Assembly: GCA_000309945.1 (NCBI GenBank)
Contig: CM001633.1
Span: 4,537,912-4,601,911 of the forward strand
Source: Leptolyngbyaceae cyanobacterium JSC-12
GTDB taxonomy: Bacteria; Cyanobacteriota; Cyanobacteriia; Leptolyngbyales; Leptolyngbyaceae
Reading direction: 5' to 3'
DNA: 64,000 nucleotides
Below the pieces are notes generated by a model. That model was given only the letters and a program-made list of their open reading frames with translations, searched no databases and was not told where the DNA came from. Below are positions 1 to 64,000 of this stretch, one piece after another; position 1 is the stretch's first letter; each line of letters opens with the position of its first letter. The position numbers and the translations under genes were made by a program.

Positions 1-877
<877 letters not shown>

Positions 878-957
878 TTACTAGAGCTTCACATCTTCAT
901 TCCCTTTACTTCAGACTGCTGGTCAATAGTAGAACTTCGATAGAAGACATCGTATAA

Positions 958-972
958 TGAGAATGATTATCA
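958..972 (+). promoter_or_regulatory. Zur-like box between hemB and the Fur-family gene
   Basis: TGAGAATGATTATCA matches the 7-1-7 palindrome TGATAATnATTATCA, reported for cyanobacterial Zur, with one mismatch. It lies 25 nt upstream of the regulator start at 997 and between the divergent genes, so it could control both the regulator and hemB. A second copy at 4414-4428 shares the same core. A general Fur box is possible, since Fur and Zur sites look alike. Confidence 0.6.
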
Positions 973-996
973 TTCGCTTATGATACAGTACTCACC

Positions 997-1431
997 GTGA
1001 AAAATGAGTCTCTTTCCTCAAAAACTCATATGCATCCCATGCCTGACTCGGCTCGCCTGACTCGAAACCAACAGTCTGTACTGGATCTACTGAGCCAGCA
1101 AACGCAACCCGTTTCGGCTCAGGCACTGTATAGTGTTCTGCGGCAGCAACAGGCGATCGGATTAGCAACGGTATACCGGGCGTTGGAGACCTTGAAGTTA
1201 CGCGGATTCGTTCAGAGTCGGGCAGGTGCAAACGGGGAATCACTCTACAGTCCAGTAGAGCAAGATCAGCATTATTTAACGTGTTTGCAGTGTGGGCGAT
1301 CGATTCCGTTGGCTCACTGCCCCATACAGGAATTAGAAGAACACTTGCAGCACTCCGTTCCGTTCAAGATTTACTATCATACGCTGGAATTCTTTGGACT
1401 GTGTGAGCCATGTATTCAGCAACCGAGGTGA
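997..1431 (+). CDS. zur: Fur-family metalloregulator, probably Zur
   Basis: 144-residue Fur-family repressor: an N-terminal winged helix (about residues 20-85, with the recognition-helix motif GLATVYRALE) and a C-terminal dimerisation domain with two structural CxxC pairs (CLQC near 95 and CEPC near 137) that bind zinc. Such repressors bind palindromic AT-rich boxes when loaded with metal. The listed start is GTG; ATG codons at 1030 and 1039 are equally plausible because no clear ribosome site marks any of them. The Zur-like box just upstream suggests autoregulation. The neighbours (a HemB of zinc-independent type and a CobW/G3E GTPase) favour Zur over Fur or PerR. The specificity call is inference. 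Confidence 0.8.
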   Translation: MKNESLSSKTHMHPMPDSARLTRNQQSVLDLLSQQTQPVSAQALYSVLRQQQAIGLATVYRALETLKLRGFVQSRAGANGESLYSPVEQDQHYLTCLQCGRSIPLAHCPIQELEEHLQHSVPFKIYYHTLEFFGLCEPCIQQPR

Positions 1432-1442
1432 ACCTCATGTTG

Positions 1443-2180
1443 TCATTGCCCAGATTGCTGAAACCCTTTTCCTGATCCATACCGTACCGTTCTAAATTCA
1501 ATTTGATTCGTGTTGGGACTGTAGAGTGTATAGGTTGCCTGTCCGGGAATACGTCCAACGTTGCCAACACCAATTACCTGCCGAGGTCTAACCAGGGTGG
1601 CTTGCGGTGAGGTAGCCTGGTCTAAAGTTGTGACGCTGGATGTCACACTGCCCTGCTGAATCTGATACTGAAACGTTAAGCCAGAGCGACCACAGAAAAG
1701 TGTGTTGGCATCCATTCGCATAAGGCGATCGAGCATCTGAATGGGTGGTGTCTCTGGAGTCAGTTCATCACTCACATTTACACTGCTACCGTGAATCAGT
1801 AAGCAATCGAACTCAAAGAAACCAAAATCCAGCGATCGCGTCCACTCCACCATTTCTCGCGGAATCGCATCCCACAAGGTTTTCACCATTTCCAGTCCAT
1901 AGCGCTCAATCAGTTCAGTGGGTTCTCCGGTTCGCCCTAAGCCATGTAAGATCAGCAACTGTTCTTCCCACCACCCCTGACACACTTGGGGCACAGGCTC
2001 ATTGGCACGAGGGGATTGAATTCGTTGAATCACTTTGATGCTTGCAGGGGTTGCCGCAATCACATCCCCCAGGATATACATCTCTTCTACTGGGCATCGT
2101 TGCCGCTTGATATCTGCCAACACCGCTTCGTAAGCTGCTAGATTCCCTTCAATGCCACTTAAAATTGCCCAGGTAGTCAT
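1443..2180 (-). CDS. Degenerate metallophosphoesterase-like protein
   Basis: 245 residues with the fold pattern of YfcE-type metallophosphoesterases but with the metal-binding motifs eroded. The first motif reads SGIEGN instead of DxHGN, the GNHD-type motif is QGWWEEQ, and the terminal GHTH is GRSG. LGDV and IHGSS are kept. Loss of the histidines and aspartates that hold the two metals suggests a non-catalytic or changed protein. It lies on the same strand as the intact-looking paralogue at 2610-3422 and the G3E GTPase, last in that row, and ends 12 nt from the Fur-family gene, which converges on it. Function unknown; a partner or regulatory role is a guess. Confidence 0.7.
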   Translation of the reverse strand: MTTWAILSGIEGNLAAYEAVLADIKRQRCPVEEMYILGDVIAATPASIKVIQRIQSPRANEPVPQVCQGWWEEQLLILHGLGRTGEPTELIERYGLEMVKTLWDAIPREMVEWTRSLDFGFFEFDCLLIHGSSVNVSDELTPETPPIQMLDRLMRMDANTLFCGRSGLTFQYQIQQGSVTSSVTTLDQATSPQATLVRPRQVIGVGNVGRIPGQATYTLYSPNTNQIEFRTVRYGSGKGFQQSGQ

Positions 2181-2250
2181 GGTGAAGTAAAGAAGTAGAA
2201 GTAAAGAAGTAAAGACGTAGAGGGGTAAAGACGTAGAGGGAGGAGGGATT
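2181..2250. repeat. Purine-rich short repeats (AAGTAAAG / GACGTAGAGG)
   Basis: Variants of a GAAGTAAA unit run into two copies of AGACGTAGAGGG. They lie between the start of the degenerate phosphoesterase and the four-helix bundle gene and belong to the same purine-rich family as 820-874 and 3450-3530. Confidence 0.7.
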
Positions 2251-2290
2251 TGGGTAGTCTAATTTCATGAACGAATTGGGGTGCCGGAAA

Positions 2291-2758
2291 ATGAGTCAAA
2301 AGCTGATTCAGAATCATGAAGATTGGGAGGTTTATCAGATTGCATTCGAGGCAGCAATGCAAATTTTTGAATTGTCCAAAAAGTTTCCGATAGAAGAGCG
2401 ATATTCCCTCACTGACCAAATTCGGCGTTCGTCTCGATCTGTCTGTGCAAACCTGGCAGAAGCATGGCGTAAGCGCCTTTATAAAGCGGCTTTTGTAGCT
2501 AAACTTAACGATTCAGCCGCAGAAGCAGCCGAAACTCAGACTTGGCTTAAGTTTGCTGTGCAATGTAATTACCTCCATCCCTCCTTCACTTCTTCACCCC
2601 TTCCCCCTGCTATCGCTCACACACATGAGTTGGGTCATCGGCGCGTTCAGCAAACTCCATCCCTCTGGCTAATCGCCACGCAAAGATCGGCGGCAAACCT
2701 TTTTCAACAATGGCAGCACAGGTTTTTTGATAGTCGTATTCCACCTCACGCAGCGTGA
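2291..2758 (+). CDS. Four-helix bundle protein (23S rRNA IVP family), C-terminus replaced
   Basis: Residues 1-95 from the ATG at 2291 match the four-helix bundle family first found in 23S rRNA intervening sequences: EDWEVYQ, YSLTDQIRRSSRSVCANLAEAW and KLNDSAAEAAETQTWLKFA are all typical. After FAVQCNYL (about 2575) the last 25-30 family residues are missing. The frame reads through a pyrimidine-rich intergenic repeat and then antisense through the end of the phosphoesterase gene to a stop at 2758. It is probably a truncated remnant, cut where the repeat begins. An upstream in-frame ATG at 2267 exists, but family similarity starts at 2291. Function of the family is unknown. Confidence 0.65.
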   Translation: MSQKLIQNHEDWEVYQIAFEAAMQIFELSKKFPIEERYSLTDQIRRSSRSVCANLAEAWRKRLYKAAFVAKLNDSAAEAAETQTWLKFAVQCNYLHPSFTSSPLPPAIAHTHELGHRRVQQTPSLWLIATQRSAANLFQQWQHRFFDSRIPPHAA

Positions 2759-3422
2759 TCTGATCAGAGTTCGTGTCATAAATCACATAGGTTGCATTAG
2801 GTCTACCATGACGCGGCTCACCGACTGATCCGGCATTCACAATTCGTTTGAGTGGTGCGGAAAAACTCATATCTTGTTCTGATTTGCCTGTTGATTTGAC
2901 TCGGATTTGCAGGTGTCCCGCATTAAGCGATCGCACATAGGGCACATGGGTATGACCACAAAACAAAATGTCGGCACCCGTTGACAACACTCGCTCCATT
3001 GCCACAAATGCATCCACTTCTGGCAGCAAATATTCGTGCTGATTGTGAGGACTGCCATGCACAAAACACAGGTTGTCATCGCGCAAGCTCAGGGGTAACT
3101 GCGCCAGATATTCCCGCACTTCAGGGTGGATGACCTGGTTTGTCCACTCATGGGCTAACTTACCGCGTTTCTCCGCCAACACAGAGGGATAGCTACATTC
3201 ACAAGCATTCAGTCCTTCCACAATGTCTTCATCCCAACAGCCTTGACAGGTGGGAATATCCAGAGCGCGAATCATTTCCACCACGGCGTTGGGATGAGGT
3301 CCATATCCCACTAAGTCACCGAGACAGTAAATCTTATCTACATTATGATTATCGATATCCGATAGCACAGCATTCAATGCTTCATAATTACCGTGAATGC
3401 ACGATATCACTGCAATCTTCAT
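2610..3422 (-). CDS. Metallophosphoesterase with cysteine-substituted metal site
   Basis: 270-residue calcineurin-like phosphoesterase of the YfcE type. It keeps IHGN, LGDLVGYGPHP, VHGSPHN, CGHTHVP and NAGSVGEPRHG. Two metal-site positions differ from the norm: the first motif is CIHGN instead of DIHGN, and the GNHD block is QGCWDED. A further Cys pair (CEC near residue 93) and a C-terminal HVC follow. The C-terminal part (QKTCAAIVEKGLPP) lies beyond the usual fold. It is 147 nt downstream of the G3E GTPase on the same strand, so co-expression is likely. Substrate unknown. Cysteines at these positions suggest a changed metal preference, which is inference. Confidence 0.8.
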   Translation of the reverse strand: MKIAVISCIHGNYEALNAVLSDIDNHNVDKIYCLGDLVGYGPHPNAVVEMIRALDIPTCQGCWDEDIVEGLNACECSYPSVLAEKRGKLAHEWTNQVIHPEVREYLAQLPLSLRDDNLCFVHGSPHNQHEYLLPEVDAFVAMERVLSTGADILFCGHTHVPYVRSLNAGHLQIRVKSTGKSEQDMSFSAPLKRIVNAGSVGEPRHGRPNATYVIYDTNSDQITLREVEYDYQKTCAAIVEKGLPPIFAWRLARGMEFAERADDPTHVCER

Positions 3423-3449
3423 TCAGTGGGTCTCCTGTTTGAGTTTGTT

Positions 3450-3594
3450 GAAGTAAAGGGGTAGAGGGGGTAGAGGGGTGAAGAGGGAGAGGGTGAAGGG
3501 GTAGAGGGGTGAAGGGGTAGAGGAGTGATGAATATATTAAGTACATCACCTCTTCACCCCATCACTTCTTCACCGCATCACCTCTTCACTCACC
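3450..3594. repeat. Purine-rich repeat tract and hairpin between GTPase and phosphoesterase genes
   Basis: Units of GGGGTAGA and GGGGTGAA alternate across 3450-3530. A pyrimidine-rich copy follows in reverse. Arms 3514-3530 and 3544-3560 pair over 17 positions with a few mismatches around an AT-rich loop, making a hairpin just after the GTPase stop codon. No T-run follows on the coding strand, so it may stabilise or process the transcript rather than end it. Confidence 0.7.
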
Positions 3595-4340
3595 AAACCA
3601 CGAATCTGCTGTTGGTAATAAGCGATCGCTTGATCATCTAAACAACACTCTTTAATGGTTTGAGCGATCGCCTCTTGCTCCAGTGCTTCACCCACAACTT
3701 CGATGCCACTGAACCGATCGGGTCTGCCATTGCACCAAAGCGGCAAATTCAGTTCAAGATAAGTTGTCTCAGCAAGTCCTGCCACAAAGTCGAAGTAGAG
3801 CGATCGCCCATCGGTCACATCAAAAATGCCTTTGGCGCGTTGAACAGTGCCATACGCCTCATTAGTCAATTCGAACCAGAAGGTATCGAGACTGAGCAGA
3901 TCCAACACTTGTCCAGATAACACCGAGCGCCAAAGCTGGGGGTATTGCAACGTGAAATTGACTTCGGCTCCTGTTACGAGCAGATCTGCCCAGTCGTGCC
4001 ATTCGGTATGACCAGTCTCAGGTGGCAGCACAGCTACTCGACGGCAGTCTGCCATCTGGTCAGGCAAAATCAGCGAGGTCAAATCGAGATAAGACCCTAG
4101 TTCCAGGTAAAGCACACCTTCATTTGGAGGACACTCTAAGAAGTGGGTCAATTGATCAATAGGCAATACTTCGAGCCTGGGAACCTGAGCAGCAAGATAA
4201 GTCGCATCAATTTCAGTTTCATCCGACCCGCAACTGAGATAGATTGCAGTGTCAACAATCGAACCAATCTGTTGCTGTATCCAGGTCGTTTTGCCTGCCC
4301 CAGAAGGACCAGCAACAACAGTGATATCTAGTGTTTGCAT
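3570..4340 (-). CDS. CobW/G3E-family GTPase-like protein (putative metallochaperone)
   Basis: 256 residues. The Walker A motif GPSGAGKTT is at 11-19. The C-terminal third (about 160-250) has the CobW C-terminal pattern: VQRAKGIFDVTDGRS, then GRPDRFSGIEVVGEAL, then EAIAQTIKECCLDD. The family delivers metals such as zinc or cobalt with GTP hydrolysis. The CxCC metal motif of standard members is absent; a late ECC is the only cysteine pair. It is short compared with the usual 320 or more residues. A Zur-like box lies 74-88 nt upstream of the start. Two phosphoesterase genes follow on the same strand. A zinc-starvation role is inferred from context. Confidence 0.75.
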   Translation of the reverse strand: MQTLDITVVAGPSGAGKTTWIQQQIGSIVDTAIYLSCGSDETEIDATYLAAQVPRLEVLPIDQLTHFLECPPNEGVLYLELGSYLDLTSLILPDQMADCRRVAVLPPETGHTEWHDWADLLVTGAEVNFTLQYPQLWRSVLSGQVLDLLSLDTFWFELTNEAYGTVQRAKGIFDVTDGRSLYFDFVAGLAETTYLELNLPLWCNGRPDRFSGIEVVGEALEQEAIAQTIKECCLDDQAIAYYQQQIRGLVSEEVMR

Positions 4341-4413
4341 TGCGTCCTAACGAACTCCTCATCGCTGACCAGGATGCATCACGTTGTGGTACTAAATGAT
4401 GATACACCTGAAA

Positions 4414-4428
4414 CGATAATCATTCTCA
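4414..4428 (-). promoter_or_regulatory. Second Zur-like box, upstream of the G3E GTPase
   Basis: Read on the minus strand this is TGAGAATGATTATCG, differing from the box at 958-972 only in the last base and from TGATAATnATTATCA at two positions. It sits 74 nt upstream of the GTPase start, where it could control the minus-strand row GTPase, phosphoesterase, degenerate phosphoesterase. Confidence 0.55.
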
Positions 4429-4442
4429 ATATTGGCGCAAAT

Positions 4443-4586
4443 TCAACAACTGTTGTTTGAGAGCGAGGTCCGACAACTGCAACTCTTGGCCAGCAAAATG
4501 AAACTGGTAATAAGCTGTTTGACATCCCACTCCCAGGGAGCCATCAGCGTTTCATCAAAGTCATACAGAAAGAATGATCCATGCTG
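4443..4586 (-). pseudogene. Relic fragment of a DUF2252-family gene
   Basis: A 47-codon open stretch between two stops translates to a piece holding DFDETLMAPWEWDVKQLITS, which resembles the core DFDET..PWEWD.KRL segment of DUF2252 proteins (roughly 450 residues when whole). No start codon and no flanking DUF2252 sequence remain, so it is read as a gene remnant in the spacer upstream of mgtC. The rest of the 380-nt spacer holds only the Zur-like box. Confidence 0.5.
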
Positions 4587-4720
4587 TTAGATCGGGAGAG
4601 TTTGATATTGCCTTTATGCTAGTTGAAGCTTTGTAGCAGCCTATGGTTGCTAGAAGAACAGTTGGGGATGAAGGATTAAAAAGATGGTTCAGTGCATTGA
4701 CCAAACCAGGAGAGTAGATC

Positions 4721-5422
4721 ATGACTTGGACAGAATTTGCCATTCGCCTACTCGTTGCGTTTCTGCTGGGTTCAGCCCTGGGGTTAGAACGCCAGTGGCG
4801 GCAACGCATGGCGGGGTTGCGAACTAATACCCTGGTAGCAACAGGTGCAGCACTGTTTGTGATGCTTTCTGTTCTTACACCGGGTGATTCCAGCCCCACC
4901 CGGATTGCTGCGCAGGTGGTCTCTGGTATTGGCTTTTTGGGTGGCGGTGTGATTTTGCGGGAAGGGTTGACGGTGCGCGGGCTAAATACAGCAGCGACCC
5001 TGTGGTGTGCGGCGGCTATCGGTTCGCTCTCAGGCGCAGGACTACTGTTTCATGCGGGGATTGGCACGGTTGCAGTACTGGTTGCCAACTTACTGTTGCG
5101 TCCCCTGGGCTATCGTATTAACCAGCAGCCGCTTAAAGGTACTGAACTGGAACTGTGTTATCGCTGCGATGTGGTCTGTCGCACTCAAGACGAAGCGCAT
5201 GTTCGCGCATTACTCTTGCAGGCGGTGGCAGGTGGAAAGCTCCAGTTGCGATCGCTCTATAGTGAAGATCTAGAAGATGCACCCGATCGCGTCAACGTAG
5301 AAGCAGAATTAGTGACCCAAGAACGTAACGATGCGTTCTTAGAACAAATAGTCAGCCGTCTGAGTTTGGAACCAGGGGTGATTGCTATCCGTTGGCGTAT
5401 TATTGAACAGGAGTTTGGTTGA
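4721..5422 (+). CDS. MgtC/SapB family membrane protein
   Basis: 233 residues. Four or five membrane segments fill residues 1-130, with the family pattern LGSALGLERQWRQRMAGLRTN, VVSGIGFLGGGVIL and VRGLNTAATLW. Residues 140-233 form the soluble ACT-like C-terminal domain. MgtC proteins are linked to growth at low Mg2+ and to inhibition of the F-type ATP synthase in pathogens; the role in cyanobacteria is less clear. The start is preceded by GGAGAG about 6 nt upstream. It stands alone, convergent with the next gene. No Mg-responsive leader was recognised. Confidence 0.85.
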   Translation: MTWTEFAIRLLVAFLLGSALGLERQWRQRMAGLRTNTLVATGAALFVMLSVLTPGDSSPTRIAAQVVSGIGFLGGGVILREGLTVRGLNTAATLWCAAAIGSLSGAGLLFHAGIGTVAVLVANLLLRPLGYRINQQPLKGTELELCYRCDVVCRTQDEAHVRALLLQAVAGGKLQLRSLYSEDLEDAPDRVNVEAELVTQERNDAFLEQIVSRLSLEPGVIAIRWRIIEQEFG

Positions 5423-5464
5423 AAATTTCTAAGGAAAACCTACAGATTTGGAAGTGGATAAAGT

Positions 5465-6670
5465 TTATTTCAAAAATGCAAACTTTCCATCATTGCCATC
5501 AGGATTCATTTTGATTTGTGCTACGTAAAATTCATTTTGGACAATTTCACCTTCAGGCGTAAACGAAATTTCGCCAAGGGGTGTGTTGTAATTTCCTTTT
5601 AAGAGTTGCTCGTTGAGCGCAACTCGGAGATCAGGTAAGGGTTTTTGGGCAACTTTAGTTGTTTTATCGATCGCTCGTAACGCTTCCACAAATACCTGAA
5701 CGCCCGCAAATGCTTGAGCACTAAACTGGGGAGGCTGCTTTTTGTACTGATTCACATACGCTTCTCGAAAGGCTTTGTTGACCTCACCTGGTTGTTCTGG
5801 ATTGTAGGCTTGTGCAATCAATACGCCATCACAGAACTGTTTACACACGGTAAATACGTTGGAGGTATTGAGTCCGTTTCCGCCAATAATCAACCCCTTG
5901 TAGCCCAGTTCGCGCAGTTGGCGTACTAAGTTACCACCATCGGCGGCTAACCCAGAGATGATAATCAGGTCGGGCTTGAGGTTGAGGGCAGATGTCGCTT
6001 GAGTTTGAAAATCGGTGTCTGTTGTTTGAAATTTTTGCACGGTTACCAAATTTAGCTTCTTATCTTTCACCGTTTGTTGAAAAATTTCGGTTTCCGATTT
6101 GCTAAAGGCATCATTCTGGGCATAAAAAACAGCAACTGACTTGATGTTGGGATTAATTTTCAACGCTGCCTGCACTGAATTAGGAGCAACCACTGACACT
6201 GGAGCCGATACCCGTGCTACAAAGTCGCCAATTTGAGGAATTCCTTTGGCTGTATTGGAAGGTCCTATTACCGGAACTTTGGCGCGATCAGCGATGGGAC
6301 TGGCCCCAAATGCCTGCTGCGACAGCGTTGGACCCACAATTCCCACCACTTTATTTTGAGTGATCAGGGTTTGAAAGGCGTTAATCGCTCCAGCTTCATC
6401 CCCAGCTGTATCCTGAAACACTAACTTGATGGGTGTTCCATTAATTCCGCCCTGATCGTTGAAATATTTTTCAGCGATTTTGGCTCCAGCAACCTGCTCT
6501 TGCCCTAACAGAGCAACGTTGCTGGTTTGAGCTACTCCAATCCCAATTGGAATAGCATTGCCGACTGCACCCTGAGTGGAAGAGCTGCCGGTTGAGTTGG
6601 GTGATGAACTACAGGCAGCAAGAGCGATCGCGAATGCAGAGATTAAAACAGAGCGGTGCTTGGTCTTCAT
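5465..6670 (-). CDS. ABC transporter substrate-binding lipoprotein, LivK/branched-chain amino acid type
   Basis: About 401 residues. A lipoprotein signal ends in LAAC (Cys20 from the ATG at 6670; an ATG three codons upstream is the alternative), followed by a Ser-rich linker. The mature part is a type I periplasmic-binding fold with family features: IPIGIGVAQT, QEQVAGAKIAEKYFNDQGGI, VGIVGPTLSQQAFGASPIAD and SAQAFAGVQVFVEAL. It would capture amino acids, urea or related solutes in the periplasm for an ABC importer. No permease or ATPase gene lies nearby, so the import partners are elsewhere. Confidence 0.85.
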   Translation of the reverse strand: MKTKHRSVLISAFAIALAACSSSPNSTGSSSTQGAVGNAIPIGIGVAQTSNVALLGQEQVAGAKIAEKYFNDQGGINGTPIKLVFQDTAGDEAGAINAFQTLITQNKVVGIVGPTLSQQAFGASPIADRAKVPVIGPSNTAKGIPQIGDFVARVSAPVSVVAPNSVQAALKINPNIKSVAVFYAQNDAFSKSETEIFQQTVKDKKLNLVTVQKFQTTDTDFQTQATSALNLKPDLIIISGLAADGGNLVRQLRELGYKGLIIGGNGLNTSNVFTVCKQFCDGVLIAQAYNPEQPGEVNKAFREAYVNQYKKQPPQFSAQAFAGVQVFVEALRAIDKTTKVAQKPLPDLRVALNEQLLKGNYNTPLGEISFTPEGEIVQNEFYVAQIKMNPDGNDGKFAFLK

Positions 6671-6753
6671 AGTCATCAATGGCAGTGGTGCAGAGTGTGT
6701 TCAAGCAAAAATTATTTGCAGATATCATTTGACCACATCCACGCCTCAATTAT

Positions 6754-7884
6754 TTAAAATCGGCATATGGTAGCAGGCTTCACTGGACATACTTTTTGCT
6801 TGAGCGGCGTTTTGCGAAGATCCAGCTCCTTTAAGTTCGTCATGGTTTTCAATGCACTCACATCAGCCACACGAGTGTTGTAGAGATCAAGGTTGGTTAA
6901 ACTAGTCGAAGTTTTCAGTGGACTAACATCAGTCACATTGGTATTAAACAATGCCAGTTTTTGCAGATTTTTAAGGCGACTGAGCGGTTTAAGATCTGCA
7001 ATTGGATTATTGCCAATGATGAGCTCATTTAAATTGCTGAGTTGGCTCAATGGGGTCAGGTCAGTAATTTGATTTTCAAACAGCGTTAGAGTTTCCAATT
7101 GGATGAGCGAGGCAAGTGGGGTCAGGTCGGTAATTTGATTTTCAAAGAGGGCGAGGGTTTTCAAATTGGTAAGTGATGCAAGCGGACTCAGATCCGAAAT
7201 TTTATTACTGTAGAGGGAAAGAACTTGGAGCTTTTTGAGGGAGGCAAGAGGACTGAGATCCGAAATTTGATTCTGATAAAGAGACAATGCTTGCAGATTT
7301 TTGAGGGAGGCAAGAGGGCTGAGATCCGAAATTTGATTACTGTAAAGTAACAAATTAGTTAGTTTTGTTAAGGGTTGTAGAGGCTTCAGGTTTTCTATCT
7401 GGTTTGTGTCAAGTGCAAGCACTTGTAAATTTGTCAGGGGCGAGAGTGGGGCAATGTCAGCTACTTGATTGGTGTCAAGTGTCAGGAGCTTTAAATTTGT
7501 CAGGTTCTGGAGGGGGCGGATATCTCTAATTCGGTTATTGCTCAGAAGCAAGACTTCGAGGTTCTTGAAGCCAGCAAGAGGACGCAAATCAGCTAGGTTA
7601 CTGTTAGACAGTACCAAGCTGGTTGTAGTGGTGAATGCTGCTTCTGCTTGCTCACAGTTTGTGGTTCCGGCGATCGCAAGTAAAAGCTCAACTGTTTGCT
7701 TGGGTTCTGGTTCTAGAGTTTGCCGCTGGGCACACCATTCAACAAACGATTGCGGAGTTTCATCAGACATTGCAAGTTGAGCAGACGCATCATTACCAGT
7801 ACCAACAACTCCCAGCCCAACGGCAAGTCCTGTAAACAGCAATATGCATTTTCTAACTGTGCTCCAAGTCATTTGTTTATTCAT
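6754..7884 (-). CDS. Secreted leucine-rich-repeat protein (internalin/SDS22-type)
   Basis: 376 residues from the ATG at 7884, chosen because it gives a clean signal peptide (CILLFTGLAVGLGVVG, cleavage near ASA-Q). An ATG 96 nt upstream would only add sequence before the signal. A short Cys-containing domain (WCAQ, TTNCEQ) precedes about twelve 22-residue repeats of the form LxxLxxLxLxxNxIxDLxPLAx. Several 66-bp DNA repeats (about 7130-7340) are almost identical. The C-terminus ends in a small Cys pair. LRR arrays form solenoids that bind proteins, so an exported binding role is likely; the partner is unknown. The gene stands alone. Confidence 0.85.
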   Translation of the reverse strand: MNKQMTWSTVRKCILLFTGLAVGLGVVGTGNDASAQLAMSDETPQSFVEWCAQRQTLEPEPKQTVELLLAIAGTTNCEQAEAAFTTTTSLVLSNSNLADLRPLAGFKNLEVLLLSNNRIRDIRPLQNLTNLKLLTLDTNQVADIAPLSPLTNLQVLALDTNQIENLKPLQPLTKLTNLLLYSNQISDLSPLASLKNLQALSLYQNQISDLSPLASLKKLQVLSLYSNKISDLSPLASLTNLKTLALFENQITDLTPLASLIQLETLTLFENQITDLTPLSQLSNLNELIIGNNPIADLKPLSRLKNLQKLALFNTNVTDVSPLKTSTSLTNLDLYNTRVADVSALKTMTNLKELDLRKTPLKQKVCPVKPATICRF

Positions 7885-8228
7885 TGGTTTTCCGATTTTT
7901 GGGTCATAATTATTTTCAAATTGCCATCTTAAATATTTTTCTAGGTTTGCTAACAATTTGGTTATCCATGCACTTAGCAAAGCCCTTTTTTGATCAACGA
8001 GTCGCTGTAATTACAGGAATTTTACCAGCACTATGGCCAAGCGAAATTCAATGTCTTGCCAGAGACATCAGAACGTTCATTTACGTCGCAATGATCCATT
8101 TGATGCTGAGGTGACCGGCGTAGTCTCTATCTTCTTAGACATCCTTTTAGGCGATTGGCGTAGATTCTATCCTTTCAGACCTTTTCAAACACCCTCTTAG
8201 AGCAGTTTATGCCTCGAAATATTTCATG
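7885..8228. other. Spacer with no recognised gene
   Basis: 344 nt between the LRR gene start and the end of the sugar-binding protein gene. A 76-codon plus-strand frame (to 8114) has no family similarity and starts inside the LRR leader. It presumably holds the LRR promoter; no motif stood out. Confidence 0.5.
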
Positions 8229-9503
8229 CTAGTTTGAAAGGTAGATCTCACGGTTGGCAGTGTCTTGGGCTTTTTGCATCGCACTAGACAGGGATTGCTC
8301 TCCCAGTAAGGCGCTAATAAATTGATTGTTGAAATTGGTGAATAAGGTAGGTAGAGTTTCTTTGCCTTGCCAGATCGTGGCGTAAGAGGCTCCTCTGGCA
8401 AAGGGGGCATACAGTGGATTCTGATTATATCCCAACTCTGCCAGTACTGATCGCCGACTGGGAAGTGCTAATCCCTGTTGTGCCCAGGTTTTCATTCCCT
8501 GTTTGCTGGTTAGAAACGCAATCAACTTCCAGGCAGCCTCTTTATGGTTTGATCTGCGATTTATCACATAAGCAACGGTGTATGCCATTGTGCCGCGTTT
8601 GCCGTTGACTGTTGGCACTTCAGCCGTGCCAAACTCCAAGCTGGGAAATGTTTCCTGAAAGTAAGGAATCGACCACGGACCTTCAATCACCATTGCCGCT
8701 TTGCCCTGCCCCAGCATTTCGCTACCCCAGGTTGCGCCTACATCGGTTGGTAGAGCAGCGGTGCAATCGCGCCGATATTGATTCACCAGCAGTTCTAGCC
8801 CTTTCAAACTGGCTGGATTCGCAAACGTAGCATAGCCATTGGCATCGTTTAACCTCCCTCCAAATGCCTGCATCATGAACACTTGTCGAGCAAGTTCGGG
8901 AGCCAGTCCAAATCCATATTGGTCAGGCTTGCGATCGCCGTTTTTGTCCACGGTCAACTGTTTAGAAACCGTCAATAACTCATCCCAGGTCTGCGGCGGT
9001 TGGGAGATGCCTGCCTCAGCAAATGCATGCTTGTTATAAAACAACGCCAGCGTTGAGAAATCTTTGGGCAAACCGTAAATCTTGCCATTGCGCTTAAACG
9101 CATTCAGCAGCAACGGTTCAAAATCTGCCAAATGAAACTCTGGCGTAATGTAACTATCCAGCGGCTCCAGCACCTCGTATTTCATCAACAAAGGAGCAGT
9201 AAACGCTTCCAGATAAAACACATCGGGTGCCACATCCCCAATCAAGCGAGTTTTGATCACGTCCATATACTCGCTGTTAATCACCTCGTACTTCACATCA
9301 ATGTTGGGATGTTGTGCCTCAAATTCTTCAATCAGTTTTGTGAGCAACTTCCCCTCATTAGGATTGCTTTGCCAACCGCTAAACCGAATCGTGACAACGG
9401 GTTCATTTGCCTGCGCCATATCTGGCTCTGTCCGAGAAGGAGTTCCACAGGCAGAAAGCGCGATCGCCAATCCAGCCAATAATCCAACGTGGAAGTGTTT
9501 CAT
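8229..9503 (-). CDS. ABC sugar-binding lipoprotein (extracellular solute-binding family 1)
   Basis: 424 residues. The lipobox is LSAC (Cys19). The mature protein follows the MalE/family 1 plan: ITIRFSGWQS-type strand near 40, PDVFYLEAF, YGLPKDFSTLALFYNK, TWDELL, GKAAMVIEGPWSIPYFQ and KEAAWKLIAFLTS. It binds a sugar or polyol in the periplasm. Its start codon overlaps the stop of the upstream deacetylase by 4 nt (ATGA), so the two are translated together. No sugar permease genes follow. Ligand unknown; glucosylglycerol or trehalose-type ligands are known for cyanobacterial relatives, but this is only a possibility. Confidence 0.85.
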   Translation of the reverse strand: MKHFHVGLLAGLAIALSACGTPSRTEPDMAQANEPVVTIRFSGWQSNPNEGKLLTKLIEEFEAQHPNIDVKYEVINSEYMDVIKTRLIGDVAPDVFYLEAFTAPLLMKYEVLEPLDSYITPEFHLADFEPLLLNAFKRNGKIYGLPKDFSTLALFYNKHAFAEAGISQPPQTWDELLTVSKQLTVDKNGDRKPDQYGFGLAPELARQVFMMQAFGGRLNDANGYATFANPASLKGLELLVNQYRRDCTAALPTDVGATWGSEMLGQGKAAMVIEGPWSIPYFQETFPSLEFGTAEVPTVNGKRGTMAYTVAYVINRRSNHKEAAWKLIAFLTSKQGMKTWAQQGLALPSRRSVLAELGYNQNPLYAPFARGASYATIWQGKETLPTLFTNFNNQFISALLGEQSLSSAMQKAQDTANREIYLSN

Positions 9504-10405
9504 GGTTTATGATGCTCATGCCAATGACGAGCAATATCAATTCGGCGGCACAACCAGACGCGATCGTGCTTCTGAACATAGTCTAGAAAACGAGCAAGGG
9601 AAGCTGCACGACCTGGTCTGCCCACCAAGCGGCAATGCAACCCAATACTCATCATCTTGGGAGCAGTTTCACCTTCGGCATACAGCACATCAAAGGCATC
9701 CCGCAGGTAAGCAAAAAACTGATCGCCAGAGTTAAACCCTTGAGGCGTGGCAAATCGCATGTCATTGTTGTCGAGCGTGTAGGGAATCACAAGATGCGGC
9801 TTGCCATACTCGTAGGTCCAGTAGGGTAAATCATCGGCATAGCTGTCGGCATCGTAAAGAAAACCACCTTCTTCAACCACTAGTTTGCGGGTGAAGGGGC
9901 TAGTGCGCCCAGTATACCAGCCTAATGGACGGCTACCTGTGACTTGGGTATGGAGTGCGATCGCCTGCTGCAAATGTTCTCGTTCTGCATCTTCACTAAA
10001 ATACTTGTAATCAATCCAGCGATAGCCATGACTGGCAATTTCCCAATCTGCCTCTTGCATCGCAGCGATCGCCTCTGGATTTCGTCCTAATGCCATGGCC
10101 ACGCCATACACCGTAACAGGAATTTGGCGCTCAGTAAACATCCGGTACAACCGCCAAAATCCTGCTCGACTGCCATACTCATAGCAAGACTCCATATTCA
10201 TGTGGCGCAATCCCATCAAAGGTACTGCTCCCACAATCTCTGATAAAAACGCCTCCGAAGCCTGATCACCATGAAGGATGCAGGTTTCTCCCCCTTCCTC
10301 GTAATTGATCACAAACTGAACCGCAACACGAGCCTGGTTTTGCCATTGGGGGTCAAAGCCATACCGACCGTACCCCACCATATCTCGCGGATAGCTTTCG
10401 CGCAT
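9500..10405 (-). CDS. PuuE-type polysaccharide deacetylase-family hydrolase (allantoinase-like)
   Basis: 301 residues of the NodB-fold family, closest in pattern to PuuE allantoinases: YPRDMVGYGRYGFDPQW at the N-terminus, VQFVINYEEGGE, RAGFWRL, ASHGYRWIDYKYFSEDAEREH, WYTGRTSPFTRKL and GLHCRLVGRPGRA near the end. PuuE-like enzymes hydrolyse allantoin without the usual metal-dependent amidohydrolase fold; related members act on other amide substrates. It is first in a two-gene unit with a sugar-binding lipoprotein (4-nt overlap). No other purine breakdown genes are in the window, so the substrate stays open. Confidence 0.8.
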   Translation of the reverse strand: MRESYPRDMVGYGRYGFDPQWQNQARVAVQFVINYEEGGETCILHGDQASEAFLSEIVGAVPLMGLRHMNMESCYEYGSRAGFWRLYRMFTERQIPVTVYGVAMALGRNPEAIAAMQEADWEIASHGYRWIDYKYFSEDAEREHLQQAIALHTQVTGSRPLGWYTGRTSPFTRKLVVEEGGFLYDADSYADDLPYWTYEYGKPHLVIPYTLDNNDMRFATPQGFNSGDQFFAYLRDAFDVLYAEGETAPKMMSIGLHCRLVGRPGRAASLARFLDYVQKHDRVWLCRRIDIARHWHEHHKP

Positions 10406-10480
10406 AACAACACTTCCTGCAACACTGAATCATGAACAGCATTGCATGCCCCTGCAACTCTCGTAAACTTTTGGTTTATG

Positions 10481-10492
10481 ACCCACGTGGGT
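10481..10492. promoter_or_regulatory. Perfect 12-bp palindrome ACCCACGTGGGT
   Basis: A perfect inverted repeat with a CACGTG core, 83 nt upstream of the first candidate small RNA and 76 nt upstream of the deacetylase start. A half copy (ACCCACGT) recurs at 10546-10553, directly over the predicted small RNA promoter. It could be an operator for either direction. No known factor is assigned. Confidence 0.35.
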
Positions 10493-10563
10493 AGGGAAGA
10501 ATCACACTCCTAGTTCATACTTTTTGAGGAAGGAATTGTCTGATAACCCACGTATTCTTAAAC

Positions 10564-10624
10564 CATAGACAGTTGCTCAAGTGCAACCAAACATACCCAG
10601 CGGGGGGCTGCTGGGTATTTTTTT
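10564..10624 (+). ncRNA. Candidate small RNA, copy 1 (about 61 nt, two hairpins)
   Basis: Predicted RNA: a 5' stem-loop GTTGC-TCAAGT-GCAAC (10572-10587), a short spacer, then a hairpin TACCCAGC-GGGGGGCT-GCTGGGTA (10594-10617) followed by seven T, a textbook intrinsic terminator. The whole unit recurs 194 nt downstream. Between copies the terminator stem differs at two pairs in a compensating way, while the 5' hairpin and the G-rich loop are unchanged, which argues for a selected RNA. Upstream, CACGTATTCT (about 10549-10558) looks like an extended -10. It may be a member of a named cyanobacterial small RNA family, such as NsiR1, NsiR4 or IsaR1, which could not be verified here. Confidence 0.7.
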
Positions 10625-10757
10625 ACTTTGAAGTCTTAAATAACATCCAGTGAAAATTTTGCAGAAATTACTAACCTGAGTGGGTGATTGACTTGGGTGA
10701 AATAGAAATCCCACTGATTGGGGAAGGGAACAATGTGTTCATCACGTACATTAGAAA

Positions 10758-10817
10758 CATAGACAGTTGCTCAAGTGCAACCAACTTACCTGGCGGGGGG
10801 CTGCCAGGTATTTTTTT
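10758..10817 (+). ncRNA. Candidate small RNA, copy 2 (about 60 nt, two hairpins)
   Basis: Same layout as copy 1: ATAGACAGTTGCTCAAGTGC identical, 5' hairpin GTTGC/GCAAC, then TACCTGGC-GGGGGGCT-GCCAGGTA (10787-10810) and seven T. The stem changes CA/TG to TG/CA relative to copy 1, keeping every pair. CACGTACATT (10744-10753) lies at the -10 position as in copy 1. The T-run reaches two bases into the stop codon of the convergent alpha/beta hydrolase gene, so the same hairpin may also protect or end that mRNA. Function unknown. The exposed G6 loop could pair with C-rich targets. Confidence 0.7.
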
Positions 10818-11703
10818 ATCCATTTCTCAAGAAAGCGAGGAGTTCTCGGTTGACTGTTTGCGGAGCTTCTTGCTGTAGCCAATGACCACAGTGGGGGATA
10901 AGCTTAAGGTTAAAAGGTGCTGCAATCAAGCGTTCTAATCCTTGGGTGACTTTTGGGGTAACGAGGGAATCTTCTTCGCCCCACAGTACTAAGGTCGGTA
11001 CTGTTATCGGGCTGGGAGTAGTCATCCAATCACGTAGCCAATTCCAGGGAGAAAACATTTGTCGGTAATAGTTAAGTGCTGCCGATAGAGCACCAGGTTT
11101 TGCGAGTGCCGATTGATACACTTGAGTATCTTCCTTCGTGAATGCACCTTTACGAATGGCTTGTTCGCGCAGTAGATTTTTGACGAATTCAGCCAGGTTT
11201 TGCTGGATTAGCCATTCAGGAATGCCAGGAATTTGAAAGCTAAGAATGTACCAACTTCGGCGTAATTGATCCAGGTTACTAACGAGTTCTTGCACAAATC
11301 GCTGAACCGGAGCCGCGCTCAGGATTGCCATCCGGTTCAAATATTGGGGGAATTTTTGCGCCATGTGCCAAGCGATCGCACCTCCCCAGTCATGTCCCAC
11401 AATATGAGCGCGCGTATAACCCAAACTCTCAATCAGTCCTTGAATATCTGCTGCCAGGGTATCCAGGTCGTAGCCACTAGGAGGCTTATCGGAATCGTTG
11501 TACCCTCGTAAATCAGGCACAACGACTTTGAAATGGCGTGCTAGAGCTGGAATTTGATACCGCCAGGAATACCAAAATTCTGGAAAACCATGTAAAAGAA
11601 GAACAAGTTCGCCCGCTCCCTGAGTTACGTAATGCAAACGGATACGGTTGGTTTCGACAAAATGATGTTCCCACTCGGTAGTGCTCAAAGCAGTCGCGGT
11701 CAT
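10816..11703 (-). CDS. Alpha/beta hydrolase, epoxide hydrolase-like
   Basis: About 295 residues from the ATG at 11703, chosen because similarity begins just after it; an upstream in-frame start at 11763 would add 20 residues without matches. Features: oxyanion HGFPEFWYSW, DLRGYNDSDKP, nucleophile elbow GHDWGG (Asp), a cap domain (about 130-220), WGEEDSLV with the acid, and the final HCGHWLQQEAP with the catalytic His. An Asp nucleophile with HGxP and W next to it is typical of soluble epoxide hydrolases and haloacid or fluoroacetate dehalogenases. Substrate not predictable. Its 3' end meets the terminator of small RNA copy 2. Confidence 0.85.
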   Translation of the reverse strand: MTATALSTTEWEHHFVETNRIRLHYVTQGAGELVLLLHGFPEFWYSWRYQIPALARHFKVVVPDLRGYNDSDKPPSGYDLDTLAADIQGLIESLGYTRAHIVGHDWGGAIAWHMAQKFPQYLNRMAILSAAPVQRFVQELVSNLDQLRRSWYILSFQIPGIPEWLIQQNLAEFVKNLLREQAIRKGAFTKEDTQVYQSALAKPGALSAALNYYRQMFSPWNWLRDWMTTPSPITVPTLVLWGEEDSLVTPKVTQGLERLIAAPFNLKLIPHCGHWLQQEAPQTVNRELLAFLRNG

Positions 11704-11803
11704 AAGGCAAAAGTTAGAGTCCAAGCGTGTCCACCGCAAACTGTTAGAGTTTCGCGATCGCACGTATTTTAAACTACCATCGAATTCATCTTAGTTGCAG
11801 GTA

Positions 11804-12301
11804 TCACCAGTGATCAGGTTCATCCGCTTCTTCCTCCAAAGAGTCAACCGGACGCATTGCCTCCCGACCTACCATAAATAACCCAGAAATTCCCAAACAG
11901 ACGAACCAGATGTATTGATGCCAGTAATGATGAATTTGATCCGATACAGTCATCTCTGGATGCAACACATAGAGAACCATTAGTAGAAACGCCATCGCCA
12001 ATGCTCCAAAGCCAACAAACAGCATCCCCATCTGCACACGGGCAGGTTTCAAGTCTGCATCTGTGATTTCATCTAGATCAATCTCAGCAAGTTGCTCTAG
12101 AGACTCATCGGCAATGACCGAAGCCTCTCCCAAGTTAATGGCTAACTTCTCCGGCAGCAACGGCGAAATGGCATCAACCGTCTTCACGCGCAGCGATCGC
12201 TCGGTATCTTTCAATAAAACCAACGGTTTACGAGCAATTGGTTCAGCAAACTCCGGACTTTGAGCCGATGCACGAGGCAAGTCTTCAGGTTTTGACTGCA
12301 T
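11804..12301 (-). CDS. Cyanobacterial two-helix membrane protein, function unknown
   Basis: 165 residues. A soluble, polar N-terminal half (1-95) is followed by two membrane segments (about 97-117 and 130-148) and an acidic tail. The pattern DADLKPARVQMGMLFVGFGA before the first helix is well formed for a conserved protein. No catalytic motif is seen. It is separated from the downstream hydrolase by 100 nt on the same strand. Function not known. Confidence 0.65.
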   Translation of the reverse strand: MQSKPEDLPRASAQSPEFAEPIARKPLVLLKDTERSLRVKTVDAISPLLPEKLAINLGEASVIADESLEQLAEIDLDEITDADLKPARVQMGMLFVGFGALAMAFLLMVLYVLHPEMTVSDQIHHYWHQYIWFVCLGISGLFMVGREAMRPVDSLEEEADEPDHW

Positions 12302-12334
12302 AAGAAGGAGATAGCTATCTGGGTTGAATCCATT

Positions 12335-12440
12335 GTAGAAGAGGAAGAAGGGATAGGGGATAGGGAAGCGAAAGGAGGTAAGGAAGATGAGAAATTAGGA
12401 AAAGGGGGATAGGAATAGAGGAGATGGGGAAGTGGGGAAG
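12335..12440. repeat. Purine-rich GGGATAGG-type repeats
   Basis: Variants of GGGATAGGGGATAGGG and GATGGGGAAGTGGGGAAG between the membrane protein gene and the peroxiredoxin gene. Same style as 27553-27600, common in filamentous cyanobacterial spacers. Confidence 0.6.
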
Positions 12441-12480
12441 ATGAGAAACCGCTAAGTGTCGGCTGTTACCTTTGCCCCCT

Positions 12481-13029
12481 TTAACCTTGTCCTTGCAATT
12501 CGTCTAACTTTGCTAACACTTCAGTACTGTGAATCGCAGGACGAACACCTGTGAAGATGGCTCGCAAGGTTCCTTGGGGATCAATGATGTAGGTGTGTCG
12601 CAGTGAAAGCGGAGCTAACCAGGCACCATAAGCTTTACTAACAGCTCCATCTTCGTCGGCTAATAAGGGAAATCTCAGCCCTTCAGAATCACAAAACTCA
12701 GCATGAGAGTCTACATCATCCACACTAATGCCAAGAATCTGAGTGTTTCGCTCCAAGTATTTTGGCAAGTCTTCTTGAAAGCGGCGAGCTTCTAAGGTAC
12801 AACCTGGTGTAAAGTCGCGGGGATAAAAGTACGCCACAACCCACTTTCCTTGGTAGTCAGCAAGAGAAATTGTGCCATCACCTGTGTTGGTGGGTAATGT
12901 AAATACTGGAGCTGGCTGATTTAGTTTAGGGAGTGGTTCCCCAAGGGGTGTGGCAGATGCAACAGGCAGGTGGAGAGACAGCATCAGGCAAATACCCAAT
13001 ACAAAACTAAGAAGCGATCTAAGAAGCAT
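12481..13029 (-). CDS. Peroxiredoxin Q/BCP-type, exported
   Basis: 182 residues. An N-terminal signal peptide (about 1-26, cleavage near ASA-T) sends it to the periplasm or thylakoid lumen. The AhpC/TSA fold follows, with peroxidatic Cys in DFTPGCTLEARRF and a second Cys in HAEFCDSEG five residues away in helix spacing typical of 1-Cys/atypical 2-Cys PrxQ variants. It reduces hydrogen peroxide and alkyl peroxides with thioredoxin as donor. The family pattern GVRPAIHSTEVLAKLDEL closes the protein. Monocistronic by spacing. Confidence 0.85.
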   Translation of the reverse strand: MLLRSLLSFVLGICLMLSLHLPVASATPLGEPLPKLNQPAPVFTLPTNTGDGTISLADYQGKWVVAYFYPRDFTPGCTLEARRFQEDLPKYLERNTQILGISVDDVDSHAEFCDSEGLRFPLLADEDGAVSKAYGAWLAPLSLRHTYIIDPQGTLRAIFTGVRPAIHSTEVLAKLDELQGQG

Positions 13030-13182
13030 AGGAAGATTCTGAGTGACTGCTTAATATAAGTTTATAATCAAGCAGAGTTGATTGGTTGGCGATCGCAAAA
13101 ATCTCTGACAGAGTAGCCTTGCAACGGAACAAGCAGGAACCCCGATTTTGTCAACACTCTACTCTCTGGAGTGTCAATCGCT

Positions 13183-13734
13183 TTAACCACCTTTACCAAA
13201 CCGCATGTCGGATAAGCGTTTCTGTGCAACTGGATCGAGTGCATGGGCAAGGAAACGTCCAGTCGCTTTTTTCACAGGTTTACGTTTTTGCCGCACTTGC
13301 AAAAGAACTGAATCTACTTCGTTAGCAAGCTGTTCGGCAGAGATGCATTCTGCACCATAGCCCACGACGGTTAATTGCTGGGCGCGATCGCTGGTAGCAA
13401 CAATCAAACGAGAATGAAACTTGCGCAGATCATTGCGAAACGCTGCACAGGCTTTCTCGATATAAGTATCAGCCGTTTGCCCAAAGTCTGTATAGCAAAC
13501 CGATAAATAACTGGTAATCACTTCTCGATTACTGGGGCAATCACGATACTGCGCATCAAATACTACCCGTGTATCATAGCCCTGGTAAGCGCTGTAGTTC
13601 ATTAGCGACTCAACTAACCTACGACGGGCTTCTTCTAACCCCTCCGAATCGCGGACTTTCTTCAAGTCATGCCAACACCCGACGACGTTATAGCCGTCCA
13701 CTAGCAACACTGCTTGGGGTGCGGAACGTGACAT
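13183..13734 (-). CDS. NYN/PIN-domain ribonuclease, YacP (Rae1)-like
   Basis: 183 residues. AVLLVDGYNVVGCW at the N-terminus, VVFDAQYRD, YTDFGQTADTYIEKA and VATSDRAQQ give the acidic active-site set of YacP/NYN nucleases. In Bacillus the relative Rae1 cleaves mRNA on the ribosome. The C-terminus is basic (RQKRKPVKKATGRFLAHALD), consistent with RNA binding. It stands alone between peroxiredoxin Q and the phycobiliprotein-like gene. A role in mRNA turnover is inferred from the family. Confidence 0.8.
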   Translation of the reverse strand: MSRSAPQAVLLVDGYNVVGCWHDLKKVRDSEGLEEARRRLVESLMNYSAYQGYDTRVVFDAQYRDCPSNREVITSYLSVCYTDFGQTADTYIEKACAAFRNDLRKFHSRLIVATSDRAQQLTVVGYGAECISAEQLANEVDSVLLQVRQKRKPVKKATGRFLAHALDPVAQKRLSDMRFGKGG

Positions 13735-13928
13735 TTGGAAAACTTAAAATTTTGTGAATTAAACAAAGATAAGTTCAGTTTATCCTACTCCGCTCAATTT
13801 GGTAATTGAGCCAGAACATTCCTCAGGAATATTAAGAAACCCATCAATAGTTTGAGAATTACTGCAGGGCGTTTTCCTATGTTTCTTTCAGGGCAATTTG
13901 ACATTGAGGCAGAATTTCTTAACAACTT

Positions 13929-14402
13929 ATGCACACATTGAATTACACACTGGAGCAAAACCTGATAGAAGCCGATGGGCGCTATCTTGATGCTGACGAG
14001 CTTCAACCTTTGGAGCGATACATCCAGACTTATACAACCCGGCTAGAAACTTATCATCAACTTCGAGAACATAGCGATAAGCTTGTCCTGTTTTCACTAC
14101 GCAAGTTTGCTAACACCTATCCAGAGTTGATTCAGCAGCACGGTGCCCGTTGCAAATTTGATATGTCAGAAGTGTTGCGATACATTGCGATCGCCATTTT
14201 GCGAGACGATGAACTCTTTTTCAAAGAGCAGATGATGGTTTGGCTGGATACAATTCTGCTGGCACACAAACGTAATATGCATTGTTCTTTGGCGTATCGC
14301 AATCTACAGGAAGCGATCGCCGCTTCTCTACCCGCTGCGTCTGTCAACTTGATTCGTCCCTACCTCGATCTGATTTTGCAATCGCTGCAATCTCACGCCT
14401 GA
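13929..14402 (+). CDS. Orphan phycobiliprotein-like protein
   Basis: 157 residues that align along the phycobilisome globin fold: GRYLDADELQPLERYI matches the first helices of phycobiliprotein beta chains, and RCKFDMSEVLRYIAIAIL matches the chromophore region AACIRDLDYYLRYATYAML, keeping the bilin-attaching Cys (Cys75 here), the pyrrole-holding Asp78 and LRY. The usual Arg next to the Cys is Phe. The end IRPYLDLILQSL fits helix H. Sequence identity is low, so it is not a rod or core subunit. It may be an Apl-type or other specialised phycobiliprotein. A linker gene follows on the same strand after 127 nt. Bilin binding is inference. Confidence 0.65.
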   Translation: MHTLNYTLEQNLIEADGRYLDADELQPLERYIQTYTTRLETYHQLREHSDKLVLFSLRKFANTYPELIQQHGARCKFDMSEVLRYIAIAILRDDELFFKEQMMVWLDTILLAHKRNMHCSLAYRNLQEAIAASLPAASVNLIRPYLDLILQSLQSHA

Positions 14403-14529
14403 TCACGCCCCATTGTGCTTCCTCAGATAAGACCATGCTTGCGTTCAAACGGTCCCTTGCTTGATTAAAACAGGCTGGTTGCGATCGCAAGGCAGTTCGC
14501 TGACCTATGTACTCTTTGAGGATCTTGTG

Positions 14530-15249
14530 ATGAGTACCTTTCAACCCATTACCGTTAACCGCCATTCCACTCTCGAGGAACGCCAAACTGCATTACGTTA
14601 CATTTACTATCAGGTGTTAGAACGTCAACCTTATGTCTTTGAACGCAAACTATTAGCAAAAGCTGAAAAAGACTTTTTGAACGATAAAAGTGGGGTGCGA
14701 CGATTCTTGAAAGAGTTGGGACATTCCCAGGTTTACCTCGATAGTTTCTACCACAACTCCTCCAACATGAAATTTCTAGAGTTGTGCTTTAAACACTTTT
14801 TAGGACGGGCACCCGTTGACCAGGAAGAAATCAAAGTTTACTGCGAAATTCTGATGCACAAAGGTGTTGCCCAATGCATCACCGCTATTCTGGATTCTGA
14901 AGAGTATCGCAAGACATTTGGTTGTTTTACTGTGCCATACCCTCGGACGAAGCGCTATTATTCATCACCTAAAGCGTATACAGAATCCCATCTACTGAAT
15001 CATGAGCATATCGGTCAACGGGGACGATCAATTCCCACGATTTACTGGCATCAACTTGGCTTGAATTGTGACGCAGGTGTCTGTCGTTATCCCGAGGCAA
15101 ATGCAGCGATCGCCTCACCCCTATCTCAAGATGACCTGTCCCAACTCCTCAGTCTTTTCCGCAATGCCTCGCCTCAGCAGGTTGTAGCGACCTTGTCAAC
15201 CGAGCAAAAAGAGATGCTGCGTCGCGCAGTGGTAAATTCAGGGAGATAG
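14530..15249 (+). CDS. Orphan phycobilisome linker-domain protein
   Basis: 239 residues from the ATG at 14530, chosen for the GAGGA site about 9 nt upstream; the longer frame from 14461 adds unrelated sequence. Residues 15-145 form a PBS linker domain: TALRYIYYQVLERQPYVFER, KDFLNDKSGVRRFLKELGHS, CFKHFLGRAPVDQEEIKVY and GVAQCITAILDSEEYRKTFG followed by VPYPRTKRY. The C-terminal 90 residues are not a second known linker motif, and there is no membrane helix as in CpcL. It follows the phycobiliprotein-like gene, so the pair may form a small antenna or signalling assembly. This pairing is inference. Confidence 0.75.
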   Translation: MSTFQPITVNRHSTLEERQTALRYIYYQVLERQPYVFERKLLAKAEKDFLNDKSGVRRFLKELGHSQVYLDSFYHNSSNMKFLELCFKHFLGRAPVDQEEIKVYCEILMHKGVAQCITAILDSEEYRKTFGCFTVPYPRTKRYYSSPKAYTESHLLNHEHIGQRGRSIPTIYWHQLGLNCDAGVCRYPEANAAIASPLSQDDLSQLLSLFRNASPQQVVATLSTEQKEMLRRAVVNSGR

Positions 15250-15254
15250 AAGGA

Positions 15255-15400
15255 TGGGAGGCGGAAGTCAGAAGTCAGCAGTTGGCAAGCGAAAAGTCAA
15301 AGCCGATACTCAGGGATTCCTCATCTTCCCCACCTCCCTACTTCATCTCTCCCTATCCCCTGTTCCCCATCACCAATTCCCCATTCCCTACTTATCCGTC
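15255..15400. repeat. Purine/pyrimidine-biased repeat spacer
   Basis: Begins with purine-rich GGGAGGCGGAAGTCAGAAGTC and ends in pyrimidine-rich CCCCTGTTCCCCATCACC units, the same family as other spacers but in both orientations. It lies between converging genes, where it may act as a bidirectional end region. Confidence 0.55.
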
Positions 15401-18063
15401 AATGTCCAGGAGCCATCCCAATCATCGCTGGGAGGATTTTGCAGCCAGTGCTGGCATCGTTGCAGGTGAAGACTGGCGGCTTTATTGTCTTTATCGATGC
15501 TAAGTACCTGACCAAATTCTGCCATTGCCATTGGAAAGTTGCGATCAAGGTAGTACTGACGAGCTTTGTGGTAGTGGTCAATAATATGCTTCTGTTCGTC
15601 TGAAATGGGATCTTCGCGCAGTCCTACCAACTCGTAAACTTTGACGGGTTGATCTTTGCCTTTGACTTTGATGTAATCCAGTTCCCGCGCCCAAATCTTA
15701 TCAGCACAGGGAATGTAGGTGTTTTCGCTAATAATGATGTCTGTGCCATACTGCTTGCTGGCTCCTTCTAATCGAGAACCCAGATTCACACCATCACCGA
15801 TCGCTGTGAACTCCATCCGCTTACTGGAGCCAATGTTGCCGCTAATCACTTCATCCGAGTTGATCCCAATGCCAATCCGAATGGGTTTGTATTTGTTGGG
15901 GTCTTCTGCTACCCAGGCTTTATTAAACTCTGCCAAGCGATGACGCATCTCGATCGCGGTTTGCACTGCCATCCACTCATGATTATCCAGGGGGAGGGGA
16001 GAGCCAAATACTGCCATGATGGCATCCCCAATATACTTGTCCAGAGTCCCTTTGTGACGGAATACCGCTTCCACCATCGGCTCAAAGTAGCGGTTCAACA
16101 TTTCTACCACTTCTTCCGCAGTCAAGGTTTCGGTAATGGTAGTGTAGCTGCGAATATCTGAGAATAGAACCGACGCTGGAATGCGTTTTCCTCCTAGTTT
16201 GGCTTCCCCGCTCTTGATAAGCTGTTCTGCCAGGTCTTCTGACATATAGCGACTCATGGTGGTTTTCAAGCGTTTTTCGTCGCTGATGTCATCCATGACT
16301 ACCAGTGCGCCCGATACGGTCGTGCTGTCATTGGCATCCACAATCGTGATAATGGAGAGGTTAACGCTGTGTTGCTCGGTGCCTTTGACAGGGTACAGCG
16401 TCAGATCTTCGTACTCCTGTTCCCGGTCTTCTTTTTGATCAGGATTAAGCGCTTTTTGCAAACATTCGGTGAAGCCTTTAAAGTCCTTCTTCTCAACTTT
16501 GACCAGTTCAATAACCGGAATTCCCTGTAACGGCTCTTGTTCTTCAAACCCTAGCAGTTCTTTAGCGCTTTCGTTGGCAGCGATGATATGACCATTCTTG
16601 TCGGTGGAAATTACGCCATTGGTGAGCGATCGCAGAATGTCGCGTTGCAGTTGCTCTTGCTGACGGACTGTTTCAAACAATTTGGCATTCTGGAGAGCGA
16701 CCCCAGCTTGAATATTGAATGCCTGCATAAATTCTTGATCGCTGCGGTTAAAGCTTGCCCGCCAAACTTCGGGAGCTTCCGGGTAGTTTGCTGGGTCATA
16801 GGGGGGATAATCTCCCTGCCGCTTTTTGTTAACCAGTTGCGTTACGGCAATTAATTCACCATCTGCATTAAACACTGGCATACAGAGCATGCTGCAGGTT
16901 CGGTAGCCAGTTTTTTGATCTGTATCTTTAGAGGTCTGAGAATTTGGGTCATCGTATAAATCAAATGGAATCAGCAGCGGCTCGCCTGTGGTTGCGACTT
17001 GTCCAGCAAAACCTGCCCCCATTGGAATGCGGATTTCTTGTAACACCCCTCCGATGGGAATCTTTGTCCACAACTGGTCGCGATCGCGATCTAATAACCA
17101 CAGCGTACTGCGATCTGCCTGCATTAATTCTTTCGCTTCATCCATTACCCGCTTTAGGGTTTCTTCCAAATCGAGACTGCTCTGGCTCAACGACTTGGTT
17201 GCCTTCATGAGTGCTGAGGCTGCCCGTTGTTGCTGCGTGGCTTTGTAAAACGACCGAGAGGATTCAATAATTAGCCGGATGGAGGGTGCGAATTCCTCAA
17301 ATACCTGTTCATCTTCGACAGTAAATCCTGCCAGATCAATTTTTTCATCGAGGGGGGTGGCTGGATCTTGATTCAGCTTCAACTTGTTGATCAACTGCAC
17401 AACAGCAACTAAATTACCGTCGTCATTGAGCAACGGCATCGCCAGCATGGTGTAAGTGCGATAATTATTTTTCTTATCAAAGTTTTTAGCAGCGGCTGAA
17501 CGCGGGTCGTCGTAAAAATCGTAGGGAATGTTGACCACTTGCCGTTTGGTGGCGACTTCTCCAGCAATCCCAGCGTTCATTGGAATGCGTAGTTCCAGAT
17601 TGTTACCTTTTTCATCTTTCGCAACGATTGACCAAAGCTCATGTTTGTCTTCGTCGAGTAAAAAGATGGTGGAGCGATCAGCGTTTAGAAGTTCGCCAGT
17701 TTTCAAGGTGATGGATCGAAGCATTTCATCCAAGATAGCATCGAACCCCTGGGCATCCATCAGGTTATCCAGCATGGACAGGGTTTGGTTCACAACCTTC
17801 AGTTTTTGCTCAACATCGGTCACTACCTCTTTGAAGGTGTCTTTTTTGAGCGGTGCCAAAAAGGATGAAAAGCTACCTTTTGTTGTCACCAGAGCGCTTC
17901 CGGCTGAGGGGGCATCTGCTGCAACAGGGATAGCTCGCACGGCGGGTTTAACAGTTTTAGCATCAACAACTTCAGCTTGAACCTCTGCGACCTCAATGGG
18001 TGAAACGTCAATGACAACGTCTCTTTGATTTCGATCGGGTAGATGCTGCGATGAGGTAGTCAT
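15388..18063 (-). CDS. GAF-GAF-PAS class III adenylate cyclase, CyaB1/B2-like
   Basis: 891 residues: low-complexity N-terminus, GAF A (about 95-275) ending in an NK...FxxxDE motif, GAF B (about 300-465), PAS (about 475-595), cyclase homology domain (about 635-810) and a short TPR-like tail. The cyclase domain has both metal Asp (LFSDIRSYT, GDAIMAVFG), the substrate-selecting Lys (DKYIGD) and Thr (MEFTAIGD), and the Asn/Arg pair in VNLGSRLEG, so it should make cAMP. In Anabaena CyaB1/B2 the GAF domains bind cAMP and give positive feedback. The length and order match those proteins closely. Monocistronic. Confidence 0.9.
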   Translation of the reverse strand: MTTSSQHLPDRNQRDVVIDVSPIEVAEVQAEVVDAKTVKPAVRAIPVAADAPSAGSALVTTKGSFSSFLAPLKKDTFKEVVTDVEQKLKVVNQTLSMLDNLMDAQGFDAILDEMLRSITLKTGELLNADRSTIFLLDEDKHELWSIVAKDEKGNNLELRIPMNAGIAGEVATKRQVVNIPYDFYDDPRSAAAKNFDKKNNYRTYTMLAMPLLNDDGNLVAVVQLINKLKLNQDPATPLDEKIDLAGFTVEDEQVFEEFAPSIRLIIESSRSFYKATQQQRAASALMKATKSLSQSSLDLEETLKRVMDEAKELMQADRSTLWLLDRDRDQLWTKIPIGGVLQEIRIPMGAGFAGQVATTGEPLLIPFDLYDDPNSQTSKDTDQKTGYRTCSMLCMPVFNADGELIAVTQLVNKKRQGDYPPYDPANYPEAPEVWRASFNRSDQEFMQAFNIQAGVALQNAKLFETVRQQEQLQRDILRSLTNGVISTDKNGHIIAANESAKELLGFEEQEPLQGIPVIELVKVEKKDFKGFTECLQKALNPDQKEDREQEYEDLTLYPVKGTEQHSVNLSIITIVDANDSTTVSGALVVMDDISDEKRLKTTMSRYMSEDLAEQLIKSGEAKLGGKRIPASVLFSDIRSYTTITETLTAEEVVEMLNRYFEPMVEAVFRHKGTLDKYIGDAIMAVFGSPLPLDNHEWMAVQTAIEMRHRLAEFNKAWVAEDPNKYKPIRIGIGINSDEVISGNIGSSKRMEFTAIGDGVNLGSRLEGASKQYGTDIIISENTYIPCADKIWARELDYIKVKGKDQPVKVYELVGLREDPISDEQKHIIDHYHKARQYYLDRNFPMAMAEFGQVLSIDKDNKAASLHLQRCQHWLQNPPSDDWDGSWTLTDK

Positions 18064-18466
18064 AGGGTAAAGCTAAAAGTTAGGTTAACAGTGAACTTAA
18101 AGATGTGGTTTTAAGGCAGAAAGACCCAGGTGTAATCAGGCGCAATTGGTGCAACTTACTTGGAACGGCAATTCTTGGCTGCGCGTTAGGATGATTCTGG
18201 CACTCCGGGCTGAAAGATGTGTACTGATTCTTACCATTATTAAGGTGGATTTGGCTCTCACTTGTCAGCATTCCCAAATACCCTTCCCTACCAACTAACC
18301 GTCGTCTGCAATGCGTGGTAGTTCCCTATGCCTCATCCTGACAGAAACTAGTGCGCCTGTCGTCACACGATATCGTTAGTGCACCTATAAAGCATACGAT
18401 TCCTCTATGACTAAAAGATCCACAATATTTCTATGCATCCCTGTATTGCTGGATACAAGCGCACAA
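18064..18466. other. Spacer with no recognised gene
   Basis: 403 nt between the cyclase start and the recN end. No open frame with family similarity, no clear repeat, no hairpin with a T-run was found. It probably contains the cyclase promoter. Confidence 0.5.
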
Positions 18467-20362
18467 TCAACCTGGCTTCTTGGCACTTCTTGAGCGCCCG
18501 GAACGTGCTTTTGTCATAGGTTCTACTTTTGTCATAGGTTCTAAGACAACTTTGGAATTAGAGGGAGCGATCGCTGAGGGGGTTTGTCGGAGGTTAGCTG
18601 CTTGAACTAGTAATGATTCTGCAAAAGCATAAGCTACGGCATCCGCCGTGCTGCTGAATTCCTCAGCCGTTTGTCCTCCTGCCAATAATGCTAACTCCTG
18701 CTTGCGTTGTTCTGCTGTTAATGGAACTACGCGCACCACAGTTCGAATAGTGTCTGACAGAGAAGATGGGGAGGTGTCAGAGGCTGGGGAAGAAGTGAGG
18801 TTGCTGTCTGCTGCTTCCACCAGATGTTTACTTACTCGGAAGTGATGATCTGCCATGGCTGCCACGATCGGTTGATGCGTAACGCATAGCACTTGATGAT
18901 GCTGGCTGAGTTGGTACAGTTTCTCTGCGATCGCCTGAGTTACTCGTCCTGATACGCCTACATCAATTTCGTCGAACACAAGCGTTCCAACTGAATCAAC
19001 TTGAGAAAAACTGGCTTGCAATGCCAACAAGAAACGACTCATCTCCCCACCGGATGCAATTTCAGTCAAGGGCTGCAATGGTTCGCCAGGGTTGGGGCTG
19101 AATAGATAGGTAATTTGATCCGCGCCCACGGCAGAGGGTGAGCAGGGCGTGATCCCTACTTCAAACTTGACTTTTTCCATTGCCAGTGGCTTAAGCTCGT
19201 TGACTAATCGTATTTCCAAATCGTTGGCGGCGGTTTTTCGCAGGCGGGTGAGTTCAGCACAGGCTTCGGTAAGCGCTTCCTGGCAGGTTGCAACCGCATG
19301 TTCCAGTTCTTCCATCGACTGTCCGCCACCAGTCATCTCTAACACGTCATTTTGTAGGCGATCGCGTGTCGCAATTGCAGTTGCTAAATCGGGACCATAC
19401 TTGCGGCATACCTGCTTTAGTTCGGCAATGCGCTCCTGAACTTCCTGTAAACGGTGTGGATCGGCTTCAATGCTTGCACCATAAGCATTGATCTCCCGCC
19501 CAGCCTCTTCTACCTGGGCAAGCGCCGCCGTCACCAGTTCCAGAATGGGTTGAAGTTGAGCATCGTATTCCACCATATTTTGCAGGATGGTTTCTGCTTT
19601 GCCTAACAGATCTGTGCAGGTTGGTGTGTCGTTATCACTCTGATACAAGGCTTGATACACCCCATAACTTTGCTGTTGCAGTTCAACACTGTGACTCAGG
19701 CGTTTAGCTTCTTGCTCCAATAACTCCAATTCATCAGGATCGCTTAAGTTGGCAGCGTTTAGTTCCCGAAGCTGGTACTCAAACAGGTCTAATTGTTGCA
19801 AGCGCTGCTGTTCTGCTCGTCGCCGCTTCTCCAATGCCTGGGTTGCTTGCTGATACGCTGTGAACGCTGCTGCTACCACTTCACGTTGTTTCAGTAAAGC
19901 TGCACCACCATAGCAATCAAGCCATTCACGTTGGAGAGCGGGCTGCCCAATCTGCGTAGTTTGCCCTTGTGCGGTCAACTCTACTAAGCGATCGCGCAAT
20001 TCCTCCATCTGTTGTTTGTTAACCAAGACTCCGTTTACCCGTGAGCGGCTGCGTTGGCTCGTCGCATTTGCCACCACCTCCCGACTGCATACTAACGTTT
20101 CGGTTTCAGACTGGATGGATTGGCGGTTGAGCCAGGATTTTAACTCTTCATTAAGCTGAAACGTTGCTTCAATGAATGCCTTCTCAGCTCCTGTGCGAAT
20201 CGCACGTCCACTCACCTTCCCACCCAACGCCGCATCAAGCGCATCCAGGATAATGGACTTTCCTGCGCCTGTTTCGCCAGTGAGCACGGTTAGCCCTCTT
20301 CCCAATTCCAGGTCTAAACGATCAACCAAGGCAAAGTTTTCAATCCGCAAACAAAGCAGCAT
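18467..20362 (-). CDS. recN: DNA repair ATPase RecN
   Basis: About 631 residues from the ATG at 20362, where the canonical MLLCLRIENFALVDRL start lies; the longer frame to 20479 adds unmatched residues. SMC-like ATPase: Walker A GETGAGKS near 31-38, long coiled coil (about 150-370), signature SGGEMSRFLLAL and Walker B VFDEIDVGVSG, with CVTHQPIVAAM after it. RecN tethers DNA at double-strand breaks. The C-terminal 60-70 residues, rich in Ser/Lys and ending in RSGRSRSAKKPG, extend beyond ordinary RecN. The gene diverges from the ABC1 kinase gene; the 309-nt spacer (20363-20671) shows nothing further. Confidence 0.9.
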   Translation of the reverse strand: MLLCLRIENFALVDRLDLELGRGLTVLTGETGAGKSIILDALDAALGGKVSGRAIRTGAEKAFIEATFQLNEELKSWLNRQSIQSETETLVCSREVVANATSQRSRSRVNGVLVNKQQMEELRDRLVELTAQGQTTQIGQPALQREWLDCYGGAALLKQREVVAAAFTAYQQATQALEKRRRAEQQRLQQLDLFEYQLRELNAANLSDPDELELLEQEAKRLSHSVELQQQSYGVYQALYQSDNDTPTCTDLLGKAETILQNMVEYDAQLQPILELVTAALAQVEEAGREINAYGASIEADPHRLQEVQERIAELKQVCRKYGPDLATAIATRDRLQNDVLEMTGGGQSMEELEHAVATCQEALTEACAELTRLRKTAANDLEIRLVNELKPLAMEKVKFEVGITPCSPSAVGADQITYLFSPNPGEPLQPLTEIASGGEMSRFLLALQASFSQVDSVGTLVFDEIDVGVSGRVTQAIAEKLYQLSQHHQVLCVTHQPIVAAMADHHFRVSKHLVEAADSNLTSSPASDTSPSSLSDTIRTVVRVVPLTAEQRKQELALLAGGQTAEEFSSTADAVAYAFAESLLVQAANLRQTPSAIAPSNSKVVLEPMTKVEPMTKARSGRSRSAKKPG

Positions 20363-20671
20363 GGACACAACTGGAATAAAAAAAGACCAAACGCGATTGC
20401 GAGCAAATGTACTGAAAACAAAATCATGACAGAATCCTACCTCATCGTATCGAGATTGATCGATCTTCGGGAACCTCACCCAGTTACTCGGTAAACCTCT
20501 CTCCGCAAAGGGAAGGATTCAGTGTAGCTTGAGTGTAAGGTGAAATAAACCAGTGTCAAAGCCTCAGAATCTACCCTGATACTGTGCGTTAGAATAACTA
20601 GTTTCTTCAGCAAGCCGTCAACCCCCTAACTTGTTACAATAATTTACATTGCCATTCTTCCTGGGCGCACC

Positions 20672-22708
20672 ATGAACTTCAACACTGCAATGCCAACTGC
20701 TCCTTCTACTGTGGAATTACCTGAACATGCATTTGATGCATCAGCTCAGGTTCCCTCTGGATTATCAGCCATGAAAGAAGAAAGTGCCTTGCCAGTTGAT
20801 GCGCTCAAACCAGCACAGCCTCCCACCCCTGAAATTGAAGGGCTTCGCTACGATCCAGAGATTATTTCTGCTTACTATCAGCGGCGTCCCTTGCAGGTTT
20901 GGGTGCGCATTGTTCAAATCTTTTTCCCGTTGCTCACATTTGGGTTTTCCTGGTGGTGGAGACGTAATTCTGCCGTCTCAGAACAGAGACAGCGTCGCCA
21001 AGCTATTCGTCTTCGCGAAACACTTACCCGATTGGGACCTGCCTTTATTAAGGTCGGACAGGCACTTTCCACCCGTCCTGACCTAGTTCCTCCCATTTAC
21101 CTGGAAGAACTTGCTCGCTTGCAAGACCAGCTTCCTGCTTTTGATAACGATCTGGCATACCGATTTATCCAGGAAGAGTTAGGTGCCCATCCTGACGATA
21201 TTTATGCAGAACTGACGGAAGAACCGATCGCAGCAGCATCTCTCGGTCAGGTCTACAAGGGACGCTTGAAAACTGGCGAACAGGTAGCAGTTAAGGTTCA
21301 GCGTCCTGGCTTAGCTCAGGGGATTGCACTTGATATGTACATCCTGCGGCAACTGGCACTTTTCATAATGACCAACGTCAAACGAGTCCGCAGCGATCTG
21401 GTTGGCATTATGGATGAGTTTGCTACCCGTATCTTTGAGGAAATGGACTATACCCAGGAAGGTCGTAATGCTGAACGATTTGCCCAACTATACGGCAATC
21501 TTCCTGAGATTTATGTGCCCCGTATTTACTGGCAATATACCGGACGGCGCGTATTGACGATGGAGTGGATCAACGGTATCAAACTGACTCAGCCAGAAGC
21601 CATTCGCGCTCAAGGGATCGATGCCAGCCACTTAATTGAAGTGGGTGTTCAATGTTCGCTACGGCAACTTCTAGAAAGTGGGTTCTTTCATGCCGATCCT
21701 CATCCAGGAAACTTATTGGCAACGCCGGAGGGTAAGCTTGCTTATCTGGACTTTGGCATGATGAGCGAAGTCAAGCCTTATCAACGCTATGGCTTGATTG
21801 AGGCAGTGGTTCACATGGTCAACCGAGATTTTGAAGGGTTGGCAAATGATTATGTCAAGCTAGAGTTTTTGACGCCGGATACTGATTTAACTCCAATCAT
21901 TCCTGCCCTGAGGACAGTATTTAATCATGCCTTGGGAGCTAGCGTTGCCGAACTCAATTTTAAGAGCATCACAGACCAACTATCGGAAGTAATGTATGAA
22001 TACCCTTTTCGGGTACCTGCTTACTATGCCCTGATTATTCGATCGCTGGTTACGTTAGAAGGTATTGCGATTAACGTCGATCCTGATTTCAAAGTTCTCA
22101 GTAAAGCTTATCCCTACGTTGCTAAGCGACTTCTGACCGATCCAGCTCCTGAATTGCGGGCATCCCTGCGGGATCTCTTGTTTAAAGATGGCACTTTTCG
22201 CTGGAATCGATTGGAAAATCTGTTAAGAAATGCCCAAGCCAATAGCGACTATGACATTAATCGTGTGGTGGATCAAACAACTGAATATCTGTTCTCAGAG
22301 CGGGGTGAGTTGATTCGCAATCACTTGGTTGATGTGATTGTGCGTGGACTGGATACTTTTGGTAATAATGCGATTCGCAGCCTTACCTATTCTCTGAGCG
22401 AGCGGTTTGGGTTTGCGGTGAATCCACCAACGGTTTCATCATCCGATCAGCAAACTTTAGAACACATTCAACGGATCTTCAGAATTTTGAAAGATACTCC
22501 CGGATTCGATCCAGTTAAGCTGGCGCCTGTGATTCCGCGTTTATTGTTCAAACCAGAGATGCATCAAATGGGGCAAAAAATTGTAGAAGGTCTGGCACAG
22601 AGAGCGATCGCCCGGTTCATTCGAGAATTTTTGCTAGCAGAAGACCCTGAACTCAGCAGTGACATCGTGTCAACCAGCCAACCACAACTATCTCCAGCCA
22701 ATCGCTAA
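20672..22708 (+). CDS. ABC1/AarF/UbiB family atypical kinase
   Basis: 678 residues. Residues 1-60 are low-complexity. The ABC1 domain follows: the KxGQ motif in FIKVGQALSTRPDL (about 128), AAASLGQVYKG in place of a standard P-loop, VAVKVQRPG with the Lys, EEMDYTQEGRNAE, FFHADPHPGNLL as catalytic loop and YLDFGMM as metal loop. These atypical kinases support isoprenoid quinone and lipid metabolism in plastids, mitochondria and bacteria. The C-terminus (about 560-678) is less conserved. Several paralogues per genome are usual in cyanobacteria, so no gene name is given. Substrate unknown. Confidence 0.9.
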   Translation: MNFNTAMPTAPSTVELPEHAFDASAQVPSGLSAMKEESALPVDALKPAQPPTPEIEGLRYDPEIISAYYQRRPLQVWVRIVQIFFPLLTFGFSWWWRRNSAVSEQRQRRQAIRLRETLTRLGPAFIKVGQALSTRPDLVPPIYLEELARLQDQLPAFDNDLAYRFIQEELGAHPDDIYAELTEEPIAAASLGQVYKGRLKTGEQVAVKVQRPGLAQGIALDMYILRQLALFIMTNVKRVRSDLVGIMDEFATRIFEEMDYTQEGRNAERFAQLYGNLPEIYVPRIYWQYTGRRVLTMEWINGIKLTQPEAIRAQGIDASHLIEVGVQCSLRQLLESGFFHADPHPGNLLATPEGKLAYLDFGMMSEVKPYQRYGLIEAVVHMVNRDFEGLANDYVKLEFLTPDTDLTPIIPALRTVFNHALGASVAELNFKSITDQLSEVMYEYPFRVPAYYALIIRSLVTLEGIAINVDPDFKVLSKAYPYVAKRLLTDPAPELRASLRDLLFKDGTFRWNRLENLLRNAQANSDYDINRVVDQTTEYLFSERGELIRNHLVDVIVRGLDTFGNNAIRSLTYSLSERFGFAVNPPTVSSSDQQTLEHIQRIFRILKDTPGFDPVKLAPVIPRLLFKPEMHQMGQKIVEGLAQRAIARFIREFLLAEDPELSSDIVSTSQPQLSPANR

Positions 22709-22845
22709 CGCCGCATGGGAAGTAATGCAACTCAAGAGCATCTCAAGGTTACAAATTTGCCCTTATTTTCTTCTCTCACAATGAAAGATAAGATAGCAGA
22801 AAGGAAGCGGGTTCGTGAGTTCGTGGAGTCGCATGTTTACCGTAT

Positions 22846-23928
22846 TTAGAACGCAATAATTAGCAAAACACCGACTATCAGCATCAGGCATTGAATTGCC
22901 ACGAAAGGACGATCTAGCCGAACTACCCGCATAAAATCTCCTGGCTTTTCGCCTTTTACCCAGTCAGCCGTGATAATTGCCTCCATAATCGTAGCAATCA
23001 CCAGCAAGTAAGAGAGTGCGTATATCTTGTCTAACATTACCAGGAAACCCATTTCAGGGATGGCATCTGAATAAGACTGTTGCAAAAATACGATAGTTAA
23101 AAGTGCTGTTACTGGAATTGCGATACGTGATTCTACGTAGCTTGGATGCAAGAACAATGCCCCCCAGCCTGATGCCAGGACAATAATCAAAGGCAACAGC
23201 AGTTTCCAAATGAAATAATTAATCGGTCTTGCGACCACAATTTCAAAGCGGACAGCAGAATAGGGATTAGTCTCCGGTTCAGAGAAGCCAAAGTTGCTAG
23301 GATAGCTGCGTAGTAAGTTATGGCTTTTCCAGGCGATAACATTCCATCCCTGAATCGAGAGAGTGTCAGCATATCCAGAATCTTTGGTATCAACGATGTA
23401 AACCAGGTCTTTGGCAGTGTAAATGGAGTTTTCCAAAATCATGCTGAGTTGTTGTTGATCCAGGGGATACCGGGATAAATTAAACGGCTGGACGAAACGC
23501 CCCTCAATGCGTAGAATCTGATACAAACTTCCATCCGGCAGTTTTTGAGGTTTTTCGTAGCTAGGTTTTTGGGTCATCCCCCAATCTTCTACAGCGTTGG
23601 CAAACTCTAGATCAGCGATTGGATCGATCGCCCCTTTCCAACGAAACCAGACGTAGGCATCCATGCGATAGGTGTTGCTGGAAATATCAAGCTCATAGAT
23701 ATTCAATGCATAAAAACCAACCAGCACTTGTTGGGCCTATACCGGAATGCTTGCTAACGGCTTAAATGATGCTTCTGCTGAAGGTTGCTGAGGCACCCAC
23801 CCCAGCAACAACCGCAAGATAATTGCAAAAGTTGCAACCCCCAAACCAAATGCCAATACCCTCCGTGCAGTTCCCCGGTTCAACCATTTGGTAAAAAAAG
23901 CACCTGACGAGTACCCCAATCGCGACAA
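22846..23928 (-). pseudogene. Pentameric ligand-gated ion channel homologue split by an in-frame TAG
   Basis: One reading frame of 360 codons broken by a single TAG at 23737-23739. The upstream part (63 residues) holds a basic start and a hydrophobic signal/anchor (VLAFGLGVATFAIILRLLLG). The downstream part is a Cys-loop-receptor-like protein without the Cys loop: VGFYALNIYELD, YRMDAYVWFRWKG and RYPLDQQQLSMILE in the ligand-binding domain, then four membrane helices (about 172-292 of the 293-residue part), with PLIIVLASGWGALFL and PVTALLTIVFLQQSYSDAIPEMGFL as M1/M2. CAG to TAG would explain the stop. A GTG at 23727 could restart translation but would lack the signal peptide. It follows a coiled-coil gene by 4 nt. 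Confidence 0.8.
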
Positions 23929-23932
23929 GAAC

Positions 23933-24523
23933 TTAGTTTGAAGGATTAGCTTTGAGTTGAGACTGAGCCAATAACTCTTCTTTCTGCTTCCGCTCCTGCC
24001 TTAATGCTTCTTCAAACTGGGCAACCTGTTTGCTCAGGGCTTCCACGTCTGCCATGCGCCGATCAAGTTCTTGAGTTTGCTCTTTGTACTGGTTTGCCAG
24101 TAATTCCATTTGTTTTTTTTCACGCTTCAGGGCTTCTTCCAATTGCTCAATTTGTTCTCGACGCGCTTCTAACTCTAAAGCTCGCCGATCCAGATCCTGG
24201 CTCTGCAACGTTAATGTTTGTCGCCAATGTTCTGCTCGTTCAGATTCTTCTTGCAGAAATGTTGGCGTGATCCCACTTCTTAAGAAAGTTTGGATAATGT
24301 CAATGATCCAATTTGTGGCACTTTCAACATGTTGAATTTGGCGTGTTTCAGAAAGCGTCACTAGCACAAGAGCACCTTCACCATATTCCGGTAGAGGATC
24401 AATTGGCAAAAGCTCTTGCTCCGAGATAACAGACCAAGAATATTCGGAGCGTTGACGAGCGAGTAAACGCAGTCCCGCCTTATCTGGAAGGGCTATTTTT
24501 TCTACCTGAGCCAGATGCAGCAT
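23933..24523 (-). CDS. Coiled-coil protein, function unknown, upstream of the channel gene
   Basis: 196 residues. The first 110 residues form a compact domain (GALVLVTLSETRQIQHVESATNWIIDIIQTFL). Residues 115-185 are a long charged coiled coil (ERAEHWRQ through EALRQERKQKEELLAQ). No membrane segment or catalytic motif. Only 4 nt separate it from the channel homologue downstream, so the two are surely one transcript. A cytoplasmic partner or regulator of the channel is a guess from position. Confidence 0.65.
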   Translation of the reverse strand: MLHLAQVEKIALPDKAGLRLLARQRSEYSWSVISEQELLPIDPLPEYGEGALVLVTLSETRQIQHVESATNWIIDIIQTFLRSGITPTFLQEESERAEHWRQTLTLQSQDLDRRALELEARREQIEQLEEALKREKKQMELLANQYKEQTQELDRRMADVEALSKQVAQFEEALRQERKQKEELLAQSQLKANPSN

Positions 24524-24795
24524 TACTTTGCCTTCCGCTTACCTAAGTATAAAAACAAACATAAGACTCAATGGTCAAAGCTACAAGCGAGAGGATCTAA
24601 CTTCATAGCTTACACATCGAACCTCGCCAGCAATTTAATAATTCATAACTAATCACCAGCAAAGTATATCCTTTCTTAAAGCAGGAAGTTAGGCGAAGAT
24701 GTGCAGATTTTCAGTCAGTGACGCTAGAGCGAGTACCAGAGATGCTAAAGACAAACCAAGCGGGTATTTTATTCGTGGCTGTATCAAGGGGTGAA

Positions 24796-27552
24796 CTAGA
24801 GTTCTGTTAGACGGGTGCGCAGAATATCTGCTTGCTTTTGGGCTTCTGCCAATGTACTTTGAGTGGTTTGAACTACATCAGTTGGAGCTTTGCTGATGAA
24901 ACTGGGATTGTCCAGACGGGCGGATAGGGATTGAATGTCTGCCTCCACTTTTCGCAAATCTTTTTCCAGCTTAGCGCGGAGTGCCTGAACATCCACAACA
25001 CCTTCTAGCGGAATTAACACTTGCACAGTGCCAAATACACCTGCAATTTTCTTTTGGGACATTAAATCTGCAATGGGATCTTGTGGAGAATGCACCGTTA
25101 ACTGCTCAACCTTTGCTAAGTCCTGGATATAGGATTGCCCAACTTTAAGAATTTGCCGTTCGAGATCGCTCTCACTCTGGAAAAATGCTTTTATCCTGGC
25201 ACCTGGTTTAATTTCTGCTTCTGCTCGCAAATTGCGAATTGTCCGAATTGCTTCAATCAATAGCTCAAATTGTTGCTCTAATTCTGGATTAACCAGACTG
25301 GGATCTGGGTTCGCATATGCCTGAAGCGCCAGATACTCCTCTTCTGTTGCTTGGGTTAGGGTGTGCCAAATTTCTTCCGTGATATGTGGCATGAAAGGAT
25401 GAAGCAACTTTAAAGTACCTTCCAGCACAAACGCCAATACTTGCTGTGCTGTTTGCCTAGATGCGGCATCTTCTCCTTGCAGACGAGATTTGACTAGCTC
25501 AATGTACCAGTCACAGAAATCATTCCAGATGAAGCTGTATAAACCTTTGGCAGCTTCCCCCAAGCCGTAATTGTCAATCAGTTGCCGCGTTTGTTGAGTT
25601 ACCTGGTGGAAACGAGAGAGAATCCAGCGATCAGCAAGTTGCAGATCAGAAATTGAGGCTTTGAGATTTTCAGCGATGTCTCTAAAATCTGAAGGTTGCA
25701 ATCTAAGCTCTGTGAGGTTCATCAACACAAAGCGGGACGCATTCCAGAGCTTGTTAGTAAAGTTGCGGGAGGCTTCTACGGAAGTGGATTCATCCGTTTT
25801 GCGGTTATATTCCAGGCGAATGTCCTGTCCGGCTCCTGCCACTTCGCGAACCAGTGTGTAGCGCAGGGCATCGCAGCCGTATTTGTCAATCAGCAGCAGA
25901 GGATCAATGCCATTATTGAGGGATTTGGACATTTTTTTGTTGTTTTCATCCCGCACTAAGCCGTGGATGTAGACTGTTCTAAAGGGCATCGTTCCAGTGA
26001 AGTGCCCTGCCATCATGGTCATCCGGGCAACCCAGAAGAAGATAATATCGAAGCCTGTGACGAGGGTGGTGGTGGGGTAATAGGTTTTCAGGTCAATGGT
26101 TTCTTGGGGCCAGCCCATCGTGGAAAAGGGCCAGAGTCCAGAAGAAAACCAGGTGTCGAGTACGTCGGGGTCTTGTTCTAGTTGCACATCTGGACCAAAT
26201 TGGGCGATCGCCTTTTCTCTAGCTTCCCCTTCCGACTTAGCTACGACAAATGGCGTGTCATCCGTAATTTGTCCACCTGTTTGGTTGACTGCATACCAGG
26301 CAGGAATCTGGTGCCCCCACCAGAGTTGACGAGAGATGCACCAGTCTCGTAGGTTCACCAGCCAATCACGATAGACTTTTGTCCAGCGTTCTGGTATGAA
26401 GATGGGCGAGTTTTTCTGATCCAAAAATTCTAGTGCTCGTTTTGCCAGAGGTTCAATTTTGACGAACCATTGAGTTGAAAGTAGTGGTTCAACAGGAACT
26501 TTGCCACGATCGCTGTACGGAACCGTGTGCTTGTAATCCTCTACTTTTACTAAAGCATCCAACTCTTCCAACTTAGCGACAACTTTTTTGCGGGCAACGA
26601 ATCGATCGAGTCCCTCAAACTCCCCTGCATTCTCATTGAGGGTGCCGTCCTTGTTCAGAATGTTAATGAATGGCAGGTTATGGCGTTTGCCCATTTCAAA
26701 GTCGTTGGGGTCATGGGCGGGGGTAACTTTTACGCAACCCGTTCCGAACGAGACATCCACATACTCATCGGCAATGATCGGAATTTCCCGATTCACGATT
26801 GGTAGAGTCAAGGTTTTGCCGATAATATGCTGGTAGCGATCGTCATTCGGATTGACGGCAACCGCTGTATCACCCAGCATAGTTTCGGGTCGGGTAGTCG
26901 CAACTTCCACATAGCCAGAACCATCCGTCAGTGGATAGCGGAAGTGCCAGAGATTTCCAGTAACTTCCTTGTTATCGACTTCCAAATCTGACACGGCAGA
27001 CTGAGTAGCAGGGCACCAGTTCACCAAATATTTTCCCCGGTAGATTAGTCCTTCTTCAAAGAGCCTGGTAAAGGCTTCTAGAACAGCGGCAGAAAGCCCC
27101 TCATCCATCGTGAAGCGTTCCCGCGACCAATCGACCGACAAACCCAGACGGCGCAATTGACTTACGATCACGCCACCGGACTCTTCTTTCCATTCCCAGG
27201 CACGCTTGAGGTAAGCTTCGCGTCCCACTTCCTGGCGGGTTTTGCCCTTTGACCGAAGTTCTTTATCTAACAGCGTACTCACAGCGATGCTGGCATGATC
27301 CGTGCCTGGTAACCACAACGTATTCCGCCCGATCATGCGATGGTAACGAACCAGCACATCAATTAAAGAGTGCTCGAAGGCATGACCCATGTGCAGACTG
27401 CCTGTGACATTGGGGGGAGGAATTACGACACAGTAAGGTTCCCCAGGATGGTTGGGATCGGCTTTGAATACTGCATTTGCCTCCCAGTGTTTCTGCCACT
27501 TGGCTTCGATCTCAAAGGGTTCGTACTGGCTAGGGAGGTCAGAAGTGATCAT
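24796..27552 (-). CDS. valS: Valyl-tRNA synthetase
   Basis: 918 residues, class I synthetase that charges tRNA-Val. HIGH-type motif [10 protein letters not shown] near 57, editing domain in the 200-330 region ([29 protein letters not shown]), KMSKS motif [13 protein letters not shown] near 540, anticodon-binding helical domain (about 630-780) and the C-terminal coiled-coil tRNA-binding arm (from about 850, [17 protein letters not shown]). Complete and standard in length. The 272-nt spacer upstream of the coiled-coil gene (24524-24795) shows no gene. Confidence 0.97.
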
Positions 27553-27600
27553 GGGAAGGGAATAGGGGATAGGGGATAGGGAATAGGGGATAGGGAAGGT
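27553..27600. repeat. GGGGATAGGGAATA-type repeats before valS
   Basis: About five variants of GGAATAGGGGATA head to tail, directly upstream of the valS start codon. The following 240 nt hold no recognised gene. Confidence 0.65.
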
Positions 27601-27840
27601 GGAGAAGCGGGGATGGGCTTCAACGTGAGCGCTCAGCCGAACGGAGATAGGCGAAAGGCGTAATCTTGCATCCTACATCCGATACTCCGTCCCCTCTCTC
27701 ATGCTTCCTGCCTCTTGTCCCCTTAATTACTTCTTTTGATTTTGGCATGAGGGTGGTGTTTGGTGCAGGGCGATCGCGTCTTCTCGTTGAATTTTGCCCA
27801 TAGGATAGCTGGTAAGTCCGACCGAATAGACTGAAATGAA

Positions 27841-27978
27841 ATGAGCGACCAACAATTATACGTTGTTGATGTAGATATTACTGATGCCCGGTTAGAAGGA
27901 CTGACGGCTGTGTGCGAGCAAACAGCTCAAAATATGAAACAGTCTTTCCCAGATGTTGTGGGAAGCCGCCCAGATTAA
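27841..27978 (+). CDS. Possible 45-residue protein
   Basis: ATG at 27841 to TAA at 27976-27978. The product begins MSDQQLYVVDVDITDARLEG and ends in GSRPD. Amphipathic, no membrane segment, plausible codon use, but no clear ribosome site and no family recognised. It converges with the peptide-binding protein gene, ending 32 nt from it. Confidence 0.4.
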   Translation: MSDQQLYVVDVDITDARLEGLTAVCEQTAQNMKQSFPDVVGSRPD

Positions 27979-28010
27979 CCAACAAACCTCTTTCATCTGT
28001 AATTCAAAGA

Positions 28011-29819
28011 TTAACGGGAAATAACTTTTTGTTCTGGCAAGTTCCAGATACCCAGTCCAATTGCGTTGTATCGTACATTTTCCACTCGATTGCGAACAGC
28101 AGCCATTGCTTTTGCATTGGCAAGATAAATAAATGGCAGATATTCTTGCGTAATCTGCTGAGTTTTAGCATAAATCTCTTTTCGCTTTGCTTCATTCAGT
28201 TCGCGTGCACCTTGCACGTAAAGTTGTCCAATTTCTTTTTCCCAATCAGAAACAGTGCGTCCAATAATTGGTGGGCTTCCTGGCTTGGGTCCTTGATTAA
28301 AGGAATGGGAACCTCCATCAGGATTCCAAACGTTGAATCCATTGTGGGGTTCAGTTCCTCCTGTTAACCCAAGGAGTATGCATTCCCAATCCAAAGACGT
28401 ATCTATTTTTTCAATGACTGAATTGAAGGCAATCGGTGTAAAGTCTACTTGCATTCCAATCGCGGCTAAGTCTTGTTTGATTTGAGCACCGATCGCAACT
28501 CTTAGCTTGTTTTCAGCATTGGTAATGAAATTAAATCGAACTCGATTGCCTTCTGCGTCAAATAATTGACCTTGAGCGTTGTACTTAAATCCAGCTTGTT
28601 GAAGCAGATCCTTTGATTTTTGAGGATTGTATTCGTAGGTTTTCAAACCTTCTTCGGGCTTTAAGTAGTAGGGGCTTTGCACGGAGATTGGAGAGTTTTG
28701 GGGTTCTGCCAAACCTCGAAAGGCATTGTTAATCATTTGTTCGCGATTGATCGCATAGGCAACTGCTTGCCGAAATTCTTTTGTGTTAAACCAGCGAGAC
28801 TTGATTGGGTCAACTAATGGAGTTCCATTTTCTCGCCGTCCTGTGTTCAGGTTAAAAGAAACATACAATGTTCCAGTTCGTAGCCCACCTTGTTGGATTT
28901 GGAAGTTACCTCGTTTTTCCTCTTGTTTTAACAAAGAAAAGTCTTCTGGGCGTAGAGTACTTAATTCACCCAACATATCAAGTTCTCCAGTGCGGAACCG
29001 AATTAGCTGAGTATCAGTAGACTCGACTATCTGCAATATCAGGCGATCAATATAAGGTAATTGTTGCCCTTGAGCATCTTTTCTCCAATAGAATGGATTG
29101 CGGCGAAAAATATAGCGCTGACCTGGAGTATAACTCTCTAACGTAAATGCTCCGTTGACAACTACTTTTTTGGGATCAGTATCCGTACCCCATGTGGAGA
29201 GAAACAAGGGCTTGCCGTTGGCATCGTTAGTATAGACGGACTCCCGTAAAGCATGGGCAGGCAAAATTGCGATGCCACCAGTTGTTTTCAGAAAGGGAGC
29301 AAAGGGTTCGGGAATTGTGAATTCGACACGGCGATTATCTACTTTTCTGACACTGGGAAATTGATTTCCGTCTCCTAATCGCAAAACATCGCGTAGATCG
29401 GTCGGAATTTTTTCGTTCAGGTAAACATCGTTGTAGCTGAAGATGACATCATCTGCCGTTAAGGGTTGCCCATCTGACCACTTCAATCCATCTCGGAGTG
29501 TGAAGGTAATGCGCTTTTTGTCTTCTGACATTTCCCATGACTCTGCTAGAGCTGGTTCAACTTCTGCGGTTTCTGGATTTTCACTCACCAACCCTTCGTA
29601 GGTAAAAAGGAACATGTTGGGAAACTCGCCATTGAAGGCATAGTTAAAGGTTTTGAAATCACTCAGGGTGCTAAGGACGATCTGATCTCCTCGTGCTGAA
29701 CTTTGTTTAAGCAGATCGGAGTTACAAGCGTTGAGGGCGATCGCCACCCAACAGACCATGAAGGCGATCGCAAGACTCCGCCATCCCTTTCTCATTGCGC
29801 TGCCCACTATTGCTTTCAT
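28011..29819 (-). CDS. ABC peptide-binding lipoprotein (solute-binding family 5)
   Basis: About 602 residues from the ATG at 29819, chosen for the GTGAAAGGA ribosome site directly upstream; a GTG 18 nt earlier would overlap the Uma2 gene. Lipobox LNAC at about 29-32. Family 5 features: YEGLVSENPETAEVEPALAESW, FTLRDGLKWSDGQPLTADDV, AFTLESYTPGQRYIFRRNPFYW, FRQAVAYAINREQMI and NGFNVWNPDGGSH. It captures oligopeptides or nickel-type ligands in the periplasm for an ABC importer. It follows Uma2 closely. No permease genes are present nearby, so the transporter is encoded elsewhere. Confidence 0.88.
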   Translation of the reverse strand: MKAIVGSAMRKGWRSLAIAFMVCWVAIALNACNSDLLKQSSARGDQIVLSTLSDFKTFNYAFNGEFPNMFLFTYEGLVSENPETAEVEPALAESWEMSEDKKRITFTLRDGLKWSDGQPLTADDVIFSYNDVYLNEKIPTDLRDVLRLGDGNQFPSVRKVDNRRVEFTIPEPFAPFLKTTGGIAILPAHALRESVYTNDANGKPLFLSTWGTDTDPKKVVVNGAFTLESYTPGQRYIFRRNPFYWRKDAQGQQLPYIDRLILQIVESTDTQLIRFRTGELDMLGELSTLRPEDFSLLKQEEKRGNFQIQQGGLRTGTLYVSFNLNTGRRENGTPLVDPIKSRWFNTKEFRQAVAYAINREQMINNAFRGLAEPQNSPISVQSPYYLKPEEGLKTYEYNPQKSKDLLQQAGFKYNAQGQLFDAEGNRVRFNFITNAENKLRVAIGAQIKQDLAAIGMQVDFTPIAFNSVIEKIDTSLDWECILLGLTGGTEPHNGFNVWNPDGGSHSFNQGPKPGSPPIIGRTVSDWEKEIGQLYVQGARELNEAKRKEIYAKTQQITQEYLPFIYLANAKAMAAVRNRVENVRYNAIGLGIWNLPEQKVISR

Positions 29820-29829
29820 TCCTTTCACT

Positions 29830-30618
29830 TTACGCACCTGGATCTACCCCTAAAGTCCGCAATTGTTCCCGCAAGCGATCAACTTGAGTCTCCGCCGCTT
29901 CAGCTCGTTGCCGCTCTTGCTCAGCTCGTTGCCGCTCTTGCTCAGCTCGTTGCCGCTCTTGCTCAGCTCGTTGCCGCTCTTGCTCAGCTCGTTGCCGTTC
30001 TTGCTCAGCTAACGCTTCTGCAGTCTGGCGAGCAGCGATTTCTTGCTGTAATGCTTGCAGTAAGTCGTCCGGAGCCAGGATCTTTTCGCCTGTGTCTTCC
30101 CGATAAAACCCAATCAGTTGATTTTCGACTTCCAGCCGTAACTCTAGTGGGGCACTACGACCATCCTCAATCAACTCATAGAGTTCGTTTCGTAGACGAT
30201 AGCCTTTCAGTTTTTCAGGAATCCATTCACCTTTGGGATCAAATTGCCAGTATTCTTGAACTCCTAATTGCTCATACAAAATCTTTTTATAGGTCTGATC
30301 CTCATCCTTTGTTGCATTCGAGGTCATTTCAAAAATCACGACAGGAACTTCTCCCTCTTCCCAGGTTTTGTAGTTGTCTCGCGGACCGGGTGGAACATTG
30401 AAAATGACCATAACATCGGGAGCGACGCGTAGCCGAGGGTAGCCCTGAGCATAATAAAGAAATTGATCTGCTAGAACGATCGCCTGCTGTCCAACTAGAT
30501 ACTGACGTAGGGCAACAACTGCATTGATAATTGCATCAACATGAACAGAAGTTTCTGCCAAAGGTTTACCGTCTGAACTAGGATAAAAAATTTTGGTCGG
30601 TTGAGCCGCGATCGCCAT
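29830..30618 (-). CDS. Uma2-family endonuclease-like protein with heptad repeat tail
   Basis: 262 residues. Residues 1-175 are a Uma2 (DUF820) PD-(D/E)xK domain: RVAPDVMVIF with the Asp, VPVVIFEMTS with the Glu, YKKILYEQLGVQEYWQFDP with the trailing Lys and Tyr. The C-terminus is a coiled coil made of AEQERQR repeated five times, encoded by nearly perfect 21-bp DNA repeats. Uma2 families expand strongly in filamentous cyanobacteria and often carry such tails. Biological role unknown; nuclease activity is assumed from the fold. Confidence 0.85.
   Translation of the reverse strand: MAIAAQPTKIFYPSSDGKPLAETSVHVDAIINAVVALRQYLVGQQAIVLADQFLYYAQGYPRLRVAPDVMVIFNVPPGPRDNYKTWEEGEVPVVIFEMTSNATKDEDQTYKKILYEQLGVQEYWQFDPKGEWIPEKLKGYRLRNELYELIEDGRSAPLELRLEVENQLIGFYREDTGEKILAPDDLLQALQQEIAARQTAEALAEQERQRAEQERQRAEQERQRAEQERQRAEQERQRAEAAETQVDRLREQLRTLGVDPGA
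29900..30010. repeat. 21-bp tandem repeat inside the Uma2 gene
   Basis: Four to five near-perfect copies of GCTCAGCTCGTTGCCGCTCTT (plus-strand reading) encode AEQERQR heptads. Copy number can change by slippage without a frameshift since 21 is a multiple of 3. Confidence 0.9.
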
Positions 30619-30657
30619 AACGTTCTCCCCAATGGGTGTTGTGCGCGTGACCCAATT

Positions 30658-31149
30658 CTAACGAGTTTTAGCCTGCTCCAATAGAACAACGGCATAGGCA
30701 GCAATGCCTTCCTCGCGTCCGGTGGCATCTAGCTTTTCGTTGGTTGTGGCTTTTATACCTACTTGATCCGATTGCAGGTGAAGGACTGTAGCGAGGCGAT
30801 CGCGCATGGCGGGAATGTGCGGCTTGAGTTTGGGACGTTCTGCCACAATGACGGAATCAATATTGCAAATTTGCCAGCCCTTATCTTGGATTAGCTGATC
30901 CACTTGTTCCAGCAGTTTCAAACTATCTGCTCCTTCCCACTTGGGGTCGGTAGGTGGGAAGTAGTGCCCAATATCTCCCAGGCTCAAGGCTCCCAGCATG
31001 GCATCCATAATCGCGTGGGTGAGCACATCAGCATCGCTATGCCCCAGCAAACCCAATGAATGTTCAATCTTGATCCCACCTAGGATTAAAGGGCGTTCGG
31101 GCACTAGACGATGAATGTCGTATCCGTTTCCAATCCGAATGGAAGCCAT
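30658..31149 (-). CDS. ispF: 2-C-methyl-D-erythritol 2,4-cyclodiphosphate synthase
   Basis: 163 residues, MEP-pathway enzyme that cyclises CDP-ME 2-phosphate to MEcPP and releases CMP. The zinc ligands are in GYDIHRL (Asp, His) near residue 9 and [15 protein letters not shown] (His) near 42. Further signatures: [14 protein letters not shown] and [21 protein letters not shown], which holds the CMP-contacting Thr. Standard length. It precedes Uma2 by 39 nt on the same strand, possibly by chance. Confidence 0.96.
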
Positions 31150-31209
31150 GTGGAGTCAGCCTTTAAGCAATCAACTCCATGATTATAAAGGTGTCGGGGA
31201 AGGAGACGG

Positions 31210-31842
31210 TTAAGCGATCGCGACCAGGTCTTTGTATTCGGTAGCTAGCTCTTCTTCAGTGAGACTGTCGTGAATGTCTTGTGGTGTCCACAAGGTCTGA
31301 AACACTAGCAAATAACGAGGTTGCATAATGCGAATATCATCCAAAACATCGCGAAGCACGGAGGCGGAATAAATTTCATCAAACAGGGGTTGGTCATCTG
31401 CCGTTCCCAGCAGCAGTGTTACCACAATGTAAGCAGGTTGCTCATAGAGATTGAGATTCGGCGATCGCTGTTTGGTGATAGTGCCATCGACATTGGTGAA
31501 TGTCTCAATACTGAATTTGCTTTGTTCCCGTTGCAGAAGCTGATTGTACAGATTTTCTGCTGTTTCAATGCCATTAACCGTTTGAGATTTTGCGAGTACA
31601 TGAGTCCAGTAGCGAGAATAATCCATTAGCAATGTTGCAACCTGTTGCAACAAGGCAAAAAGCCCTTCAGGTGTTGCGGTATCGGCATTTTCTCCGAGGT
31701 CGTTCAGCAGGGTTTGTAGTCTGCGAGCTTCAGCTCTGAGTGCAACTTGCAAAATGCTAATGGTAAAAATGTCATTAGTAAGTTCTATATCGTCTGAGAA
31801 ATCTGATGTCTCAATCCCCTGGGGTTCAGCCTCTAGATCCAT
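31210..31842 (-). CDS. DUF1517-family protein, C-terminal domain only
   Basis: 210 residues matching the conserved C-terminal region of DUF1517 proteins: ISILQVALRAEARRLQTLLNDL, FALLQQVATLLMDYSRYWTHV, EQSKFSIETFTNVDG, YIVVTLLLGTADDQPLF and LLVFQTLWTPQDIHDSLTEEEL. The usual N-terminal membrane and Gly/Ser-rich part is absent. A decayed second DUF1517 gene lies upstream on the same strand, suggesting a former tandem duplication. Function of DUF1517 is unknown; plant relatives are thylakoid-associated. Confidence 0.75.
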   Translation of the reverse strand: MDLEAEPQGIETSDFSDDIELTNDIFTISILQVALRAEARRLQTLLNDLGENADTATPEGLFALLQQVATLLMDYSRYWTHVLAKSQTVNGIETAENLYNQLLQREQSKFSIETFTNVDGTITKQRSPNLNLYEQPAYIVVTLLLGTADDQPLFDEIYSASVLRDVLDDIRIMQPRYLLVFQTLWTPQDIHDSLTEEELATEYKDLVAIA

Positions 31843-31983
31843 AACACCCTTCCTTAATTGTGCAACCCTATCAACATCTTCACCCCAGATCGCCTGGAAT
31901 TCAGTTAGTTCATCTCATTTTTCGAAGGCGATCGAAGAATGCAACTGACTTTGTGTACCTGGAAAACTAACTTTTACAAAAAA

Positions 31984-32390
31984 TCAAATCTGAACCATCT
32001 CCGTGTATTCAGTTAACAGTTCATCATAGATAAGGCTATCGGTTGCCACTTGAGGACTCCATAGCAGTTCAAACACCAGCAAATAGTCTGGAGGAATCGC
32101 CGCGAGTTTTTGTAATGCCTCTCTTAGCATTCCCTCAGTGCGAACCTGATTAAACAAAGTATTGTCGTGCGCTGTTCCCACTAATAGCGTTACCACAACG
32201 ATCCGCCACCACTACGTCCACCACTGCTTTTAGCGTAAGCTTCAGAAGCCATTGTGAGCTGAATTTTTGGCACTGATGCTATGAGATCAACCGTGACAGC
32301 ATTGACAAAGACAACACTCATTGCTGACAGGCACGATCGCACAACATGAAGCTCAGGCATAGAAACTATCCTGGTTGTGGTTGAGGTCAC
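31984..32390 (-). pseudogene. DUF1517 gene with an internal deletion and frame change
   Basis: The 5' piece (32190-32390) ends in ASEAYAKSSGGRSGGGSLW, the typical Gly/Ser-rich N-terminal part of DUF1517 proteins. It then stops, and in another frame directly continues VVTLLVGTAHDNTLF...LLVFELLWSPQVATDSLIYDEL, the family's C-terminal end (31984-32196). The central 100 or more residues are missing. The junction lies near 32195. It reads as an internally deleted pseudogene next to the surviving paralogue. Confidence 0.75.
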
Positions 32391-32467
32391 TTTATAGCCT
32401 CATGCTCACAGCACTATTTTAGGCAATTGGCTGACAAGATGCTGAAAACCCTAATGATTCTTGATGC

Positions 32468-33172
32468 CTACCCTTCTTGCTCTCCAGTTTGTTCCAGCCA
32501 GCGAGCATACAGATCAGGGCGACGATCGCGAGTGCGTTGAATTTGCTGCTGTTTTCGCCACCGGGCGATCGCTTGATGATTCCCCGATAGCAGCACCTCT
32601 GGCACTGCCCAACCCCGAAATACTGGCGGACGGGTGTATTGAGGATAATCTAATAATCCCTGTTCAAAGCTTTCAGCTTTTAGGGATTCTTCTTTTCCAA
32701 CCGTGCCCGGTAGCAAACGCACAACACCATTGACTAAAGCCAGGGCGGGAATTTCGCCACAGGTTAGAATAAAATCTCCCAATGATATTTCTCGGTTGAC
32801 TAAATGCAAGACGCGATCGTCCACCCCTTCATAATGCCCGCAGATGATCACGAGTTGAGCACACGTTGCCGCAAACTCCTGAAACATTTGCTGGTGCATA
32901 GTTTCTCCTTGAGGAGACATTAACAAGACCTCGCGTTGTGGCAGCAACGGCAGCGACTCTACCGCCGCAAAAATAGGTTCTGGTTTCATCAACATACCTA
33001 CTCCACCGCCATAAGGCTCGTCATCTACTCGTTTATGTCGATCAGTCGCAAAATCACGGGGATTCGTGAGATGCACTTCAGCGATTTGCTTTGCCAGCGC
33101 CTTCCCTAACAATCCGGAGCTGAGTGGAGAGCGGAAAAAATCCGGGAACAACGTGACGATATCAATACGCAT
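32468..33172 (-). CDS. trmD: tRNA (guanine-37-N1)-methyltransferase
   Basis: 234 residues, methylates G37 of tRNAs with S-adenosylmethionine and so prevents +1 frameshifting. SPOUT knot signatures: VTLFPDFF at the N-terminus, DEPYGGGVGMLMKPEP, LLMSPQGE, ICGHYEGVDDRVL and the region GDFILTCGEIPALALVNGV, where Cys stands in place of the more common Gly. Complete. No rpsP, rimM or rplS next to it, unlike the order in many bacteria. Confidence 0.96.
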   Translation of the reverse strand: MRIDIVTLFPDFFRSPLSSGLLGKALAKQIAEVHLTNPRDFATDRHKRVDDEPYGGGVGMLMKPEPIFAAVESLPLLPQREVLLMSPQGETMHQQMFQEFAATCAQLVIICGHYEGVDDRVLHLVNREISLGDFILTCGEIPALALVNGVVRLLPGTVGKEESLKAESFEQGLLDYPQYTRPPVFRGWAVPEVLLSGNHQAIARWRKQQQIQRTRDRRPDLYARWLEQTGEQEG

Positions 33173-33635
33173 AAAGGGATTGAATACTAAGGAGCCATGA
33201 TGAACTGAGGCACAATACCACCGATAGGGATAGAGGTGCGTCTCAAAATGTTGGTTGTCTCTGCTTCGTCATGAAATGCTGTTGTTCATGGACGGAAACA
33301 TTCCTTAAACCATTAATTTACGCTTTAATGGTTTGTCATCATCGATATTCTTGATAAAGTTCCGAGTTACTAGTACTCGGATATTTCACTATGAGAGAAA
33401 ATGTCTGTTAAAAATTTACGTAAAACATTCCCAGCAAGCACACAAGATTGATTTAAATAAGCAACAGCATTGTCATGGTTTCCATACTTCCACACCCGCG
33501 AAGGGAAGGTTAAGTTTCAGGATGAGCAAAAGTAGCGTTCCAACTTCAGTTGTAAAGCTGTTAGAGCGTTGGTTTCATCTTTCGCCCAATGTCAGTGCTG
33601 CGCCTCAGCGAATGTTTCAGTCTCTTGGAGAGGAA
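33173..33635. other. Spacer/leader upstream of cyanophycinase
   Basis: 463 nt. The cphB frame is open back to 33333, but no similarity is seen before 33636; a second candidate start lies at 33522 (MSKSSVP). Divergent promoters for trmD and cphB should lie here. No operator was recognised. Confidence 0.5.
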
Positions 33636-34454
33636 ATGCCTCAGTCTACTAAAACCGCCATCATGATTATTGGAGGAGCCGAAGATAAAGTTCATGGGCG
33701 GGAAATTCTGCATAGTTTTTTTATTCGTTCTGGATCAACAGATGCTCGCATCGCCATTATTCCATCAGCATCTCGTGAACCCGCTGTGATCGGTGAGCGC
33801 TATCGAGAAATTTTCACGGAGATGGGCGCAAAGGGAATTGAAATCCTGGATATCCGCGATCGCGATCAGTGTGAAGACCCGTTACTGCAATCCTATGTTG
33901 AAAATTGCACAGGTGTATTTATGACTGGAGGAGATCAACTCCGGCTCTGCGGTTTGCTGGCAGACACCTCATTAATGAGCAAAGTCCGTTACCGAGCGCA
34001 GCGTGGCGAAATTACTCTGGCTGGAACAAGTGCTGGGGCTGCGGTCATGGGTCACTACATGATTGCGGGAGGGGGCAGTGGGGAGTCTCCAAATCGTTCA
34101 CTGGTGGATATCACAACAGGGTTGGGCATTATTCCAGAACTGCTCGTTGATCAGCATTTTCACAACCGTAATCGGATGGCTCGTTTGATGAGTGCGATCG
34201 CAGCTCATTTCGACCGGCTTGGCGTTGGAATTGATGAAGATACCTGCGCCGTGTTTGAGGGAGATGGCTTATTGCAGGTCATGGGGAAAGGAACCGTCAC
34301 CATCATCGATCCTGCTGGTGTGATTCACACCAACCACTCCTGTATCGGAGCAACTGACCCACTCAGCATTGGCAACTTACGGGTTCATCTTCTAGTGCAT
34401 GGTGATCAGTTTGATTTACGCAAGCGCCTACCAATCCTGAAACAGTCTTCTTGA
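33636..34454 (+). CDS. cphB: Cyanophycinase
   Basis: 272 residues. An intracellular serine-type exopeptidase that splits cyanophycin (multi-Arg-poly-Asp) into beta-Asp-Arg dipeptides. From the ATG at 33636, which has GGAGAGG just upstream, the catalytic Ser in GTSAGA is residue 132, the same number as in the Synechocystis enzyme, which supports this start. D-Q-H at 172-174 and the nearby Arg residues (NRNRMAR) fit the substrate pocket. PSASREPA and TGGDQLRL are also family motifs. The cyanophycin synthetase gene follows after 244 nt on the same strand. Confidence 0.95.
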   Translation: MPQSTKTAIMIIGGAEDKVHGREILHSFFIRSGSTDARIAIIPSASREPAVIGERYREIFTEMGAKGIEILDIRDRDQCEDPLLQSYVENCTGVFMTGGDQLRLCGLLADTSLMSKVRYRAQRGEITLAGTSAGAAVMGHYMIAGGGSGESPNRSLVDITTGLGIIPELLVDQHFHNRNRMARLMSAIAAHFDRLGVGIDEDTCAVFEGDGLLQVMGKGTVTIIDPAGVIHTNHSCIGATDPLSIGNLRVHLLVHGDQFDLRKRLPILKQSS

Positions 34455-34698
34455 CTGAACTGAAATCTGCCCCAAACAATTTCAACATCCCTCTGGACTT
34501 TGTTGAAGAATTCAACAATTTACCAAGACCAAGACGGTTTTCATTCTCGCTAACTGTTCAGCATGAACAGTCTAGAGGTTGGCAGCGCATAAAACTGAAG
34601 AATGCTTAAAGTCAACTCTGAGTTAGGCTTATTCTAAAGGTTGTAGAGTGAGCAGCGGGTGCCTGACTACGCTCAAGTTATTCCTAATCACAGTGGTT

Positions 34699-37425
34699 AT
34701 GAAAATCCTCAAGATCCAGACATTACGCGGTCCCAACTATTGGAGCATTCGACGCCAAAAACTTATTGTTATGCGTCTGGATTTAGAAGAGTTAGCGGAA
34801 ACACCATCCAACCAAATCCAGGGGTTCTACGAAGGATTAACTAACGTTTTGCCCACGCTGATTGAGCATTTCTGTTCACCCGGTTGCCGAGGTGGTTTTT
34901 TGAAACGTGTGCAGGAAGGCACCATGATGGGACACATCGTGGAGCACGTTGCTCTAGAGCTTCAGGAGCTTGCGGGAATGCCTGTTGGGTTCGGGCGTAC
35001 TCGTGAAACTTCCACGCCTGGAGTGTATCAGGTTGTGATCGAATATCAGTACGAGCAGGCGGGTCGGTATGCGGCGCGTGCGGCTGTGCGCTTGTGCCAG
35101 AGCATCGTGGATACTGGCAACTATCCCCAAGAAGAACTGGAAAAAGATCTGGAAGACTTGCGGCAGTTAGCATCAGATGCTTCTTTAGGCCCAAGTACTG
35201 AGTCAATTGTCAAAGAGGCTGAAGCCAAAGGGATTCCCTGGCTTGAATTGGGTGCACGCCATTTGATCCAGCTTGGGTATGGGGTTCATCAAAAACGAAT
35301 GCAGGCGACGCTGAGTAATCAGACTGGGATTTTAGGTGTTGAACTTGCTAGCGATAAGGAAGGAACGAAGCGAGTTTTAGGTGATGCGGGTATCCCAGTG
35401 CCGCGAGGGACTACGATTAACTTTTTAGATGAACTGGAAGAAGCGATCGAATACGTAGGTGGCTATCCTATTGTGATCAAGCCGTTGGATGGGAATCACG
35501 GGCGTGGGATTACGATTGATATTAACTCCTGGGAAGAAGCAGTTGAAGCTTACGACGCAGCGAAAGCCGTATCTCGCTCGGTGATTGTAGAGCGATTCTA
35601 CCGGGGGCAAGATCACCGCATCTTAGTAGTGAATGGCAGGGTGGTGGCAGTTGCGGAACGGATTCCAGCGCATGTCGTGGGAGATGGGCGATCGACCATT
35701 GAAGAGTTGATTGACGAAACGAATAAAGATCCCCGTCGTGGCGAGGGACACGATAATGTTTTGACTAAAATTGAACTTGATCGCACCAGTTGGCAACTCT
35801 TAGACAAGCAAGGCTACACATTAGATACAGTGCTTGAGGCAGGGCAAATTTGCTACCTGCGAGCAACGGCAAACTTAAGCACAGGTGGAATTGCCATCGA
35901 TCGCACTGACGATATTCATCCCGAAAATGTATGGATTGCGCAGCGTGTTGCCAAAACTATTGGTCTGGATATTTGCGGCATCGACGTTGTCACCCCTGAT
36001 ATTACTCGTCCATTACGGGAAATGGATGGTGTCATCGTCGAAGTTAATGCAGCTCCTGGCTTCCGGATGCACGTGTGCCCTAGCGTCGGCATTCCTCGCA
36101 ATGTGGCAGAACCTGTCCTGGAAATGCTATTCCCGCCTGGAACACCTAGCCGTGTTCCCATCATTGCCATTACAGGAACTAACGGTAAAACGACGACAAC
36201 CCGTTTAATTGCTCACATTTTCCGCCAAACCGGGCAGACGGTCGGTTACACCACAACGGATGGCACTTATATTGGGGATTATCTGGCAGAACCTGGTGAC
36301 AACACTGGACCCCAAAGTGCCCATCTGATTTTGCAAGATCCGACGGTTGAGGTGGCAGTGCTAGAAAGTGCCAGAGGTGGAATTCTGCGCTCTGGGCTGG
36401 CATTTAGTGCGTGCGATGTGGGGGTGGTCTTAAACGTTGCAGCAGATCACCTGGGATTAGGAGACATCGATACGATTGAGCAAATGGCACGAGTGAAGAG
36501 TGTTGTTCCAGAAACAGTGATGCCGAATGGATACGCAGTACTCAATGCTGATGATCCGCTGGTTGCTGAGATGGCAAGTCGGGTAAATGCTCAAGTTGCT
36601 TATTTCTCCATGCATCCTGATAGTGAACTGTTGCGAACCCATACCCAAAAGGGTGGGCTAGCAGCCGTTTATGAAAATGGCTATTTATCGATCCTGAAGG
36701 GGGATTGGACGTTGCGTATTGAGCAGGCAGCAAATGTGCCGCTTACTCTGGGAGGACGCGCACCTTTCATGATTGCCAATGCCCTGGCAGCCAGTTTGGC
36801 AGCATTTGCTCAAGGGGTCGATATTAAGGATATTCGCGCCGCATTACTGACCTTCAAGGCATCCACTGCGCAAACTCCTGGGCGGATGAACTTGTTCAAT
36901 TTGGGCAAGTTTCATGCATTGGTGGATTATGCCCACAACGCCCATAGCTACGAAGCATTGGCAGGATTTGTCCGAAATTGGCCCGGTGAACGGATTGGTG
37001 TTGTTGGGGGACCGGGCGATCGCCGTGACGAAGACTTCATCACCTTGGGGACGCTATCTGCGGAAATGTTTGATCGCATCATTGTCAAAGAAGATGATGA
37101 CAATCGGGGACGCCCCCGTGGTGATGCTGCCCGGCTAATTGCGCGGGGACTGCAGCAGGCAAAACCAGACTGCCGCTATGAAGCCATCCTGGATGAAACT
37201 ACTGCTATCCAAACAGCTTTGGATAGTGCACCGCTTAATAGCCTGGTCGTCATTCTGCCAGAAAGTGTAACTCGTGCAATTCAGTTGATTGAAGCACGTC
37301 GCCCGATTTCAGAGCCAGAAGTAACCCCAACCACCCCAATGACTACTTCAACGACTACTGTTGCTGAAACCCAGGTTGTGGCTGAGGTGGTTGATGCCAA
37401 TCAAAGCTCAGAAGTGCCTGCATAA
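34699..37425 (+). CDS. cphA: Cyanophycin synthetase
   Basis: 908 residues. Builds the nitrogen store cyanophycin from Asp and Arg with ATP. Start at 34699 gives MKILKIQTLRGPNYWSIRR, the normal N-terminus; the longer frame from 34648 adds unmatched residues. Order: N-terminal domain (1-160), ATP-grasp domain (about 160-480, with YPIVIKPLDGNHGRG and EVNAAPGFRMH), then the Mur-ligase-like domain with P-loop ITGTNGKTTTTRL near 495 and DYAHNAHSYEAL. The last 45 residues are Thr/Val-rich and variable. With cphB upstream it forms the standard cyanophycin pair. Confidence 0.96.
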   Translation: MKILKIQTLRGPNYWSIRRQKLIVMRLDLEELAETPSNQIQGFYEGLTNVLPTLIEHFCSPGCRGGFLKRVQEGTMMGHIVEHVALELQELAGMPVGFGRTRETSTPGVYQVVIEYQYEQAGRYAARAAVRLCQSIVDTGNYPQEELEKDLEDLRQLASDASLGPSTESIVKEAEAKGIPWLELGARHLIQLGYGVHQKRMQATLSNQTGILGVELASDKEGTKRVLGDAGIPVPRGTTINFLDELEEAIEYVGGYPIVIKPLDGNHGRGITIDINSWEEAVEAYDAAKAVSRSVIVERFYRGQDHRILVVNGRVVAVAERIPAHVVGDGRSTIEELIDETNKDPRRGEGHDNVLTKIELDRTSWQLLDKQGYTLDTVLEAGQICYLRATANLSTGGIAIDRTDDIHPENVWIAQRVAKTIGLDICGIDVVTPDITRPLREMDGVIVEVNAAPGFRMHVCPSVGIPRNVAEPVLEMLFPPGTPSRVPIIAITGTNGKTTTTRLIAHIFRQTGQTVGYTTTDGTYIGDYLAEPGDNTGPQSAHLILQDPTVEVAVLESARGGILRSGLAFSACDVGVVLNVAADHLGLGDIDTIEQMARVKSVVPETVMPNGYAVLNADDPLVAEMASRVNAQVAYFSMHPDSELLRTHTQKGGLAAVYENGYLSILKGDWTLRIEQAANVPLTLGGRAPFMIANALAASLAAFAQGVDIKDIRAALLTFKASTAQTPGRMNLFNLGKFHALVDYAHNAHSYEALAGFVRNWPGERIGVVGGPGDRRDEDFITLGTLSAEMFDRIIVKEDDDNRGRPRGDAARLIARGLQQAKPDCRYEAILDETTAIQTALDSAPLNSLVVILPESVTRAIQLIEARRPISEPEVTPTTPMTTSTTTVAETQVVAEVVDANQSSEVPA

Positions 37426-37430
37426 GAGGA

Positions 37431-40418
37431 CTAAGCGTAAGCCTCCATGGTTAAACAGGTGCAGACCAGGTTGCGATCGCCGTAGGCCTGGTCGATCCGT
37501 CCCACAGATGCCCAGAACTTGTTCTCACGGGTCCATTGAGTAGGGTAAACTGCTTGTTGCCGTGAGTAAGGTCGATTCCACTCTTCCGTTAATGCCAGCG
37601 CTGTATGGGGGGCATTCTTAAGCAAATTGTTCGCACGATCTGCCCTACCTTCTTCGATTTCGCGAATTTCCTCCCGAATCGCAATCATTGCCTCACAGAA
37701 TCGATCCAACTCCGCCTTTGACTCACTTTCTGTCGGTTCTACCATCATCGTCCCAGCTACGGGCCAAGACACAGTTGGCGGGTGGAAGCCATAGTCGATC
37801 AAACGTTTAGCAATATCATCCACCTCGATGTCGGCTGTTTTCTTAAATTGCCGCAAATCGATGATACACTCATGCGCTACTAACCCATTTGTCCCCTTGT
37901 ACAACACGGAATAGTGTCCTTCCAAACGTTTAGCAATGTAATTAGCATTCAAAATAGCAACCTGAGTTGCTTTAGTTAGCCCTTCTGCCCCCATTAGCGC
38001 GATGTAAATCCAGGAAATCGGCAAAATGCTGGGACTGCCCCAGGGGGCAGATGAGATTGGACCAATTCCCTGTGTTCCACCTACTTTAATGACAGGATGA
38101 CCTGGCAAGAACGGCACCAAATGTTTTGCTACACCAATTGGCCCCATACCCGGACCACCGCCGCCATGCGGAATGCAAAAGGTTTTGTGCAAATTCAGGT
38201 GACACACATCTGCCCCAAACTCCGCTGGACGACAAATTCCCACCTGTGCATTTAAGTTGGCACCATCCATATATACCTGTCCGCCATTAGCATGAACAAC
38301 GTCGCAAATTTCGCGAATCGCGGCTTCAAACACACCATGGGTCGAAGGATAGGTGACCATAAGCGCCGCTAACGTGTCCTGATGGTTCTCAGCTTTGGCT
38401 TTTAAGTCTGCAATATCAATATTGCCGTCTTTGTCGCAATCTACTGGAACGACCTTCATGCCTGCCATGACTGCACTGGCTGGGTTAGTGCCATGAGCAG
38501 AAGTGGGAATCAGACAAACGGTGCGATGATGGTCTCCACGAGACTGGTGATACTGTCGAATCACTAACAATCCAGCATATTCCCCTTGAGAGCCAGCGTT
38601 GGGTTGGAGCGAAATCCGAGCAAATCCGGTGATTTCTGCCAGCCAATGCTCCAGTTGCTCAAACAACATTTGATAACCTTTAGTTTGTTCCAGGGGCGCA
38701 AAGGGATGAATTTGCCCAAATTCTGCCCAGGTGACGGGTAGCATTTCGGTGGTGGCGTTGAGCTTCATTGTGCAGGAACCCAACGGAATCATCGCTGTGG
38801 TCAGTGATAAATCTTTTGTCTGTAACCGATACAGATAACGCAATAACTCTGTTTCAGAATGGTAAGAGTTGAAAACAGGATGAGTGAGGTAGGGGGATGT
38901 ACGACGTAGGGTTGCTGGAATTAAAGATTGTTGAGTGGTGGTGAGCAGATCTTCCGGGGTGAAGTGGGCAGCATGTGACCCAGCAAAAATCTGAAAGAGG
39001 GAGATCAAATCATCAGAGGAGACTGTTTCATCGAGGGAAATGCCAATCGCGTGATCGCTGATTTGCCGCAAATTAATGTGATGAGAATGCGCTCTGGCAA
39101 TAAATTCAGGAGCTTTATTTGCCCCCACATCCACCTTCAACGTATCAAAAAAGGATTGGTGCTCAACCGTGTATCCCAGGCGGTGCAAGCCTTCTGCCAG
39201 AATGATTGCCATTTGGTGAATACGAGTTGCAATCTGCTGGAGTCCTTTTGAGCCGTGATACACCGCATACATGCCAGCCATCACCGCTAGCAGCACTTGA
39301 GCCGTGCAGATATTACTCGTGGCTTTATCGCGCCGGATATGCTGTTCACGGGTTTGCAATGCCAGGCGCAGAGCTGGTTGCCCATGCACATCTTTAGAAA
39401 CTCCTACCAAACGTCCAGGAATCTGGCGCTTGAAGGCTTCTTTAGTCGCGAAATAGGCGGCGTGAGGTCCGCCGTACCCAAGGGGCACCCCAAATCGTTG
39501 AGTGTTACCGACAGCAATATCTGCTCCAAACTCACCAGGCGGCTTCAGGAGCGTCAGGCTGAGTAGATCAGCGGCAACTGTGACTAGGGCCCCTGCGGCA
39601 TGGGCGCGATCGCAAAATGCATGATAGTCGTAAATTGCCCCATCGGTGGCAGGATATTGCAGCAACACCCCAAACACAGGTTGATCAAACTCAAACGAGT
39701 GGTGATTTCCGACGATGACTTCAATACCCAGTGCAGTTGCCCGCGTCTTCACGACTGCGATCGTCTGGGGATGACACACTTCTGATATCCAAAAGGTTTT
39801 GGCCTCAGTTTTACAAAGCCCATAGCTCATCGACATGGCTTCTGCCGCAGCAGTTCCTTCATCCAGCAAAGAGGCATTGGCAATTTCCAACCCAGTTAAA
39901 TCGGTCACCACTGTTTGGAAGTTTAGCAACGCTTCCAACCGTCCCTGAGAAATCTCAGGTTGGTAGGGGGTGTACTGGGTATACCAACCAGGATTTTCTA
40001 GAATGTTGCGCTGAATCACTGGCGGGGTAATGCAATTGGAATAGCCCATGCCAATGTAGGAACGGAACACCTGATTTTCCTGAGCAATTTCCTTGAGTTC
40101 TTGCAATAACTGGTACTCTGCCTTACCTGCCTCTAGTTTTAAGGGCGACTTCAACCGAATTGATTGAGGGACTGTGGCATCAATCAATGTATCTAGGTTG
40201 CTGTATCCCAATACGTTCAACATCTGAGCGATATCCTCTTGGTTTGGACCGATGTGTCGGTCTGCAAACGAATCGGTATAGTCCAGAGGATTTGCCAAAG
40301 TCAGAGAAGAACCGTTCATACCAGTTGAAGAAGAGGCTGAACCATTGGACTGATGCAAGACATCATTCCCAGATAGCTTAGCGGAAGCAGCGGATTGTTC
40401 GGTTGATCGCTCTAGCAT
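37431..40418 (-). CDS. gcvP: Glycine dehydrogenase (decarboxylating), P-protein
   Basis: 995 residues, homodimeric fused P-protein of the glycine cleavage system, needed for photorespiratory glycine turnover. Two related halves: the N-terminal half with [29 protein letters not shown] and the C-terminal half with the PLP Lys in [19 protein letters not shown]. The C-terminus (RTWTREN-like [20 protein letters not shown]) is intact. N-terminal 40 residues are Ser-rich and variable. The gene converges with cphA, stop codons 5 nt apart. No gcvH or gcvT nearby and no glycine riboswitch recognised upstream. Confidence 0.96.
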
Positions 40419-40615
40419 ACTGCGGTAACGGCTTAGTGTAATGGGTTAAGGGAAAGTAATTGCTTTACAGAGATTAACATTCTATTTCCAGTCTAGACAG
40501 TAGGTAACGAGAACAGACATGACATCTTGATTGCTCGAAGGATTCTCGTACAGACCGAAACACGATTTGCGATACTAGAGTGGTCATTGACAACAATTCG
40601 GTTCCGAAGCAGCCC

Positions 40616-40885
40616 ATGTTCATTATTGATGTAAGTCTAAAAAGCGCCCCTGTAACGCTGTCAGTTCAGCGGAAAAATTCAGAAGATGCAGAGGCGACCT
40701 ATCAACAGGTATTGGATGCAATGCGCTCAGGTGAAGCCAAGCTGGTAGAGCTAACCTGTGAACATCAGCCTGGTAAAAAGGTGAGTGTGTTAGGAAGTGA
40801 AGTGGCTGCCGTGCAGGTTTATGAAAAATCTTCCACCGCCACTTCTTCTGGTAGACCTCCTGGCTTTTTTGCACTGACAGAATGA
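40616..40885 (+). CDS. UPF0367-family cyanobacterial protein
   Basis: 89 residues from the ATG at 40616, chosen because the family begins MFIIDVSLKSAPV; the frame is open 12 codons earlier. VQRKNSEDAEATYQQVLDAMRSG and LVELTCEHQPGKKVSVLGSEVAAVQVYEK are typical of this conserved cyanobacterial and plastid-lineage family. No known function. It overlaps the ABC ATPase gene by 4 nt (ATGA), so the two are translated together. Confidence 0.8.
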   Translation: MFIIDVSLKSAPVTLSVQRKNSEDAEATYQQVLDAMRSGEAKLVELTCEHQPGKKVSVLGSEVAAVQVYEKSSTATSSGRPPGFFALTE

Positions 40886-41571
40886 TTGATTCAGTTTCGA
40901 CAGAAGACGCGATCGCAATTCAGGTTAAAAACCTCGACTTCCGCTGGTACAAAGGCTCTACTGTGCTAGAGGCTTGTAGCCTGGAGGTGCCCAAGGGAGA
41001 GTTTTGGATGTTGCTGGGCACAAACGGCAGTGGTAAATCGACATTGCTCAAATTGTTGGCTGGGTTGCTTCAACCCCAGTCCGGTTTCATTAAGCCATTG
41101 CCTATCCTGGGGTTTGTGTTTCAAAATCCAGATCATCAACTGGTGATGCCTACAGTGGGAGCAGATGTGGCGTTTGGGCTGGCAGGTTGTGGTTTAACCA
41201 CAGTGCAGGTGCGGCAACGGGTTGAAGAAGCACTGGATGCTGTGAATTTATTACCGCTGATTCGTCGTCCGATCTATGCCTTAAGTGGTGGGCAAAAGCA
41301 ACGAGTGGCGATCGCTGGAGCCTTAGCCCGTCACTGCGAAGTGCTACTGCTGGACGAGCCTACCGCTCTGCTCGACCCAGACAGTCAGCTAGAACTTGTT
41401 GTGCAGGTGCAGCACCTCGTTAAGGAACGAAACTTGACTGCTCTCTGGGTGACCCATCGCTTAGATGAATTGGATTACTGTGATGGTGCTTTCTTACTGG
41501 AGAACGGAAAAGTTGTTGATCAAGGTGATCCGCAGCGATTACGTCAACGCCTGATGCAAAGTCCAGTCTAA
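40882..41571 (+). CDS. ABC/ECF-type transporter ATP-binding protein
   Basis: 229 residues, CbiO/EcfA-like ATPase. Walker A GTNGSGKST near 49-57, Q-loop FVFQNPDHQLVMPTVGADVAFG (the ECF-typical form), signature LSGGQKQRVAI, Walker B VLLLDEPTALLD and switch WVTHRLDEL. These ATPases power energy-coupling-factor importers for metals and vitamins. No EcfT or S-component is adjacent; in cyanobacteria and plants the T-component is encoded apart. Partner and substrate unknown. Confidence 0.88.
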   Translation: MIDSVSTEDAIAIQVKNLDFRWYKGSTVLEACSLEVPKGEFWMLLGTNGSGKSTLLKLLAGLLQPQSGFIKPLPILGFVFQNPDHQLVMPTVGADVAFGLAGCGLTTVQVRQRVEEALDAVNLLPLIRRPIYALSGGQKQRVAIAGALARHCEVLLLDEPTALLDPDSQLELVVQVQHLVKERNLTALWVTHRLDELDYCDGAFLLENGKVVDQGDPQRLRQRLMQSPV

Positions 41572-41715
41572 GAAGGGGGGGAGGTGGAGAAGGTCAAGAA
41601 GTCAGAAGTTAGAAGTCAAGAGTGATAGGAATGATAAATCAGGAAATCAGGGATGAATTTACCCTACCCCCCTTATCCTCCCATCACTTGTTTCCCATCC
41701 CCGATTTCCCAAAAG
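41572..41715. repeat. Purine-rich then pyrimidine-rich repeat spacer
   Basis: Begins with GAAGGGGGGGAGGTGGAGAAG and AAGTCAGAAGTTAGAAGTCAA units and ends in CCCTACCCCCCTTATCCTCCC and CCCATCCCCGATTTCCC. Same bipartite form as 15255-15400. Confidence 0.55.
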
Positions 41716-41764
41716 ACGCGCTAACTTGGAGTTGGCAGAATTTTGGCGGTAAGGGAGTTGAGCG

Positions 41765-42244
41765 ATGGTGAGTCAGGTTTGGGGCAAGGTTGGCAAAATT
41801 TTGGGTGGTTTATTTCTTGTCGGTGGAGGAACCATCTCGTTTGGGATTTTGTTTGGCATTGCGGTTGGGCATCCGGGTGGAATTTTGCTAACGGTTTTGC
41901 TAGTGCTATTGGTGTTTTTTGGCTTGGTTCCAGCATCTTTAGGTGGATTGATGCTTTATACCAGCTTGAAAGCTGAGCACTATGCCATTCGCGATCGCTT
42001 CTTTCAACTACTTCAGGCAAATCAAGGTCGTCTTTCCCTACTAGACTTTGCGGCAGCTACCCGTCTAGAACCTGCGATCGCCCGTCGCTATCTAGACCTG
42101 TGGGCACGAGAATTCTCCGCCAATTTTGAAGTAACTGAGGATGGCGATATTGATTACATCTTCACCAATCGTGCGATCGCTCTTCCCGAAAGCCGCTGGC
42201 AAGCCATTGGGCAAACTATGCGAGAACTAATCAAGTCTCTATAA
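41765..42244 (+). CDS. Small membrane protein with C-terminal winged-helix-like domain
   Basis: 159 residues. Two membrane segments (about 12-34 and 40-65) with a Gly-rich turn, then a soluble domain from about 70: RDRFFQLLQANQGRLSLLDFAAATRLEPAIARRYLDLWAREF reads like a helix-turn-helix, with a short beta hairpin after it (VTEDGDIDYIF). Similar layouts occur in conserved cyanobacterial proteins of unknown role. It sits 17 nt before the alkyltransferase-like gene on the same strand. Confidence 0.65.
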   Translation: MVSQVWGKVGKILGGLFLVGGGTISFGILFGIAVGHPGGILLTVLLVLLVFFGLVPASLGGLMLYTSLKAEHYAIRDRFFQLLQANQGRLSLLDFAAATRLEPAIARRYLDLWAREFSANFEVTEDGDIDYIFTNRAIALPESRWQAIGQTMRELIKSL

Positions 42245-42261
42245 GATCAAGTCTCTATAAG

Positions 42262-42579
42262 GTGTCTGCTTACGAAACGATCTATACCATTGTGCGCCAG
42301 ATTCCTCCTGGACAGGTTGCGACTTATGGACAAGTTGCGGATTTGGCAAATTTGCCAGGACGAGCGCGACTAGTTGGGTATGCCCTGTTTCGAGTAGCGC
42401 CTGACTCGGATATTCCCTGGCACCGCGTCATCAATGCCAAAGGTGAAGTTTCCCAATCACCCGTTCGGCGCGGGTCTGATTATTTACAGCGAGCATTGCT
42501 AGAAGAAGAAGGAATTCAGTTTAGCCCCCAGGGCAGGGTTAATTTACGGGAGTATCGCTGGAACGCTGAAGGTGTTTAA
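42262..42579 (+). CDS. Alkyltransferase-like protein (MGMT family, Trp in place of active Cys)
   Basis: 105 residues beginning at GTG 42262. MGMT DNA-binding fold: VRQIPPGQVATYGQVADLANLPGRARLVGYAL and IPWHRVINAKGEVS. The PCHRV site of O6-alkylguanine alkyltransferases is PWHRV, so it cannot accept alkyl groups. Such ATL proteins flag alkylated guanines for nucleotide excision repair. Length and motifs fit the ATL group. Possible operon with the upstream membrane protein. Confidence 0.88.
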   Translation: MSAYETIYTIVRQIPPGQVATYGQVADLANLPGRARLVGYALFRVAPDSDIPWHRVINAKGEVSQSPVRRGSDYLQRALLEEEGIQFSPQGRVNLREYRWNAEGV

Positions 42580-42679
42580 GAAACTTCTCAAAAATTCCCA
42601 CATGGAAAGAGAAGACGGCAGCATAGAAATAGAGGCAGAAACATTTTCTCCCTTCGTGAATCGCCTCAAAGGAGTGTTT

Positions 42680-43210
42680 ATGTTTAAACGAATTATCGTT
42701 GCTGTATCTCCTACTAGCGATGAACACATCGTAAACGAAGCGATCAGCATTGCCAAATTGAGTAATGCCACATTGATGTTGTTGCACGTTCTTTCGCCAT
42801 TTGAGGAAGGCTATCCAACTCCGATTTATCCTGGTCCTGACACTATTTACCCCAGTTTGCATCAGGAAGCAATCCGAGCTTATGCCGAGCAGTGGGAGGC
42901 GTATCAAAGAAAAGGGTTGGATTATCTTAAGCAATTGACGGAAAAAATAACGGCAGCAGGGATTGCCACAGAATTTACCCAAAACACAGGTGATCCAGGA
43001 CGAGTGGTGTGTGAACTGGCAGCAAATTGGAACGCCGACCTGATCATCATTGGCAGACGCGGACACACCGGAATTAAAGAGCTATTTTTGGGTAGTGTCA
43101 GTAACTACGTGTTGCACCATGCCCCGTGCTCTGTGCTGACAATTCAAGGTATTTTACCGAAAGAGGACGAACCCAGTCCAAAAGCTGAAGAACTAAGCAC
43201 AGTGGGATAG
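42680..43210 (+). CDS. Universal stress protein
   Basis: 176 residues from the ATG at 42680, preceded by AAAGGAG; the frame is open 108 nt further upstream into the ATL gene but has no matches there. UspA fold: FKRIIVAVSPTSDEHIVNEAISIAKLSNATLMLLHV, then ATP-loop IIGRRGHTGIKELFLGSVSNYVLHHAPCSVLTI with the G-2x-G-9x-G(S) motif, so it probably binds ATP. The exact stress is unknown. Confidence 0.92.
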   Translation: MFKRIIVAVSPTSDEHIVNEAISIAKLSNATLMLLHVLSPFEEGYPTPIYPGPDTIYPSLHQEAIRAYAEQWEAYQRKGLDYLKQLTEKITAAGIATEFTQNTGDPGRVVCELAANWNADLIIIGRRGHTGIKELFLGSVSNYVLHHAPCSVLTIQGILPKEDEPSPKAEELSTVG

Positions 43211-43296
43211 TTGTGACAGGGCGATTCTTGGCAGCACAGGGGTGAGGAAGCCTGTTGCAGCAGCGGCAGGATGTTGCTTTCAAAAAGTTGCTCCGG

Positions 43297-43974
43297 TCAC
43301 AGCAAGTTGAGACGATCAAGTGCGTCTCTTGCTGCATCCTTTTCAGCATCCTGCTTTTTGCGCCCTGTGCCGCGCCCATAGAACTTACCGTTGACAAATA
43401 CCTCTGTGACATAGGTTTTGGCATGGTCCGGGCCAGATTCATGGGCGATCGCATAAGTAGGATTTTCCCGGTGATTCGCCTGCGCCCACTCCTGAAACCG
43501 ACTTTTGTAATTAATTGCAGGTGCAATAACTTCCAACGTATCGACAACAGATTCAAAGAACGGAACGACATACATTCGGACTAAATGAATATCTGAACCA
43601 GTATCTAAAAAATAAGCACCAACGATCGCTTCAAAAGCACTACTCAACAAATTAGGATTAGTGCGCCCGCCATCTTGTTCAGCACCCCTGCCCAGTCTAA
43701 GTTGAGTGCCCAATTCCAATGCGATCGCAAACTTTGCCAGTTGACTTGCATCCACCAGTGATGCTCGTAGCGGCGTTAGCTCCCCTTCTGGCTTTTCTGG
43801 AAACCGCTTATAGAGAAACTCCCCACTCAAAAAGTTCAAAACTGCATCACCCAAAAACTCCAATCGCTCATTGTGCAGTGTTTCTGATGGATGCTCATTC
43901 ACATACGAACGGTGAGTCAACGCCTGTTGCAATAAGGCAGAATTTTGAAACCGAGGTAAAGCAGCCTGATGCAT
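43297..43974 (-). CDS. rnc: Ribonuclease III
   Basis: 225 residues. RNase III domain with signature HNERLEFLGDAVLNFL (about 34-49) and the second acidic site in SAFEAIVGAYFLD, then a double-stranded RNA-binding domain (about 155-225) with GPDHAKTYVTEVFVNGKFYGRGTGRKKQDAEKDAARDAL. Processes rRNA precursors and structured mRNAs. Cyanobacteria carry two or more rnc-type genes, so this may be one of several. Converges with the universal stress gene. Confidence 0.93.
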   Translation of the reverse strand: MHQAALPRFQNSALLQQALTHRSYVNEHPSETLHNERLEFLGDAVLNFLSGEFLYKRFPEKPEGELTPLRASLVDASQLAKFAIALELGTQLRLGRGAEQDGGRTNPNLLSSAFEAIVGAYFLDTGSDIHLVRMYVVPFFESVVDTLEVIAPAINYKSRFQEWAQANHRENPTYAIAHESGPDHAKTYVTEVFVNGKFYGRGTGRKKQDAEKDAARDALDRLNLL

Positions 43975-44287
43975 AAAATCTGTGATCTTACATTCCTGTT
44001 GTGCACAGTTGTTTAATCTAAAAACTGCCGTGCTCCTCTATCGAAACACGGCAACTAAACCACGTCCAATCGATATAGACAAGGTTGAGATTGAAGCGTT
44101 AGTAGATCACCATGAATTAAGCTTCAGTGCTTCTACTGAATCTCTAGAAGAAAATTAAAAAGCGACAAAAACTTGAGGCAAAGTTTACATAGAAATCCTG
44201 AACATAGAACAGGACTGCAACACTCAAAAAAAGTTTAGGTATTACAGTCCTGAGTTGGTTTCTTAAAATTTAATAAGAGAAAATCGG
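43975..44287. other. Spacer with two inverted repeats
   Basis: 313 nt between rnc and the malic enzyme gene end. Inverted repeats TGCCGTG/CACGGCA (44026-44053) and AGGACTG/CAGTCCT (44211-44251). Neither has a following T-run on the strand where a terminator is needed, so they are noted only. Confidence 0.45.
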
Positions 44288-45679
44288 TTACCCTCGAGCA
44301 ACTCCATCGTGGCGGGCGGCACGTTGAACGGCACCAGAGACAGCGGTTGCAACGCGATCGTCAAATACAGAGGGAATGATGTGCTCCTGGTGCAGGTCTG
44401 AGGGCTTGACAAGTTCTGCGATCGCCATCGCTGCTTCGAGATACATACTGGTCGTGAACGTCTCAGCCCGACAATCGAGGGCACCCCGAAACATTCCCGG
44501 AAACGCTAAGACGTTGTTAATCTGGTTGGGGTAGTCGCTACGCCCAGTTGCCATCACTGCCACATCTTCGGTCACCAGTTCTGGCTGAATTTCCGGGATC
44601 GGGTTCGCCATCGCAAATACAATTGGGTCTTTTGCCATTGAGCGCACCATTTCGGGAGTCACCACGCCAGGCGCGCTAACCCCCAGGAAGACATCGGCTG
44701 CCTGCATCGCATCTGCCAGGGTTCCACCCGTTTCTACTGCAAATTCTCGCTTTTGCTCGGTCAGATCACGGCGATCCAGCGCCAGAATGCCCTTGGAATC
44801 GCACATGATGATGTGTTGAGCATCGGCTTTCCGCAGCAAACGGGCGATCGCAACACCTGCGGCTCCAGCCCCATTGATCACAATGCGAATATCAGACATC
44901 GACTTTTTCACCAATTTCAGGGCATTGATCAACGCCGCCAACGTAACAATTGCCGTGCCATGCTGGTCATCATGAAAAATGGGAATCTTTAGTTCTCGTT
45001 GCAATCGTGCTTCGATTTCAAAACAGCGAGGAGCCGCAATATCTTCCAGATTAACCCCACCAAACACTGGCGAGATACGCTTCACCGTTTCCACAATTTC
45101 ATCTGTGTCTTGCGTTGCCAAACAAATAGGAAACGCATCAACTCCACCAAACTCTTTGAATAGCATAGCTTTGCCTTCCATTACGGGCAGGGCTGCTTCC
45201 GGACCCAGGTTGCCCAAGCCCAACACGGCACTGCCATCAGTAACGATCGCGACCATGTTTTGCTTCACCGTTAGATTAAAAACCTCGTTTGGATCGCGGG
45301 CGATCGCATTGCACACACGCCCCACACCTGGGGTATACGCCATTGCCAGATCATCCTGTCCCCGTAACGGAATCCGACTTTGAATGCAAATCTTGCCACC
45401 CCGATGCAAGTTAAATGTGCGGTCGTAAACATTAATCACCTTGGTTTCAGGAAGCGCCTTCACAGCATCCACGATAGTTTCAGCATGCTCTGTACTGGCG
45501 CAGTCTACCGTAATATCTCGGATAGAAATTTGGCGCGTCTGCTCGATCAAATCAATCTGTCCCATGTTGCCGCCCAGCGTAGAAACAGCTTTGGTCACAT
45601 TTGCCAACATTCCGGGACGATTCGGAACCTGAAACCGGATCGTTAGACTAAAACTAGAATTGGGTGTCAGATCTGTCAT
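44288..45679 (-). CDS. NAD(P)-dependent malic enzyme with N-terminal ACT domain
   Basis: 463 residues from the ATG at 45679; the frame is open 63 nt upstream but similarity begins here. An ACT domain (about 8-85: SLTIRFQVPNRPGMLANVTKAVSTLGGNMGQI) precedes the malic enzyme core: GGKICIQSRIPLRGQDDLAMAYTPGVG, VTDGSAVLGLGNLGPEAALPVMEGKA with the catalytic Lys, FHDDQHGTAIVTLAAL and the nucleotide fold INGAGAAGVAIARLL. Oxidises malate to pyruvate and CO2. The ACT domain suggests allosteric control by a small molecule. Monocistronic. Confidence 0.92.
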   Translation of the reverse strand: MTDLTPNSSFSLTIRFQVPNRPGMLANVTKAVSTLGGNMGQIDLIEQTRQISIRDITVDCASTEHAETIVDAVKALPETKVINVYDRTFNLHRGGKICIQSRIPLRGQDDLAMAYTPGVGRVCNAIARDPNEVFNLTVKQNMVAIVTDGSAVLGLGNLGPEAALPVMEGKAMLFKEFGGVDAFPICLATQDTDEIVETVKRISPVFGGVNLEDIAAPRCFEIEARLQRELKIPIFHDDQHGTAIVTLAALINALKLVKKSMSDIRIVINGAGAAGVAIARLLRKADAQHIIMCDSKGILALDRRDLTEQKREFAVETGGTLADAMQAADVFLGVSAPGVVTPEMVRSMAKDPIVFAMANPIPEIQPELVTEDVAVMATGRSDYPNQINNVLAFPGMFRGALDCRAETFTTSMYLEAAMAIAELVKPSDLHQEHIIPSVFDDRVATAVSGAVQRAARHDGVARG

Positions 45680-45837
45680 AGTTGCCTTAACGGTGAGTCG
45701 TGAATAGCGTACACGCCTTTGCAGCATTTTGAGAAAACTCAATTTGTCAGCTTAAAAGACTATAAAGCTCACAATTGTACCAAGACACACCAACCCTCAA
45801 CGGATTTCCAATTCATCACTAATATTTGTCAAAATCG

Positions 45838-46272
45838 ATGCCAAGTCTTTATACGGAAGTGGAAATCAATGCCCCGCGACGCCAAGTTTGGCAAGTGCTA
45901 TATCACAAAGAGTTGTGGATGTACTGGAATACCTTTCTATATGACTGCGACCCATATCAAGCCTTTGAAGCAGGACGCAACGTATTACTATCATTACGGC
46001 GGTTGCCAGGTGAAGAAGAAACGGAATTCCAGCCCTATATTACCTTGGTGCAGCCCAATGTCTGTTTGCAATGGGTTTCAACCGTTCCGGGGTTTGTTTG
46101 TGAAAATGTGTTTACGCTTCAGGATATTGGGCGAGATCGCACCAAATATATTCACCAAGAAACATTTTCTGGCAAACTCACCGGTCTTTTTCTTCCCTTC
46201 ATTCGGCAAGATGAGCATCAAGGTATTCGTCGCATGGCATGGGAGCTAAAGTGTTACACAGAGCGACTTTGA
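45838..46272 (+). CDS. SRPBCC-family (START/Bet v 1-like) lipid-binding protein
   Basis: 144 residues from the ATG at 45838; a TTG four codons upstream is the alternative. SRPBCC pattern: LYTEVEINAPRRQVWQVLYHKELWMYWNTFL and a long C-terminal helix GIRRMAWELKCYTERL. These proteins bind hydrophobic ligands in a deep pocket. No ligand can be named. Located just before tRNA-Pro on the same strand. Confidence 0.75.
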   Translation: MPSLYTEVEINAPRRQVWQVLYHKELWMYWNTFLYDCDPYQAFEAGRNVLLSLRRLPGEEETEFQPYITLVQPNVCLQWVSTVPGFVCENVFTLQDIGRDRTKYIHQETFSGKLTGLFLPFIRQDEHQGIRRMAWELKCYTERL

Positions 46273-46356
46273 AGCCGTAGACAACCAGAAGAACTGAGGG
46301 ATTCTTCGCTGCGATGGTCTTCAGGTGTGATAGCTTAGACAGAGATGCTAGATTAA

Positions 46357-46430
46357 CGGGATGTAGCGCAGCTTGGTAGCGCACTTCGTTCGGGACGAAG
46401 GGGCCGCTGGTTCGAATCCAGTCATCCCGA
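46357..46430 (+). tRNA. tRNA-Pro (CGG)
   Basis: Full cloverleaf in 74 nt: acceptor CGGGATG/CATCCCG, D arm with GCGCAGCTTGGTAGCGC, anticodon stem CTTCG/CGAAG around loop TTCGGGA (anticodon CGG), T arm GCTGG-TTCGAAT-CCAGT and discriminator A. CCA is not encoded. Confidence 0.96.
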
Positions 46431-46574
46431 TTGCGGGTATCGTCCTGTAATAAAGACCTACAGAAGATTCCATGCAGCACTTTGCCGTTTAGAACTCCGC
46501 TCTTTCCAATGGTGTTATAACTGTGGAGGATGCTACAGCGATCGCCCTATCGATTTCACCGCAAAACTTGAGCA

Positions 46575-47246
46575 TTAAGGTTTAGGTGCAGAAACGGCTG
46601 GTTTCTCGCATTCCAACTGAGGAATGGTCATAAAGGTGCGATCGCCAGGAAACTCAATCGCGCCACTCAGCCGATTTATCTTTGAGCCGCTTGCCCCAAT
46701 AATCTTGCCATCACTTGTGCAACCAAGCTGGAAACTACCCATCAACTTCCACATATCGCCTTCCTTAGTTGCTGCTGTTAAAGGGACTTCTCCTCTAAAC
46801 GACGACATCGTAACGGCTTGCCGGGTTCTTCCTGGCGGTCCAAACAGAATTGTTAATGCAATTCCAGCCCGGTCAGTTCGGATATCGACAAAATTTGCCT
46901 CAATCGGCATTGTCTCTGTGATGCCACTGCGGTTTTCTATATCCCGCCTGGTAAATTTACCTTCCGCTTCAAAGTTAAACCGCTGTAACTTGTCATTTCG
47001 AGGCAGGAAAATCTTTTCAACCAATGTTTGAGACCCATCCTCGGCGACTTCACTTTGGGGAACGGATGTAATTTTTTGAGCAGGCGGATCGTTTTCCGGG
47101 TGAGGAACTAAGGTAACTTTGGTAACATCATATGCTTGGGCGGGCACAGCGAAAGAGACTCCTATCACAACTGCGATCGCCAGCAGGCAATCCAATGGTT
47201 TGAAGCAACTGACGGAATATTCTAAATAGTCGGTATTTAAGCGCAT
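46575..47246 (-). CDS. Exported protein of unknown function
   Basis: 223 residues from the ATG at 47246 (earlier in-frame ATGs at 47264 and 47312). Signal peptide CLLAIAVVIGVSFAVPAQA followed by a beta-rich domain with no known motif: KIFLPRNDKLQRFNFEAEG, GIALTILFGPPGRTRQAVTMSSF and two single cysteines (QLGC, QLEC) near the C-terminus that might pair. Periplasmic or lumenal. Downstream of ycf66 on the same strand by 141 nt. Confidence 0.6.
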   Translation of the reverse strand: MRLNTDYLEYSVSCFKPLDCLLAIAVVIGVSFAVPAQAYDVTKVTLVPHPENDPPAQKITSVPQSEVAEDGSQTLVEKIFLPRNDKLQRFNFEAEGKFTRRDIENRSGITETMPIEANFVDIRTDRAGIALTILFGPPGRTRQAVTMSSFRGEVPLTAATKEGDMWKLMGSFQLGCTSDGKIIGASGSKINRLSGAIEFPGDRTFMTIPQLECEKPAVSAPKP

Positions 47247-47387
47247 AGATTCGCCAGTTCTCATCGAAGGTAAGCAACGAGTGAAAATACAGCTTTGTGC
47301 AAATTTGTGCAAACCCTTTTATGGGAGAAGCTATCACAAGCGAATCAGAACTCCAATCAACTGCGCTAGTTTTTGCCAAAAAATTGA

Positions 47388-48602
47388 TTAGTTTTCAGGC
47401 GTCGGGGGATTGGAAGGTAACCCTTTTTCTTCCGCATCTGCGATCGCTGCTTCTATCAATTCCGGGCTGGGAGGATGGGGCGGCACCGCTTCTGGGAGTT
47501 GCTCAACCTCCTCAGATGGTTGCTCCTGGGAAGAAATATCTTCTAATAACTCTTCTACAATTTCTTCTGCTGTTGCATCAGACAATCCTCCTGCCAGTAG
47601 GTCTGGAGCCAGCTCATCACTAACAATTTCAATCGTTGTTTCAGCCACAAGGGAATCATCCGAGACTCGTTCAATCTCCTCCACTACGGAAATCACTGTT
47701 GCATCCGTTACCTGAATCTCAGACTTTGATGCTTCTTCGCGAAATTGCTTGCGAACGTAGGTAGGCTTCGCCTCTTTTTTCTTAGAAAAGCTTTTTAGCA
47801 GGGATTGAATTGTTTCAGTCAGAACTTTGACGACGTTCGACACTTTTTGAGAAACAGTCTCAAACGATTGGCTGGCAGATTCGGAGACAAATATTCCGGC
47901 GTTACCAACGGCTGGTATCGATGAATGGGCAGACTTGGAAACCGCTTCGGTTTGTCTGGCAACCTCAGTGGCTACATCCTTTACCGAATCTGAGACAGCG
48001 TCAACGGTTTCGGCAGTAGTTTCTGTAACTGCTTCTGCGATAGCTTCTGGAGCCGTTTCTGCAATAGCTGGTTCATCCGGAATGGCAGCTTTGGCAAAGC
48101 GATCAATCGCTTCCTGCCCTGCCGTACCAAATTCTTCTAACTTGGGCGGAACATAGGTTTCTGTGGATTTCGCAGGAGTTTGAGATTTGGGTTGAGTCGC
48201 TGTCGCGATCGCACCTTGAATTCCATCCTTTAATTGACCCAGGGTACGAGCAGCTTGCTGAGTCAGTTGAGATCGTCCTTCTGGACTGGAGAGTCTATTT
48301 AAGGCTGACTTCAAGTCATCGGCAGTTGGCAAAGGGGTTTGTTGATCCTGTGGAGATACTTGCCGTCTGAGCGAGAAGGTTTGCCACCCCAACCATCCCA
48401 GCAATGTCACCCCAGCAATTTGCCCCAGCAAGACCCCGCCCGTAATGCGTCCAGCGCAGACCCACAACACCAGCGCATAAAACAATCCCACACCACTCCA
48501 GATAAAGTCATTTTTGCGATGAACTTCTGGGAAGAAAAAGGCAGCCATATATAGCGCCAGACTCCCCAAGCCAACCACTAGTGCAAGCATGTATGCCAGC
48601 AT
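47388..48602 (-). CDS. Ycf66-family membrane protein
   Basis: 404 residues. The first 90 match Ycf66: MLAYMLALVVGLGSLALYMA, FFPEVHRKNDFIWSGVGLFY, ALVLWVCAGRITGGVLLGQ and WLGWQTFSLRRQV with three membrane helices. From 95 on it is a long Ala/Glu/Ser/Thr-rich disordered region with a basic patch (FSKKKEAKPTYVRKQF). GGAGGA lies just before the start. Ycf66 is a conserved plastid and cyanobacterial protein without an assigned function. Confidence 0.88.
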   Translation of the reverse strand: MLAYMLALVVGLGSLALYMAAFFFPEVHRKNDFIWSGVGLFYALVLWVCAGRITGGVLLGQIAGVTLLGWLGWQTFSLRRQVSPQDQQTPLPTADDLKSALNRLSSPEGRSQLTQQAARTLGQLKDGIQGAIATATQPKSQTPAKSTETYVPPKLEEFGTAGQEAIDRFAKAAIPDEPAIAETAPEAIAEAVTETTAETVDAVSDSVKDVATEVARQTEAVSKSAHSSIPAVGNAGIFVSESASQSFETVSQKVSNVVKVLTETIQSLLKSFSKKKEAKPTYVRKQFREEASKSEIQVTDATVISVVEEIERVSDDSLVAETTIEIVSDELAPDLLAGGLSDATAEEIVEELLEDISSQEQPSEEVEQLPEAVPPHPPSPELIEAAIADAEEKGLPSNPPTPEN

Positions 48603-48923
48603 ACGGTTCCTCCTGCCAAAACCTGAATCTGCCCACGAGCGATCGCAGTCTAACTACCTATCACTCTACTCTGGCATCAGAAATTTTGACCTGCGAGTTT
48701 GCAGAATCCACTGTCCAACCCAGAACCCGATAAATGTTAGAGAATCGTCAAAATGTTTTTCATCAATTCCTTAAAACATTCGTCTCCTGCGAGACTCTTA
48801 ATCTCTTCTTCCAGGCTAATCGATCAAGATCGGGCTACCCTGAAGGGAACAATGGACAGCCTCGGCATTTTGTAAAGCAACCCGACCTTGTAAAGCTACA
48901 GAACACAGTTACCAGAGAGTCTT
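48603..48923. other. Spacer between divergent ycf66 and gnd
   Basis: 321 nt. Holds the promoters for both genes; no operator, repeat or RNA structure recognised. Confidence 0.5.
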
Positions 48924-50369
48924 ATGGCACAGCAATTTGGTGTAATTGGTCTTGCCGTAATGGGCGAGAACCTGGCGTTGAACGTTGAAAGCAAAGGATT
49001 TCCCATTGCAGTTTACAACCGTAGCCGTGAAAAGACCGACCAATTCATGGCAACCCGTGCGCAAGGCAAAAACTGCGTTGCCGCTTATACCCTGGAAGAG
49101 TTTGTCGCCTCGTTAGAGCGTCCTCGTCGGATTTTGATCATGGTCAAAGCAGGGGCACCTGTGGATGCGGTGATCGAGCAGTTAAAACCTTTGCTGGATG
49201 AAGGGGATGTCTTGATCGACGGTGGCAATTCCCTGTTTACTGACACTCAACGGCGTGCGGCTGCCTTAGAGGCTGAGAAATTTACTTTTATCGGCATGGG
49301 TGTAAGCGGTGGCGAAGAAGGTGCCCTCCTCGGACCGAGCCTGATGCCTGGCGGCACAAAGCAAGCCTACGATAACTTAGAGCCAATCCTGACCAAGATT
49401 GCAGCACAGGTCGATGATGGACCCTGTGTAACCTATATTGGACCGGGTGGCGCAGGGCACTACGTCAAAATGGTGCATAACGGCATTGAGTATGGCGATA
49501 TGCAACTGATTGCCGAAGCCTACGACTTGATGAAGAATGTGGCAGGTTTGAATACGGCTCAATTGCACGAGGTTTTTTCTGAGTGGAATAAAACAGATGA
49601 GTTGGATTCTTATCTGATTGAAATTACGGCAGATATTTTCAAGGTTGCTGACCCGGAGACAGGTAGTCCTCTAGTGGATCTGATTTTGGATGCGGCTGGG
49701 CAAAAGGGTACTGGACGCTGGACAGTGGATACTGCGCTGGAAATTGGCGTTCCCATCCCAACGATCATTGCGGCTGTTACGGCGCGGATCATGTCATCCT
49801 ACAAGCAAGAGCGGGTTGAAGCTTCGAAACAATTGTCTGGTCCATCCATTGCGTTTGATGCAGACGTGAAGGAATTTGTTGATAAGGTGCGGGATGCACT
49901 GTATTGCTCCAAGATGTGTTCTTATGCACAAGGGATGGCATTGCTGAAGAAGGCTTCAGAGGTTTACAGTTTTGGTTTAAATCTGGGGGAATGTGCTCGG
50001 ATTTGGAAAGGTGGCTGTATTATCCGTGCTCGCTTCCTGAACAAAATCAAGAAAGCGTTTGACGAGAATCCCAACCTGCCCAACCTGTTATTGGCACCGG
50101 AGTTTAAACAGTCGATTCTTGATCGCCAATCGGCATGGCGAGAAGTGATTGCAACTGCGGCTAAAGTGGGAATTCCAGTACCCGCTTTCAGTGCTTCTCT
50201 TGATTATTTCGACAGCTATCGCCGCGCTCGGCTGCCGCAAAACCTGACTCAGGCGCAGCGCGATTACTTTGGTGCTCACACCTACGAGCGGGTAGACAAG
50301 GAAGGCATTTTCCATACCGACTGGATCCACGTTGTAGATGAGATCCCTGAACCTGTCTTAGCGAAGTAA
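48924..50369 (+). CDS. gnd: 6-Phosphogluconate dehydrogenase (decarboxylating)
   Basis: 481 residues. Oxidative pentose phosphate enzyme giving ribulose 5-phosphate, CO2 and NADPH, important for night metabolism. NADP fold [17 protein letters not shown] at the start, substrate motif [22 protein letters not shown] with the catalytic Lys, [12 protein letters not shown] and the C-terminal helical domain with [20 protein letters not shown]. Standard length. Followed by a clear intrinsic terminator. Confidence 0.97.
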
Positions 50370-50394
50370 CAAAACGACCAGCTTTGGTTTTGTT

Positions 50395-50433
50395 AGGTGC
50401 ATCGTGGCTTTGCTGCTGGATGCACCTTTTTTT
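50395..50433 (+). terminator. Intrinsic terminator of gnd
   Basis: Perfect stem AGGTGCATC/GATGCACCT with a 15-nt loop, followed by a run of seven T, 26 nt after the gnd stop codon. It also faces the end of the converging glycosyltransferase gene. Confidence 0.92.
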
Positions 50434-50442
50434 ATCAGTAAG

Positions 50443-51135
50443 TTATTGGAAATAGCGATACCAACGCCTGAGTGTTATCGGAGAAACGCCCAGACTATAG
50501 CCAACAATAACCAATTGATTGATGATGGTTGTTCTCAAAACCCCCACTTGTTGCCAACGGCGACTGGAAGTCAATACTGCGGCAGGCGCGATCGCAATGT
50601 TACCCAGCTTTTTTAACTGCCTGACGAAGACAAAATCTTCCATAAATGGCAGCGCAGGATAACCATTGAGCGCTCGAAATTGATGAGCTTTGATAAACAG
50701 AGCTTGATCACCATAGGGCAATTGGCAAAAGCGCGATCGCCTTGCTGCCCCCCATTCCACTAGCCGCAGTCCCCATTCCTTTCCATCGATTTTTAAGTCA
50801 AAAGCACCCGCGACTACATTAGGGCGAGCAAGAGTTTGATGAATTAAAGTGGCATAATTTGGGGGCAGACGAGTATCCGCATGGAGGAACAACAGCACGT
50901 CACCCCGGGCGATCGCGGCGCCAGCATTCATTTGGGTTGCTCGACCTGCACTAGCCTGGATAACAACTGCATCAAACTGTTTGGCGATGTCAATCGAGGC
51001 ATCCTCACTCCCACCATCGACCACAATGATTTCTACACCTGCCTCGCCGCAAGCTGATGCCAGCGTTGCATCAAGGTTTGCAGCCTCATTCAAGACAGGA
51101 ATAATGATCGAAAGCCAGTTACTTGCGTCCACCAA
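50443..51135 (-). CDS. Family 2 glycosyltransferase, TIGR04283 type
   Basis: 230 residues. GT-A fold: LSIIIPVLNEAANLDATLAS, EIIVVDGGSEDAS, AGRATQMNAGAAIARGDVLLFLHADTRLPPNY with the DxD-like HAD, GAFDLKIDG, YGDQALFIKAHQF and FMEDFVFVRQLKKLG. TIGR04283 enzymes have been linked to arsenosugar synthesis in some bacteria; the role here is unproven. Last of a row of three minus-strand genes, with its start overlapping the GST gene by 17 nt. Confidence 0.87.
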   Translation of the reverse strand: MVDASNWLSIIIPVLNEAANLDATLASACGEAGVEIIVVDGGSEDASIDIAKQFDAVVIQASAGRATQMNAGAAIARGDVLLFLHADTRLPPNYATLIHQTLARPNVVAGAFDLKIDGKEWGLRLVEWGAARRSRFCQLPYGDQALFIKAHQFRALNGYPALPFMEDFVFVRQLKKLGNIAIAPAAVLTSSRRWQQVGVLRTTIINQLVIVGYSLGVSPITLRRWYRYFQ

Positions 51136-51676
51136 TCGTTTTCTGGAAGGCAGGACGGTCTGATAATCGCTGCATATAATCTGCTAAGGCTGAATAGCCA
51201 CTAAAATCTAGCTTCAGCATCAATGGAATATAGGCTAATAATGCGCCCAACCCAACATCTGCCATGGTGAACTCATGCCCCATCACATAAGATTGTTGAG
51301 AAAATAGCTGATTCAACATGGTCATGTGGCGAGGAAATGCCTTTTCACGAGTAGCTTCTCCAAAGACTTCGGGACCTAGCGTAGCATTGGCATAGAGAAT
51401 CCACTGGTTCATCCATGCACGGGTTTCAACCGAAAGTGGTTCTTTGCCATATTTATCTGCCAGATACAATAAGATTGCACCAGACTCCCAAAGATGAAAT
51501 TCACCATCCGCGATCGCGGGCACTTTTCCAATTGGATTGATTGCTAAGAAATCGGGTTGGCGATGTTCCCCAGCTTGCATATCCAACAGCACAAACTCAT
51601 AGGGAATACCCAGTTCTTCCAATGCCCATTGCACAATTGATGCCCGACTTCGCGCCCCACCATACAGCTTTAGCAT
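51119..51676 (-). CDS. Glutathione S-transferase family protein
   Basis: 185 residues. N-terminal thioredoxin-like domain (MLKLYGGARSRASIVQWALEEL, NPIGKVPAIADGEFHLWESGAILLYLADKYG with the cis-Pro and Glu-Ser glutathione contacts) and all-helical C-terminal domain (QSYVMGHEFTMADVGLGALLAYI). Ser10 or Arg9 may activate glutathione. Second gene in the row: unknown protein, GST, glycosyltransferase. Substrate unknown. Confidence 0.9.
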   Translation of the reverse strand: MLKLYGGARSRASIVQWALEELGIPYEFVLLDMQAGEHRQPDFLAINPIGKVPAIADGEFHLWESGAILLYLADKYGKEPLSVETRAWMNQWILYANATLGPEVFGEATREKAFPRHMTMLNQLFSQQSYVMGHEFTMADVGLGALLAYIPLMLKLDFSGYSALADYMQRLSDRPAFQKTIGGRK

Positions 51677-51677
51677 G

Positions 51678-52142
51678 TCACAGCACCTGGTTGGTATATT
51701 CGTGTTGTTTAATGTTGTCCTCAGTTCTCACAATTCGTTGCGAGTTCAATATGCGCTTGCGCTCCGTGGAATAGTTGAAGTCAGTTTTAGTAGTGCCAAT
51801 GGGAATGTGAGCCTGGGCAGGGGGGCGAGCTTTGTAAGTGCGAGCCGCTGCAATGACTCGATCTGCAAATGCTTCACACAAATGAGCATCTGCCGGAAAG
51901 GTAGATGGTTGTTGTGCAACATCTGAAACAAGAACTGAACCAATCGTAGTTGCGATCGCTTGCTCATAGGAGGTGGGGATGCCCTTCAGAAGCGCCTCCA
52001 GTGATGCTGATGGAATTGGTTCGACAATCTTCACTGTGTGAACTTCACCCTCTTCTTTGATGAAACACGTTGCCAGACCAATGACGACATAGTCATCCAT
52101 AGACAGGTCAGACGCATTTGGAACAGCGGTTGCACTAGTCAT
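51678..52142 (-). CDS. Conserved cyanobacterial protein of unknown function
   Basis: 154 residues from the ATG at 52142 (an in-frame ATG four codons earlier gives a worse start). MDDYVVIGLATCFIKEEGEVHTVKIVEPIPSASLEALLKGIPTSY, then AHLCEAFADRVIAAARTYKARP and a C-terminal HIPIGTTKTDFNYSTERKR. The product looks soluble and well folded, and the pattern feels like a conserved cyanobacterial family, but no function is known. It ends one base before the GST gene, so it leads that operon. Confidence 0.7.
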   Translation of the reverse strand: MTSATAVPNASDLSMDDYVVIGLATCFIKEEGEVHTVKIVEPIPSASLEALLKGIPTSYEQAIATTIGSVLVSDVAQQPSTFPADAHLCEAFADRVIAAARTYKARPPAQAHIPIGTTKTDFNYSTERKRILNSQRIVRTEDNIKQHEYTNQVL

Positions 52143-52766
52143 ACAAAATTTCAAAATCAGTCTATTTTCCTGACACGGTGAATTCTAGCAACATCTGTGT
52201 TGACAACGGCTAAGTTTTCAGGACTTGTTAGTTTTCTTAAGATCCCTTTGATGGATACGGGACTTGTAAAGGCAGGTTTTGGGACTGTCTGGTCATGGAA
52301 ACTAGGCGCTTCCAGACAGAATTGCAATGAAACCAGTTCGGTTGGAACTTATCAGGATGTTATACGTCTTAGCTAGAAATTTGGTTCCTACCAATTCCAT
52401 GGGTGCTTGCTCCAAGCTGTGATCCTCAAACACTTTGCAGCGCAGCATTTTTATTCAACAAGCGATAGGTTTCAATCCGGAGGAACCAAGGGTGGCCGCG
52501 AAGTATTAAATAAGGAGGGTTGAGGAGCGTTTTCCTGAGCTGTATCAGGTGTGCAGCTTAACGTCTTCAGAAATTTTCTTGTAAGGTCGTGTAGTTCTTT
52601 CTAGGTTGCATTAAACCGCTGAGGTTGGCTGATAAGTCTTCAGTCTGTTGATCTGTTTTTGAGCTTTAGGAGTCTAATGATTAGACACCTGGCTAAGTGA
52701 CACAGGATTGCGACTTTCTAACCCTTCGGCTCCGTACAGTTTATTTATACACACGGTGAGAATTGC
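52143..52766. other. Long spacer upstream of the TPR gene
   Basis: 624 nt without a gene. It holds promoters in both directions. The 3' part (about 52450-52766) is moderately structured and includes GGATCCC-like and AGGAGGGTTGAGGAG segments, but no known RNA family could be matched by eye. A structured leader or a separate RNA is possible and untested. Confidence 0.45.
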
Positions 52767-53615
52767 ATGAACCTTCGCATGTTTCCAGTGTCTTCCAATA
52801 GCTCTAGACGTTTGCGTCGTGCAACTGCTTCTTCTGAGTCTTACGGCAGGCAGGGCAATCCCGCACTCCAATCCCATCATGCAGTGCTGTCTGAATTCAG
52901 CAATGCTTATCAGTTGATGGGAAGCCCTGCACCACGAAATCGCTATGCCTGTCTAAGCCAGAGCGATCAGGAGATGTTGATTCGTCAACAAGCGATGGAT
53001 AAAGCTCAACAGGGCGACTTGGTTGAAGCAATTGAGTTATTTACGCAATTAATTGAGTCCAATCCCAACAGTGCAAGTAACTTTAATAACCGGGGTCTAT
53101 TACATTTTCGTAGAGGGCAGTTTGAATCTTCTCTAGCGGATTACAATCGAGCCTTGGGCTTGAATCCACGTTTAGCCAAGGTTTATAACAACCGAGCCAA
53201 TTGTTATGCGGCGATGGGGAATTTTCAGGCAGCGATCGCTGATTATGAAACCGCGATTGACTTAGACCCAACAGATATTCGTGCTCGCTTAAATCTGGGA
53301 ATCACATTTCGCCAGTTGGGACTACATGATTTAGCCCTTGAGAATTTTGACCTCACTCTGCAATTTAGTCAGTTTTTGAGCACAACCGATACTGATGGGA
53401 TTCCTGCCGCTTTGAAAGGACATCTTTACGCTGAACGAGGACGAGCATATCACCTGGTGGGTGATTGGAACTGCGCGATCGGCGACTATCATCGGGCACT
53501 GGCACATTTACCGATTTCAGATGACTCTTCGGATGTATCCTGCCGCTTGCGTAATCAAGTAAAAGGCTGGTTGAACCAGTTGCTCAATCTGTTACTGCCA
53601 GAATCATCTCAATAG
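52767..53615 (+). CDS. TPR-repeat protein
   Basis: 282 residues. Basic, Ser-rich N-terminus (1-65), then tetratricopeptide repeats from about 72: AMDKAQQGDLVEAIELFTQLIESNPNSA, NRGLLHFRRGQFESSLADYNRAL, NRANCYAAMGNFQAAIADYETAIDLDP and two weaker repeats ending AYHLVGDWNCAIGDYHRAL. TPRs mediate protein contacts. No signal peptide or extra domain. Converges with the next gene. Confidence 0.88.
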   Translation: MNLRMFPVSSNSSRRLRRATASSESYGRQGNPALQSHHAVLSEFSNAYQLMGSPAPRNRYACLSQSDQEMLIRQQAMDKAQQGDLVEAIELFTQLIESNPNSASNFNNRGLLHFRRGQFESSLADYNRALGLNPRLAKVYNNRANCYAAMGNFQAAIADYETAIDLDPTDIRARLNLGITFRQLGLHDLALENFDLTLQFSQFLSTTDTDGIPAALKGHLYAERGRAYHLVGDWNCAIGDYHRALAHLPISDDSSDVSCRLRNQVKGWLNQLLNLLLPESSQ

Positions 53616-53626
53616 CCCAACCAGTC

Positions 53627-54052
53627 TTAGTTTTTCGGAGTTGCAGGTGGCTCTGCTTTGATGGATGGTTGGGTAGCAGCAGGCGCTTTCCAGATAATGC
53701 GGCGGCGAAGCGGGTCAATCCGATCCGTCAGATCTTGCATATTTTCTCGTGCCTGATATGGGTCAAAAAAGTTTTGAAACCGGGTCTGGACACCCTGAAC
53801 CCGATGGTGCGTGGATTTAACAGCAGCTTCTAGCTCTTGTATTTTCCCGACTTGAGAAGCTCGATAGGGCAGCAACTGAACGAGTGCCGCAACAGCCGCA
53901 GTTGATAAGACAACATTCACTACCAGTTTTGCAGTCGTCTCGTAAGCGATCGCTTTGTAGGGATGAGATTTTTTGCGCGATCGCATCTTCGGGGAGACTC
54001 GCGAAGAGCGCTGGGGCAGTTGGCTTGGTTTAGGTTGCTTCAGTGCGTACAT
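53627..54052 (-). CDS. Single-helix membrane protein, cyanobacterial, unknown function
   Basis: 141 residues. A basic N-terminus (SRKKSHPYKAIAYETTAKL) precedes one membrane helix (LVVNVVLSTAAVAALVQLLPY, about 43-63), a short coiled coil (VGKIQELEAAVKSTHHRVQG) and a Pro/Ala-rich end. The layout resembles small cyanobacterial membrane anchors. No known function. The 12-nt gap to the converging TPR gene is without a terminator. Confidence 0.65.
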   Translation of the reverse strand: MYALKQPKPSQLPQRSSRVSPKMRSRKKSHPYKAIAYETTAKLVVNVVLSTAAVAALVQLLPYRASQVGKIQELEAAVKSTHHRVQGVQTRFQNFFDPYQARENMQDLTDRIDPLRRRIIWKAPAATQPSIKAEPPATPKN

Positions 54053-54367
54053 AGAAATTAGCTCGTTGCGAGTTGAGACACAAGCCAGGTCAATCGATGT
54101 TGGTGAATCTGGAAATCGTGAGAGAACCCCTACAGATTCGTGCCTGGTTCTACATTGACCGTACTCCGATTTTGAACGTACTCAATTTACAGGAGTTACG
54201 CTAATCAGACAATCAACTTTATCAAAAGAAACAAGCTGATTAAAAAACAAGCCTGCTTTGAGAAAGTTACAACTAGCGAGTAAACGGCTGATTGTACAGC
54301 CAGTATACCCGGTCAATTGTAGAACCAATCTACAAAACAGGCTCAGAATTATTTGTGAAAAGGGAGT
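54053..54367. other. Spacer with no recognised gene
   Basis: 315 nt between the small membrane protein gene and psaM. No frame with similarity, no strong repeat. An AT-rich stretch at about 54190-54260 could be promoter region. Confidence 0.45.
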
Positions 54368-54463
54368 TTATTTGTAAAGCTCTGTGGACAGGCGGAACGC
54401 CAGAATTCCAGGAATCAGAGCAATAACCAGCGCCCAGTAGATTTGAGCATCCGAAAGATTCAT
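54368..54463 (-). CDS. psaM: Photosystem I reaction centre subunit XII
   Basis: 31 residues, ATG at 54461-54463 and TAA at 54368-54370, preceded by AAAGGAG nine nt upstream. The product begins MNLSDAQIYWAL and ends RLSTELYK, with one membrane helix between, matching the PsaM pattern of other cyanobacteria. PsaM sits at the trimer interface of photosystem I. It is too short for many gene finders and stands alone. Confidence 0.95.
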   Translation of the reverse strand: MNLSDAQIYWALVIALIPGILAFRLSTELYK

Positions 54464-54724
54464 GGTGTTAAGACTCCTTTATTACAGATGGGTAAGACAT
54501 CTTGAGAGATCTATCGTTCTTTAATGTCTGCCAAAGTGTTCATTTCGGGAATACCTTGTTACAAGTTGCAATATTTACAGGTGCCTCCTGCGGCTTGCTT
54601 TCCTTGGGGTATCGAAGAGGATGCGTAAATGTTCTCTGTGGTCTTGGGCAAGGAAGTGTCATAATCGATATCTATGCCTTTAGTCAAAACCGCTGTTTAA
54701 GCAGATGGGCTTTGAAATTTCAGA

Positions 54725-55525
54725 ATGATTGATCAACTTCTAGATTTCTCTCCGAATGTTGGGTTAGATACCCTGCTGCTGCTGCCAGTATTAGTGGCGC
54801 TAGAAGCCGTGCTATCAGCAGATAATGCAATTGCGCTAGCCGCTCTCACTCAGGGGTTGCACAATCCAACCTTACAAAGGCGTGCCCTGAATATTGGTTT
54901 AGTCCTTGCCTATGTGTTGCGTATGTCTTTGATTTTGACTGCAACCTGGGTGATTAACTACTGGCAAGTAGAATTGGCGGGGGCACTGTATCTGCTGTGG
55001 CTTGTGTTTCAGTACTTTACCTCCAGTTCTGATGATGAGGGAGAACATCCCCATCATGGCCCCCGCTTTAATTCGCTGTGGCAAGCAATCCCGATGATTG
55101 CAATCACAGATTTAGCATTTTCCCTGGATAGCGTAACCACTGCGATCGCTGTTTCCAAGGAACTTTGGATCATCCTGCTAGGTGCCACCATCGGAATTGT
55201 CACGCTGCGGTTTATGGCAGGGTTGTTTATCCACTGGCTGGAGGAATTCACCCGCCTAGAAGATGCTGGCTACATCACTGTTGCGTTAGTTGGCTTACGC
55301 TTGCTGGTTCGCGTCGTCAATGAAGAGTTTGTACCGCCTGAATGGCTTATGGTAAGCGCGATCGCCCTCATCTTCTTATGGGGATTTTCAAAGCGCAAGA
55401 ACTTCGGAGAGTTCGAAGTTGCTTCTCAAAAAACTTTTTCCCAACCAAGCACTGTACAAGCAGAAAATGAACCAATCCCCTCAAGTATCGAAGTCGCCGA
55501 AGAGCCTGTAGAAAGTACTAAGTAA
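54725..55525 (+). CDS. TerC-family integral membrane protein
   Basis: 266 residues. TerC features: LEAVLSADNAIALAAL in helix 1-2 with the conserved Asp-Asn, RMSLILTATWVI, and the repeat DLAFSLDSVTTAIAVS. Seven membrane helices over 1-235, a His-rich cytoplasmic loop (EGEHPHHGP) near 105 and a polar C-tail. TerC proteins are linked to metal export (Mn) and tellurite resistance; a plastid relative is needed for thylakoid formation. No riboswitch of the yybP type was seen upstream. Confidence 0.9.
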   Translation: MIDQLLDFSPNVGLDTLLLLPVLVALEAVLSADNAIALAALTQGLHNPTLQRRALNIGLVLAYVLRMSLILTATWVINYWQVELAGALYLLWLVFQYFTSSSDDEGEHPHHGPRFNSLWQAIPMIAITDLAFSLDSVTTAIAVSKELWIILLGATIGIVTLRFMAGLFIHWLEEFTRLEDAGYITVALVGLRLLVRVVNEEFVPPEWLMVSAIALIFLWGFSKRKNFGEFEVASQKTFSQPSTVQAENEPIPSSIEVAEEPVESTK

Positions 55526-55718
55526 CAACAGGGGTATTCTGATATTAATGTTGCGATTAAGGTGAGACAGGTGATAGAGAATTGGTCATGGCTAGTAGAG
55601 AATCAGTCCTTTACTAATACCAACTTTCTGTGGTCTGACTAGTGATCACCAATTACCCTAATGGCCAATGACCGATTCTCACCCTCAAACCTGAAATGTG
55701 TAGCAATTTGCATCTAGC

Positions 55719-56168
55719 TTATTCATAAATCCAGCTAGTGATGCTGGGTTCCCATCCAACCAGTTCTTCGTCCTTAAACCAGAGTTTAATCTCCTGTTCA
55801 GCCGTTTCTGGGGCATCGGAACCATGAATGATATTACGCCCTACATCAACCCCAAAATCACCCCGCAAGGTTCCTGGTTCAGCATTGAGGGGATTGGTTG
55901 CGCCAATGATTTTGCGAGCTGAGGCAATCACTCCTTTCCCTTCCCACACCATTGCTACAACAGGCCCAGAGGTGATGAAGTTGACTAATCCAGGGAAAAA
56001 GGGCTTCTCTTTATGCACGCCATAGTGAGTTTCTGCGAGTTCCCGGCTGACACTCATCAGTTTCAAGCCAACCAGGGTAAAGCCTTTTGCTTCAAAACGA
56101 CGGATGATTTCGCCGATCAGTTTGCGTTGTACACCATCCGGCTTGATTGCTAAAAATGTCCGTTCCAA
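55719..56168 (-). CDS. ndk: Nucleoside diphosphate kinase
   Basis: 149 residues, transfers gamma-phosphate between nucleoside triphosphates and diphosphates. [21 protein letters not shown] at the start, [14 protein letters not shown], and catalytic His in [16 protein letters not shown]. Standard length, complete. Monocistronic. Confidence 0.97.
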
Positions 56169-56358
56169 GGTTGACTCCTAAAAATGCGCTCATTGTTACA
56201 GAATCCAGATTACAGCAGTTATGGCAATTCTTGTTTAAGGAGATGCAGCCTATTGAAATGGAGATGGGTTGGAAGTTGCTGAGTATGAGAGTGATGATTG
56301 TCTGGTCGTTTGTGGCGATCGCTTAGGATGAAGAAGTTGAATCAGGGAGAGGCAAGGA

Positions 56359-56718
56359 ATGACTGAACCAGAATTTCTGGAAAACCAGGATATAAAGCAC
56401 TTGAAACAGTTTCTCTATTTGATGCCTGTTGTAGGGTTTTTCCCAGCACTGTGGACCCTGTACTACCGGAGTGGTACCAGGCAGGAAAAAGATTTGAGTC
56501 GGGTTGTGGTGACGCTGACGCTGGGATGGTTAACCGGATATATTTTGCTGGGAACGGGTGCGGAACTGGCAGATTCATTTTCCTTACCGTTGTTAATTTC
56601 CAGCAGCTTACTAACGTCTGGCTATTTCTTAATTAATATTTGGTTGATGGTACGCGTGTGGCAACGGAAATCTGTGCGGTTGCCTTTAGTCAGTCAAGTA
56701 GGCGATCATTTACCATGA
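56359..56718 (+). CDS. Small membrane protein, DUF4870-like layout
   Basis: 119 residues with three predicted membrane segments (about 20-36, 50-68 and 75-98) and a polar C-terminus. The polar N-terminal helix precedes FLYLMPVVGFFPALWTLYYRSG, a typical small cyanobacterial membrane protein pattern. AGAGAGGCAAGGA lies before the start. Function unknown. Confidence 0.65.
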   Translation: MTEPEFLENQDIKHLKQFLYLMPVVGFFPALWTLYYRSGTRQEKDLSRVVVTLTLGWLTGYILLGTGAELADSFSLPLLISSSLLTSGYFLINIWLMVRVWQRKSVRLPLVSQVGDHLP

Positions 56719-56792
56719 AAAGTTGAAAGTTTGCCCAGGACTTTGATAAAAAGTCAACTGTTCCGTCTGTTATTTTAATTTCGTTATTCCAG

Positions 56793-58373
56793 TTAATGAT
56801 TTGCTGCGTTTTTACTTTTTAGAGTATTGCGTTTCTTGACGATTGACTGTTTCCTTTTTGTCTCTGATAGCGCTCGATGCGTCCTATTTTGGCAGGCTTT
56901 GAGAATGTGTTTCATGCTGAGTTTGCTTTCTACTGAATCAGTTGCCGCATAAATTGCTGCTTCGCGGGCGATCGCTACAATTTCCCCACCTGTGTAGGGT
57001 TGTTTTGATAAGGCATGCCAGTCGATATCAGCCGCTAGGGGAACGGTTGATGGAAAGGATTGTTTCCATAGCTTCTGTCGGTTTTGCTGGGTTGGTAAGG
57101 GAAATTGCACAATGTCCGTCAGATATGGTTGCCACATTGCCCGCATGGTTCCTGGTGGTTCCAGACTTAAGAGGGTGATGCTGCGGCTACGTTGGCGTTC
57201 TTGTAAAAAATGATGCAGTGTTGCAGTTGGCAAGGGAGTCGTTCGTCCAAACCACCGTTGAGCAGACTTCACTAACAATACGGTGGGTGCCTCGGCAAGA
57301 AGGTGCTGCAAAGTTGAGTCGCTCTGTGCTGGATTCAGAGAGACTAAATCCAGGGTGACAAGGGGAACATTGAGTGTCTGAGCGATCGCTCGAGCAACTG
57401 TTGTTTTACCAGTTCCTTTAGCTCCTATCAATTGCGCAATTGTGCCGACTGAATCTGTGCTGTCCCTAAATCCCCAGGCTTCATCTACTAGCTCCGCATA
57501 GCGAATGCGATCACACCAATGTTGCAAAGCAATCAGTTGACGTTCTGGCAAAATCACACGAGTCCAGGCATCGATAGAGGTTGAAGCGGCGATCGTAGAG
57601 TGAGAATGTGTTCCTAGTACATGATGAATTGGTGTGGGTATCCAGGTATCCAATGTGTTGGAAAGCGGCTCAACCTCGTGATCATCAGAATTCAGAGCAG
57701 CTTGCAACAGAGATTCCAGGGTTGGCAATTGGGGCTGCTCTGCCAGGAGGTATTCAACAATAGGATCTGCCAATTTCACTGAATGCGCCAGGAAGGGTTG
57801 ATTGTGCGTGTCTGGCAGGAGCACAATCTGATGCTCAACTAATTTAGACGTTCCTGTCAAGGAAAGACGTGCTGATCGCCATTCAGCGTCATTTCGACAC
57901 AGTAATCGCAAAACCAGATCAACACTGGGTAAGCCAGATGCCTGAGGCTGGTCAGGTTCTTGTAAAAGGCGATAGATGCGTTCATAGCGTCGGCTAACTT
58001 CTGGAGCCAGGGCAATTAACACCAGGTTTTTTTCAAACGTAGATAGTGATAACCTCTGGCAGAGAGATGGCAAGCCCAAAATAATCCCTTTCTCTTGACT
58101 TGCTCGAATTCGAGCTTCCATTTGCTGTTGATACGTTCTCTTCGTAGAACCCCGTTTGGGTGCATCCACCGGAGAGTCACTGGCAACAACTCCATCCAGG
58201 TTAATTAGCCCTTGCCACCAATGGCTGGTAGCTCGATCAAGGGGTGATCGTGCCACCCGATTGACTTCCTTGGTTTCCTTGCGCTGCCGAGCGATCGTAT
58301 TTGCCAGCACCCGATCTAGCCAGTTCAGTTCAGTGCGGAGATAGGTCCAGTTATCTGGAAAGGGAACGTCCAT
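56793..58373 (-). CDS. AAA-family ATPase with degenerate Walker B
   Basis: 526 residues. N-terminal helical part begins NWTYLRTELNWLDRVLANTIARQRK, resembling ATPases that accompany contractile injection systems. The C-terminal AAA domain (about 300-500) has an intact Walker A, GAKGTGKTT, but the Walker B place reads VLLVKSAQRWFG, without the Asp-Glu pair, and sensor 1 is altered. TGGEIVAIAREAAIYA marks the lid helix. It may bind but poorly hydrolyse ATP. Its start overlaps the VOC gene stop by one base (TAATG). No injection-system genes are near, so the family link is by pattern only. Confidence 0.75.
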   Translation of the reverse strand: MDVPFPDNWTYLRTELNWLDRVLANTIARQRKETKEVNRVARSPLDRATSHWWQGLINLDGVVASDSPVDAPKRGSTKRTYQQQMEARIRASQEKGIILGLPSLCQRLSLSTFEKNLVLIALAPEVSRRYERIYRLLQEPDQPQASGLPSVDLVLRLLCRNDAEWRSARLSLTGTSKLVEHQIVLLPDTHNQPFLAHSVKLADPIVEYLLAEQPQLPTLESLLQAALNSDDHEVEPLSNTLDTWIPTPIHHVLGTHSHSTIAASTSIDAWTRVILPERQLIALQHWCDRIRYAELVDEAWGFRDSTDSVGTIAQLIGAKGTGKTTVARAIAQTLNVPLVTLDLVSLNPAQSDSTLQHLLAEAPTVLLVKSAQRWFGRTTPLPTATLHHFLQERQRSRSITLLSLEPPGTMRAMWQPYLTDIVQFPLPTQQNRQKLWKQSFPSTVPLAADIDWHALSKQPYTGGEIVAIAREAAIYAATDSVESKLSMKHILKACQNRTHRALSETKRKQSIVKKRNTLKSKNAANH

Positions 58374-58807
58374 TAGTTGATAAGTCTAATAAACTCCAGC
58401 GGCAACCCATCAGTATCGGCAATAAATGCCACTTCGTAAACGTGCTCGCCAATCATTTGCTGTTCAGGTTCTAGCAGAATCTTTAGCGGTTGAAACTGTT
58501 CTGGTTGCTCCTGGGATGCCTGCTCAAATGTTTGTTGCAAAGTTTGTAACCAGGTTGGTAAATCATTTGTAGTAGCAGTCAGGTCGAAGGAGAGGTGGTA
58601 GTACCCCACGTAGTGTTCATCATAGAAGGCATCCGGGGCAGGTTTAGGTTGAGGGATTTGGATAAGCTCGATGCGTCCTCCTAATCCTTCCATCCAACAT
58701 GCCAATGTATATCCGGTAGTGAACCGCTCATAAACAATAAAACCGAGCAATTCGTAAAATGCGATCGCCCGGTGAATATTGGCTGTGCGAATTGAAGCGT
58801 GATGCAT
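58373..58807 (-). CDS. VOC-family (glyoxalase/dioxygenase fold) protein
   Basis: 144 residues. MHHASIRTANIHRAIAFYELLGF at the start is the VOC first module with His; GRIELIQIP and the end VYEVAFIADTDGLPLEFIRL complete the fold with a metal-type Glu. Enzymes of this fold act on small oxo or aromatic compounds. Middle gene of a unit with the cupin upstream (8-nt gap) and the AAA gene downstream (one-base overlap). Substrate unknown. Confidence 0.85.
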   Translation of the reverse strand: MHHASIRTANIHRAIAFYELLGFIVYERFTTGYTLACWMEGLGGRIELIQIPQPKPAPDAFYDEHYVGYYHLSFDLTATTNDLPTWLQTLQQTFEQASQEQPEQFQPLKILLEPEQQMIGEHVYEVAFIADTDGLPLEFIRLIN

Positions 58808-58815
58808 GAACAGAA

Positions 58816-59235
58816 TTACTGGGGTTCGCGAATGTAATCATCCTGGAAGCGGACAATGTCATCCTCTCCCAGATAGTCTCCATTCTGAACCTCAATTACG
58901 ACTAATGGAATCACCCCAGGATTTTCCAAACGGTGAACTTTAGTTTGAGGCACATAGGTCGATTGATTACTGCACAAAATAATTTCCTGATTGTCACAAA
59001 TAACTCGTGCAGTTCCTGATACCACAATCCAGTGTTCACTGCGGTGGTAGTGCATTTGCAAGCTTAAGCGGTGCCCTGGTTTCACTTCAATGCGCTTAAT
59101 TTTGTAGCCAGGACCTTCATCCAAAATGGTAAATGAACCCCAGGGGCGAATATCGGTGGTGCCGATGGGTTGGGCAAAAGCTAAGGCATTGGTTGACAAG
59201 GTTGATGTTTCAGAAGCTTGTTGCAGTACTGCCAT
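58816..59235 (-). CDS. Cupin, mannose-6-phosphate isomerase type II-like
   Basis: 139 residues, single cupin domain of the ManC C-terminal type: RPWGSFTILDEGPGYKIKRIEVKPGHRLSLQMHYHRSEHWIVVSGTA, with the metal ligands His-x-His and later His in VHRLENPG. It may isomerise fructose 6-phosphate and mannose 6-phosphate for GDP-mannose and surface sugar synthesis. It lacks the guanylyltransferase half of full ManC. First gene of the cupin-VOC-AAA unit. Confidence 0.87.
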   Translation of the reverse strand: MAVLQQASETSTLSTNALAFAQPIGTTDIRPWGSFTILDEGPGYKIKRIEVKPGHRLSLQMHYHRSEHWIVVSGTARVICDNQEIILCSNQSTYVPQTKVHRLENPGVIPLVVIEVQNGDYLGEDDIVRFQDDYIREPQ

Positions 59236-59476
59236 GATGGTCTCTTGTAAACAATGGAAACGTCAGTGAGCGTGTGCGGATGGGAATGGTTATCTCCACC
59301 TTTAGTTAGCCCAAAACTGGAAATAGCCAATCACACGTGGACACAAAATTAATGCTCACCCTGGTTATTGATGAACTAGAGGTAGTGGCGGTTCCCATTC
59401 TACTGACTGATAGACACTCCTGCAGCTGCGCTTTAAACTAACACTTTCTTGAAGGAGTTTTAGACGGGGGAAGAAG

Positions 59477-60223
59477 ATGCACGGAGTATTGAAGTTGTTG
59501 TTTATTCGTCATGCCCAATCAACTGGGAATCAGGAAAAGCGGATGCAAGGGCATGGAGAGTTTGAATTGTCGGAATTGGGGAAGCAACAGGCTGAAAAAT
59601 TGGCTCGTCGCTTATTAGCCGAAGCCTGGTTCCCATCGCATATCTATAGCAGCCCATTGAAGCGAGCTGCCCAAACAACCCAGATTTTGGTGGATTATTT
59701 TCAAACGGCTCCGCTTCCTGCTGCTGTCAGTGATTTGATCGATGCAACAGTAACTAGTCCTATGGATAACCTGGAGGAAAGAATACGGCGATCGCTGCAG
59801 ATTGAGTTTGCCGATGAATTGAAGGAATTTCAAAATGGGATTTTTCAAGGCTTGACCTGGGCAGAAGCCGTGAGCCAGTATCCAGATCTCTGTCAGGTGT
59901 TAGAATCTTCCCCTGATTGGATTCCGATTCCGGGTGCAGAAAGCTTAGAGGAAGCGCGATCGCGTGCTCGCCAATTTGTGCAATCTCTGCTGCAACGGCA
60001 CAAAAATGGTGATCATGTTTGGATCGTAAGTCATAGCTGGATTATGCAGCATCTGATTGCCGAATTGCTGGAATGTAATCGCTCCTGGCGGCTGCGGGCA
60101 AGCAACACCGCCCTGTTTGAATTCTGGATTGACCGCGATCGCTGGGAACGAGCCGACCAAAACCGCTTCAATACTGACTTGTGGCAAGTGTTTCGGTTTA
60201 ATGACTCACAGCATTTGCAATAA
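59477..60223 (+). CDS. Histidine phosphatase-family protein (phosphoglycerate mutase-like)
   Basis: 248 residues. Catalytic motif LFIRHAQSTGNQ with the phospho-accepting His, ELSELGKQQAEKLARRL, IYSSPLKRAAQTTQIL with the Arg, and the second His in VWIVSHSWIMQHLIAELL. The family includes mutases and phosphatases; the RHAQ variant with this tail is more likely a phosphatase. GAAGGAG and GGGGGAAGA lie upstream. Substrate unknown. Confidence 0.9.
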   Translation: MHGVLKLLFIRHAQSTGNQEKRMQGHGEFELSELGKQQAEKLARRLLAEAWFPSHIYSSPLKRAAQTTQILVDYFQTAPLPAAVSDLIDATVTSPMDNLEERIRRSLQIEFADELKEFQNGIFQGLTWAEAVSQYPDLCQVLESSPDWIPIPGAESLEEARSRARQFVQSLLQRHKNGDHVWIVSHSWIMQHLIAELLECNRSWRLRASNTALFEFWIDRDRWERADQNRFNTDLWQVFRFNDSQHLQ

Positions 60224-60372
60224 TTCACTCCGAATCCCCAGGACTTGAGCTATCGTTAACCAGACCCCATAATTAAAAATTACAGATTTGTATCTACGAG
60301 CGCTTAATTTTAGGTACGGGTTGTGCATCGGTCTGAGATTAGTCGGGGTTAGTGATTATCTGCCAGATAGCC

Positions 60373-61284
60373 ATGACGAACGAAGCAAACGACATTGTTA
60401 AACAGGCGAAGAATGGTAGCGTTGCCGCCATTATCCAGGTTCTGAATGAGAAGCTAACGGATTCAGGCGTGAGGACACGAGCAATTTTTGAAGGGAATGT
60501 GCTGCAATTGCTGTGCGAGGGGCAAACGCTGGATCAGCTGGAGCAACCGATTTTAGTAGAACGGATTCGCTACCTGCTTGAAGAGATTTCTCCTCGTAAT
60601 GTGCGACGAGTTAACATCAACAGTCGCATTGTGCGAGAACAACAGTTACTCTGGCTAGAAGAAATTAATCGCGATCGCGAAAATCAATTATTGTGGTCTG
60701 AAGAAATTACGCTGAAGAAGCCCAATTTTTTCAAGCAACTGGTAGATGACTGGTCTACTCGGGATGCCACACCCAAAGCGGAACCAGCAAAAGCATCCTC
60801 TGCAAAAAACACTTCCCAGAAGCAGCGAGAGAAGCGGCAGTTTTGGCGTGGGTTAACGGGGGGAGTGTTGGCAAGTTGTTTGCTACTGTTGGCTGGATGG
60901 TGGGTTTATACCCGGTATGGGGCTGAAAATGCAATCATTCCAGCTAGCATGACTTCGGGTGAAGCAGAGCGATCGCCCAGTACTGCTACTAATCTAACCA
61001 CTCCCCCACAACCCCAAAATGCTGTTACAACAGCTGATCCGTTTGCGGAAGCTGTGCGCCTGGCAGAACGCACCTCCCAATCTAGCCAAACAGCAAAGTC
61101 TGCGGCTGAATGGCTTAATCTGGCGGCTCAATGGCAAAAAGCCTCTGATTTAATGGCACAAGTTGCAGTGACCGATGCTCGCTATAAAACAGCTCAGGGG
61201 CGAGTTGTAGACTATCGCAAAAATAGCGAAATTGCCCTACAGAAAGCCCGTCAGGTGCAGGCAGCTGGAGCCTCTGCCCTTTAG
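60373..61284 (+). CDS. Membrane-anchored cyanobacterial protein, function unknown
   Basis: 303 residues from the ATG at 60373; a frame extending to 60352 adds seven residues. Soluble N-terminal domain (1-115): VKQAKNGSVAAIIQVLNEKLTDSGVRTRAIFEGNVLQLLCEG, also found in other cyanobacterial proteins of unknown role. Linker rich in Lys/Ala, one membrane helix (about 157-177, GVLASCLLLLAGWWVYTRYG), then a polar, Ala/Gln-rich part with a helical end. Probably a single-pass protein with its N-domain in the cytoplasm. No function known. Confidence 0.7.
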   Translation: MTNEANDIVKQAKNGSVAAIIQVLNEKLTDSGVRTRAIFEGNVLQLLCEGQTLDQLEQPILVERIRYLLEEISPRNVRRVNINSRIVREQQLLWLEEINRDRENQLLWSEEITLKKPNFFKQLVDDWSTRDATPKAEPAKASSAKNTSQKQREKRQFWRGLTGGVLASCLLLLAGWWVYTRYGAENAIIPASMTSGEAERSPSTATNLTTPPQPQNAVTTADPFAEAVRLAERTSQSSQTAKSAAEWLNLAAQWQKASDLMAQVAVTDARYKTAQGRVVDYRKNSEIALQKARQVQAAGASAL

Positions 61285-61431
61285 ATTGCACCGTTTCTCC
61301 GGATTCGTCCATCGGGCGTTTGTAGTTGGTAAAAATTTGCCTGGTTATCCAACCCATAAACCTCAATAGACAAGGGAGATGGGAACCGAGCACCATCGGT
61401 TAACCCAGGACGAGTTATCTGACATAGATGT

Positions 61432-62070
61432 ATGAGAGAAATTCTGCAAGATTCATTAGAAGTCTTTAACTGGCATAGCGGCTGGATTGTTTGGAATTTA
61501 TTTTTAGCCTTTATTCCGCTAGTATTGAGCTTTTTTCTATATCGGCGGCGATCGCTACGACGTTCAGTGCTCTGGTGGATTGCCTTTCTGGTCTTTTTTG
61601 CGTTCTTGCCGAATGCACCCTACTTACTTACTGACATCATTCATCTAATTCGGGCAACCAGATCGGGCTATTCCGCTTTCATTATCGTGCTCATTTTTAT
61701 TCCACTGCACCTTTTTGCCATTGCTACTGGGTTCCAGGCTTACGTGATTTCGGTGATGAACCAGAGTGTTTACCTGAAGCGAATTGGGGCTGAAAAGTAT
61801 GTTGTGTGGTCAGAACTGGTAACTCATGCATTGAGCGCGATCGGAGTATATTTGGGACGGTTTCGCCGCTTTAATAGCTGGGATTTTGTTACTGATCCTG
61901 GCAACATTCTCATTTCCACTGTGGATGACTTAACATCCAAACGGCCCCTTTTAGTCATGAGTATTTCCTTCATCATCCTGACAATTTTCTACTGGCTGAT
62001 GAAGCAAATCAATTTGGGACTGTGGCTACGGTTCAAAGAACTCAGAGCCAACGGGCACTGGTTTGAATAA
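61432..62070 (+). CDS. DUF1361 membrane protein
   Basis: 212 residues with about six membrane helices. DUF1361 pattern: WNLFLAFIPLVLSFFLY, FLPNAPYLLTDIIHLI, YVVWSELVTHALSAIGVYLGRFRRFNSWDFVTDP. The motif N-A-P-Y-L-x-T-D is strongly conserved in this family of unknown role. The 147-nt gap from the upstream gene holds no gene. Monocistronic or the second gene of a short unit. Confidence 0.88.
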   Translation: MREILQDSLEVFNWHSGWIVWNLFLAFIPLVLSFFLYRRRSLRRSVLWWIAFLVFFAFLPNAPYLLTDIIHLIRATRSGYSAFIIVLIFIPLHLFAIATGFQAYVISVMNQSVYLKRIGAEKYVVWSELVTHALSAIGVYLGRFRRFNSWDFVTDPGNILISTVDDLTSKRPLLVMSISFIILTIFYWLMKQINLGLWLRFKELRANGHWFE

Positions 62071-62258
62071 CTTCATTTCCTTGCAATTGGGATCTCAATG
62101 ACTTCAGACATCAGCCAGTTGGAGCAATGTGTGGTGACCCTGTTCAGGGTTGAGTGTGAGTGAAAGTGTAGAGTCACATGGCGGTTCAATAAATCGTTGG
62201 AACCAATGACTGAGAAAGACTATCTGTGGGAATGTGAGATCATCTGCGGCGACTCAGC

Positions 62259-64000
62259 TTAATCATTGGACGGCTCTCGCTGTTTCTGCAATACCAGTAA
62301 GCGATGTGCAGCAGCAAAATCAGTTTGGTCAATTTGAAGCAGGGAGGGATCAGTTAACCCTTGAGCACGATAGCGACGAATGGCTTCCAGGGCAGCTTGA
62401 TTGCTGAGTAGGGCAAGATCTGCTCCGTTCCAACCATCGGTTTGGGTTGCCCAGTGTTCTAAATCAACGGCTACTAAGGGGCGATCGCTGTTATGCACGT
62501 GTAAAATCGCTAAACGACTTTCGCAATCAGGCAAATCTACTTTCAGTTGCAGATCCAATCGGCCTGCCCGAAGTAACGCGGGGTCAAGCGCATCGGGGCG
62601 ATTGGTGGCGCCAATGAGTAACACGTTTAAGCATTCCTGCAAACCATCAAGTTCGGTCAGGAGTTGCCCAACAACGCGATCGCTGACGCCAGAATCCCCT
62701 TGAAACGAACCCCGTGCTGGAGCCAGGGTATCGATTTCATCAATAAACACCACACAGGGAGCCGCCTGCCGTGCTTTACGAAATAATTCTCGGACTTCCT
62801 GCTCGGCTGCCCCAACCCAGCGACTCAACAATTCAGGACCATTCACCGCAATGAAATTGGCTCGCGCTTGAGCAGCCACTGCTTTTGCCAACAGGGTTTT
62901 ACCTGTCCCCGGTGGTCCCCACAGAAGAATGCCACGGGGTGCTTTAGCGCCAGTACGAATGTAAAGTTCAGGGTAAAGCAATGCACCTTCCACTGATTCT
63001 TGCAACGTTTGTTTAATGGTTTCCAGCCCACCAATTTGCTCCCAGGTTACATTCGGTGTTTCTATTTCCACGGAGCGCAGTACCGATGGCTTAACCTCCC
63101 GCAGTGCTTGCAAAAAGTCTTCCTGGGTGACCGTCATCGCATCAGGAATTGGAACTTGTAATGAAGGAACCTGACGTCGCAGAGCGTAGTAGGCGGCTTT
63201 CTGGCATACAGCTTTCAAGTCTGCGCCTACCATGCCCACACTCAAATCAGCGATCGCCTCAAGGTTCACCAGTTCTAACGGCATCGCTCGCGTCAACACG
63301 GTCAAAATCTCCAGCCGACCAGTGCGGTCTGGCACACGAAACTGCACCTCTCGATCAAACCGTCCGGGACGCCGTAAGGCTGGGTCAAGGTGATCGGGGC
63401 GATTGGTGGCTGCTAGTACAATCACCCCCTGCGTTTTAGCAAAGCCATCCATCAAACTGAGTAACTGCGCAACCAGGCGTTTTTCAACTTCGCCTTCCAC
63501 TTTGCTGCGATCAGGTACTAGACTATCAATTTCATCAATGAAAATAATGCAGGGTGCCATTTTGGCAGCTTTTTCAAACACACTGCGCAATCGCCCTTCT
63601 GCTTCACCGTAGTATTTGCCTATGACTTCAGGACCGGCGATCGCAATGTAACTCACCCCCAGTTCTTCTGAGAGGGCGCGGGCTGTCAGGGTTTTTCCAG
63701 TTCCGGGCGGTCCCACCAGCAACACACCCTTGGGTGGTTCCAAGCCCAATTTGGCTAATAAGTCCGGACGTTTCAGCGGAATCTCTACTAACTCTCGGAG
63801 TTCCTTTAATACTTCCGCCAAGCCACCCACATCCTTTAACGATGCACCAGGAGAAGATGACTGCTGTTCTGCTTGTTCGACCTGTTCTAAGTGAGCCTCA
63901 GCATTTGTGCCCACTGGTTGTCCTTCGGATACTTTTGTATCCGTTCGTACTCGATTCACCCCAACTCCACCTGGAATGTTACCTTGCCGAGGAATATTGC
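62259..64000 (-). CDS. CDC48-type AAA ATPase with two AAA domains, N-terminus beyond the window
   Basis: The frame is open to the right edge; a GTG at 63959 would give 566 residues, but the in-frame codons beyond it (RQGNIPGGVGV) look like coding sequence, so the protein is partial here. Two AAA modules: D1 with GPPGTGKT and IIFIDEIDSLVPDRSK, D2 with GPPGTGKT and VVFIDEIDTLAPARGS, each with an intact Walker B and Arg fingers (RRPGRFDRE; RAGRLDLQ). Unlike Cdc48, no N-terminal substrate domain is seen in this part. It may remodel protein complexes. Substrates unknown. Confidence 0.92.
   Translation of the reverse strand, partial: NIPRQGNIPGGVGVNRVRTDTKVSEGQPVGTNAEAHLEQVEQAEQQSSSPGASLKDVGGLAEVLKELRELVEIPLKRPDLLAKLGLEPPKGVLLVGPPGTGKTLTARALSEELGVSYIAIAGPEVIGKYYGEAEGRLRSVFEKAAKMAPCIIFIDEIDSLVPDRSKVEGEVEKRLVAQLLSLMDGFAKTQGVIVLAATNRPDHLDPALRRPGRFDREVQFRVPDRTGRLEILTVLTRAMPLELVNLEAIADLSVGMVGADLKAVCQKAAYYALRRQVPSLQVPIPDAMTVTQEDFLQALREVKPSVLRSVEIETPNVTWEQIGGLETIKQTLQESVEGALLYPELYIRTGAKAPRGILLWGPPGTGKTLLAKAVAAQARANFIAVNGPELLSRWVGAAEQEVRELFRKARQAAPCVVFIDEIDTLAPARGSFQGDSGVSDRVVGQLLTELDGLQECLNVLLIGATNRPDALDPALLRAGRLDLQLKVDLPDCESRLAILHVHNSDRPLVAVDLEHWATQTDGWNGADLALLSNQAALEAIRRYRAQGLTDPSLLQIDQTDFAAAHRLLVLQKQREPSND

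Follow-up and report, generated by a model that had tools for sequence, protein, structure and literature searches.

A tandem pair of candidate small RNA genes in Leptolyngbyaceae cyanobacterium JSC-12 and an operator shared with envelope-type genes

Two short intergenic units in the 64,000-nt stretch of DNA analyzed here (the window) represent a candidate small RNA (sRNA) family, designated sRNA1, whose members lie behind a common operator composed of GGTGA/TCACC half-sites. In many genomes the same operator precedes a second sRNA as well as genes of envelope-type and exported proteins. The reading favored here, with moderate confidence, is that the two sRNAs are sibling trans-acting regulators which, together with envelope and exported proteins, form an operator-linked, hitherto undescribed and partly envelope-directed regulon. 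The sRNA1 family is very probably real and the operator regulon is likely to be so. That the regulon is mainly directed at the envelope is held at slightly better than even confidence. Judged from the sequences, sRNA1 probably helps to regulate an envelope-related response.

Tandem sRNA1 units and their surroundings

The features of the locus are listed in Table 1. Both units are located where an earlier note on this DNA had placed them, with starts 194 nt apart. Its description of two short RNA genes between coding genes, each having a promoter-like region and a terminator of its own, with covarying terminator stems, holds, and tandem copies occur in other genera as well. Each unit consists of a common 5' part, a short linker, a terminator hairpin and seven T. 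The identical 5' part comprises 26 nt from the putative start and is thus longer than the 20 bases noted before. Copies a and b have the GTTGC/GCAAC hairpin, GCGGGGGGCTGC at the tip and seven T in common, whereas two pairs of the terminator stem are changed between them (TACCCAGC/GCTGGGTA versus TACCTGGC/GCCAGGTA), both with the compensation that had been described. The proposed open loop of six G is not maintained in the predicted fold. The G run is closed by a G-C and a G.U pair (A-U in many relatives), leaving a GGGG tetraloop.

The folding energies of copies a and b have z-scores of -4.0 and -3.7 relative to shuffled sequences, and none of 200 shuffles folded as well. In the complete genome (5.53 Mb in one contig) a pattern of tip plus T run and the covariance model R1 each gave two matches. 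Owing to these z-scores, the two genome matches per search and the conservation in other species, the tandem units are considered to be beyond chance.

The left neighbor is transcribed divergently and the right neighbor convergently, the stop codon of the latter meeting the end of copy b. Since both neighbors are encoded on the opposite strand, the units are neither a leader nor a 3' UTR. A terminator of their own, the absence of a same-strand coding gene and the conserved structure mark them as candidate independent sRNA genes. In Rfam 15, sRNA1 has no match to any family above the gathering threshold. The sole match in the whole window is a tRNA (46357-46430, + strand). At the sRNA1 locus a search with E ≤ 10 returned one irrelevant match on the other strand (18.6 of 60 bits, far below the threshold), and eight related loci yielded tRNA only.

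Table 1. Positions in the window of the sRNA1 units, their upstream elements and the adjoining genes.
Feature	Position	Strand	Basis
Operator of copy a (copy 1), half-sites AATCACAC, GTTCAT and GAGGAAGG, about -65 to -32	10500..10533	+	sequence, alignments A4/A5
Putative -10 box of copy a, TATTCT	10553..10558	+	TAnnnT conservation; putative start site
sRNA1 copy a, ~60 nt	10565 to about 10625	+	covariance model R1 match of 85.2 bits, folding
5' hairpin of copy a, GTTGC-TCAAGT-GCAAC	10572..10587	+	folding
Terminator of copy a, GGGG-tipped hairpin and seven T	10594..10624	+	folding, covariation
Operator of copy b, half-sites GGGTGA (first half-site flipped), AATCCCAC and GGGGAAGG	10695..10727	+	sequence; conserved in G002
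Putative -10 box of copy b, TACATT	10747..10752	+	TAnnnT conservation; putative start site
sRNA1 copy b, ~59-60 nt	10759 to about 10818	+	covariance model R1 match of 83.7 bits, folding
Terminator of copy b, GGGG-tipped hairpin and seven T	10787..10817	+	folding, covariation
Left neighbor, allantoinase PuuE, divergent	9500..10405	-	TIGR03212, ORF
Right neighbor, alpha/beta hydrolase, convergent	10816..11763	-	PF00561, ORF

Structure and covariation

In an alignment of 52 distinct sequences, which was fitted to the model and includes four doubtful copies, pairing in the terminator helix extends to 100% of the cells, and six of its eight pairs display changes on both sides. Both helices together contain 114 double-changed cells, compared to 29.4 in shuffled alignments. 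A MAFFT alignment of 13 sequences exceeds all 500 shuffles in covariation score and in double-changed cells; two further measures were reached by 29 and 31 of the 500 shuffles.

The first hairpin is present in much of the family of the window's genome (f1) and missing in a second family (f24). There, the 5' part reads GATAAGTGACGTTCAT and lacks a stable hairpin, and a conserved stretch of 13-16 nt appears to be single-stranded. The heptamer GGGGCTG is found in all 48 copies aligned, a count that is partly built in as the search model contains the tip. A second model, R2 (promoter plus RNA), is anchored in the promoter and revealed two altered tips. The usual CAG-GGGG-CTG is replaced by CAG-CCCC-CTG in one genome (G294, locus L206) and by CAG-CTCC-CTG in another (G029, L192), as if the loop were inverted. 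These tips could be real or assembly artifacts. Both the loss of the first hairpin in f24 and the changed tips in G294 and G029 count against the favored reading.

Distribution and copy history

A BLAST search with one unit in 58 genomes, as the earlier note had proposed, gave matches in 18 at E ≤ 0.1; the weakest of these look like chance. Model R1, for which 13 units from 11 genomes were used, detected sRNA1 in 19 of 42 genomes of f1 (E ≤ 0.01), eight of which are outside the training set. Throughout the class, 43 of 388 genomes have a match at E ≤ 0.001 under strict filters by which weak matches are lost; 19 belong to f1, 24 to f24 and none to a third family. The three genomes of the window's genus contain two matches each, and the promoter region is conserved. 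This is far from the hundreds of scattered copies lacking a conserved promoter that the earlier note had named as the mark of a simple terminator repeat. That the units are unexpressed, representing decayed or chance terminator hairpins, is highly improbable given that RNA body, covariation and promoter are conserved across genera.

A promoter at the usual place is missing in four of the 43 genomes (G026, G057, G239 and G250); the remaining 39 are arranged in the usual way or raised no further doubt. Alignment A4 comprises 48 copies, and five of 53 R1 matches were omitted from it: L077, L094, L097 and L089 for want of a promoter at the usual place and L093 for a misplaced end. The loci in G057, G239 and G250 (L077, L094 and L097, respectively) are sRNA1-like terminators with a different 5' part and an operator match on the same strand 194-287 nt upstream. 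A longer or a second transcript is possible at these loci. At E ≤ 0.01, 52 of the 388 genomes have matches to model R2, which also include other units under a similar promoter. Its weak matches in three further families (f23, f26 and f13, E 0.001-0.009) were left out of the sRNA1 count.

When contigs of named genomes were scanned with a pattern, 20 stretches were obtained, all with cyanobacterial titles, some of which are merely 'Cyanobacteria bacterium'. The names are Leptolyngbyaceae, Pantanalinema and Leptolyngbya in f1 and Elainella, Oculatellaceae, Drouetiella, Pegethrix and Phormidium tenue FACHB-886 in f24. None of the genera named is known to form heterocysts.

Tandem copies are present in three genera, namely in the window's genome (G000) and G002 of genus g1, in G142 and G174 of g78 and in G233 of g122 (one triple and one pair). 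Within the window the two RNA bodies are 0.90 alike and their upstream regions 0.59. Between the window and G002 the upstream regions are 0.74 (a-a) and 0.75 (b-b) alike, compared to 0.49 and 0.54 crosswise, with bodies 0.90-0.98 alike. From this pairing of a with a and b with b, and from the nearly constant bodies, the duplication is judged to be old, predating the split of the window's species and G002, with the RNA body kept constant since.

Local control of the adjoining purine (allantoin) degradation genes would agree with the 14 loci in the window's family that adjoin puuE and with a homolog of OHCU decarboxylase in eight loci of two genera (HMM match on one). In f24, however, RNA and operator are retained next to other neighbors (chlH in 11 loci), and such a local role is regarded as very improbable.

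Promoter and operator

The main common upstream element, at about -65 to -32, was missed in the earlier note. In f1 this operator reads AATCACCC-N..-GTCATC-N..-GGGGAAGG. In f24 it reads AATCACCC-N5-GGTGA-N..-GATGAAG and is followed by TAnnnT. A clear -35 hexamer is seen in neither family. The first half-site is flipped in copy b of the window and in loci L066 and L079. In the 48 aligned copies the A and the second T of TAnnnT are invariant and the first T is found in at least 90%. The CACGTAnnnT context described previously is therefore to be divided: its TAnnnT part is kept across the family, whereas the CACG beside the -10 box is not conserved.

In the 120 nt upstream, neither copy has TCCGGA (the DIF motif), GTAN8TAC or HLR1; a relaxed GTN10AC is present at -27 of copy a only. 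The J-Box of SigJ (GGGaAtacT) and the Rre1 motif (GTNCGGK) were compared by eye and do not match. Hand-made operator patterns did not recover the known copies in the window's own genome or in a set of 17 genomes, and in the 17 a reversed control scored about equally. These patterns failed because the operator spacing varies.

Further genes behind the operator

Model R3 contains the operator and the -10 box only and no part of the RNA (44 sequences used of 58 promoter stretches). It recovers the operator of copy a in the window's genome with E = 3.1e-5. In 41 genomes of the family R3 gave 137 matches at E ≤ 0.1, compared to about four expected, with at least one match in 32 of the 41. sRNA1 and training sites make up 18 of these matches. 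Throughout the class, 66 of 388 genomes have a match at E ≤ 5e-4, distributed over f1, f24 and 14 other families.

Sixty R3 sites other than sRNA1 were read, 40 from the family search and 20 from the class search, for the most part those ranked highest in each search and not a random sample. Peptidoglycan-binding proteins follow the operator at nine sites in eight genomes (PF01471 on two) and a secreted-looking protein of ~190 aa, judged by eye and assigned to no family, at six sites in six genomes. TolC-type proteins (four sites, four genomes; PF02321 on two) and HlyD-type proteins (two sites, two genomes; HMM match on one) recur as well. Small proteins of the DUF2949 type are found at eight sites in eight genomes (HMM match on one) and of the DUF4278 type at three sites (HMM match on two). 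The second sRNA occupies 12 of the 60 sites, and 16 of the 60 have no recurrent gene.

Envelope-type or secreted-looking proteins thus account for 21 of the 60 sites, or 21 of the 48 non-sRNA sites, as a raw count without a background rate. This share is a lean towards the envelope and not proof. Neither DUF2949 nor DUF4278 is known to have an envelope role. The 11 DUF sites and the 16 sites without a recurrent gene count against an envelope-directed regulon. They would fit an operator whose regulator responds more generally to stress, light or nutrients, with envelope genes as part of its range and sRNA1 serving that response. Against such a regulator, proteins of the peptidoglycan-binding, TolC, HlyD and secreted-looking types recur at the 21 sites in different genomes, and it is considered rather unlikely, though by no means negligible.

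In several families the operator precedes the small DUF4278 and DUF2949 proteins (L353, L357 and L358 and the DUF2949 sites), which is a lead to the regulation of these genes. A further sRNA-like unit, with ACTGATATACCTAAGCAGTTTGT... and a GAGA- or GAAA-tipped terminator, is located in three genomes (L195, L196 and L197 in G221, G162 and G133, respectively). It lies behind an operator-like stretch and was found through weak R2 matches.

The second sRNA

All 12 second sRNAs were among the first 40 sites read. They start with TAGAG[C/T]A[C/T]A, or with a sequence very similar to it, and end in a hairpin. The hairpin tip has at least four G in nine of the 12 (AUG-GGGG-CAU in six), three G in one and none in two. 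Two further copies, L194 and L203, were found with R2. An ORF of the YebC/PmpR family is positioned convergently beside nine of the 12 and beside L203; the assignment is based on an HMM match for the L203 copy and on the N-terminus for the others. The genome of the window possesses a second sRNA of its own outside the window (L237, G000:C1:322625-322690, - strand). It has the same operator, a GAUGGGGGUUUAAC tip, a convergent YebC-type gene and relatives in other genera. Matches to a strict pattern for the second sRNA were confined to the window's family (seven genomes of the 388 scanned); the form present in the window's own genome escapes this pattern. Common descent of the second sRNA and sRNA1 is plausible.

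Targets and the GGGG tip

The earlier note had proposed the G run as a seed for C-rich targets. The G run is indeed conserved; the target part of the proposal found no backing, with antisense matches at chance level. An antisense 12-mer of the conserved 5' region of f24 had nine matches outside sRNA genes in 18 genomes, compared to 15 for the reversed control, and no common gene was obvious in eight of the nine loci read. Among porin leaders, runs of at least four C are present in 12 of 25 at no consistent place; for this set 30 of 56 matches were taken, of which five yielded no start, and several of the starts assigned were wrongly placed. Neither search lends support to base pairing.

A live alternative is that the sRNAs are real and operator-driven and present their GGGG tetraloop to a protein, as decoy or sponge, with no base pairing involved. 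It would account for the missing targets, for the constancy of GGGGCTG while the stem varies and for the return of a G-GGGG-C tip on the unrelated stem of the second sRNA. On the other hand, the apparently single-stranded 5' stretch retained in f24 is what a pairing region would look like, the tip is itself part of the search model behind the 48 of 48 count and there is no known protein partner. Protein binding of this kind is regarded as unlikely, while pairing to mRNA is kept in the favored reading.

Comparison with known sRNAs

An intergenic sRNA of this kind is ordinary in type and new as a family; the interest lies in the regulon. The nearest sRNAs were compared by description. In titles and opening lines of abstracts from the open-licence literature on Leptolyngbya sRNAs, sRNA1 is not named.

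According to excerpts of the published account, NsiR1 of Nostoc sp. PCC 7120 is about 60 nt long and occurs in tandem copies, each with its own promoter; the 12 copies lie upstream of hetF, carry the DIF promoter motif and are heterocyst-specific (PMC9045159). As far as these excerpts go, sRNA1 agrees with NsiR1 in size, tandem arrangement and putative individual promoters and differs in having two copies, other neighbors and another promoter element. The earlier note had drawn this comparison, and kinship had been suspected from tandem matches in the second family. After the names of the genomes and the motif check it was given up. DIF is missing within 120 nt upstream of both copies, the immediate neighbors are PuuE and the alpha/beta hydrolase and not hetF, and none of the 20 named stretches has the name of a heterocystous genus (several are merely 'Cyanobacteria bacterium'). 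Identity or direct kinship with NsiR1 is considered highly improbable.

IsaR1 is controlled by Fur and NsiR4 by NtcA. In the portions of the sources consulted, IsaR1 (68 nt) and PsrR1 (PMC6202907) as well as NsiR4 (PMC4734099) are described as stress-controlled trans-acting sRNAs, and PsrR1 is placed under RpaB (PMC6202907). With these sRNAs, as so described, sRNA1 would share a trans-acting role and control by stress. The promoter sites of the NsiR4 and PsrR1 type (GTAN8TAC, HLR1) are missing from the 120 nt before either copy of sRNA1.

Yfr1 and Yfr2 are short, abundant cyanobacterial sRNAs according to excerpts of PMC4734099, PMC2662882 and PMC6778093, and Yfr2 forms a family of multiple copies whose regulator is of the GntR type (PMC2662882, PMC6778093). 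The Yfr1 motif CACUCCUCACACC and the GGTGTGAGG-type 5' stretch of Yfr2, as given in these excerpts, were not seen in sRNA1 by eye.

Proposed mechanism and implications

In the favored reading each sRNA1 gene would be transcribed from its own activator-type promoter up to its intrinsic terminator. A DNA-binding protein would read the GGTGA/TCACC half-sites at about -65 to -32, which would replace the -35 hexamer. Presumably in response to an envelope signal, this regulator would switch on sRNA1, the usually GGGG-tipped second sRNA (mostly beside yebC), envelope and exported proteins and the small DUF proteins. The sRNAs may pair with C-rich mRNA sites through the 5' part, the GGGG tip or both.

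MicA, RybB and CpxQ are enterobacterial envelope-stress sRNAs that are co-regulated with envelope genes. If the favored reading is right, sRNA1 and its sibling would act like these sRNAs and adjust other mRNAs for as long as the regulon is active, a likeness of type and not of sequence kinship. The sRNA1 operator presumably differs from sigma-E and Cpx sites. Tentatively, and at somewhat less than even confidence, several cyanobacterial families may possess an undescribed GGTGA/TCACC envelope-response regulon whose sibling GGGG-tetraloop sRNAs are the counterpart of the sRNA arms of sigma-E and Cpx.

sRNA1 provides a clear and testable sRNA family outside the model cyanobacteria, tied to an operator that in many genomes is also found before envelope-type genes and a second sRNA. 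It is unusual for a GGGG tetraloop to be conserved on two different stems, and its partner, mRNA or protein, can be searched for directly. If the regulon is real, the sensing of envelope damage and the response to it in cyanobacteria would be open to direct tests, including deletion and assay of the RNA arms.
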